A stretch of 32,952 nt of DNA, from the NCBI GenBank assembly GCA_017547205.1, contig JAFYQH010000062.1:1-32952 (forward strand), written 5' to 3'. This document shows positions 1-32,952 of the stretch, one piece after another. A program made the translations under genes and the position numbers. How positions within the stretch are numbered: the stretch's first letter is position 1; each line of letters opens with the position of its first letter. The DNA comes from Bacteroidaceae bacterium. GTDB taxonomy: Bacteria; Bacteroidota; Bacteroidia; Bacteroidales; Bacteroidaceae. Under the pieces are notes generated by a model. The model did no database searches. It was given only the letters and a program-made list of their open reading frames with translations, and was not told the DNA's origin.

Positions 1-1
1 C

Positions 2-232
2 GGCCGTGACTATATAACCATCTGCTCCAAGAGAGAGTATTCCGGCATTCAGGTTACATGTCCCGTCTCCCACATCAACTGCCTCGTCAGCAGTGCCGGT
101 GGAACTATAACAGTGCGGGAGTATGCCGGCGGCTGCCTTGTACTGGACGCCGATGGTGTGGGGTGCGTCACTTTGGAGTACAATACCCTTCCCATTGCAA
201 CAGTAGGGAATGCTGAAACTTCTGCACTATAA
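2..232 (+). CDS. C-terminal fragment of an unidentified protein (cut by window start)
   Basis: An open frame enters from the left edge and ends at TAA 230-232, giving about 76 residues with no start codon in the window. The fragment is rich in Cys, Val, Thr and Gly (for example QVTCPVSHINCLV and GGTITVREYAGG) and alternates like beta-strands, which suggests the last domain of an extracellular or periplasmic protein. Codon use looks like that of real genes nearby. I do not recognise the family and assign no function. Confidence 0.55.
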   Translation, partial: GRDYITICSKREYSGIQVTCPVSHINCLVSSAGGTITVREYAGGCLVLDADGVGCVTLEYNTLPIATVGNAETSAL

Positions 233-535
233 GAGAAAAAATGACTGGAATAGGTTTGTGTGTATTTGTGGATACAAAACAGCTTTTAGAAGAAAATCCC
301 TTTTCTGTCATTTCCTATAATTGACAGGTATCAAATCTTTCATGAGTTTCATGAATCCGGTTCGCATGCCTATAGTGCTAGGCTGTTCCAAACGGTATTT
401 TACAAAGAGAGCACCCCTTGTCAGAATACACTCTGGCAGGGGGTGTTTGTTCTAAAAAAGGGCTTTTGAGTCACCCTCTATTTGGACTATTTTAGAGGCT
501 CCAATCGGAGTCAACCTAAATCAGGAAATGACATT
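233..535. other. Intergenic stretch between the partial CDS and the DUF4488-like gene
   Basis: This stretch holds a strong hairpin at 412-445 (listed separately) and a smaller stem-loop near 500-515 (GGCTCC/GGAGTC), which could serve the minus-strand gene ending at 536. A 27-codon frame from ATG 241 has no supporting feature and is not called. I see no RNA gene here. Confidence 0.4.
412..453 (+). terminator. Rho-independent terminator-like hairpin
   Basis: CACCCCTTGTCAG (412-424) pairs with CTGGCAGGGGGTG (433-445) over 13 bp, including two G-U pairs, around an 8-nt loop. The T-rich tail TTTGTTCT follows. It lies 180 bp downstream of the partial CDS, so which transcript it ends is uncertain. 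Confidence 0.6.
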
Positions 536-1045
536 TTATCTTGCACCCAATGGGAGCACGCGCATCCATACCTCGCTTACCCAACCGGTATCCTCGGTAC
601 CTCCAAGGTTATATTCAATATAAAGAATGTTCGGGTTCTTCTCATTTGTCCTGTACCGTAGGTTCGAGATTGTATTGTTCAGGCTCTTGTCAATGTAATG
701 CCTGTTTATGTATTCCAGATAGGTATTCCCCGATGTTACCTCAATGTCACCCTGCTGGGTAATGAAAGTAACGGTACTTATTGTTGGCTTCTCCTGGTTC
801 TCTTCCTTTATGGGAATGTCCACACTCGCCATCACGCAGTATGTCTTGTCCTCGCGTATGTTCTTGTAAATCTCCTTGCCGATGTAGATAGTACTGCCAT
901 CGGCCTTTACAACCTCCTCGACGTACTGCCATATTCCCAAGAGTGGCTTGATGTCACCTCCCTTTTTATCTTCTTGTGCATTTACGGTAACCAGGCTGCC
1001 GAAAACCATGACAGCTAACAATAGCATAAACTTCTTGGCATTCAT
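536..1045 (-). CDS. Small secreted protein, DUF4488-like
   Basis: The product is 169 aa starting at ATG 1045 (MNAKKFMLLLAV). An N-terminal extension of the frame to 1102 has no signal-peptide character and is not used. Residues 1-24 form a Sec signal peptide (hydrophobic MLLLAVMVFGSLVTV, then NAQ). The mature part has the GIWQYVEE motif near its start, then beta-rich sequence with repeated T/Y/E patterns and VWMRVL at the end. This resembles the lipocalin-like DUF4488 proteins of Bacteroidales, whose function is unknown. The family assignment is from memory of the motif and is moderate. The gene stands alone, divergent from the DUF454 gene. Confidence 0.7.
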   Translation of the reverse strand: MNAKKFMLLLAVMVFGSLVTVNAQEDKKGGDIKPLLGIWQYVEEVVKADGSTIYIGKEIYKNIREDKTYCVMASVDIPIKEENQEKPTISTVTFITQQGDIEVTSGNTYLEYINRHYIDKSLNNTISNLRYRTNEKNPNILYIEYNLGGTEDTGWVSEVWMRVLPLGAR

Positions 1046-1182
1046 AGTCGTAGGATTTGAATGGTTGTTACAAAATTTTACTTTGAGTTCTGCAATGTAC
1101 AAAAATTTTTATAAAAAAACTTTTTTTTGAGAAAAATAGTGGAGCCATAATGTTATTGTGGGTGTGTGAACGATAAAATTAG

Positions 1183-1190
1183 TATCTTCG
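1183..1190 (+). promoter_or_regulatory. Probable -7 box of the ybaN-like gene
   Basis: TATCTTCG matches the Bacteroidetes -7 element TAnnTTTG with one change (T to C). It lies 53 bp upstream of the ATG at 1244. No clear -33 box is seen, so support is partial. Confidence 0.35.
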
Positions 1191-1243
1191 CGGGCGGAAT
1201 GGCACATAGCGGCCATTACCGTCCATCTTGTAGCAAAGTCACA

Positions 1244-1603
1244 ATGAAATATATACTGGCATTTCTTGGTAGTTTATCGCTGGCGCTTGGCATTCTTGGA
1301 ATATTCCTGCCGGTGCTGCCCACGACACCATTCCTGCTGTTGGCTGCGACACTCTATGTGCGTAGTTCGGCAAGGCTCTATGACTGGCTCATGTCGCACA
1401 GGCAACTGGGCCCCTACATAAAGAACTTTAGGGAGAACAAAGCCATCCCGCTAAGGGTGAAGGTTGTATCGGTAAGCCTGGTATGGGCAACACTCCTTTA
1501 TTGCGCACTCTTCGTAGCCTGGGTATGGTGGATGAGGCTTCTGTTCATTGCCATTGCCACATGCGTTACGGTGCATATACTTCACTACAGAACGTTGAAG
1601 TGA
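1244..1603 (+). CDS. ybaN: DUF454 (YbaN-family) inner membrane protein
   Basis: The product is 119 aa from ATG 1244. An upstream in-frame ATG at 1166 would add 26 polar residues and overlap the promoter, so it is rejected. The sequence has a first hydrophobic hairpin containing the family motif GIFLPVLPTTPFLLLA (about residues 14-35). A central polar stretch follows (SSARLYDWLMSHRQLGPYIKNF), which is characteristic of YbaN/DUF454. Two further membrane segments lie at about 75-115 (VVSVSLVWATLLYCALF, LLFIAIATCVTVHIL). It is an integral cytoplasmic-membrane protein of unknown function. It is monocistronic here, facing the convergent msrC-like gene. Confidence 0.85.
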   Translation: MKYILAFLGSLSLALGILGIFLPVLPTTPFLLLAATLYVRSSARLYDWLMSHRQLGPYIKNFRENKAIPLRVKVVSVSLVWATLLYCALFVAWVWWMRLLFIAIATCVTVHILHYRTLK

Positions 1604-1625
1604 AGATAGCGCACAATACCTGTAA

Positions 1626-1650
1626 TCCCGAGCAATGCCGAGGAATCTCG
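1626..1650. repeat. REP-like extragenic element (degenerate copy)
   Basis: The segment reads CCCGAGCAATGCCG followed by AGGAATCTCG. It aligns with the element at 2381-2417 (TTCGAGCGCATGCGAG then AAATCTC). Both share the CGAG...GAGRAATCTC core of a short repeat that is widely scattered in intergenic regions of Bacteroidetes genomes. Confidence 0.5.
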
Positions 1651-1791
1651 AATAGAGTACTGATAACAGAGTGCAGATTACGTAGATGTCTCCGCAGCGG
1701 TGACATGTCTCTCTCTTATCCCGTTATTCACCATAAAACTCCCAGTCCTGTAGTGCAAGAAGGGGTGGTGCGCAGCACCGGGGAAGATTGT

Positions 1792-2265
1792 CTAAATGAT
1801 TTTCTTCACAATCCTCTCCAGCCAGTGGCGGTCGGTCCCGTCGAAGGTAGCAAGGTGTTCGCTGTCGATGTCGAGTACAGCCGTTACATTGCCCCCAGTG
1901 CCGAATACCGGCACCACAATCTCGCTCTTCGATGCACTGCTGCATGCTATGTGTCCTGGGAACTGTTCAACATCGGGTACCACCTGAGTAGTGCGCTCCT
2001 TCCATGCCGTGCCGCACACCCCACGCCCGTATTTTATGCGGCTGCATGCAAGCGGCCCCTGGAACGGGCCAAGCACAAGCTCATCGCCAATTACGCGGTA
2101 GAACCCAGTCCACCAAAAGTGGAAAGTCTCATGAATCATCGCGGCAATATTCGCCATGTTGGCAATAGTGTCGTTCTCGCCCTCTGCGAGCGCGCAAACC
2201 TGCTTGTAAAGCAACTCATATTTCTCATCCTTGCCACCCTGGGCAATGTGCAGTTCCTCGGCCAT
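1792..2265 (-). CDS. msrC: Free methionine-(R)-sulfoxide reductase (fRMsr, GAF domain)
   Basis: The product is 157 aa. It reduces free L-methionine-(R)-sulfoxide to methionine in the cytoplasm, using thioredoxin-type electron donors. The whole protein is one GAF domain with the family signature: FHFWWTGFYRV (about 48-58), LVLGPFQGPLACSRI (63-77), GRGVCGTAW (80-88), QFPGHIACSSASKSEIVVPV (101-120) and AVLDIDS (129-135). The three redox cysteines are present at C74, C84 and C108, matching the known arrangement, so it should be active. It faces the ybaN-like gene convergently. Confidence 0.93.
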   Translation of the reverse strand: MAEELHIAQGGKDEKYELLYKQVCALAEGENDTIANMANIAAMIHETFHFWWTGFYRVIGDELVLGPFQGPLACSRIKYGRGVCGTAWKERTTQVVPDVEQFPGHIACSSASKSEIVVPVFGTGGNVTAVLDIDSEHLATFDGTDRHWLERIVKKII

Positions 2266-2380
2266 AAATAATAATGTTTGTTAGGTGCGAATATCGTGAT
2301 TTTTCTCCACAACAGCGCAACATGCAGCATAAAAACCACCGAAGGTACCAATAATATTGTGTCTCGGGGTTACGCAATTC

Positions 2381-2417
2381 TGTCATTTCGAGCGCATGCG
2401 AGAAATCTCATGTCCCC
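2381..2417. repeat. REP-like extragenic element
   Basis: TGTCATTTCGAGCGCATGCG followed by AGAAATCTCATGTCCCC lies in the 168-bp gap between msrC and the macrodomain-like gene. The GTCATTTCGAG...GAGAAATCTC pattern is a recurrent Bacteroidetes intergenic repeat with a central dyad (ATTTCGAGCG/CGAGAAAT). Confidence 0.6.
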
Positions 2418-2434
2418 GATGTACCAATGAAAAG

Positions 2435-2830
2435 TCAATGCTTTTTCAGTACATCCACAAACCGCCCCGGCAAGTAAATGTTCTCCACGTCGAGAGCAAG
2501 TCGGAACAGCGGTGCCATCTCTTCCACAGCGAATCCTGCAATGCCGCAGCCAATCTCTGTTACAAGAAAGCGCAGTTCGCTGTGCTCGAGCGCAAAGGCT
2601 ATGAACTCATCGACATAAGGAGCAATTGCATCGACTCCGCCATGCATTGTAGGAATGCCATAGCTACGGCCCTGCAGCCCGTTTCCCTGACCCCACACGG
2701 CCCCGAACTGCTCATATGCAAGCAACGCGGCACCCCCGCCATGCATGCCCTCAAGGTTACTGCCAAAAACAAAAATTTCATTCTCTCCAAGCGAGGTAAT
2801 CCATTCAGGTGAAATACGTTCCATAATCAT
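2435..2830 (-). CDS. Macrodomain-like small protein (ADP-ribose-binding fold, putative)
   Basis: The product is 131 aa; ATG 2824 (MERISPEW) is an equally possible start. Visible motifs are EIFVFGSNLEGMHGGGAALLAYEQFGA (about residues 18-44), NGLQGRSYGIPTMHG (50-64) and LRFLVTEIGCGIAGF (86-100). The order of a strand ending in FGSN, a Gly-rich GMHGGGAA loop and a second LVTxIGCGIAG loop resembles macrodomain-type nucleotide-binding loops. Close homologues occur as conserved hypothetical proteins in Bacteroidales. Substrate and function are unknown. The Cas12a-type repeat sits in the gap just upstream of its start, on the opposite strand. Confidence 0.65.
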   Translation of the reverse strand: MIMERISPEWITSLGENEIFVFGSNLEGMHGGGAALLAYEQFGAVWGQGNGLQGRSYGIPTMHGGVDAIAPYVDEFIAFALEHSELRFLVTEIGCGIAGFAVEEMAPLFRLALDVENIYLPGRFVDVLKKH

Positions 2831-2866
2831 TATAATTGTTCAGCCCATTTAGACAAACCATAGTAA

Positions 2867-2902
2867 GTCTATAAGACTAATTAAATTTCTACTGTTGTAG
2901 AT
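2867..2902 (+). CRISPR. Solitary Cas12a-type CRISPR direct repeat
   Basis: The 36-nt segment begins GTCTATAAGACTAATTA and ends with AATTTCTACTGTTGTAGAT (2884-2902). These last 19 nt are identical to the processed crRNA handle of Francisella Cas12a: the TCTAC/GTAGA stem, a TGTT loop and the AAUU 5' pseudoknot strand. Total length (36 nt) and the 5' GTCTA also match type V-A repeats. Only one copy is present, and no cas12a, cas4, cas1 or cas2 gene is in the window. Read as a crRNA, the guide would be the sequence starting at 2903. Confidence 0.85.
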
Positions 2903-2938
2903 TGTCGTATATCGCCGACCGTTTCTTTGCAGTGCTGC

Positions 2939-3529
2939 TTACCCGAAGTCGGACATGTCGACGAGCTTGTTCATTATGGCATAGACGGTGAGCCCGGGGA
3001 TGGAGTTGATACCGAGCTTTTGTGATATGTTCCTGCGGTGGGAGATAACGGTATATATGGATATGTTGAACTCGTCGGCTATCTCTTTGTTGGTCTTTCC
3101 CTTGGCGACAGCGGCGAGGATGTCGCGCTCGCGCGAACTCAGTTCGTTAAGTTCGTTTTTGGGGTTCTGGGCGTTTTGCTCCATGGCGTTCCTGAGCTTC
3201 TGCACTATACGTGGGGCGTTGTCGTAGATGCCTATGCACTCGTCGTACTGGCGCAGGACGCTCTCTTCGTAGCTGCTGTTGGTCAGGGCTACGATGGCGG
3301 CATCGGTTCCGGTGAAGTATGAGCGTATGTCGAGCCTGTCGTTGTAGTCGATTACAGCGGGGTTGATGATGATTATATCGTAGTTGCTGTTGGTTCTTAG
3401 GTAATCGGGGTTTGCGAGTGTCTGCTCAATGACAAAGTCGGGGTGACGCTCAATGATGCTTGCAATGCCTGCAGCCACAATCTCGGATGGCTCAATGAGT
3501 ACAATCCTGTATCTGTTCTCTTTATTCAT
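2939..3529 (-). CDS. LuxR-type regulator with degenerate receiver domain
   Basis: The product is 196 aa from ATG 3529; an in-frame ATG at 3553 would add eight residues. Residues 8-115 have the alternating layout of a response-regulator receiver, but the phospho-acceptor position in YDIIIINPAVI is Asn56 rather than Asp. The usual acidic pair after strand 1 is reduced to Glu (VLIEPSE). Residues 129-190 form a LuxR/GerE helix-turn-helix (ELSSRERDILAAVAKGKTNKEIADEF...TVISHRRNISQKLGI). The start overlaps the end of the hemerythrin gene by 8 nt, so the two are probably translationally coupled. It likely regulates genes in response to the neighbouring diiron protein or iron, independently of phosphorylation (inference). 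Confidence 0.88.
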   Translation of the reverse strand: MNKENRYRIVLIEPSEIVAAGIASIIERHPDFVIEQTLANPDYLRTNSNYDIIIINPAVIDYNDRLDIRSYFTGTDAAIVALTNSSYEESVLRQYDECIGIYDNAPRIVQKLRNAMEQNAQNPKNELNELSSRERDILAAVAKGKTNKEIADEFNISIYTVISHRRNISQKLGINSIPGLTVYAIMNKLVDMSDFG

Positions 3530-4226
3530 GTCTGTTCTCGAGTTTTTCGACAAGTGGAATGAGTAGTCTGTTCTCTATGAGGGAGTGCTTGCTCAGGTCG
3601 CTCTCAATGGTGTATATGTCGGCCAGCAGGCTGTAGCGCAGGGGTGAGGAGTACTCTTCGCCAAGGTACTTGGCTATGATGTTCTTCAGGTCGTTGAGTT
3701 TCTCGCTTATGTTGCTATGATTCTCCTCGAACTGGTGAATACTGTATTTGCCACGGCCGTCGCAACTGTCGGCAAGTAGGCTGTCTATGTAGGGGAAGAC
3801 GGTGTCCTCTTCGTAGCGGAAATGGTTGGTTATCTCGCTGTCGTAGTCGTCGTAGAACTTGTCGATGAGCTTGCGGCTTACTTCGTCGAGTTCCTTGACA
3901 AGGTTGTGTATGCCGTTGTGTATGGCAGGGAAGCATGTCTCTACATAGTAGCGGTGCGATGCGCGCAGGTAGGCTGTGATGCTCTTTATATCGCTTGACA
4001 CGAGGTTGGCTGTCTGTGGGCGGTAGTCGTGGAAGGAGTAGATGTTGCATATCATGAGGAAGAGCTCGGTGGATATGCCGTATCTATTGCATATATCGGC
4101 TACTGTGGCTTCACCGAAGCCAAGTTTTATGCCCAGTCTCTGGAGTATTGACAGCAGGTTGCCGTCACTTGCAAGAAGGTCGGCGACCTTCATTCGCCTT
4201 GTGTATGTTGTTTCCTTGTTGTTCAT
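3522..4226 (-). CDS. Hemerythrin-domain protein (RIC/ScdA-like)
   Basis: The product is 234 aa and cytoplasmic. Residues 10-65 resemble the N-terminal DUF542 region of iron-sulfur-cluster repair proteins (VADLLASDGNLLSILQRLGIKLGFGEATVADICNRYGI read in pieces), but the usual Cys-Cys pair is absent (KLGFG instead of a CCGG-like motif). Residues 80-230 are a hemerythrin HHE bundle with candidate diiron ligands H91, H135-E139, H164 or H170, and H214-E218 (HFRYEED, HSLIENRLLIP). Such proteins bind a diiron centre and respond to O2, NO or iron. It lies 37 bp downstream of feoAB and overlaps the LuxR gene, consistent with an iron-linked sensor/repair role. Confidence 0.88.
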   Translation of the reverse strand: MNNKETTYTRRMKVADLLASDGNLLSILQRLGIKLGFGEATVADICNRYGISTELFLMICNIYSFHDYRPQTANLVSSDIKSITAYLRASHRYYVETCFPAIHNGIHNLVKELDEVSRKLIDKFYDDYDSEITNHFRYEEDTVFPYIDSLLADSCDGRGKYSIHQFEENHSNISEKLNDLKNIIAKYLGEEYSSPLRYSLLADIYTIESDLSKHSLIENRLLIPLVEKLENRHE

Positions 4227-4263
4227 GTGCTTGTTTTGTTTTTCTTTGGTTGTTTGGTATTTG

Positions 4264-6747
4264 TTAAAACATTCCTCCTATGGTGTAGACGGCAAAGCCG
4301 GCAAGCCATGCTACAGCGGTGTTGTAGGCTATGGAGAACGCAGCCCATCGCCAGTTGCCGGTTTCGCTTGCTATGGTGCCTATGGTGGCTATGCATGGGA
4401 AGAACAGGAGTATGAACACGAGGAACGATGCTGCGGAGCGTGGGGTGAAGTCACCCGATGCCTTGAGGTCTTCCTTGATGCTCTCTTCGCTGTCGCTGCT
4501 GTATAGCACTCCCATGGTGCTTACCACAAGTTCCTTGGCGGGTATGCTTGTTATTATGGCTATGCTTGAGCGCCAGTTCTGTCCCAGTGGCTCGAGTACC
4601 GGAGCAACTGCATGCCCTATCATTGCAATGAACGAATCTTCGTTTATGCCGGCCGCATCATCTCTCAGCTCTGTACTCTTTGCTCTTTGCTCTTTGCTCT
4701 GTACTATTTGCTCTGTACTCTTTGCTCTTTGCTCTTTGCTCTGTACTATTTGCTCTGTACTCTTTGCTCTTTGCTCTTTGCTCTCTTCCGGCCTCGGGTA
4801 GTAGCTGAGGAACCATATCACTACGGTCGACAGGAGTATGACCGTGCCTATCTTCTTTATGTATTGTGCGCACTTGTTCCACATGTGGCGCATGGTGGCG
4901 TTGAACGTGGGCCAGCGGTAGGGCGGCAACTCCATGACAAACGGGGTTTCGTCCTTGGGGTACTTGGTGAGCCTGAGCAGTCGCGCGGTGATGATGGCTA
5001 CGAGTATGCCAAGCAGGTAGAGCCCTATGAGCACGAGCGGTGCGTGTCCCGGGAAGAATGCTCCTGCGAAGAGTATCATCACCGGCAGACGTGCGCTGCA
5101 CGACATGAAGGGGGTGACGAGTATGGTTATCATGCGGCTGCTGCGGCTCTCGATAGTGCGTGTGGCCAATATGGCCGGTACGTTGCAGCCGAAGCCCATG
5201 AGCATGGGGATGAACGACTTGCCGTGCAGTCCCATCTTATGCATCATGCGGTCCATTATGAAGGCTGCGCGTGCCATGTAGCCCGAATCCTCCATGAACG
5301 AGATGAAGAGGTAGAGTATGAGTATCTGCGGTATGAACACGGCTACGCTGCCTACACCGCCTATGATGCCGTTGACAACGAGGTCCTGTAGGGCTCCGCC
5401 TGGCAACACTCTTGTAGCGAGGTCACCGAAGAGACCGAACAGGCTTTCGATCCATTCCTGCGGGTATGCGCCCAGCATGAACACGGCACTGAACATTATC
5501 CACATGACCATGATGAACATGGGGAAGCCCAGCCAGCGGTTGGCTACGAGCCTGTCTATGCGGCGGGTCTGTTTCTGTGTGTCCTTGTCGCCTGGGCTGA
5601 ATGTCTCCTGCAGGGCTCCGTTGACGAAGCCGTACTTGGCTCCGCTGATGGCCGTCTCTACATCGACGCCCATCTGGGCCTGTACCTTGCGGGCACAGCC
5701 ATGGGCAATGTGCTTCCAGCGTGGCAGCTCCATGCTCTTGCCAAGCAGTTTGGCCGCTTCCTCGTCACCTTCGAGCAGCTTCAATGCCCAGTAGCGCACG
5801 GGGAACTGCTGCGGCAGGTCCTCGGCCTTGTGCATCTCGGCCGACAGGGGTGCGAGCTGTTCCTCGATGATGTTTCCGTAGTTGATATGGATGTGGCGTA
5901 TGGTGCTGTTTTCGCCTTCGAAGAGCTCTATGACGGTGTCGAGCAACTTGTCGAGCCCGTTGCCGTTCTTGGCTACGGTGGGAATCATGGGAATGCCCAT
6001 CATGGCTCCCAGGTGCTCATAGTCGATGGTGGCTCCGCTGGCAAGCAGCTCGTCGTACATGTTGAGCGCGACGACTGTGCGCAGGTTCATGTCGATGAGC
6101 TCGGTGGTGAGGTAGAGGTTGCGCTCGAGGTTAGACGCCACGACGCTGTTGATGATGATGTCGGGCATTTGCTCGAACAGGTGCTTGCGGACGTATATCT
6201 CCTCGGGGGTGTAGGCGGCGATGGAGTAGGTTCCGGGCAGGTCGGTGATGTTGATGCGGTAGCCTTTGTAGTTGAAGCTGCCTGTCTTGGCATCGACGGT
6301 GACACCGCTGTAGTTGCCTACATGTTCGTTGCCGTTGGAGAGGGCGTTGAATATTGATGTCTTGCCGCTGTTGGGGTTGCCCACGAGGGCTACGTTTATT
6401 ATGTTGTTCCTCTTTGTCTTTATCTTCTTAAGCATGCAGCTGCTGCAACTGTCGCCGCTGCAGTTCTCGCACATTGAGAAGGTGCTGAACGTGGGGGCGG
6501 GGGTTAGCTCCTTGCGCGCCTCTTCCTCGGGCAGTACCTCTATCATGGCGGCCTCGTTGCGGCGCAACAGCACGTCATAGCCCATGACATGGTACTTCAC
6601 GGGGTCGTGCATGGGGGAGTCGAGTACCGACTTTACCTTCTCGCCGCGTATGAAGCCCATCTCCATTATGCGCTTGCGGAATCCGCCGTGCCCCGACAGG
6701 CGCACGATGACCGCAGTCTCGCCGTTCTTGAGTTCCGATAGTTTCAT
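4264..6747 (-). CDS. feoB: Fused ferrous iron transport protein FeoA-FeoB
   Basis: The product is 827 aa and imports Fe2+ across the inner membrane. Residues 1-75 are a FeoA SH3-like domain (MKLSELKNGETAVIVRLSG). A linker with C93, C96, C101 and C104 (CENC then CSSC) follows. The G domain has G1 GNPNSGKT (123-130), G3 DLPG (169-172) and G4 NMYD. From about residue 400 there is the membrane domain with paired Gate segments (GGVGSVAVFIPQILILYLFISF, FGCNVPAILATRTI, IPAKELVVSTMGVLY). Residues about 656-693 are a low-complexity KEQRAKS/TEQIVQS insertion encoded by a heptanucleotide repeat just before the last Gate region; normal FeoB lacks this. It is the first gene of an operon with the hemerythrin and LuxR genes. 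Confidence 0.95.
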   Translation of the reverse strand: MKLSELKNGETAVIVRLSGHGGFRKRIMEMGFIRGEKVKSVLDSPMHDPVKYHVMGYDVLLRRNEAAMIEVLPEEEARKELTPAPTFSTFSMCENCSGDSCSSCMLKKIKTKRNNIINVALVGNPNSGKTSIFNALSNGNEHVGNYSGVTVDAKTGSFNYKGYRINITDLPGTYSIAAYTPEEIYVRKHLFEQMPDIIINSVVASNLERNLYLTTELIDMNLRTVVALNMYDELLASGATIDYEHLGAMMGIPMIPTVAKNGNGLDKLLDTVIELFEGENSTIRHIHINYGNIIEEQLAPLSAEMHKAEDLPQQFPVRYWALKLLEGDEEAAKLLGKSMELPRWKHIAHGCARKVQAQMGVDVETAISGAKYGFVNGALQETFSPGDKDTQKQTRRIDRLVANRWLGFPMFIMVMWIMFSAVFMLGAYPQEWIESLFGLFGDLATRVLPGGALQDLVVNGIIGGVGSVAVFIPQILILYLFISFMEDSGYMARAAFIMDRMMHKMGLHGKSFIPMLMGFGCNVPAILATRTIESRSSRMITILVTPFMSCSARLPVMILFAGAFFPGHAPLVLIGLYLLGILVAIITARLLRLTKYPKDETPFVMELPPYRWPTFNATMRHMWNKCAQYIKKIGTVILLSTVVIWFLSYYPRPEESKEQRAKSTEQIVQSKEQRAKSTEQIVQSKEQRAKSTELRDDAAGINEDSFIAMIGHAVAPVLEPLGQNWRSSIAIITSIPAKELVVSTMGVLYSSDSEESIKEDLKASGDFTPRSAASFLVFILLFFPCIATIGTIASETGNWRWAAFSIAYNTAVAWLAGFAVYTIGGMF
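4669..4780. repeat. Heptanucleotide tandem repeat inside feoAB
   Basis: There are sixteen uninterrupted 7-bp units on the + strand: nine CTCTTTG, five CTCTGTA and two CTATTTG. They are arranged in a higher-order 42-bp period of six units. A degenerate unit follows at 4781-4787. Because 7 is not a multiple of 3, the coding strand reads successive units in all three frames, producing KEQRAKS-type peptide repeats. Confidence 0.95.
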
Positions 6748-6790
6748 TTATGTTATTTTCTTTTTTTTCTGTTGGGGGTTGTCATCGGTC

Positions 6791-6872
6791 TGTCATCCAT
6801 AACCTTTCGTGAGGAATCCCTGTTCGCGTTTCTTTTTGGGGTTTCTCCTCTCTTCGGTCGTCGGAATGACAG
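6791..6872. repeat. REP-like extragenic element upstream of feoAB
   Basis: The outer ends CTGTCATCC (from 6790) and GGAATGACAG (to 6872) are near-inverted repeats. The interior carries GAGGAATCCC and CTCCTCTCTTCGG, a pattern seen in scattered Bacteroidetes intergenic repeats. It lies between the feoAB start and its probable promoter, so it would be in the 5' leader. Confidence 0.45.
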
Positions 6873-6911
6873 CCTTGTTGTTTTGTCATCCCGTGCAGAT
6901 GTGCAAGCCTT

Positions 6912-6937
6912 TATTTTTGCATTATAATGCAAAAATA
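6912..6937. promoter_or_regulatory. Perfect 26-bp palindrome, probable operator of feoAB
   Basis: The sequence reads the same on both strands over 26 bp; its centre is TTTTGCATTATAATGCAAAA. Each end supplies a TATTTTTG, which matches the -7 consensus TAnnTTTG, one in each direction. A dyad covering the -7 box of an iron-transport operon is the usual place for a repressor such as Fur, DtxR/MntR or a Crp/Fnr-type factor. Which regulator binds is not visible. Confidence 0.6.
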
Positions 6938-6960
6938 GCTCTCTTTTGCAAAATTGGCAA
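6930..6960 (-). promoter_or_regulatory. Probable feoAB promoter
   Basis: Read on the minus strand, TTG (6960-6958) is followed after 20 bp by TATTTTTG (6937-6930), fitting the -33/-7 pattern. The resulting leader to ATG 6747 is about 180 nt and contains the REP-like element. Confidence 0.55.
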
Positions 6961-6988
6961 TAGCTATATTTTTTAAAATGAGTGAATA

Positions 6989-7008
6989 TTTAGTTATTTA
7001 TAACTAAA
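6989..7008. promoter_or_regulatory. Inverted repeat, possible second operator
   Basis: TTTAGTTAT, a 2-bp spacer and ATAACTAAA form a perfect 9-bp dyad in the region between feoAB and the first small secreted gene. It could be a regulator site; no consensus is recognised. Confidence 0.35.
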
Positions 7009-7037
7009 ATGGTTTGTTGCACGGGTATAGGTGGTGT

Positions 7038-7082
7038 TTTCCCTATCATGTTTAGGGAAACTCCCTCTGCCTGTTAGGAAAT
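7038..7082 (+). promoter_or_regulatory. Activator-site-like direct repeats upstream of first small-protein gene
   Basis: TTAGGGAAA (7052-7060) and TTAGGAAAT (7074-7082) are direct repeats spaced exactly 22 bp. The second starts 14 bp before the -33 box. TTTCCCTA at 7038-7045 is also inverted relative to TAGGGAAA at 7053-7060. The same arrangement is found at the paralogue (7661 and 7683). Confidence 0.5.
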
Positions 7083-7087
7083 AAACA

Positions 7088-7123
7088 TTGCACGGGGGAT
7101 TATATGCCCATATCTTTGCGGTA
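7088..7123 (+). promoter_or_regulatory. Promoter of first small secreted protein gene
   Basis: TTG (7088-7090), 20 bp, then TATCTTTG (7111-7118) is an exact Bacteroidetes -33/-7 promoter. All 36 bp from 7088 to 7123 are identical to 7697-7732. The start codon is 57 bp beyond the -7 box. Confidence 0.8.
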
Positions 7124-7174
7124 GAGAAATCGAACAATAATTGCCAAAAGGTATAACCTCTTAAACTTACAATT

Positions 7175-7510
7175 ATGAAAAAGATGATTATTGCAGTGCT
7201 TATAGGCCTGATGCTTATACCTGCACCGATGATGGCGAGCAATGACAGGGGACGCCGTGAGAGGCCCCGAGTTGAGAACAGGGGTGGCCGCCGTGACAAC
7301 AAGATGTACAAGGGCCGCAGGGATCACAATGACAGACGAGGCAACAAGGTGGTGATAGTGAACCGTCCGTCACACCGTCATTGTCCTCCTCCACCACCTC
7401 CACGCCACAGGCATCATCACCACCACTGCGATAACGATGCTGCCGAGATAATAGGCGCAGCAGCAGCTCTTGTGGGTCTGATAGGTGCAGTATCGGCTAT
7501 CGCTTATTGA
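7175..7510 (+). CDS. Small secreted Arg/His/Pro-rich protein (paralogue 1)
   Basis: The product is 111 aa. Residues 1-22 are a signal peptide (MKKMIIAVLIGLMLIPAPMMA), followed by SNDRG. The mature part is very basic and rich in Arg, Gly and Asn, then has a Pro run (CPPPPPPRHRHHHHHCDND) with six His close to two Cys. It ends in a hydrophobic Ala/Gly segment (AAEIIGAAAALVGLIGAVSAIAY) that could insert in a membrane. The layout is the same as in the next gene. No known domain is recognised. The His/Cys patch suggests metal binding (inference), which would fit the feo neighbourhood. Confidence 0.75.
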   Translation: MKKMIIAVLIGLMLIPAPMMASNDRGRRERPRVENRGGRRDNKMYKGRRDHNDRRGNKVVIVNRPSHRHCPPPPPPRHRHHHHHCDNDAAEIIGAAAALVGLIGAVSAIAY

Positions 7511-7558
7511 TTACAGATGTATTTCGCATAGTTTATTTACACATAACAATGAATGAAA

Positions 7559-7594
7559 CCAAGGGGGAACGTACCAACCGGCGTTCCCCTTTGG
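7559..7594 (+). terminator. Hairpin after first small-protein gene
   Basis: CCAAGGGGGAACG (7559-7571) pairs with CGTTCCCCTTTGG (7582-7594) over 13 bp with one G-U pair and a 10-nt loop. The T-tract after it is weak, so termination may be partial. Confidence 0.55.
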
Positions 7595-7660
7595 CCGTGT
7601 ATTGGGGGTGGCTGCATGTGTGCCGGGGTGTCTTGCCCGGGGGCGTTTCCCCTATCAGGT

Positions 7661-7690
7661 TTAGGAAAACTTCCTTTGACGAATAGGGAA
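7661..7690 (+). promoter_or_regulatory. Activator-site-like direct repeats upstream of second small-protein gene
   Basis: TTAGGAAAA (7661) and ATAGGGAA (7683) are spaced 22 bp. The second starts 14 bp before the -33 box, the same geometry as at 7052/7074/7088. Confidence 0.5.
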
Positions 7691-7696
7691 TAAACG

Positions 7697-7732
7697 TTGC
7701 ACGGGGGATTATATGCCCATATCTTTGCGGTA
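7697..7732 (+). promoter_or_regulatory. Promoter of second small secreted protein gene
   Basis: TTG (7697-7699), 20 bp, TATCTTTG (7720-7727). It is identical over 36 bp to the promoter at 7088-7123. Confidence 0.8.
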
Positions 7733-7775
7733 CAACAAGTGAACAGAACAGGTTTAACTTCTAAACATTACGACT

Positions 7776-8174
7776 ATGAAAAAGATGATTGTTATTGCAG
7801 CGTTGATAGGCGGAATGCTTATGCCTGCACAGATGATGGCAAGTAACGACAGAGGTGACAAGAAGCCCAGAGTCGAGTACAGAAACGACAAAAAAGAGAA
7901 GAAGGACAAGAAGGGGTTCGACAACAGGAGGGACAACCGATACAATAATGGCTACAACAAGAACAACAACCGTCCGGGCAAGCCCGACAAGGTGGTGGTT
8001 GTGAACAAACCGCAGCCTCCGGTAGTGGTCGTGAACCGTCCCGACAGACGCCCTGTTCCGCCTCCACCACCACGTGGCGGGTGTTGCGACAATGACAACG
8101 ATGCTGCAAGCATAATAGGTGCTGTAGGTGCATTCGTGGGTATTGTAGGTCTCATGTCACTCATTGCACAATAA
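7776..8174 (+). CDS. Small secreted Lys/Asn/Pro-rich protein (paralogue 2)
   Basis: The product is 132 aa and paralogous to the preceding gene. The signal peptide is MKKMIVIAALIGGMLMPAQMMA followed by the same SNDRG. The mature region is highly charged (RNDKKEKKDKKGFDNRRDN), then Asn/Gly-rich, then VVVVNKPQPP and VVVVNRPDRRPVPPPPPRGG with CCDNDNDAASIIG. It ends in a hydrophobic segment (GAVGAFVGIVGLMSLIAQ). Both proteins share a basic disordered middle, a Pro run, Cys plus Asp/Asn (CDNDNDAA or CDNDAA) and a hydrophobic tail. No function is known; co-regulation with paralogue 1 is expected from the identical promoters. Confidence 0.75.
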   Translation: MKKMIVIAALIGGMLMPAQMMASNDRGDKKPRVEYRNDKKEKKDKKGFDNRRDNRYNNGYNKNNNRPGKPDKVVVVNKPQPPVVVVNRPDRRPVPPPPPRGGCCDNDNDAASIIGAVGAFVGIVGLMSLIAQ

Positions 8175-8248
8175 ACGGACAGCACGTACGGAACAGATAA
8201 TACCGCAACGGTACTTTTTCACACATTTGAATTGGTAAGTTAATTGAG

Positions 8249-8285
8249 ACAGAGGAGAACGCCGGCTTAAAACGTTCTCCTCTGT
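8249..8285. terminator. Hairpin between small-protein gene and nan operon
   Basis: ACAGAGGAGAACG (8249-8261) pairs perfectly with CGTTCTCCTCTGT (8273-8285) around an 11-nt loop. A T/C-rich tail follows on the + strand. It sits between convergent genes and may serve the small-protein gene. Its left arm resembles that of the hairpin at 19929. Confidence 0.6.
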
Positions 8286-8465
8286 TCTGTTCGGTTCCTT
8301 GGAGGGATACCTGATAATACAATTCATTTGTTCGGCTTGGTGTGAGTCGTGTTGAACTTCTCACGTTGCAAAGATAGTGGCACAAACAGTGGCGGGCAAT
8401 CACAAAATGTTATGAAACGCGGTGTCTTGCATCGCAATATGTAATGGCTTTCGCTCCGTTTGTCC

Positions 8466-10994
8466 TTACTGCTTCTGTTTGCAGCCGCACGGGCCTGCAA
8501 ACAGTGATATTATCCATGCTACAATGACGCTCACCACAATACCTATGGCACCGAATAGCAGGAAGTTGGCATCGGTGTATTCGCTTATACCGAACACTAC
8601 GGCCTCACCGGCAACAAAGCCGGCAAGTGCTGCATATCCCTTCACGCGCTTCATGAACACGGCAATGAAGAAGAGGCCGCCCAATCCGCTGGTGAGGAGT
8701 CCAAGAACCTCGTTGAAGAAGTCGAGGAACGACTGTATGTCCCATGTGGCCATGAGCAGGGCAAGCAATAGTCCTACCATACCGCTTACTACCGATGCCC
8801 AACGGGCTACCGACACGAGTTGCGCGTCGGTGGTTGAAGTGCGGAAACGCTTCCAGAAGTCTATTGAGAATGCCGTAGCCACACTGTTGATGTTGCTCGA
8901 TATTGTACTCATGGTGGCTGCGAAGATGGCGGCAATGAGCGCTCCTGCTATGCCGGCCGGCATCTGGCTCATCATGAAGAACGGGAAGATTGCATCGGAC
9001 TGTCCCATGGTTACGTCCAGTTCGGCCGGATGTGTCTTGTAGAATGTGTATAGGCATGTACCTATCATGTAGAAGGCTACCGAGACAAATACGCTCATCA
9101 AGCCATTTACAAGGATTCCTCGACCGGCCGATTTCTCATCAGGGGTGGTAAGGTAACGCTGTATGACGGTCTGGTCCGACGTGTAGGATATGAGATTATT
9201 GGCCAGTCCTCCGAGTATTATTACCCACCAGGTGGCTTGCGACCACGTGTTCCGTAAATCAAATAGTTGCAGTTTGTCGTTCTCAAGGGCTATATCGATA
9301 CAGCCGCTTATTCCGCCCTCGGTGCCCATTGCCAGGTATATGACGGCAAATATGGCTCCGAATACAAGTATAAGACCCTGCACTACATCGCCCCAGATAA
9401 CTGCTTCTACGCCACCCATGGTACAATAGATTATAGTCACTAGTCCCATGAGCACGATGCACAGGTATATGTCGATGCCTGTAACGGCAGTGAGTGCCAA
9501 TGACGGGAGATACAGTACAATGGCCATGCGTACAATCATGAATATGCTGAAGAAAGTCGATGCCAGCATGCGTGTGAATAGGTTGAAACGCAGTTCAAGT
9601 ATTTCGTAGGCGCTGGTGACGTTTAGCTTGCGGAAGTATGGAAGGTAGTATCTTATGACCGGGAAACTGATGAGCAGTATCATCCACAGCATGGGGTAGT
9701 AGGTCCAGTCCGTGGCGTATGCCTTGGCCGGGATGGTCATATATGTTATGGCCGACAGCATGGTGGCATATATGCTTATGCCGGCAGCCCACCAGGGTAT
9801 GCGTCCGCCGCCCTTGAAGAAGTCGTCAGCACCGTTTTCCTTGCGCATGAAGTAGAATCCCATGCCCAGCATGGCTGCAAGGTAGAGGACGAGGACGGTC
9901 CAGTTAAGCCAGCCGAAACTTTTCTCATTTGTAACCTCTACATGTGTCACGTCGGCACTGCGGATACCGGGCTTCAGTTCACCTCCGCTGTAGCTCCAAC
10001 CACTGCCTCCCACTTCGGGGGTGAGGCATGCTCCGGCACGGGCCAGTAGGCTATTGCCGGGCAAGAGCCCCCACGAGTCGGTGATGGTGTGGTAGATGAG
10101 TACATCTTCACGGAATTTGTACCAACTGGGGTCATGACGCAGGTACAGACTATCCTGTTCTCCTGCTATGGCACTCAAGAATATATCGTGGTCTACTCCG
10201 CCTATGAACATTACATGGCTGTAGCCGACAGGGCTGCAGGTGCTGCCCACCACTGCTTGTAGATGTTGTCCGTTGCTGCCGTCAATGGCGTTTGTTGCAC
10301 GTGCCAGGGCCGGCGAGGTGCGTTTCCATTCTGCTTGTGCGGCATTGCATTTCTTCAGTTTGGCTACGGACATGTATACGCCGTCGGCATGTACTGCAGG
10401 TGCCAGCTCTCCGCTCTTCGGCTGGTAGCCGCCAAAGATGAAAAGGCAATGGCCGGCAGCTGTGTTCTGTACGGCCATGCAGGGCTGCAGACGGCATGCG
10501 TCGGGCAATGTGGCAGCAATGCTCCACTCCTTGCCTTCGCCGGGGAATGGCATGGCATATACTTCTTTGTTGGGTGTGCCGTTGGTTTGTCCGCCGGCTA
10601 CCCATATCATACCGTCGTGGTATGTGGCTGCGAAGTTGTCCAATGCTTTGGGCAGGGATGTGAATGGGGTTGAAGCACCGTCAGCCGCATTGATGAATAT
10701 GCACTCGCTGAGTGATGCCGTGGCATCCATTCCTCCCAGGTATACAACACCGCCGGGCACTTGTACGCAGGCACCATAGGCACGGGGGTAGTACACTTTC
10801 TGTCCGCCGTCGGCACAGGGCACGTCGGGGAAGTCGCATCCTCCGTAGGTTGTAAGTCCGTCTGTTATCCATCCGGCATAATGGCCCGAGACTGCTTTGT
10901 CCAGGGGCTGCGCCGGTGAAACTGTGATGCGGTTCTGCGCCATACATGTTATGGCATATAGAAGAAACAGGTATAATATAAGGTGTTTTTTCAT
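8466..10994 (-). CDS. Fusion of Kelch sialic-acid mutarotase and sodium:solute symporter
   Basis: The product is 842 aa. Residues 1-19 form a signal peptide. Residues about 20-350 are a Kelch beta-propeller with repeated GG-containing strands (VVYLGGMD, IWVAGGQT, LFIFGGYQ, VMFIGGVD), like the cyclically permuted YjhT/NanM mutarotase family. From about 365 to the end there are 13 or so membrane segments of the SSS family (FFKGGGRIPWWAAGISIYATMLSAITYM, SAYEILELRFN). The mutarotase would act in the periplasm on the sialic acid anomer, and the symporter would import it with Na+. It is the last gene of the nan operon, 15 bp after the epimerase. Substrate is inferred from family and context. Confidence 0.9.
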   Translation of the reverse strand: MKKHLILYLFLLYAITCMAQNRITVSPAQPLDKAVSGHYAGWITDGLTTYGGCDFPDVPCADGGQKVYYPRAYGACVQVPGGVVYLGGMDATASLSECIFINAADGASTPFTSLPKALDNFAATYHDGMIWVAGGQTNGTPNKEVYAMPFPGEGKEWSIAATLPDACRLQPCMAVQNTAAGHCLFIFGGYQPKSGELAPAVHADGVYMSVAKLKKCNAAQAEWKRTSPALARATNAIDGSNGQHLQAVVGSTCSPVGYSHVMFIGGVDHDIFLSAIAGEQDSLYLRHDPSWYKFREDVLIYHTITDSWGLLPGNSLLARAGACLTPEVGGSGWSYSGGELKPGIRSADVTHVEVTNEKSFGWLNWTVLVLYLAAMLGMGFYFMRKENGADDFFKGGGRIPWWAAGISIYATMLSAITYMTIPAKAYATDWTYYPMLWMILLISFPVIRYYLPYFRKLNVTSAYEILELRFNLFTRMLASTFFSIFMIVRMAIVLYLPSLALTAVTGIDIYLCIVLMGLVTIIYCTMGGVEAVIWGDVVQGLILVFGAIFAVIYLAMGTEGGISGCIDIALENDKLQLFDLRNTWSQATWWVIILGGLANNLISYTSDQTVIQRYLTTPDEKSAGRGILVNGLMSVFVSVAFYMIGTCLYTFYKTHPAELDVTMGQSDAIFPFFMMSQMPAGIAGALIAAIFAATMSTISSNINSVATAFSIDFWKRFRTSTTDAQLVSVARWASVVSGMVGLLLALLMATWDIQSFLDFFNEVLGLLTSGLGGLFFIAVFMKRVKGYAALAGFVAGEAVVFGISEYTDANFLLFGAIGIVVSVIVAWIISLFAGPCGCKQKQ

Positions 10995-11009
10995 AGACTA
11001 TGAATATCG

Positions 11010-12185
11010 TCATTTTGTCAGTTCCTCGCACAGCTCAAACGATTTTACCATCATGCGTGGTATGTGGAACGGGCCTTTGAATATGTTTCCTTTAGCCGGC
11101 TGTGCCACGGTGCCGTCACGGTGCAGGTAGCCGTACCACTCGCCATGCTGGTTGTCGGGGAAGTGGGCGTATGTCCACTCGCTTATCTGTTTGTGCCATA
11201 TGAGGTACTTGTCGTCACCAGTCGCTTCGTATGCGTACAGGGTTGCTATGATGGCTTCGGTCTGTGGCCACCAGAACTTCATGTCCTGCGAGTAGTCCTG
11301 TGGCGGCAGGTTGCGGCAGTCGCGGAAGTTGATGATGCCGCCGTACTGCTTGTCCCAGCCCCATTCCCATGACCAGTCGAGTATCTGCAGTGCTTGGGCG
11401 GTGAGTTCCTTGTCCCAGCCGCGGTGCTTGGCTTCCTCGAGCAGGAACCATGCAGTCTCTATGCAGTGTCCCGGGTTGATGAGACGGCCGTTGATGGTGT
11501 CGATGAACTCGCCTTTGGGGCCTACAGTCTCGAGCAGTGCCTCGAATTCCGGCTTCATAAAGTCCTTGAGCGATGCTATGGATTCGTCAATCTGCTGGTC
11601 GAGTACGGGGTCGCTGATGACATTGCGTATGCGCGATGCGGTATTGATGAGTATCATCACGAGCGAGTGTCCCTTGGCCTGCAGTGCCGGCAGGTACTTG
11701 GGCTCCATGTAGCCGGGTGTGGCCACGAACTTGCGTATGTCCTTGAAGAGAGCGAGGGCCTTCCGGGCATATTCCATGTTGCCCGATGCTTTGGCATACT
11801 CGGCCATGGCTATCGCCGCGAAACTTTCAGAGAATACATAGCGGCGCTTGCGCAGGGGGGTGCCGTCGGCCATCACCTCGAAATACATGCGGCCATCGGT
11901 GTCGAAGCAGTGTGCCTCAATGAAGTCTATGGTGTTCTTTGCGGCGGCGAGCCACTCGGGGTTCTTCTCTATAGTGTTGTAGGCAAAACTGCACACGAAG
12001 GCGAAGCGTCCCTGGAACCACACCGATTTGGTGCTGTCGATGAGCGAGCCGTCGCGGTCCACGCATGTGTATACTCCGCCGTTAACGCGGTCGAGGCCGT
12101 TCTTTAGCCAGAACGGCATTATGTCGTTTACAAGGTCGTCGCGGTACTTCTGCGACCAGCCTTTGAGGTATTCATTCCAATTCAT
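11010..12185 (-). CDS. N-acylglucosamine 2-epimerase (AGE family)
   Basis: The product is 391 aa, the usual family length. It is a cytoplasmic (alpha/alpha)6 barrel interconverting ManNAc and GlcNAc. Visible family regions are GGVYTCVDRDGS (36-47), SVWFQGRFAFVCSF (54-67), NPGHCIETAWFLLEEA with a conserved His, FWWPQTEAIIA, HGEWYGYLHRDG and KGPFHIPRMM with the second conserved His. It lies 49 bp after nanA and 15 bp before the transporter fusion, so it handles the ManNAc released by the lyase. An AGE-type epimerase used this way is known in Bacteroides sialic-acid catabolism, where it is sometimes called NanE. Confidence 0.93.
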   Translation of the reverse strand: MNWNEYLKGWSQKYRDDLVNDIMPFWLKNGLDRVNGGVYTCVDRDGSLIDSTKSVWFQGRFAFVCSFAYNTIEKNPEWLAAAKNTIDFIEAHCFDTDGRMYFEVMADGTPLRKRRYVFSESFAAIAMAEYAKASGNMEYARKALALFKDIRKFVATPGYMEPKYLPALQAKGHSLVMILINTASRIRNVISDPVLDQQIDESIASLKDFMKPEFEALLETVGPKGEFIDTINGRLINPGHCIETAWFLLEEAKHRGWDKELTAQALQILDWSWEWGWDKQYGGIINFRDCRNLPPQDYSQDMKFWWPQTEAIIATLYAYEATGDDKYLIWHKQISEWTYAHFPDNQHGEWYGYLHRDGTVAQPAKGNIFKGPFHIPRMMVKSFELCEELTK

Positions 12186-12234
12186 GTTATTGTATTGATA
12201 TAGGGGGGAGCAGTTCGCCCGTCCCGTAAATGGT

Positions 12235-13152
12235 TTATAATTTGTTGCAACGCTCGAAGAAGTTGATGGCCTCGAGTTCCTTGCGCATAGCGGCCTCTTC
12301 TTCGTCGGTCATGTTCTGGAACGGTGTGCGGTTCTTGCCCAGGTCAAGGCCGATGAGTTTCATTATTCTCTTGCCGCCCACGATGTTGCCGCGGTAGTGA
12401 CAGATGACGTTGATGACCTCCTGTGAGAAGTTCTGCAGCTCGCGTGCCTTCTCCAGATCGCCTGCGTTCCATGCGTCGATGATGCCGGCAAGGTTACAGC
12501 CGTTGTAGTTGGTGGTGCCTCCTATGCCGCCCTGTGCTCCGCCCATTGCAAGGCAGGGAAGAATGGTCTCGTCCTGGCCGTGCAGCATGTCGAACTTGCC
12601 GTTCTTGTAGAGACGGCACTGGTTGTACTCGTAAAGGCTCTCGAAGGTGTACTTGATACCGGCGAAGTTGGGGATGCGCCCGTCAACGGCTTCAAGGAAC
12701 TTCACCATCGGCAGGAACGCTCCGTTGAATGCCGGTATGTGGTAGAAGTAGAACGGGAGCTCGGGTGCTGCCGATGCGATCTCCTCGCAATATTTCACAA
12801 GCTCTTCAACGCGCCCTACCTTGGGGAACGGGGGTGCCATGGCTCCGATGCCGAATACTCCCATCTTCTGTGCATGCTCGGCCATGCGGCGGCTTGACTT
12901 TACGCAGGTGCTGCCCACGTGTACGATAATCTTGAAACCTTCGGGTGCTGCAGCAACCCATGCTTCGGTGAGTTTTATGCGCTCCTCCTCGGTGAGCATG
13001 TAGCCTTCGCCCGATGAGCCGTTGATGAATACACCCTTCATGCCGTTCTTGGCAAGCATCTGTGCGTATGCGGGGATGGGTTCGTAGTTTACTTCACCGT
13101 TCTCGTAGAAAGGAGTAAATGGGGCATCTATCAAACCGATAATCTTTTCCAT
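12235..13152 (-). CDS. nanA: N-acetylneuraminate lyase
   Basis: The product is 305 aa from ATG 13152 (MEKIIGLIDAPFTPF); ATG 13161 three codons upstream is possible. It belongs to the DapA/NanA TIM-barrel aldolases and cleaves N-acetylneuraminate to ManNAc and pyruvate. Visible motifs are GSSGEGYMLTEEER (carboxylate-binding loop), PFYFYHIPAFNG with the catalytic Tyr, and GIKYTFESLYEY with the Schiff-base Lys. The FESLYEY/GQDET region favours NanA over dihydrodipicolinate synthase. It is the first gene of the operon nanA, epimerase, mutarotase-symporter. No regulator, kinase or sialidase is in the window. Confidence 0.92.
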   Translation of the reverse strand: MEKIIGLIDAPFTPFYENGEVNYEPIPAYAQMLAKNGMKGVFINGSSGEGYMLTEEERIKLTEAWVAAAPEGFKIIVHVGSTCVKSSRRMAEHAQKMGVFGIGAMAPPFPKVGRVEELVKYCEEIASAAPELPFYFYHIPAFNGAFLPMVKFLEAVDGRIPNFAGIKYTFESLYEYNQCRLYKNGKFDMLHGQDETILPCLAMGGAQGGIGGTTNYNGCNLAGIIDAWNAGDLEKARELQNFSQEVINVICHYRGNIVGGKRIMKLIGLDLGKNRTPFQNMTDEEEAAMRKELEAINFFERCNKL

Positions 13153-13501
13153 AGTTATCATTTTAAAAGTTATAAGTTTATTTTTGTTGTTGTCCGGGTA
13201 CTTTGCCCATTTCTATAATCCTACAAAAGAAATCAAAAATATCCAAAAGTGCAAATTTCGAACTGCAAAAGGATGAAAAGCCTGATGTCGTTGATGCTTT
13301 CAGGCTATTCGAGTTTCAATAACCGAGTGACGTATAGGCTTTTGTCGCAGTGTGAACCTTTTGAATGTGTTAGGCGTTTGCAATAATGCTCCTTATTTAT
13401 ATATAGTATTAATATTATGTAATGTGGGTAATAGGGTATAAATACTGCTGTGCTACCGCAGCTTGGTGTGAATAGTTCGTTGCTGTTCCAGTGTATTGAC
13501 T

Positions 13502-13591
13502 ATGCAGTTCATGAACCATGTTCAGGAGATGATATGTATTGTGCTGTTTTTTTTGACGGGCTTGCTATGCCTGGGCTTGCTTTTTTTATAA
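13502..13591 (+). CDS. Possible 29-residue membrane microprotein
   Basis: The frame ATG 13502 to TAA 13589-13591 encodes a short polar head (MQFMNHVQE) and one strong hydrophobic helix (MICIVLFFLTGLLCLGLLFL). The single transmembrane layout is that of known small membrane proteins. However, the region is T-rich, which favours hydrophobic codons by chance, and no ribosome-binding site or promoter is evident. Confidence 0.25.
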   Translation: MQFMNHVQEMICIVLFFLTGLLCLGLLFL

Positions 13592-13665
13592 TCCCTTGAT
13601 TTGTGTAAGGATAATGATTTGTCTTGGGTCTTTTTTCTTGTTTGCTGTAATAAAAAAAGGAAAAG

Positions 13666-13697
13666 TTTGTATGTTTTGCTAAAAAAACATAACTTTG
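13666..13697 (+). promoter_or_regulatory. Promoter of the envelope cluster
   Basis: TTTG (13666-13669), 20 bp, TAACTTTG (13690-13697) is an exact match to the Bacteroidetes -33/-7 consensus. The leader to ATG 13784 would be about 80 nt. Confidence 0.8.
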
Positions 13698-13783
13698 TAG
13701 CTCTAAAGATATTGCATAAATGTATGCAAATGTGTTAATTAGCTGAAAGTAAATCGATTAACCTAATATTTAAATTTAGTTCA

Positions 13784-16700
13784 ATGAAAAGGAAATTTTA
13801 CAACGGATTGCTGTTGGTAGCTATGCTATTCATGGCAGCAGGTTCTTTTGTCTCTTGTAAGGACTATGACGAAGATGCGTATGCAGATTTGCGAGGACAA
13901 CTTGTAGAGCAGAATGCTAACCTGGTAGAGATTATCGAGGCTCAGAAGAAAGCTTTGGAAACTTTGTTGGATGCAAAACTGGGAGAATCCGAGGAGAACA
14001 ATCGTCTTGCTCTAGAGGCGGAAATTAAAAATCTGAGAGAAGAAATCCAAAAATGGACGCAACTGGCTTTGGAAGGCTATGTTACAACAAAGGAGTTTGA
14101 GGCACATGTTGACAAATGCAATGACCAGATAGACATCTACAATAATTTTATTGCAGAATTTGGTACTTATAAAGACGGTATACAAAATCAGTTTGGAGAT
14201 GTATATACAGCAATAGAAGAGGCGAACTCAGCTTTGGAGAGTGGTCTGATGATTGAGTTGCTGCTTGTTCAGGAAAAACTTAACAGCACGATCTCTTCGT
14301 CAATCGCCACACTTGAAAGCAATTTTGCTGCAAAACTCAGTGACGCCATTGCTGCTAATAAGGCTGAAATTGAGGCTGGGTATAATAGTGCCATAGCTGC
14401 AAGCCAAAGTGTTATAGCTGGAGAAATTGAAGCACTTCAGAGTAAACTTAATGAGGCTATTGCTGGTGGAAATAAAGATCTTGAAAATACTCTTAGAGGT
14501 GAAATCCAAGCACTTGAAGACAAACTCGCTGCTCGTATCTCTGAGCTGGAGTCATGGAAGGCTTCTGCAGAGACTCGTCTGAGCTCTTTGGAGAGCAGCG
14601 TGGCAAATAATGAGAAGGCCATTGCTAAATTGCAGGACGATCTTGGTGGCTTGGCTGAGAGCGTTGGCAATATCCAAGATCTTTTGAACAAGACTGTTCA
14701 TGATGTTGTTAAAGCTCAGGCACTGGCAGAGCGTGATTCTATCAGAATCGATGCTCTTGAGAATAGATATGCACTTCTTGAGTCAATGAATAATGAAGAG
14801 CACGATGCCCTTGAAGCAAGAATTGACAGTATCTGCAATGTTCTCAAGGATCAGCAGGGAATAAATGAGAATCTTGATGCAAAAATTGACAGTGTATATA
14901 ATGTCTTGCTCGCCGCTAACCAGAAAATGGGTGATAGGATTGATAGCATCAATAATAATTTGACCATAATCAAGAAAGAGGTGAGCAAAGCTCTTGAATT
15001 GGCTAACGAGAACTTGGAGAAGGCAAACGAGTATACCGATAAGCGTATTGAATATGTAATGGGCAATATTGCAGGTATCCATACGACTTTGGACGACCTT
15101 AAGGCTTCGTACATGGAGGCAGATGAGGCTTTGCAGGCTCAGATTGATGAGCTTAAGTCTGGCTTGGCTGACCTTGAGGAGCGCGTTAAGAAGAACGAGG
15201 AGAATATTGATGCACTGCTCGGCTTGAACGAGAAAGTCAACGATATCGATGAGTCTTTGAAGCAGTTCATCACCGGTATCATTCTGCAGAGAGCCGAGAA
15301 CCCTGTATTCGGTTCATTCGCATTCCCTGCAAACATCCAGACAAATGTTCTGATGGCTTACTATGGTTATGCGGGCAGCTATGGTGTACAGTTCCCGACA
15401 TATTATCCACGTTACTATGTAAGAGCAGCAGAGGCTCTTTCTGTAAAGGATATCGAAATGCTCGGTATCACTCCTGAAACTTTGGTTGAGGACGGTGATG
15501 CTATCATCGGTAATGCAGGTAAGGTATATGTAACTGTGAACCCCTCTAACGTTAACTTCGAGGGTCAGGTGCTTCCTATCGTCAACAGTATTGAAGAGGA
15601 GTCTGGCGTTAAGTTGTCTCCGCTCAAGTATTCAGACAAGAAGCTCACATTCGGTGCTACAAGATCGGCTGTAAATGGCTTGTATGAGGCTGACGCTACT
15701 CTGGATGCTAATGGTCTTGAAAGTGTAAAGATGAGATTCGACCTCAATGTCGGTGATGTTAAGGAGACTATCAAGGATGTTATCAATCCTACAGACGGTG
15801 TTAATGTAAGCCGCCTTGCAAGTACTATGGTAAATGTATTGAGCCAGTTCAACCAGACACTCGATGCCAACGCATTGAAGGCAAGCTGGACCGACTCACT
15901 CGGTGTGTCACGCAGCGTATATTCACAGTATAACCTCGCTACAACAGCAATCAAGCCGTTGTCTTATGCGTTCATGAATGATGTGAACATCTCTTCATTC
16001 CCAGGATTCGATAGAATAAGAAATCTTTCAGGCCGTCTTATCGACAAGATTTCAAACAGAATACAACTTGTTATTCCTAACTTCCCGATAATCGACCTGC
16101 ACGCAGATAAGATCACCGAACTGCACTTCGATTCAATCAAGATCAATACAAGCGATATCAACCTTGACCTTACTGTAAGATACAAGGATACAATCATGAC
16201 TTCAGTTGAGGTTTCAATCGATCATTTTGTTGATATCGATATTGAAAAGCTTATCGAAGTCGGTTCAATGGATATCTATGTTGATGTTCCTGTAAAGGGT
16301 GATGTAAAGGACGATCATGAAAATGTAATCGGTAAGTTCGAAACTTTAATCGAGGACTACAAGATTACAATTCCGGCTCAGGATGTTATGGTAAGTATAC
16401 AGGAAAAAGTTCCTTTCAAGTGGACAGGTATGGTTCCTGTTGAGGTTCCCGTTGACATTGAGATTCCTGTAGATATGGAAGAGTTCAAGAAACTCCTTGC
16501 CGAGGTTGATGCAATGGAGGATGATATAAACGGTCTCTTGGCTGGTCAGCAGGATAAGGTTAACAAGATTATCAAGACTGTTAACGATTACCTTGAGAGA
16601 CTCGGTGACTTGACAGACCTTGAAATGAAGTTGGCAGATATCGACAACAGAATCGATGCTCAGTTCGACATTATCAAGGACAAGATCATCAAGTTCCTTG

Positions 16701-17140
16701 ACAAGACAGAGGATGTGCTTGTAACTGGTGTTAACTCAATCAACAAGGTTCTTCAGCCTGTAATGCTTGTGAAGACAACAGATGGTTTCCATAAGCTCAG
16801 CCAGACAATCTATACCCCGACAGTAATGACTTCAGGTGATGTTCAGTTTATACCTACATCATATAATGCCGAGATTGTTGCTCCTGCTTACAAGAAGCTT
16901 GTCGGTGTTACCAACGTATTCTCTATGGACCGCAGCAAGCATGCACAGGCTGGCGATAGCGACTGTCTCAATGTTTTGAAAGCTGCCAATGCAAAGGCTG
17001 GTGTTGCTGAGGTTATCAACGGTGATACAAATGTTGTTGCATTCTCTGCAAAGAAGGGTTACATATACGAGGTAACTTACACAAGTGTTGACTACAGCGG
17101 TCTTGTAGTTGCTAGAAAGTACTACGTAACCGTAAAGTAA
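13784..17140 (+). CDS. Large coiled-coil surface lipoprotein
   Basis: The product is 1118 aa. The signal peptide ends in a lipobox at C26 (AAGSFVSC, then KDYDEDAYAD); the acidic residues after Cys fit Bacteroidetes lipoprotein export to the cell surface. Residues about 35-510 are almost continuous heptad-type coiled coil rich in Ala, Glu, Leu, Lys and Asn, with repeated Asp-Ser-(Val/Ile) units near residues 345-400 (ARIDSICNVL, AKIDSVYNVL, DRIDSINNNL). Residues about 515-1118 are a beta-rich domain with a further short coiled coil near 905-990. I recognise no enzyme motif. Together with the downstream OmpA protein it may form a stalk or tether in the envelope (inference). Confidence 0.85.
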   Translation: MKRKFYNGLLLVAMLFMAAGSFVSCKDYDEDAYADLRGQLVEQNANLVEIIEAQKKALETLLDAKLGESEENNRLALEAEIKNLREEIQKWTQLALEGYVTTKEFEAHVDKCNDQIDIYNNFIAEFGTYKDGIQNQFGDVYTAIEEANSALESGLMIELLLVQEKLNSTISSSIATLESNFAAKLSDAIAANKAEIEAGYNSAIAASQSVIAGEIEALQSKLNEAIAGGNKDLENTLRGEIQALEDKLAARISELESWKASAETRLSSLESSVANNEKAIAKLQDDLGGLAESVGNIQDLLNKTVHDVVKAQALAERDSIRIDALENRYALLESMNNEEHDALEARIDSICNVLKDQQGINENLDAKIDSVYNVLLAANQKMGDRIDSINNNLTIIKKEVSKALELANENLEKANEYTDKRIEYVMGNIAGIHTTLDDLKASYMEADEALQAQIDELKSGLADLEERVKKNEENIDALLGLNEKVNDIDESLKQFITGIILQRAENPVFGSFAFPANIQTNVLMAYYGYAGSYGVQFPTYYPRYYVRAAEALSVKDIEMLGITPETLVEDGDAIIGNAGKVYVTVNPSNVNFEGQVLPIVNSIEEESGVKLSPLKYSDKKLTFGATRSAVNGLYEADATLDANGLESVKMRFDLNVGDVKETIKDVINPTDGVNVSRLASTMVNVLSQFNQTLDANALKASWTDSLGVSRSVYSQYNLATTAIKPLSYAFMNDVNISSFPGFDRIRNLSGRLIDKISNRIQLVIPNFPIIDLHADKITELHFDSIKINTSDINLDLTVRYKDTIMTSVEVSIDHFVDIDIEKLIEVGSMDIYVDVPVKGDVKDDHENVIGKFETLIEDYKITIPAQDVMVSIQEKVPFKWTGMVPVEVPVDIEIPVDMEEFKKLLAEVDAMEDDINGLLAGQQDKVNKIIKTVNDYLERLGDLTDLEMKLADIDNRIDAQFDIIKDKIIKFLDKTEDVLVTGVNSINKVLQPVMLVKTTDGFHKLSQTIYTPTVMTSGDVQFIPTSYNAEIVAPAYKKLVGVTNVFSMDRSKHAQAGDSDCLNVLKAANAKAGVAEVINGDTNVVAFSAKKGYIYEVTYTSVDYSGLVVARKYYVTVK

Positions 17141-17159
17141 GCATTAAGGGGATTTAAAG

Positions 17160-17185
17160 TCAAGTGGGGCTTGGCCCCCACTTGA
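17160..17185 (+). terminator. GC-rich hairpin between lipoprotein and ompA genes
   Basis: TCAAGTGGGG (17160-17169) pairs with CCCCACTTGA (17176-17185) over 10 bp with a 6-nt loop. ATTAAAATTAAA rather than a T-run follows, so it may attenuate or stabilise the 3' end rather than fully terminate; ompA has no obvious promoter after it. Confidence 0.5.
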
Positions 17186-17219
17186 TTAAAATTAAAAATT
17201 AATTTAAAAATAAAGTATA

Positions 17220-18377
17220 ATGAAATTCAATAAAACATTATTGGCAGCTCTGTTGATGATGGGATTGGGTTCTGCTGCTGTAGCTCAGGAAAAGAGTGAA
17301 ACGTACGAGAACGTGTTCAATCCACATTGGTATGTACAGGCTCAGCCATTAGGTCTACAGTATACTTTGGGTGAAAGCTCATTCGGCGACCTGCTGTCAT
17401 ATAACTTCCAGTTCGCGGGAGGTTATAACTTCAACGAATTGTTTGGTGCCCGTTTCTCTATCAATGCTTACCAGAGCAAGGCTGGTTGGGGTATCAATGG
17501 TGTAAACAAGAAGTGGAAGTGGAACTACATTGCGCCTACCGTAGATGCTACATTCGACCTCTCTAACCTTATACTCGGTTATAATCCCGAGCGTCCTTAC
17601 AGTTTCGGTGCATTTGCAGGTCTGGGCCTGAACTTTGCATGGGGCAATGACGATGCCGAGGATGTAAAGGCTCAGTTGAGTTCTGAGGCTGTTTATGGTC
17701 ATGACCAGAACCTGCGTTACTTGTGGGATGGCTCAAAGACAAGAATCACAGCACGTGCAGGTATTACTGCCGATTATCGCATCGACCCTAACTGGAGTGT
17801 TGGTATTGAGCTTCAGGCAAATACTTTGAGCGACAAGTACAACTCAAAGAAGGCCGGTAATTCAGACTGGTACTTCAATGCACTTGTAGGTGTCAAGTAT
17901 GTATTCGGCAATAGCAACAAGAAGGTTGCTAAGGTTGTTGAGGCTCCAGTACGCATTCAGGAGAAGGTTGTAGAGAAGGTTGTAGAGAAGGTAGTCGAGA
18001 AGAAGATTTATGTTGAGACTACAATTCACGAGATTAACCGTGCAATCTACTTCAGAACTGCCGGTAGAACAACAATTCCTACTTCTGAGATGGTTAAGGT
18101 CAAGGAGGTTGCTGATTTCATGAAGGATCATCCCGATGCTGTGGTTACTCTTTGTGGTTATGCCGACAAGGGTACAGGTAACCCGGCTGTCAATGCAAGA
18201 TTGTCTGAGAAACGCGTGAAGGCTGTTGCTGATGCTTTGATAAACAAGTATGGTATTGCTGAATCACGTGTAACAATTGACCATAAGGGTGATACAGTAC
18301 AGCCTCTTGAGGGTACTGATAACCGTGTGACAATTGCAGTTGCCAAGTCAAAGAAGGTTGTTGAAGTAACAAAGTAA
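17220..18377 (+). CDS. OmpA-family outer membrane protein
   Basis: The product is 385 aa. The signal peptide is MKFNKTLLAALLMMGLGSAAVA, cleaved before QEK. Residues about 30-230 are an eight-strand-type beta-barrel (alternating aromatic strands, for example NFQFAGGYNFNELFGARFSI and WYFNALVGVKYVFG). Residues 240-262 are a Val-Glu-Lys linker repeat (EKVVEKVVEKVVEKK). Residues 265-385 are the OmpA peptidoglycan-binding domain (IYFRTAGRT, VVTLCGYADKGTG, NARLSEKRVKAVADALI, DNRVTIAVAK). It anchors the outer membrane to peptidoglycan. It lies 79 bp after the coiled-coil lipoprotein gene and probably shares its transcript. Confidence 0.92.
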   Translation: MKFNKTLLAALLMMGLGSAAVAQEKSETYENVFNPHWYVQAQPLGLQYTLGESSFGDLLSYNFQFAGGYNFNELFGARFSINAYQSKAGWGINGVNKKWKWNYIAPTVDATFDLSNLILGYNPERPYSFGAFAGLGLNFAWGNDDAEDVKAQLSSEAVYGHDQNLRYLWDGSKTRITARAGITADYRIDPNWSVGIELQANTLSDKYNSKKAGNSDWYFNALVGVKYVFGNSNKKVAKVVEAPVRIQEKVVEKVVEKVVEKKIYVETTIHEINRAIYFRTAGRTTIPTSEMVKVKEVADFMKDHPDAVVTLCGYADKGTGNPAVNARLSEKRVKAVADALINKYGIAESRVTIDHKGDTVQPLEGTDNRVTIAVAKSKKVVEVTK

Positions 18378-18394
18378 TAAATAATTCCTAATTG

Positions 18395-18446
18395 AACTCA
18401 GCCTTGTTTGTATGGATTTCTATATGAATGGGCTGAGTTTTTTTTA
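18395..18446 (+). terminator. Terminator after ompA, touching the next start codon
   Basis: AACTCAGCC (18395-18403) pairs with GGCTGAGTT (18431-18439), and an 8-nt T tract extends the run to about 18445. The loop is long (27 nt). The next gene's ATG is at 18451, which leaves no room for a separate promoter behind the terminator. Confidence 0.65.
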
Positions 18447-18450
18447 TAGT

Positions 18451-19569
18451 ATGAAAAAGGTTATATTATTTTTATTTGCAATTTTTACACTCGGTAGCGT
18501 ATTTGCCCAGCTTAATGGGAACGGCTATTATAGGGTGCAGAACAAGAAAACATTACGCTATATAAGAGTAATTGACAACAGGGGTAGTGTTAATCTTGAG
18601 TCTACAACCGCAGATCTTGCTGCTCTTCAAACAATAAAAGGTTTTGAGAATGTGGTTTCTGATCCTTCATCAATCATTTATATAAAAAATGCTGGTGACG
18701 GTTACGATTTCCTTGCCCAAGGTACAAGTTCATACAGCATAATAGGGTATTATGTAAAACTTTATAATAGGGGTGCTACATACGAGGCATATGCACAGCA
18801 TGCAGGTCTTACAAAGTATTTGTGTGACGAGGATTTTGATGGTCCTGATGGTGTAGTAACTACTAATGCGAGAGGAGATATCAGTAATTGGTATATCAAA
18901 CCTGTAAATCAGACTGACGGTCAGTATTTCGGCTTCAAGCCGACCGTAACCGTAGGTAATGAGTATTATACTACAATATATGCAGCGTTCCCTTTTACAC
19001 TTCCTGAGGGAATGACGGCTTACTATATTACAAAGGTTGATACAAAGGATAACAAGACTATAGCTGTTTGGGAGGAGGTTAAGGACGGTAAAGTTCCCGC
19101 TGCCACAGCTGTGTATGTAAAATGTAAGTCCTCGGACTATGCTGATAACAAGATTGTTATTGGAGAGAATGGAGTGTCTTCTTTGCCGGGCAATCTTATG
19201 AAGGGTGTGTATTTCAACAATGGTAGCAAGAAGCACAATAACCAGTTGGCATATGACCCTAATACCATGAGGGTTCTCGGTGTGGGTGCTGATGGTAAAT
19301 TGGCCTTCGTTACGGCTGGTACTGATGTTAAATTTATCCCTGCAAATACTGCATATATCAATGTTCCGGCAGGCTCTTCAAAAGAATTGGAGCTGGTGTC
19401 CAAAACCGATTATGATATGGGCATTGATGATCTTCCGTTTGAGGAAAATGCTGTTTTGTCCAAGATCTATAATGTGCATGGCATTGAACTTGAGCAGTAC
19501 CAGCCTGGTGTGAATATTGTGGTATTCGAGGATGGAACGGTAAAGAAAGTTCTAGTTGGAAAGGAATAA
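18451..19569 (+). CDS. Secreted protein of unknown function with C-terminal sorting-like tail
   Basis: The product is 372 aa from ATG 18451, chosen because MKKVILFLFAIFTLGSVFAQ is a clean signal peptide. An in-frame ATG at 18412 lies within the terminator loop. After the signal comes NGNGYYRVQNKKTLRYIRV, a ricin-like or 'YYRVQN' opening seen in many Bacteroidales secreted proteins, then beta-rich sequence. The C-terminus (LSKIYNVHGIELEQYQPGVNIVVFEDGTVKKVLVGKE read in pieces) resembles the YD-x-G-R...G-(I/V)YI...DG-x-x-KK-V tails typical of secreted Bacteroidales proteins. Function unknown; it is the third gene of the envelope cluster. Confidence 0.8.
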   Translation: MKKVILFLFAIFTLGSVFAQLNGNGYYRVQNKKTLRYIRVIDNRGSVNLESTTADLAALQTIKGFENVVSDPSSIIYIKNAGDGYDFLAQGTSSYSIIGYYVKLYNRGATYEAYAQHAGLTKYLCDEDFDGPDGVVTTNARGDISNWYIKPVNQTDGQYFGFKPTVTVGNEYYTTIYAAFPFTLPEGMTAYYITKVDTKDNKTIAVWEEVKDGKVPAATAVYVKCKSSDYADNKIVIGENGVSSLPGNLMKGVYFNNGSKKHNNQLAYDPNTMRVLGVGADGKLAFVTAGTDVKFIPANTAYINVPAGSSKELELVSKTDYDMGIDDLPFEENAVLSKIYNVHGIELEQYQPGVNIVVFEDGTVKKVLVGKE

Positions 19570-19577
19570 TATCTTTA

Positions 19578-19628
19578 ATTCCATTACAAAAAAAGCGAGG
19601 ATATTCCTCGCTTTTTTTGTAATGGAAT
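19578..19628. terminator. Very strong bidirectional terminator
   Basis: A perfect 23-bp stem (19578-19600 with 19606-19628) encloses the 5-nt loop ATATT. The stem includes GCGAGG/CCTCGC and a run of A/T that gives a seven-T stretch on either strand (CTTTTTTTG). It follows the stop of the secreted protein gene by 9 bp. Confidence 0.9.
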
Positions 19629-19928
19629 GTTGCACTTTTTCTATTCGGCAGTTCTCTCTTCTTCGCCTTTTCAAGGTTCTCTGTCTTGACTACTGCTTGT
19701 CATGAAGCCGTATTCTTAATCCCGAATAGGCTCTTTAACTGGTTGTGAGAATTTGTATGGGATTGAAAACGGATTCGTGCTTTGCATTTACCGTGCTCTT
19801 TTTCGATTGTGATAGTAAACTCCTTGCTAACATTGTTTTAAATGTCACTCAGGTTGTATAGCAAATAGTTGTCAAAAAATGATATGTAAGCCACGATTCC
19901 AATATTTGATTAAACTGCCGAAGTAGAG

Positions 19929-19968
19929 ACAGAGGAGGACAACCAAAAAAATGGTAGTCCTCCTCTGT
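19929..19968. terminator. Long hairpin downstream of the barrel gene
   Basis: ACAGAGGAGGACAACC (19929-19944) pairs with GGTAGTCCTCCTCTGT (19953-19968) over 16 bp with one mismatch; the loop is A-rich. It lies about 115 bp beyond the minus-strand barrel gene. The left arm shares GAGACAGAGGAG with the hairpin at 8249. Confidence 0.55.
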
Positions 19969-20083
19969 AGTTGTTCTTGTCCTGCTATAGTGATACGATG
20001 ATTGCTATAAGGGTGTCTCTGGTATTGTTAATTCAATCCTTTATTCTGCGTTATTGCCGGATATGAGTTGTGTGCAGGGTTTC

Positions 20084-21019
20084 TTAGAATATCCTGTATG
20101 AAATGCTTAGTTTGAGTACAGGGTATACCTTCAGGGATTCTACTAAACTTACATAGTCTCCTACCTTGCCGCCAATATTCTCAACATCCTTTGCAAGGTC
20201 TGTACCGTCATGTGTCACAATCTCGGGAGTTCCACCCCAAAACAGCATACCGGCATCGAATGAAATCCTCAAGGCGTCGTTTTTCTTTGTGAGCTTGCCT
20301 CCGTAACCTACACCAAGGTAGGGCTTGAATGAGTTGACGAAAATATTTGCTTTTACAGTGCTGTTCTCGTCTGGCTCCATCATGTAAGGCTCTCCTGTAG
20401 CGACCTTGTCACCCATGTGGATACCGAGTCTGCCGTTATCAAGAATCTTTTGCTCCAGTTCCGGGGTCAAGTATATGTCATCACCAATTATTGGTTCATA
20501 GTTTTCAACCTTTTCATATATCCTGTTGTACATGCTTACTCCCAATAGCGAAGCCATGTCCTCGATACTGTTGCAAGCAGAGGCTATTTTTGATTTTCCG
20601 AAGTAGAAACCTGCTGTAATGTAGAAATCGCTGTTTTTTATCGGGAAGAAGTCTACAAGAAGGTTACCGTTGTAGAAGTTTGGCTGACCTATCATGTCGA
20701 CGTTGTCATTGATTGTAATACCGGTAAAGTCCGAAAATCTGTCAGCCATGGAGTCGAATTTGGTTGTCACCCAATTTCCGTTGTCATCCATCTTTCTGCC
20801 CTGTATTCCGAAATTCATTTTTGTATCAAACTCAGGAACGAATGAGAAACCTGCTCTTAAGCGGAATTTTTCACTGATAGGAGTAGCCAGGTCAAATCCG
20901 ATACCGGTAGTACCTGCAGTTATGCTAAAGTCCAGATGTTCAAATGCTGATACCTTCTGAGCATTGGCATTCAATAACATTGAACATATGGCTACAATGG
21001 AGAGAATAGTCTTTTTCAT
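20084..21019 (-). CDS. Outer membrane beta-barrel protein of unknown function
   Basis: The product is 311 aa. The signal peptide is MKKTILSIVAICSMLLNANA, before QKVSAFEHLD. Alternating hydrophobic/aromatic strands run through the protein (FRLRAGFSFVPEF, NLLVDFFPI, FYITAGFYFG, KPYLGVGYGGKL, LRISFDAGMLFWGG). The last residues, VYPVLKLSISYRIF, end in Phe, the outer-membrane insertion signal. A long acidic insert at about 145-225 could be an external loop. I cannot assign a named family or a substrate. Confidence 0.75.
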   Translation of the reverse strand: MKKTILSIVAICSMLLNANAQKVSAFEHLDFSITAGTTGIGFDLATPISEKFRLRAGFSFVPEFDTKMNFGIQGRKMDDNGNWVTTKFDSMADRFSDFTGITINDNVDMIGQPNFYNGNLLVDFFPIKNSDFYITAGFYFGKSKIASACNSIEDMASLLGVSMYNRIYEKVENYEPIIGDDIYLTPELEQKILDNGRLGIHMGDKVATGEPYMMEPDENSTVKANIFVNSFKPYLGVGYGGKLTKKNDALRISFDAGMLFWGGTPEIVTHDGTDLAKDVENIGGKVGDYVSLVESLKVYPVLKLSISYRIF

Positions 21020-21215
21020 GTAATTGAGTTTTATAATGTTATAACTGATTTCTTTTGCTTTGTGCGGCAGGAAACAGGTTGCTGGTGTTCATTCCATATT
21101 TCCTTGATTTGTACAATTGTCGAATGGCATAAATGGGAATGCTCCTTGCTGTTGCTTTTGGCCTTTACCAAATAGACTATTTGTGATTTTCTTGATAAAT
21201 TTATTGAATTTTGTG

Positions 21216-21245
21216 CAAAGTTAAACTTTTTTTACGGATTTTCAA
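21216..21245 (-). promoter_or_regulatory. Promoter of the barrel protein gene
   Basis: On the minus strand, TTG (21245-21243) is followed after 19 bp by TAACTTTG (21223-21216), an exact -7 match. The leader to ATG 21019 is about 190 nt and AT-rich. Confidence 0.65.
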
Positions 21246-21313
21246 TGAAGTTTGCATCTCTTTAACTAATGTCTCACGCTTATTTAATATATTCGCATTC
21301 AAATTCTAAATGA

Positions 21314-21997
21314 ATGAATATAACTCCTATTGCTTACTATCGTTCGGTACAGCCGACTAAGTTCGGTGTTCCGCGACAGAGCGGACTTGTGCCTGAACTG
21401 CGAGGGCGTATTGTCTTTGAACCTGAGTTCAGTAATATTGACGCGTTGCGTGGTATTGAGGGATTTGACTATATATGGCTAATATGGGAATTTTCGTTGA
21501 ATGGCAAGAGGGAGGGGGAGTGGTCGCCTCTTGTGCGTCCGCCGTTGTTGGGCGGAAATGAGCATGTTGGTGTGTTTGCTACGCGTTCTCCGTTCCGCCC
21601 GAATCCGTTAGGGCTCTCATCGGTGCGTCTTGTGGGGGTGGAGGAGTGTGTCGGTGGCCCGGTGCTCCATGTAGCAGGTGCCGACCTAGTCGATGGTACA
21701 CCAATATATGACATAAAACCTTATGTGACATACAGTGATGCCCATGCCGGTGCGGCAAGCGGATTTGTCGATGGACGTGAGTGGAAGAAACTGGATGTGG
21801 CTTTTCCTGCTGAACTGCGTGCCCTGTTCGGGGAGGATGATTATGCAGCATTATATAAGGTGCTGGAGCTTGACCCTCGGCCGCAGTACCATAACGACCC
21901 TAAGCGGGTGTATGGAATGCCGTTTGCCGATTTTGATGTCCGGTTTGTGGTTTCGGCAGATGGCGTATTGCATGTTGTGGATGTTGTGAGGATGTAG
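21314..21997 (+). CDS. trmO: tRNA (N6-threonylcarbamoyladenosine-37-N6)-methyltransferase TrmO
   Basis: The product is 227 aa. It uses SAM to methylate t6A37 in tRNA-Thr(GGU). The TsaA/UPF0066 barrel is complete: PIAYYRSVQPTKFGVPRQSG (5-24), GIEGFDYIWLIWEFS (48-62), VGVFATRSPFRPNPLGLSSV (83-102; the family hallmark TRSPxRPNPxGLS) and DLVDGTPIYDIKPYVTYSD (124-142). The C-terminal part (DPRPQYHNDPKRVYGMPFADFDVRF in pieces) is the substrate-binding region. It stands alone, divergent from the barrel gene. Confidence 0.95.
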   Translation: MNITPIAYYRSVQPTKFGVPRQSGLVPELRGRIVFEPEFSNIDALRGIEGFDYIWLIWEFSLNGKREGEWSPLVRPPLLGGNEHVGVFATRSPFRPNPLGLSSVRLVGVEECVGGPVLHVAGADLVDGTPIYDIKPYVTYSDAHAGAASGFVDGREWKKLDVAFPAELRALFGEDDYAALYKVLELDPRPQYHNDPKRVYGMPFADFDVRFVVSADGVLHVVDVVRM

Positions 21998-22195
21998 AAT
22001 TTGTACGGTTCCGGATTTTTGATTATCTTCACCGGAGTTTAAGGAATATGGTGCCATTGGTCGGCATAAGTAATCAGACCTTTAATTAGGCGGTTCTTAT
22101 GAGGCTGGTGGCACTTTTTGCGCTTAACACGCACTATTTCCTGTTGTGGCTCGTTTTGTATTCTCTCCTGGCGCGCGCGTGTACATATATAGTAA

Positions 22196-22220
22196 GCGGG
22201 CGGTGAAAATCACCGCCCGC
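22196..22220. terminator. Terminator between trmO and ppdK
   Basis: GCGGGCGGTGA (22196-22206) pairs perfectly with TCACCGCCCGC (22210-22220) over a 3-nt loop. On the + strand CCTATTGTTTTT follows. It lies between convergent genes and may serve both. Confidence 0.75.
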
Positions 22221-22248
22221 CCTATTGTTTTTAAGGATCAGCCTTTGA

Positions 22249-24972
22249 TTATGCCTCCTCCACTGCAGCCTGAGCCGCAGCCAAACGTGCGATGGGCACG
22301 CGGAATGGAGAACATGAAACGTAGTTCAAACCTACTCTGTGGCAGAACTTAACAGACTCAGGCTCACCACCGTGCTCACCGCAGATACCGCACTTGAGGT
22401 CTGGGTTGACGCCACGGCCCTTAGTTGTTGCCATCTCAACGAGCTGGCCAACACCTGTCTGGTCGAGAACCTGGAATGGGTCGTTCTTCAGAATCTTCTT
22501 GCGCAGGTAGATAGGCAAGAATGAGTTAACGTCGTCACGAGAGTAACCGAAGGTCATCTGTGTCAAGTCGTTTGTACCGAATGAGAAGAACTGAGCCTGC
22601 TGAGCAATCTGGTCAGCTGTGAGGGCTGCACGTGGAATCTCAATCATTGTACCGATTGTGTACTCTACTGAGTCACCCTCTGCAGCGAACAATGCGTTAG
22701 CTGCCTCAACAATAGCATTCTTCTGCTCCTCGAACTCGTTGATGATACCTACCAGAGGAACCATGATTTCGGGGTAGATAACCTTGCCTTCCTTCTTCAG
22801 CTCGAGAGCTGCACCGAGGATAGCGGTTGTCTGCATCTTTGTAATCTCGGGATATGTGTTACCCAAGCGGCAACCACGGTGACCGAGCATCGGGTTGAAC
22901 TCCTCGAGTGATTTAACGCGGCGCTGAACAGCTTCAACTGTCTTGCCCATAGCCTCGGCAAGCATCTGCTGACCCTTAGCATCGTGTGGTACGAACTCGT
23001 GGAGTGGTGGGTCGAGCAAGCGAACTGTTACGTGCAAGCCTTCCATTGCCTTGAAGATACCAACGAAGTCTGCCTTCTGGAATGGCAACAATTTAGCAAG
23101 AGCAACCTCGCGCTCCTTTGTTGTCTCTGCAAGAATCATCTCGCGCATTGCCTTGATCTTCTCACCCTCGAAGAACATGTGCTCTGTACGGCAGAGGCCG
23201 ATACCGATGGCACCGAAGTCACGTGCAACCTGTGCATCGTGTGGAGTGTCTGCGTTTGTGCGTACGCCCAAGCGTGCGTACTTGTCACAGATGTTCATGA
23301 GTTCTGCGAAGTCACCGCTGAGCTCGGGAGCCTTTGTGTCAACCTTACCCTCGATAACCTGACCTGTAGAACCGTTGAGTGAGATATAATCGCCTTCGTT
23401 GAATGTTGTGCCATCAACGGTGAGTGTGCGCTTCTTGTAGTCGATTACGAGTGTACCTGCACCTGATACGCAGCACTTACCCATACCGCGTGCAACAACG
23501 GCTGCGTGTGATGTCATACCTCCACGTGCTGTAAGGATACCCTGAGCTGCAGCCATACCTGCGAGGTCCTCGGGAGATGTCTCGATGCGAACAAGGATTA
23601 CCTTCTCACCGTCCTCGTGCCACTTCTCTGCGTCGTCGGCGAAGAATACGATGCGGCCTGTAGCTGCACCCGGAGATGCGGGAAGACCGTTTGCGATAAC
23701 CTTAGCCTTTGCAAGAGCTGCAGTGTCGAAGATTGGGTGGAGAAGCTCGTTGAGTTTCTCTGGCTCCATACGCTTCAAAACTGTCTTGTCATCGATGATG
23801 CCGTCACGGTAGAGGTCCATAGCGATCTTAACCATCGCAGCACCTGTACGCTTACCGTTACGTGTCTGCAGGAACCACATCTTGCCCTCCTGAACGGTGA
23901 ACTCCATGTCCTGCATATCTTTGTAGTGGTCCTCAAGGCGTGTCTGGATTGCGTCGAGTTCCTTGTAGATCTCGGGCATAGCCTCCTCCATTGAAGGATA
24001 CTTGCTTGCACGCTCCTCCTCGCTGATGTTCTGCAATGCAGCCCAACGCTGTGAACCGATCTTTGTTATCTGCTGTGGTGTGCGGATACCTGCTACCACG
24101 TCCTCACCCTGTGCGTTGATAAGGTACTCACCGTTGAAGAGGTTCTCGCCTGTCGCTGCGTCACGAGAGAAGCATACGCCGGTTGCAGAAGTCTCGCCCA
24201 TGTTGCCGAATACCATTGCCTGTACTGAAACGGCTGTTCCCCACTCATCGGGAATTTTCTCCATGCGACGGTAAAGGATGGCGCGCTCGTTGTTCCAAGA
24301 TTCGAACACGGCGCAAACGGCACCCCACAACTGCTCGTAAGCGTCTGTCGGGAAGTCCTTGCCGGTCTGTGCCTTTACGGCAGCCTTGAACTTTGCAACG
24401 AGGTCCTTCAAAGCCTCTACGCTGAGGTCCTTGTCGAGAACAACACCCTGCTCCTCCTTAACCTTCTCGATGATAGCCTCGAATGGATCGATCTCCTCCT
24501 TGCTTGTTGGCTTCATGCCCAAAACAACGTCACCGTACATCTGTACGAAACGGCGGTAAGAGTCCCAAGCGAACTTTTCGTTACCAGTCTTCTTTGCAAG
24601 ACCCTCTACTACGATGTCGTTAAGACCGAGGTTGAGGATTGTGTCCATCATACCGGGCATTGAAGCACGGGCACCTGAACGTACAGAAACCAACAATGGG
24701 TTGGTTGGGTCGCCGAATGTAGAGTTCATCAAGTTCTCGATGTTCTTTACTGCGGCCTGGACCTCTGCCTTGAGAAGTTCGATTACCTTTTCTCTACCGA
24801 GGCTGTAGTATTCGCCACAAACCTCAGTTGTGATGGTGAATCCTGGAGGAACGGGAATGCCGATAAGGTTCATCTCGGCCAAGTTCGCACCTTTACCTCC
24901 CAACAAGTTTCTCATTGACGCGTTACCTTCAGCAAGACCATTACCAAAGGTATAGACTCTTTTGTCTGCCAT
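22249..24972 (-). CDS. ppdK: Pyruvate, phosphate dikinase
   Basis: The product is 907 aa, full length for the family. It interconverts pyruvate + ATP + Pi and PEP + AMP + PPi in the cytoplasm. The N-terminal ATP-grasp region has GGKGANLAEM (26-35), PVPPGFTITTEVC and SVRSGARASMPGMMDTILNLG in pieces. The swivelling phosphohistidine domain has the catalytic His in TARGGMTSHAAVVARGMGK. The C-terminal PEP/pyruvate TIM barrel has GIGLCRTEHMF, MLGHRGCRLG, FGTNDLTQMTFGYSRDD and the catalytic Cys in KCGICGEHGGEP. The gene is monocistronic. PPDK in anaerobes usually works in PPi-linked glycolysis. Confidence 0.97.
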   Translation of the reverse strand: MADKRVYTFGNGLAEGNASMRNLLGGKGANLAEMNLIGIPVPPGFTITTEVCGEYYSLGREKVIELLKAEVQAAVKNIENLMNSTFGDPTNPLLVSVRSGARASMPGMMDTILNLGLNDIVVEGLAKKTGNEKFAWDSYRRFVQMYGDVVLGMKPTSKEEIDPFEAIIEKVKEEQGVVLDKDLSVEALKDLVAKFKAAVKAQTGKDFPTDAYEQLWGAVCAVFESWNNERAILYRRMEKIPDEWGTAVSVQAMVFGNMGETSATGVCFSRDAATGENLFNGEYLINAQGEDVVAGIRTPQQITKIGSQRWAALQNISEEERASKYPSMEEAMPEIYKELDAIQTRLEDHYKDMQDMEFTVQEGKMWFLQTRNGKRTGAAMVKIAMDLYRDGIIDDKTVLKRMEPEKLNELLHPIFDTAALAKAKVIANGLPASPGAATGRIVFFADDAEKWHEDGEKVILVRIETSPEDLAGMAAAQGILTARGGMTSHAAVVARGMGKCCVSGAGTLVIDYKKRTLTVDGTTFNEGDYISLNGSTGQVIEGKVDTKAPELSGDFAELMNICDKYARLGVRTNADTPHDAQVARDFGAIGIGLCRTEHMFFEGEKIKAMREMILAETTKEREVALAKLLPFQKADFVGIFKAMEGLHVTVRLLDPPLHEFVPHDAKGQQMLAEAMGKTVEAVQRRVKSLEEFNPMLGHRGCRLGNTYPEITKMQTTAILGAALELKKEGKVIYPEIMVPLVGIINEFEEQKNAIVEAANALFAAEGDSVEYTIGTMIEIPRAALTADQIAQQAQFFSFGTNDLTQMTFGYSRDDVNSFLPIYLRKKILKNDPFQVLDQTGVGQLVEMATTKGRGVNPDLKCGICGEHGGEPESVKFCHRVGLNYVSCSPFRVPIARLAAAQAAVEEA

Positions 24973-25066
24973 AAATTCTTGAGTTTATTGTTTGTTGATA
25001 AATAAAAAATGTTTTAATTGCATGTTGTTGTCAGGCTGTGCTCTGCGCATGTACCCAACTAATTTG

Positions 25067-25096
25067 CAAATATAAGAAAAATGTTTGTAATGCGAA
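25067..25096 (-). promoter_or_regulatory. Probable ppdK promoter
   Basis: TATATTTG on the minus strand (25074-25067) matches the -7 box exactly. A weaker TTCG at 25096-25093 stands 18 bp upstream as a possible -33. The leader would be about 90 nt. Confidence 0.5.
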
Positions 25097-25178
25097 ATTT
25101 ATAAAAGGAAATATCATGCTCTGAAATGAAAAAAACAATATAGTCGGGCAAAAGCGAGATTTATCGGGATTTTAGCAC

Positions 25179-25186
25179 TATCTTCG
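25179..25186 (+). promoter_or_regulatory. Probable -7 box of the rlmD-like gene
   Basis: TATCTTCG matches TAnnTTTG with one change and lies 76 bp before ATG 25263. No clear -33 box is seen. Confidence 0.4.
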
Positions 25187-25262
25187 CAGCTACAATGTAG
25201 TTTGCGGTACTTTGCGTGTATGGCAACTGCATGTGTTTTGCATGGAAATTTGAATTTGATAT

Positions 25263-26690
25263 ATGGCAAGAAAAAAGAAAGAGTTGCCACTGCTCGAACA
25301 GGTGGAGATTACCGGCGTCGCAGCCGAAGGTAAGGCACTTGCAAGGGTGAACGATCTTGTTGTGTTTGTTCCCTATGTGGTGCCGGGTGATGTTGTTGAC
25401 CTGCAGGTAAGACGCAAGAAACATAGTTATGCCGAGGCCGAGGCTGTAAAGTTCCATAACTATTCGGCTGAAAGGACGGTTCCCTTCTGTAAACACTATG
25501 GTGTTTGTGGCGGTTGCAAATGGCAGTGTCTGGCTTATGAGCACCAGTTGAAATACAAGCAGCAGCAGGTGTACGATGCGTTGACCCGTATCGGTAAGGT
25601 TGAATTGCCTGAAATGAGTCCTATTCTCGGTTCCGAACTTACGCGGGAATATCGTAACAAGCTGGAATTTACATTCAGCAACAAGCGCTGGCTTACGTGG
25701 GATGAGGTTGCGGCCAATATACAGTATGACAATATGGATGCGCTCGGGTTTCATATTCCCGGGGCGTTCGATAAGGTTCTCGATATTGAGGAGTGTGGTC
25801 TTATGGACGGCCTTAACAATAGGCTTCGCAATGGCATACGCGATTTTGCTCATAAAGAGGGGATTCCTTTCTATGACTTGCGTTCGCATACGGGTGTCCT
25901 GCGCGGCATGATGTTGCGTACTTCCACAACCGGTGAGGTGATGCTTCTTCTTCAGGCCCGTGTCGAGAGCGACAATGATAAGCAGCAGCTTGAAAAAGTC
26001 TTACAATACGTTGCCGATAGTTTCCCTGAGGTGACTTCTCTGCTGTATGTGGTGAATAATAAGTGCAACGATACTTTCGGCGATCTTGAGGTCGTTACCT
26101 TCAAGGGTACCGATGTTATTTACGAGGAGATGGAAGGGTTGCGTTTTAAAGTCGGCCCTAAGTCGTTCTATCAGACAAACAGCAGGCAGGCCTATAATCT
26201 TTATAAGGTTGCCCGTGATTTTGCAGCGCTTACCGGTAATGAGGTTGTGTATGACCTGTATACGGGTACAGGTACAATTGCGAACTTTGTGGCTTCGAAG
26301 GCTAGGAAAGTTGTGGGTATCGAGTATGTCGAGGATGCAATAGTTGATGCCCGTGTTAATGCGGAACTGAACGGCTTTGATAATTTGACATTCTTTGCCG
26401 GTGACATGAAAGATATTCTTACCCGTGACTTTATAAATGAGCATGGACGTCCCGATGTGATAATAACTGATCCTCCACGTGCCGGAATGCATAACGATGT
26501 GGTAGACACTATTTTGTTTGCTGCTCCTGAACGTATTGTTTATGTGAGTTGCAATCCTGCTACCCAGGCGCGCGACCTGCAATTGCTCGATGTTGACTAC
26601 AGGGTGGTTGCTGTGCAGCCCGTGGATATGTTCCCGCACACGCATCATGTAGAGAATGTTGTGTTGCTCGAACGAAGAGATAGTAAATAA
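25263..26690 (+). CDS. rlmD: 23S rRNA (uracil-C5)-methyltransferase, RlmD/TrmA family
   Basis: The product is 475 aa. It methylates C5 of a uridine in 23S rRNA (U1939 in E. coli RlmD) using SAM. Residues 8-65 are a TRAM RNA-binding domain. A [4Fe-4S] cysteine set is present at C76, C82, C85 (CKHYGVCGGC) plus a later Cys in LDIEECGLM. The Rossmann domain has VVYDLYTGTGTIANF (SAM loop), VGIEYVEDAI, VIITDPPRAGMH and the nucleophilic Cys in IVYVSCNPATQARDL. The target could instead be a related uridine (RlmCD type). It is followed closely by a pseudouridine synthase gene. Confidence 0.9.
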   Translation: MARKKKELPLLEQVEITGVAAEGKALARVNDLVVFVPYVVPGDVVDLQVRRKKHSYAEAEAVKFHNYSAERTVPFCKHYGVCGGCKWQCLAYEHQLKYKQQQVYDALTRIGKVELPEMSPILGSELTREYRNKLEFTFSNKRWLTWDEVAANIQYDNMDALGFHIPGAFDKVLDIEECGLMDGLNNRLRNGIRDFAHKEGIPFYDLRSHTGVLRGMMLRTSTTGEVMLLLQARVESDNDKQQLEKVLQYVADSFPEVTSLLYVVNNKCNDTFGDLEVVTFKGTDVIYEEMEGLRFKVGPKSFYQTNSRQAYNLYKVARDFAALTGNEVVYDLYTGTGTIANFVASKARKVVGIEYVEDAIVDARVNAELNGFDNLTFFAGDMKDILTRDFINEHGRPDVIITDPPRAGMHNDVVDTILFAAPERIVYVSCNPATQARDLQLLDVDYRVVAVQPVDMFPHTHHVENVVLLERRDSK

Positions 26691-26705
26691 TTGAGTGTTA
26701 GATAT

Positions 26706-27593
26706 ATGAGAAAGAATATAAAAAGCCTTCTTACCTTTAAGGTCGTTGAAGATGCCGTGCTTATCGAGTTTCTTATGGAAAAGATGCATGGCATTAGTCG
26801 TAATAGAGCAAAAGCTTTAATAAGCAATAGGGTAGTCCTTGTAAATAATACTATTACGACTCATCCGCTTACAGAAATTAAGGCCGGTCAGGTTGTTCAG
26901 CTCGATCGTTCAAAGCATAAAATGTCGTTTCATTGCAAGGAATTGGATATTGTGTACGAGGATCCCTACTTGCTGGTGATAGACAAGCATCCGGGTTTGC
27001 TATCCATGAGTAACAACACCCGCCAGCAGACGGTGCAGACTGTGTTGAATCGTTATCTTGAAAAGGGGGGTGGCCGCAATACTTCGCATCTTGTCCACAG
27101 GCTCGACCGCGACACTTCCGGTCTTATGGTTTATGCGAAGGATGTACAGACCCAGCAGTCGCTGATAAACGGTTGGCAACAGCTTGTTACCGACCGTCGT
27201 TATATTGCTCTTGTCGAGGGTGTGCTCGAAAATCAGCGTGGACGCATATGTTCATGGCTTACCGAGGATAAACGATTTATAACTCATTCAAGTCCAGTTG
27301 ATAATGGTGGAAAGTATGCTGTGACACATTATAATGTTTTGGAATCGTCGAATGGCTATTCGCTTGTAGAATGCGAGCTCGAGACCGGTCGCAAGAACCA
27401 GATCCGCGTGCATATGTCCGATCTTGGACACCCGGTTGTGGGTGACCGCAAGTATGGTGCTTCGGGCGATCCTATGCGCCGTCTTGGATTGCATGCCTAT
27501 ATGCTTTGCTTTACCCACCCGGTGACAGGCAAGCATATGAGATTCGAGACTCCCGTTCCTGTAAGTTTTGAAAAGTGCCTCGATGTCAGATAA
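26706..27593 (+). CDS. RluA-family pseudouridine synthase
   Basis: The product is 295 aa from ATG 26706; a TTG at 26691 directly after the previous stop is less likely. Residues about 10-75 are an S4 RNA-binding domain (LIEFLMEKMHGISRNRAKALISNRVVLVNN). The catalytic domain has DIVYEDPYLLVIDKHPGLLS, the active-site motif HLVHRLDRDTSGLMVYAK with the catalytic Asp, and ELETGRKNQIRVHMSDLGHPVVGDRKYG. It makes pseudouridine in rRNA or tRNA; the precise site (RluC or RluD type) cannot be told. It lies 15 bp after the rlmD-like gene, forming an RNA-modification pair, and its end overlaps the next gene by 11 bp. Confidence 0.93.
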   Translation: MRKNIKSLLTFKVVEDAVLIEFLMEKMHGISRNRAKALISNRVVLVNNTITTHPLTEIKAGQVVQLDRSKHKMSFHCKELDIVYEDPYLLVIDKHPGLLSMSNNTRQQTVQTVLNRYLEKGGGRNTSHLVHRLDRDTSGLMVYAKDVQTQQSLINGWQQLVTDRRYIALVEGVLENQRGRICSWLTEDKRFITHSSPVDNGGKYAVTHYNVLESSNGYSLVECELETGRKNQIRVHMSDLGHPVVGDRKYGASGDPMRRLGLHAYMLCFTHPVTGKHMRFETPVPVSFEKCLDVR

Positions 27594-28077
27594 ACGGTTT
27601 CTTGCTTTCCTGTTTTTCCTGCTTCTGTTGTCCTTTTGTTTTGATGTGACGGCGCAGGTTTCTTCTGCTGAAAAGCAGGGGACTCTCTCTCCTGTCACCT
27701 ACAAGAAGTCTGCGACAGTGGGGATGAAGGTCAAGCGCGAAAAAGCCAAGAATGAGCGCCCTGTGCGAGTTGCTAAAAAAACGAAAAGAAAGAAGGCTGT
27801 TGTTGTGGATTCCCTAAAGGCATTGCCTAAGACTTATTATCTTGGTGAGCGTGTCATTATGAAGGGCGATAGTGGCCGTGATGTAAGGGCTATGGCAAAA
27901 ATATTGATAAATAAACTTTACATCGATGAGGCGAGCCTCGTCTATACCGCCGGGGATGGAGTATTGTATGAGGGGGAACTTGTGCGCGCGGTAAAACATT
28001 TCCAGGAATTTAATGGGATGTATCCCGATGGTATTGTGGGGAAGGAGACAATTAAGGCGCTTCGGAAGAGAAAATGA
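27583..28077 (+). CDS. Exported protein with peptidoglycan-binding domain
   Basis: The product is 164 aa from ATG 27583 (MSDKRFLAFLFFLLLLSFCF), overlapping the pseudouridine synthase gene by 11 bp. The signal peptide ends near VTAQ. Residues 30-75 are a very basic linker (KVKREKAKNERPVRVAKK, TKRKKA). Residues about 90-164 are a PG_binding_1 domain (VIMKGDSGRDVRAMAKILINK, VRAVKHFQEFNGMYPDGIVG, KETIKALRK), although the first half is longer than usual. It should sit in the periplasm bound to peptidoglycan; no catalytic domain is attached. Confidence 0.85.
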   Translation: MSDKRFLAFLFFLLLLSFCFDVTAQVSSAEKQGTLSPVTYKKSATVGMKVKREKAKNERPVRVAKKTKRKKAVVVDSLKALPKTYYLGERVIMKGDSGRDVRAMAKILINKLYIDEASLVYTAGDGVLYEGELVRAVKHFQEFNGMYPDGIVGKETIKALRKRK

Positions 28078-28170
28078 GTGCTGTGCGCTCTGTTTTCCTG
28101 CCTCTTTCTTCGTGTGGGTGTGTAGCTGGTATTTTCTCTTTTTTGAATTATGTAGGATATTTCTTCTAGA

Positions 28171-29217
28171 ATGGAATCACAAAATGTCAAGAACGAAAAG
28201 GCTAGGCTTGTTTCTTTGGATCTCCTGAAACTGCTTGCGATTTATCTTGTCCTATGGGGGCATTGCATACAGCAGTTTCTTACATCTCCGGCTGTCGACA
28301 ATTGTGTGTATTCAACGATTTATTCGTTTCATATGTCGCTTTTCATGGTGCTGTCGGGCTATTTCTCGGGTTCTTCTCTCTCGGTAGATTTTCATGAATT
28401 TGTGCGAAAGAGGGGATTGCGTTTGTTATTGCCTGTGTTGTCGTGGAGTGTGCTTGTATTTGTAATGTATACATTGTGTGATGCTCTGTTTCCCGTCTTG
28501 AGTTTGGGAAAGGGCGATTTGTCGGCAAATTTGAGAGCTTCTTTTGAGTGTTTCTGGTTTTTAAAGAGCCTATTCGTTTGTTATGCTCTTGCTTGGTTTG
28601 GTAAGAGATTGAACCTGGCTGTCTGCTACTGGGTGTTGCTGACTATTGCGGTAAGTCAGTTGTTTCCTTTGTGGAATGTGAAGATTATGTATCCCTGTTT
28701 TTTGGTTGGTATGCTACTGTCGGAGTCTTCTCATTATGTAAGAAAGTATGGCAATGGTATTATGGTGGTGTCGGGATGTTTGTACTTGTTTCTGATGCTG
28801 TTCTGGAGTGGTGATTTCCTACGCCCTGCCGATTTGTTTGGAGCGTTACGCAATGGGGATGTTCAGTCTGTATTTTATCAGCTTTATGTACGTCTATATC
28901 GAATTGCAACGGGTCTTTCCGGTTCGGTGGCACTTTTTGTGCTATTTGACAAGTTGTTCGTGAGTGGGGAGAGGGGTGCTGTGGCGGGCTTGGCGCGTTG
29001 GGGGCGGTATACTCTCGAGGTGTATATGCTGCAGACTGTTGTGCTAGAGATACTTATGGCTCGTTTTCTTTGTTTTGACTCGTTGCCGGTGGCGCTTTTC
29101 GGTTTCTTGTTGGCTCCTATCCTGTCGCTTGCTGTGCTTGCTGTCCTTTTTTGTATTATAAGGGTGATATACAGGTCTAGATTTCTCTCTTTGGTGCTGT
29201 TTGCCAACGGCAGGTAA
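28171..29217 (+). CDS. Membrane acyltransferase, family 3
   Basis: The product is 348 aa with about ten membrane segments. The start region carries the family hallmark SLDLLKLLAIYLVLWGHCIQQF (read in pieces: LDLLK, then WGH) and FHMSLFMVLSGYF. Further helices follow (LRLLLPVLSWSVLVFVMY, FWFLKSLFVCYALAWF, YTLEVYMLQTVVLEIL). Such enzymes O-acetylate or O-acylate surface sugars in the inner membrane. The substrate is not evident because no polysaccharide genes are adjacent. It lies 93 bp after the peptidoglycan-binding-domain gene. Confidence 0.9.
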   Translation: MESQNVKNEKARLVSLDLLKLLAIYLVLWGHCIQQFLTSPAVDNCVYSTIYSFHMSLFMVLSGYFSGSSLSVDFHEFVRKRGLRLLLPVLSWSVLVFVMYTLCDALFPVLSLGKGDLSANLRASFECFWFLKSLFVCYALAWFGKRLNLAVCYWVLLTIAVSQLFPLWNVKIMYPCFLVGMLLSESSHYVRKYGNGIMVVSGCLYLFLMLFWSGDFLRPADLFGALRNGDVQSVFYQLYVRLYRIATGLSGSVALFVLFDKLFVSGERGAVAGLARWGRYTLEVYMLQTVVLEILMARFLCFDSLPVALFGFLLAPILSLAVLAVLFCIIRVIYRSRFLSLVLFANGR

Positions 29218-29250
29218 TAAGGTAATCAGTTTTTGTACTGTTATTATGGG

Positions 29251-29634
29251 TCAGGCTTGCTTTTCGTCGGGATTGTTCGCATAGTATTCGTTCCATTCCT
29301 CGAGAACTTTCTGCCAGTCGACTGCTTCTCCGTCTGCTATGGCTTCGGCCTGTGCGAGTGCTTCATCATGCTGTCTTTTCTCGGCGTGGCGCAACTTCAT
29401 CGCTTCTATGGTGGCTTCGTCAAGTATTTGTATGCGTCCGCGACGTACGCATTCGTCAAGGTCGGTGGGGCCGAATGCCTTGCCCTGTATGTTGAAGTCC
29501 GATATATTGAACTCGAACACTGTACGCATGGTGTGACGCACCATTTTCTGTTGCGCGCGGTTGCCCGACATCTTGCGGCCGAGCAGCTTGCGTATGATGT
29601 TTATCTCGCGCTGTGAGAATTTTTTTCTTCCCAT
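29251..29634 (-). CDS. Conserved hypothetical protein
   Basis: The product is 127 aa, cytoplasmic and hydrophilic. It opens with a basic helix (MGRKKFSQREINIIRKLLGRKMSGNRAQQKMVRHTMRTVF in pieces). A compact middle (FEFNISDFNIQGKAFGPTDLDECVRRGRIQILDE) and an acidic helical tail (VLEEWNEYYANNPDEKQA) follow. The basic N-terminus could contact nucleic acid, but I recognise no domain. It lies 36 bp downstream of the endonuclease gene on the same strand and may be cotranscribed. Confidence 0.7.
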   Translation of the reverse strand: MGRKKFSQREINIIRKLLGRKMSGNRAQQKMVRHTMRTVFEFNISDFNIQGKAFGPTDLDECVRRGRIQILDEATIEAMKLRHAEKRQHDEALAQAEAIADGEAVDWQKVLEEWNEYYANNPDEKQA

Positions 29635-29670
29635 AATTGTTGAATTGTCGGTGTTCAGTCTGCCTGGCTG

Positions 29671-30582
29671 TTATTTCTTCAAATCGGTATAGTTCTTGAG
29701 TCCGGTCCAGTTGCCAGGGCTGTAGGTCTTCTCTATAACCGATTCTACAGCATCGGGTACGTTGCAGAAGAAGTCTATTCCGGTGAAGCTTTCAAGATTG
29801 TCTATTGAGCATACCTGTGTGCGGCTGTTGCCGTTTTCGTGCTTAAATAGCAGGCCAATGCTTTTATAGGTGTTGTTCTTTAGGCATAGAAGTGCCATGA
29901 AGTAGTGGTTGGGGACGGTGGGGCATGAGCCTTTGCTCTTGTATTCTCCCTCTCTGATAGTTCCTCCCTTTACTATATACAGCGTGTCGCAGAACTCCTT
30001 GTTGCGCCCAAGTTTCTGTACGATTCCTTCGCAGTCGTTCCATGCTCCGGTATTGAATTTGCTGTACATAGGGCTGATATTGCTGTAATAGAATGTCTGC
30101 TCGTTGGCCTTCTTTGAATATACTCTGTCGTATGAAGCCACTATGTGTCCGCGCACAAAGCCGTTGTTGTTTATCTGGCTTTGGGTCATCACGCAGCTGT
30201 CAGGCATTTCTGGGTTGGTCTGGAACGGGTCGCCTCCCCATTCGGTATTGTCCCAATTGTCGCGGCTCCATTTGATTTCTCTGTTGCTGGGGTCGAATGT
30301 AAATGCGGTCCAGCGGCAGTGTTTGCGGGTGGGGTCGTGTGAAATGCTGTAGGTAACGTTTTCTTTGCCGTTGACGGTTGTAGTGTGCGCTATGAATAGT
30401 TCGCCGTCCTTGAGTGCAGGTACTTCTATGCGTGTGGCATGCTTGGCGAATCCTGTATTTGCATTCGTGTTGCCCGGTGTTCCGTGCCCGTTGCCGCCAT
30501 TGGCTCCGTTGCTGTCGTCATCGCCACCGCCGCATGCGATGAGCAATGGCAGGGCTAAAATTGCGAAAAGTATTCTTTTCAT
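29671..30582 (-). CDS. Lipoprotein DNA/RNA non-specific endonuclease
   Basis: The product is 303 aa. The signal peptide has a lipobox at C17 (LPLLIAC) followed by GGGDDDSNG and a Gly/Asn-rich linker to about residue 43, suggesting an outer-membrane anchored enzyme. Residues 70-290 are a NUC1-type beta-beta-alpha-metal nuclease domain. The active-site segment reads GFVRGHIVASYDR, with the general-base His kept but Val in place of the usual Asp of DRGH. The metal-site segment FYYSNISPMYSKFNTGAWNDCEG has the conserved Asn and the helix after it. It probably degrades extracellular nucleic acid; activity is uncertain because of the motif change. Confidence 0.87.
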   Translation of the reverse strand: MKRILFAILALPLLIACGGGDDDSNGANGGNGHGTPGNTNANTGFAKHATRIEVPALKDGELFIAHTTTVNGKENVTYSISHDPTRKHCRWTAFTFDPSNREIKWSRDNWDNTEWGGDPFQTNPEMPDSCVMTQSQINNNGFVRGHIVASYDRVYSKKANEQTFYYSNISPMYSKFNTGAWNDCEGIVQKLGRNKEFCDTLYIVKGGTIREGEYKSKGSCPTVPNHYFMALLCLKNNTYKSIGLLFKHENGNSRTQVCSIDNLESFTGIDFFCNVPDAVESVIEKTYSPGNWTGLKNYTDLKK

Positions 30583-30640
30583 TTCTTAAATTATTGTTTG
30601 TTAATGCATTAATTGGTGCTAAAAGCACGCGTTCCTGCAT

Positions 30641-30670
30641 AAAAAAAGGTGTATATGAATACACCTTTTT
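30641..30670. terminator. Bidirectional terminator downstream of L31
   Basis: AAAAAGGTGTAT pairs with ATACACCTTTTT over 12 bp with the loop ATGA. A seven-T run follows on the minus strand. It lies 20 bp beyond the L31 stop codon. Confidence 0.85.
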
Positions 30671-30689
30671 AAAATATTCTGTAGCTCTA

Positions 30690-30941
30690 TTACTTCTTCA
30701 AAGCTTTGTAACGGCTCATGAACTTGTCCACGCGACCTGCTGTGTCGACCAACTTGGCCTTACCAGTGTAGAATGGGTGTGAAGTGTTAGAGATTTCAAG
30801 CTTTACCAATGGGTAAGTCTCGCCTTCGAACTCGATGGTTTCCTTTGTGTTGCACGTAGACTGTGAAAGGAAGCAGTCGCCGTTTGACATGTCCTTGAAT
30901 ACAACCGGACGATAAGCTGCGGGGTGAATGTCTTTTTTCAT
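30690..30941 (-). CDS. rpmE2: Ribosomal protein L31, type B
   Basis: The product is 83 aa from ATG 30941; the open frame continues upstream to 31148 but only this part matches L31. The whole family is covered: [70 protein letters not shown] (in pieces) and MSRYKALKK. The CxxC zinc motif of type A L31 is absent, as expected for type B. It is a component of the large ribosomal subunit. It is monocistronic with a clear promoter and terminator. Confidence 0.97.
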
Positions 30942-31014
30942 TATTCTATTAGTTTTAAAATTTTTATATGCCGTCGACACGTAGACAAAACGTGTACATA
31001 AGCTTTTCGAAGTG

Positions 31015-31045
31015 CAAAGGTAATAAATATTTTTGTAGTGGCAAA
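31015..31045 (-). promoter_or_regulatory. rpmE2 promoter
   Basis: On the minus strand, TTTG (31045-31042), 19 bp, TACCTTTG (31022-31015) fits the -33/-7 consensus exactly. The leader of about 70 nt includes an ACACGT/ACGTGT stem-loop at 30977-30995. Confidence 0.75.
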
Positions 31046-31177
31046 ATGTTTGTGTCGAAAAGTAGGGAGGAAAGACATAAATGAAGAAAAATGAAGAAAA
31101 CTGGTATTGTTTTAATACGTTACAAAATTCAAATTTTTGCCCAACCACTCTTTAGGTATCTAAAAAATACTTTGTTT

Positions 31178-31210
31178 ATTGTGGTTTTATCGAAAATATA
31201 ACTATTTTCG
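31178..31210 (+). promoter_or_regulatory. Promoter of the DUF4301 gene
   Basis: TTG (31179-31181), 21 bp, TATTTTCG (31203-31210) is a near-consensus -33/-7 pair, 33 bp before ATG 31244. The rest of the 302-bp gap between rpmE2 and this gene holds the rpmE2 promoter and nothing else I can name. Confidence 0.55.
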
Positions 31211-31243
31211 CAATAACGAAGAATTTAACTAAATCCATAAATT

Positions 31244-32758
31244 ATGATCAGTAAAGCGGACCAAGCGCTATTGAGCAAGAAAGGTATCTCGGCCGAGCAG
31301 GTTGCCGAGCAGTTGAAAACATTCAAGACAGGTTTCCCTTTCCTTAAGCTGGAAGGTGCGGCAACTATCGGGAAAGGTGTGCTCAACCCCTCACAGGAGG
31401 AGATTGAGGTTTATTTGAAGGAGTGGGACGGCTATTGTGCAGCCGGCAATGAAATACTGAAATTTGTTCCGGCTTCGGGTGCTGCCAGCCGCATGTTCAA
31501 GGATCTCTTTGCATTCTTGAGCGCCGACTATGATGTTCCAACAACCGATTTCGAGAAGAATTTCTTTGCCAACATCGAGAAGTTTGCATTCTATGGCGAC
31601 CTTGATGCGATGTGCGTGAAGAACAAGGCGATGTCCATAAAAGAACTCGTGGAGAAGGGTCAGTACAAGGATGTGGTGTTCAACCTTCTGGATTTTACAG
31701 GAATGAACTACGGTTCGTTGCCGAAGGGACTGCTCAAATTCCACACCTATGGCGATGATGCACGCACATCGGCAGAGGAGCATTTTGTCGAGGGCGCTCT
31801 TTACGCTGCTACCAACGGTGTCGTAAAGCTCCACTTTACGGTATCCCCCAACCACAAGGCCCTCTTTGAGGAACTGGTTGCCGAGCGCAAGGCTTACTAT
31901 GAGAACCTTTTCAATGTGAAGTATGACATCTCCTTCTCGGAGCAGAAGCAGAGTACCGATACCATCGCTGCCGATGCCGATAATGCTCCTTTCCGCGAGA
32001 ACGGCGCGCTTGTGTTCCGTCCCGGCGGTCATGGTGCCCTCATAGAGAACCTTAATGACATTGATGCCGACGTAATATTCATCAAGAATATAGATAATGT
32101 GGTTCCCGACCGTCTGAAGCCCGATACAGTGACATACAAGAAACTGCTTGCCGGTATTCTGGTAAATACGCAGAAGAAGGTGTTCGATTATCTTGATATC
32201 ATCGACAGCGGAAAGTATACCCATGAGCAGGTCGAGGAGATGATACGCTTCCTGCAGCAGAATCTGCAGTGCCGCAATACCGAGATAAAGGATATGGAGG
32301 ATTGCGACCTCGTACTCTATCTGCGCAAGAAGTTCAACCGACCAATGCGCGTGTGCGGTATGGTTAAGAACGTGGGTGAGCCAGGAGGTGGTCCGTTCCT
32401 TGCATACAACCAGGACGGTACGGTTTCGCTGCAGATTCTCGAAAGTTCGCAGATTGATATGGCGAATGCCGATGCGAAGGCAATGTTCGAGAACGGTACG
32501 CACTTCAACCCGGTTGACCTCGTATGTGCGGTGAAGAACTACAAGGGTGAGAAGTTCAACCTGCCGCAGTATGTCGACAAGAATACAGGTTTTATATCCT
32601 ACAAGTCCAAGAATGGCCGCGAACTCAAGGCTATGGAGCTTCCAGGCCTGTGGAACGGTGCGATGAGCGACTGGAATACAATTTTCGTCGAGGTTCCTCT
32701 TGTTACATTCAACCCGGTAAAGACTGTAAACGACCTCTTGCGTGAGGTTCACCAGTAA
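31244..32758 (+). CDS. DUF4301 family protein
   Basis: The product is 504 aa and cytoplasmic (no signal peptide or membrane segment). It matches the DUF4301 proteins conserved in Bacteroidetes: LLSKKGISAEQVAEQLKTFKTGFPF near the start, FVPASGAASRMFKDL (about 74-88), HTYGDDARTSAEEHFVEGA, FRPGGHGALIENLNDIDADVIFIKNIDNVVPD in pieces, CGMVKNVGEPGGGPF and FNPVDLVCA. The ASGAASRMFK and RPGGHGALIENLN segments resemble nucleotide-sugar or phosphate-binding loops of nucleotidyltransferase-like folds, but the reaction is unknown. It is monocistronic, ended by a hairpin that borders a group II intron. Confidence 0.9.
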   Translation: MISKADQALLSKKGISAEQVAEQLKTFKTGFPFLKLEGAATIGKGVLNPSQEEIEVYLKEWDGYCAAGNEILKFVPASGAASRMFKDLFAFLSADYDVPTTDFEKNFFANIEKFAFYGDLDAMCVKNKAMSIKELVEKGQYKDVVFNLLDFTGMNYGSLPKGLLKFHTYGDDARTSAEEHFVEGALYAATNGVVKLHFTVSPNHKALFEELVAERKAYYENLFNVKYDISFSEQKQSTDTIAADADNAPFRENGALVFRPGGHGALIENLNDIDADVIFIKNIDNVVPDRLKPDTVTYKKLLAGILVNTQKKVFDYLDIIDSGKYTHEQVEEMIRFLQQNLQCRNTEIKDMEDCDLVLYLRKKFNRPMRVCGMVKNVGEPGGGPFLAYNQDGTVSLQILESSQIDMANADAKAMFENGTHFNPVDLVCAVKNYKGEKFNLPQYVDKNTGFISYKSKNGRELKAMELPGLWNGAMSDWNTIFVEVPLVTFNPVKTVNDLLREVHQ

Positions 32759-32780
32759 TCAGATTGTCTTTAATTTCATA

Positions 32781-32818
32781 CAGGGTGCATCCTCTTGGTG
32801 GGTGCACTCTGTTGTTTT
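32781..32818 (+). terminator. Terminator of the DUF4301 gene and intron target
   Basis: CAGGGTGCATCC (32781-32792) pairs with GGGTGCACTCTG (32800-32811) over 12 bp with two G-U pairs. TTGTTTT follows at 32812-32818, and the group II intron begins at the next base. Confidence 0.8.
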
Positions 32819-32952
32819 GTATGACGGGCATGTCATATATCTGTGGTGAAAGTCCATTCGGGGCGTAGTTGCCGACGAACCCTCTAGCGACTTGCAAGTT
32901 TCAAACGGTGACGTTTGGGAGAGAAGAAGCAATAGCGAATTCGTGGTCTGAC
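32819..32952 (+). mobile_element. 5' part of a group IIC intron (cut by window end)
   Basis: The segment begins GTATGACGGGCATG, comparable with the group II 5' consensus GTGYG. It continues with TGGTGAAAGTCC and, further on, GAAGAAGCAATAGCGAA followed by GTGGTCTGAC. These are the domain I landmarks seen in group IIC introns such as that of Oceanobacillus iheyensis (GTGTGCCCGGCATG, GGTGAGAGTCC, GAAGGAAGC...GGTCTGAGG). Insertion right behind a rho-independent terminator is the known target preference of class IIC. Domains II-VI and any reverse transcriptase ORF lie outside the window. Confidence 0.82.

Follow-up and report, generated by a model that had tools for sequence, protein, structure and literature searches.

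A single, complete type V-A (Cas12a) CRISPR repeat, standing alone on the plus strand in the gap between two minus-strand genes, raises the question of whether it is the relic of an array or, as a first-pass annotation of the same DNA also considered, a single-repeat RNA that works in trans with a Cas12a encoded elsewhere. The window, by which we mean the whole 32,952-nt stretch that was analysed, is the entire contig C56 of a draft genome (G000) of 2.23 Mb in 83 contigs, which is 83% complete.

The repeat lies at 2867-2902 (+), reads GTCTATAAGACTAATTAAATTTCTACTGTTGTAGAT, exactly as first written down, and comprises a GTCT..AGAC 5′ hairpin and the 19-nt crRNA handle. It follows the V-A plan in being 36 nt long, its 5′ half belonging to the GNCTA type and its 3′ end being a AATTTCTAC..GTAGAT handle; in V-A repeats of the host family the handle is preceded by a 5′ half of 17 nt, which in most cases includes a short hairpin, and 15 of the 18 family array loci read start with GNCTA (two start with GTCAA and one with GGTGT). 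The closest family repeat, judged by eye, is GTCTATAAGACTATTATAATTTCTACTATTGTAGAT in genome G347. At one position the window repeat has a G where all 18 family array loci have an A, and this G form is also present at a contig end in G055, a family genome with Cas12a. The handle occurs once in the window at up to three mismatches versus none in 100 shuffles, and once in the 2,227,869 bases of the genome at up to two, such that a chance match can be rejected; the initial claims of a negligible chance for the 19-nt match and of a lone repeat both stand, the latter now for the window and for the 2.2-Mb draft genome. A degenerate match search for a second copy in window 1000-5500 gave 19-20/36 at best, within the range of shuffles, so that where an array is taken to have at least two repeats at array spacing, G000 has a single copy. 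Decay of the repeat was not detectable, as judged without the species’ own array repeat, and this weighs against its being a fragment. Taking the survival of the full repeat as a sign of function is a weak argument, because a recent insertion would be intact too.

Immediately 3′ of the repeat, a stretch of 26 nt (2903-2928, +) matches at 24 of 26 nt a protospacer elsewhere in the same genome (G000:C16:37411-37436), the mismatches falling at nt 1 (T vs C) and nt 23; a TTTC precedes the protospacer in the register expected for a Cas12a PAM, in keeping with TTTV. Searching the gap against its own genome aligned 2904-2928 with G000:C16:37412-37436 at 24/25 (spacer nt 2-26; E 6.8e-5), and under a uniform-base model about 4e-8 matches of at least 24/26 with a TTTV PAM are expected in G000; a 15-nt match of the gap on C60 (E 0.84) was taken as chance. 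The length of 26 nt fits the 26-33 nt seen in 197 intervals of the family arrays read. The C16 protospacer sits in an integrated prophage: along the contig, host genes (glycogen synthase, carB and an amidotransferase-domain gene) are followed by a tyrosine integrase and, further on, by a head maturation protease and a tape measure gene. This prophage also encodes a reverse transcriptase (phrog_1423, RVT_1; L188 1582-2940 (-), equivalent to G000:C16:20581-21939), which is perhaps part of a diversity-generating element. A scan of IMG/VR with 21 nt of the protospacer returned one viral contig (L191), whose alignment with the prophage covers 8.3 kb at 76% and whose protospacer and PAM are identical to those of the prophage; a viral search that included spacer nt 1 gave no matches, the L191 match appearing once that nucleotide was left out. 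On account of the 24/26 match to the genome’s own prophage, the in-register PAM, and the identical viral protospacer and PAM, we regard the 26 nt as a true CRISPR spacer directed at an existing phage lineage, and one that is self-targeting in G000.

The gap that holds the repeat spans 108 nt (2831-2938), as first described, with the repeat on the opposite strand to both adjoining ORFs; the description of these neighbours as ‘housekeeping-like’ fared less well. Directly to the left of the insert lies the gene for a 131-aa A1S_2505-family protein (2435-2830, -; NF049995, E 1e-41; phrog_2072, E 2.3e-33), a family annotated as ‘phage non-structural protein’, and to the right that for a LuxR/GerE-type regulator (2939-3553, -; PF00196, E 2.5e-18), beyond which come a hemerythrin-domain gene and then FeoB. 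The next ORF in the other direction (1792-2265, -), which we take to encode a GAF-like protein, completes a LuxR-A1S-GAF order common to the genome G004. A match to the regulator is found in 41 of 44 genus genomes and one to the A1S protein in eight of the 44, the nearest being that of G004 at 80%. In 18 of the 30 regulator loci read (the window’s included) a start resembling that of the GAF-like gene lies 9-35 nt past the end of the regulator alignment. The gene order of the window, FeoB-RIC-LuxR-A1S-GAF-DUF454, recurs in G004 (LuxR and A1S placed by tblastn, the other genes by eye), where the LuxR-A1S gap is 11 nt and holds no repeat, and for this reason the 108-nt gap would reflect an insertion of ~95 nt, placed approximately at 2846-2938 by comparison with the 11-nt gap. 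The extra ~95 nt look like an insertion, the direction, as against loss in G004, being judged from the short gaps of relatives only.

Conservation of the repeat and its flank in related strains, which the first-pass annotation had put forward as a check, was not seen: the orthologous G004 locus is without the repeat, and a 34-nt core (up to three mismatches) occurs in no other of the 399 family genomes searched. A conserved functional RNA at this locus is not supported, given the absence of the core from the other sampled genomes and the 11-nt gap in G004. Searches of 50,697 phage and 72,556 plasmid records gave no match to window 2821-2960, and a scan of IMG/VR for the first 23 nt of the repeat came back empty.

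The left flank adjoining the repeat (2846-2866, +) matches at 20 of 21 nt a stretch of G000:C82 (7948-7968, the same as L185 1501-1521; E 0.011) in the gap between an ndk and an M23 peptidase gene (names assigned by eye), and this match ends exactly at the repeat. The flank was rejected as an ordinary spacer, there being no TTTV PAM beside the C82 match at any plausible spacer length and no viral match of the flank with either base at its variable site. The matched stretch was not seen in the ndk-M23 gap of the 29 relatives listed. The match is borderline; it may be coincidental, or the flank may be what is left of a spacer with an unusual origin, and this second match to the own genome counts against the fragment reading given below.

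No match to Cas12a was found by a TIGR04330 profile search of the whole of G000, at its 83% completeness, which extends the earlier statement that the 33 kb encode none. The same profile matched five of 11 chosen genomes, and we consider the search to work because these include all four of the genomes given that have multi-copy arrays. Likewise, the 16 of 78 window ORFs (at least 80 aa) that were scanned against one or more family libraries gave no Cas match. The suggested search of the rest of the genome therefore came back empty for both cas12a and further repeats, and that of related genomes found Cas12a in two of the 44 of the genus; the sequence missing from G000 could still contain both cas12a and a main array.

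As for expression, 13 of the 15 V-A leaders that could be tested in the host family have a TAnnTTTG box, 34-38 nt ahead of the handle (the G055 contig-end copy counted as one; three arrays with short flanks, and L139 at a contig end, were left out), and no such box occurs in window 2500-2900 (+). The sole near-match in 2780-2880 is TATAATTG (2831-2838, +), with one mismatch and 53 nt before the handle. A sigma-70-type promoter-like site, GTGAAA-16-TATAAT (10/12), lies at 2809-2836 (+), 30 nt before the repeat and overlapping the start codon of the A1S gene; three sites of this type in 2300-3600, versus a shuffle mean of 1.4 (sd 1.2), is near chance, and promoters of the sigma-70 type are not the usual type in Bacteroidota, the phylum to which the TAnnTTTG promoters and the gene content point. 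The site would leave room for some plus-strand transcription of the repeat. Neither a terminator-like site nor an Rfam match (up to E 1) was found in 2300-3600, and we therefore reject the repeat as part of a terminator, the circumstance named at the outset as speaking against a CRISPR-related reading. The plus-strand fold of the gap is near that of shuffles (z -0.9; z -1.5 for a 69-nt version); the minus-strand fold is better than shuffles (z -2.8, 1/200 shuffles), an excess that we attribute to the palindromic repeat and its flank.

Bringing these findings together, we consider it likely that the one intact repeat and the spacer that follows it were left stranded from a V-A array, either lost or foreign, and are probably silent; the fragment perhaps also holds part of the preceding spacer, and it would preserve the memory of a phage with a relative now in the chromosome. 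We propose that ~95 nt became inserted into a cluster of minus-strand genes, with the LuxR-type gene on one side and the A1S_2505-type gene on the other. Cas12a trims its transcript just 5′ of the handle, and a plus-strand transcript of the unit, given Cas12a, could be trimmed into a crRNA against the resident prophage, and hence be self-targeting. An active Cas12a should attack the chromosome, and so the unbroken prophage target leads us to expect that unit or enzyme is absent, inactive or inhibited; we infer that the repeat-spacer unit is silent at present. The array origin is suggested by the sequence of a full-length repeat with its spacer, no second repeat remaining. Of the two readings between which the first-pass annotation was divided, the array relic is thus the better supported, by the spacer, the intact target, the want of box and terminator and the lack of conservation, and the trans-acting RNA is not clearly favoured.

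The closest likeness of a stranded fragment is to cas-less orphan or degenerate V-A arrays, with which the window unit shares an intact repeat, a spacer with a phage target and PAM, and no effector found, but from which it differs in having one repeat, where orphan arrays usually retain at least two, in having no leader box, and in lying as ~95 nt within a gene cluster. On this reading, one Cas12a repeat and a real anti-phage spacer that targets the genome’s own prophage can survive as a stray chromosomal segment, with array and Cas12a unseen, and a literature search found no title or abstract reporting a lone V-A repeat locus with a self-targeting spacer. Such units are easily mistaken for RNA anti-CRISPRs or regulatory crRNAs, and three checks served to separate them here: whether the 5′ half of the repeat is present, whether a phage sequence with a PAM matches the 26-30 nt that follow, and whether a leader-type box is in place.

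The exact handle is present in 22 of the 399 family genomes, 17 of them with at least five copies and five with one. Among these five, the handle of G105 belongs to a composite unit (see below) and that of G055 to a contig end, and G000, G093 and G357 have full-length lone repeats and no Cas12a match. The lone repeat of G357 (L180 8998-9033, 9303-9338) has a decayed second copy at 29/36 versus a shuffle maximum of 24; that of G093 (reverse complement of L178, 10402-10437, 10467-10502) has a second copy at 21/36, the 95% level of shuffles, at a distance of 65 nt, which equals the array period. Judged from these second copies, both lone repeats are likely to be array relics. A single handle in G033 (two mismatches) was dropped, as by eye it falls within an apparent coding stretch.

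Could the unit instead be a functional crRNA gene of minimal size, its RNA taken up in trans by a Cas12a from the unassembled part of the genome and serving to check the resident prophage or superinfecting relatives? We think this unlikely. Its handle and 26-nt guide are complete and V-A guides need no downstream repeat, the target bears a PAM, Cas12a exists in the genus, G000 is 83% complete, and the sigma-70-type promoter-like site lies upstream; against this, the leader-type box is missing from its usual place and there is no terminator, the prophage protospacer is unbroken beside a TTTC that an active Cas12a should cut, and only 2/44 genus genomes have Cas12a. That the host has kept a freestanding crRNA gene, split from its array and paired with a Cas12a from an unassembled locus or an incoming element, so as to police one prophage lineage, seems to us quite unlikely; were it true, this would be a crRNA gene conditioning cells on the arrival of Cas12a.

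It is distinctly improbable, in our estimation, that a mobile element brought in a viral-type mini-array against a competing phage and left it in the chromosome. Mini-arrays with spacers against related viruses are known, according to the accessible portions of two reviews (PMC11656645, PMC8616872), and the window unit has in common with them one spacer that matches a virus and the need for a Cas enzyme from another locus. However, it is chromosomal, with one repeat only and no mobile element seen around it; the insert contains no phage gene, 2821-2960 is without a match in the phage and plasmid records searched, and IMG/VR lacks the first 23 nt of the repeat.

A mobile element’s RNA anti-CRISPR (Racr), in which a solitary repeat unit titrates Cas12a, is a very unlikely description of the locus. 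RacrVA1-3 are reported to inhibit a V-A system in the accessible part of a Nature 2023 paper (PMC10651486), and the window unit resembles such V-A Racrs in that its V-A repeat is solitary and lacks cas genes; viral contigs often carry solitary V-A handles (79 IMG/VR stretches), and the adjacent A1S gene is of a phage-associated family, with relatives in 449 of the 50,697 phage records, 447 of them below 60% identity. That gene, however, occurs in G004 without the repeat, so that gene and repeat are not linked, and in place of virus or plasmid carriage we find a chromosomal gene order common to G004 and no phage or plasmid match. A comparison with 62 unique handle copies from the 79 viral stretches, in which the full 5′ half is mostly missing, also speaks against a Racr: the 5′-half signature is rare among them (six copies; background 5%) and is present in the window, and the TAnnTTTG box occurs in 16 (background 5%) and a terminator in 15 (background 2%), the window having neither. 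The window unit has a full 36-nt repeat where the phage copies mostly have the handle only, together with a phage-matching spacer that a Racr does not need.

A CreR-like regulatory crRNA, which pairs partially with a promoter so that Cas12a represses the gene but does not cut it, is likewise a crRNA-like unit outside an array, has precedent in V-A systems (in the accessible part of a review, PMC12737573) and could draw on a prophage target that precedes a series of three minus-strand ORFs by ~120 nt, in a stretch taken as non-coding (two short mechanical ORFs overlap it), but it is extremely unlikely here given near-full complementarity (24/26), no cas operon found, and PAM plus 10-nt seed matches (up to one mismatch) at 13 places in the genome (including the C16 protospacer) versus 12 for a reversed control, which is no excess.

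The viral handles are of interest in their own right. In nine of the 62 copies (background 3%) the handle closely precedes a ribosome-binding site and ORF (L050, L071, L084, L090, L097, L098, L101, L105 and L118), as if binding or cutting of the leader by Cas12a could control phage mRNA. One solitary handle on the minus strand of a host genome (L015 1501-1519; G039:C158:11256-11274) directly follows a TATATTTG box and is followed, by eye, by a hairpin and T-run; on this arrangement it is a good Racr candidate. Its host genome, G039, also has V-A arrays and a Cas12a fragment.

Four IMG/VR contigs and one family genome locus carry a composite element, made up of an I-C-like repeat end, GTGGATTGAAAC, 14-16 nt, the V-A handle, and then hairpins and a T-run (L056 2633-2677; L069 5677-5721; L088 3517-3563; L187 9354-9398 (-); and, in the family genome, L127 1475-1519; those of L127 and L187 were read by eye). 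L072 and L107, identical in the region shown, have a first part that is shortened, slightly different, and separated from the handle by only 2 nt. L056, L069 and L088 have a TAnnTTTG box in the 80 nt that precede the handle, TATATTTG is visible in L187, and none was seen in L127. It is possible that the composites are single transcripts that mimic two CRISPR types, making them candidate dual RNA anti-CRISPRs; the labels I-C and Racr are presumptive here, being given by resemblance. This I-C/V-A form was found neither in a literature search nor in the accessible part of the Racr paper (PMC10651486), and these phage elements may matter more than the element in the window.

Elsewhere in the window, 13784-17140 (+) encodes a protein of 1118 aa whose SMC and Druantia DruC-like matches are weak, after which come two 385-aa ORFs without a PADLOC match (17220-18377 and 18412-19569, +); the three genes possibly form an operon.
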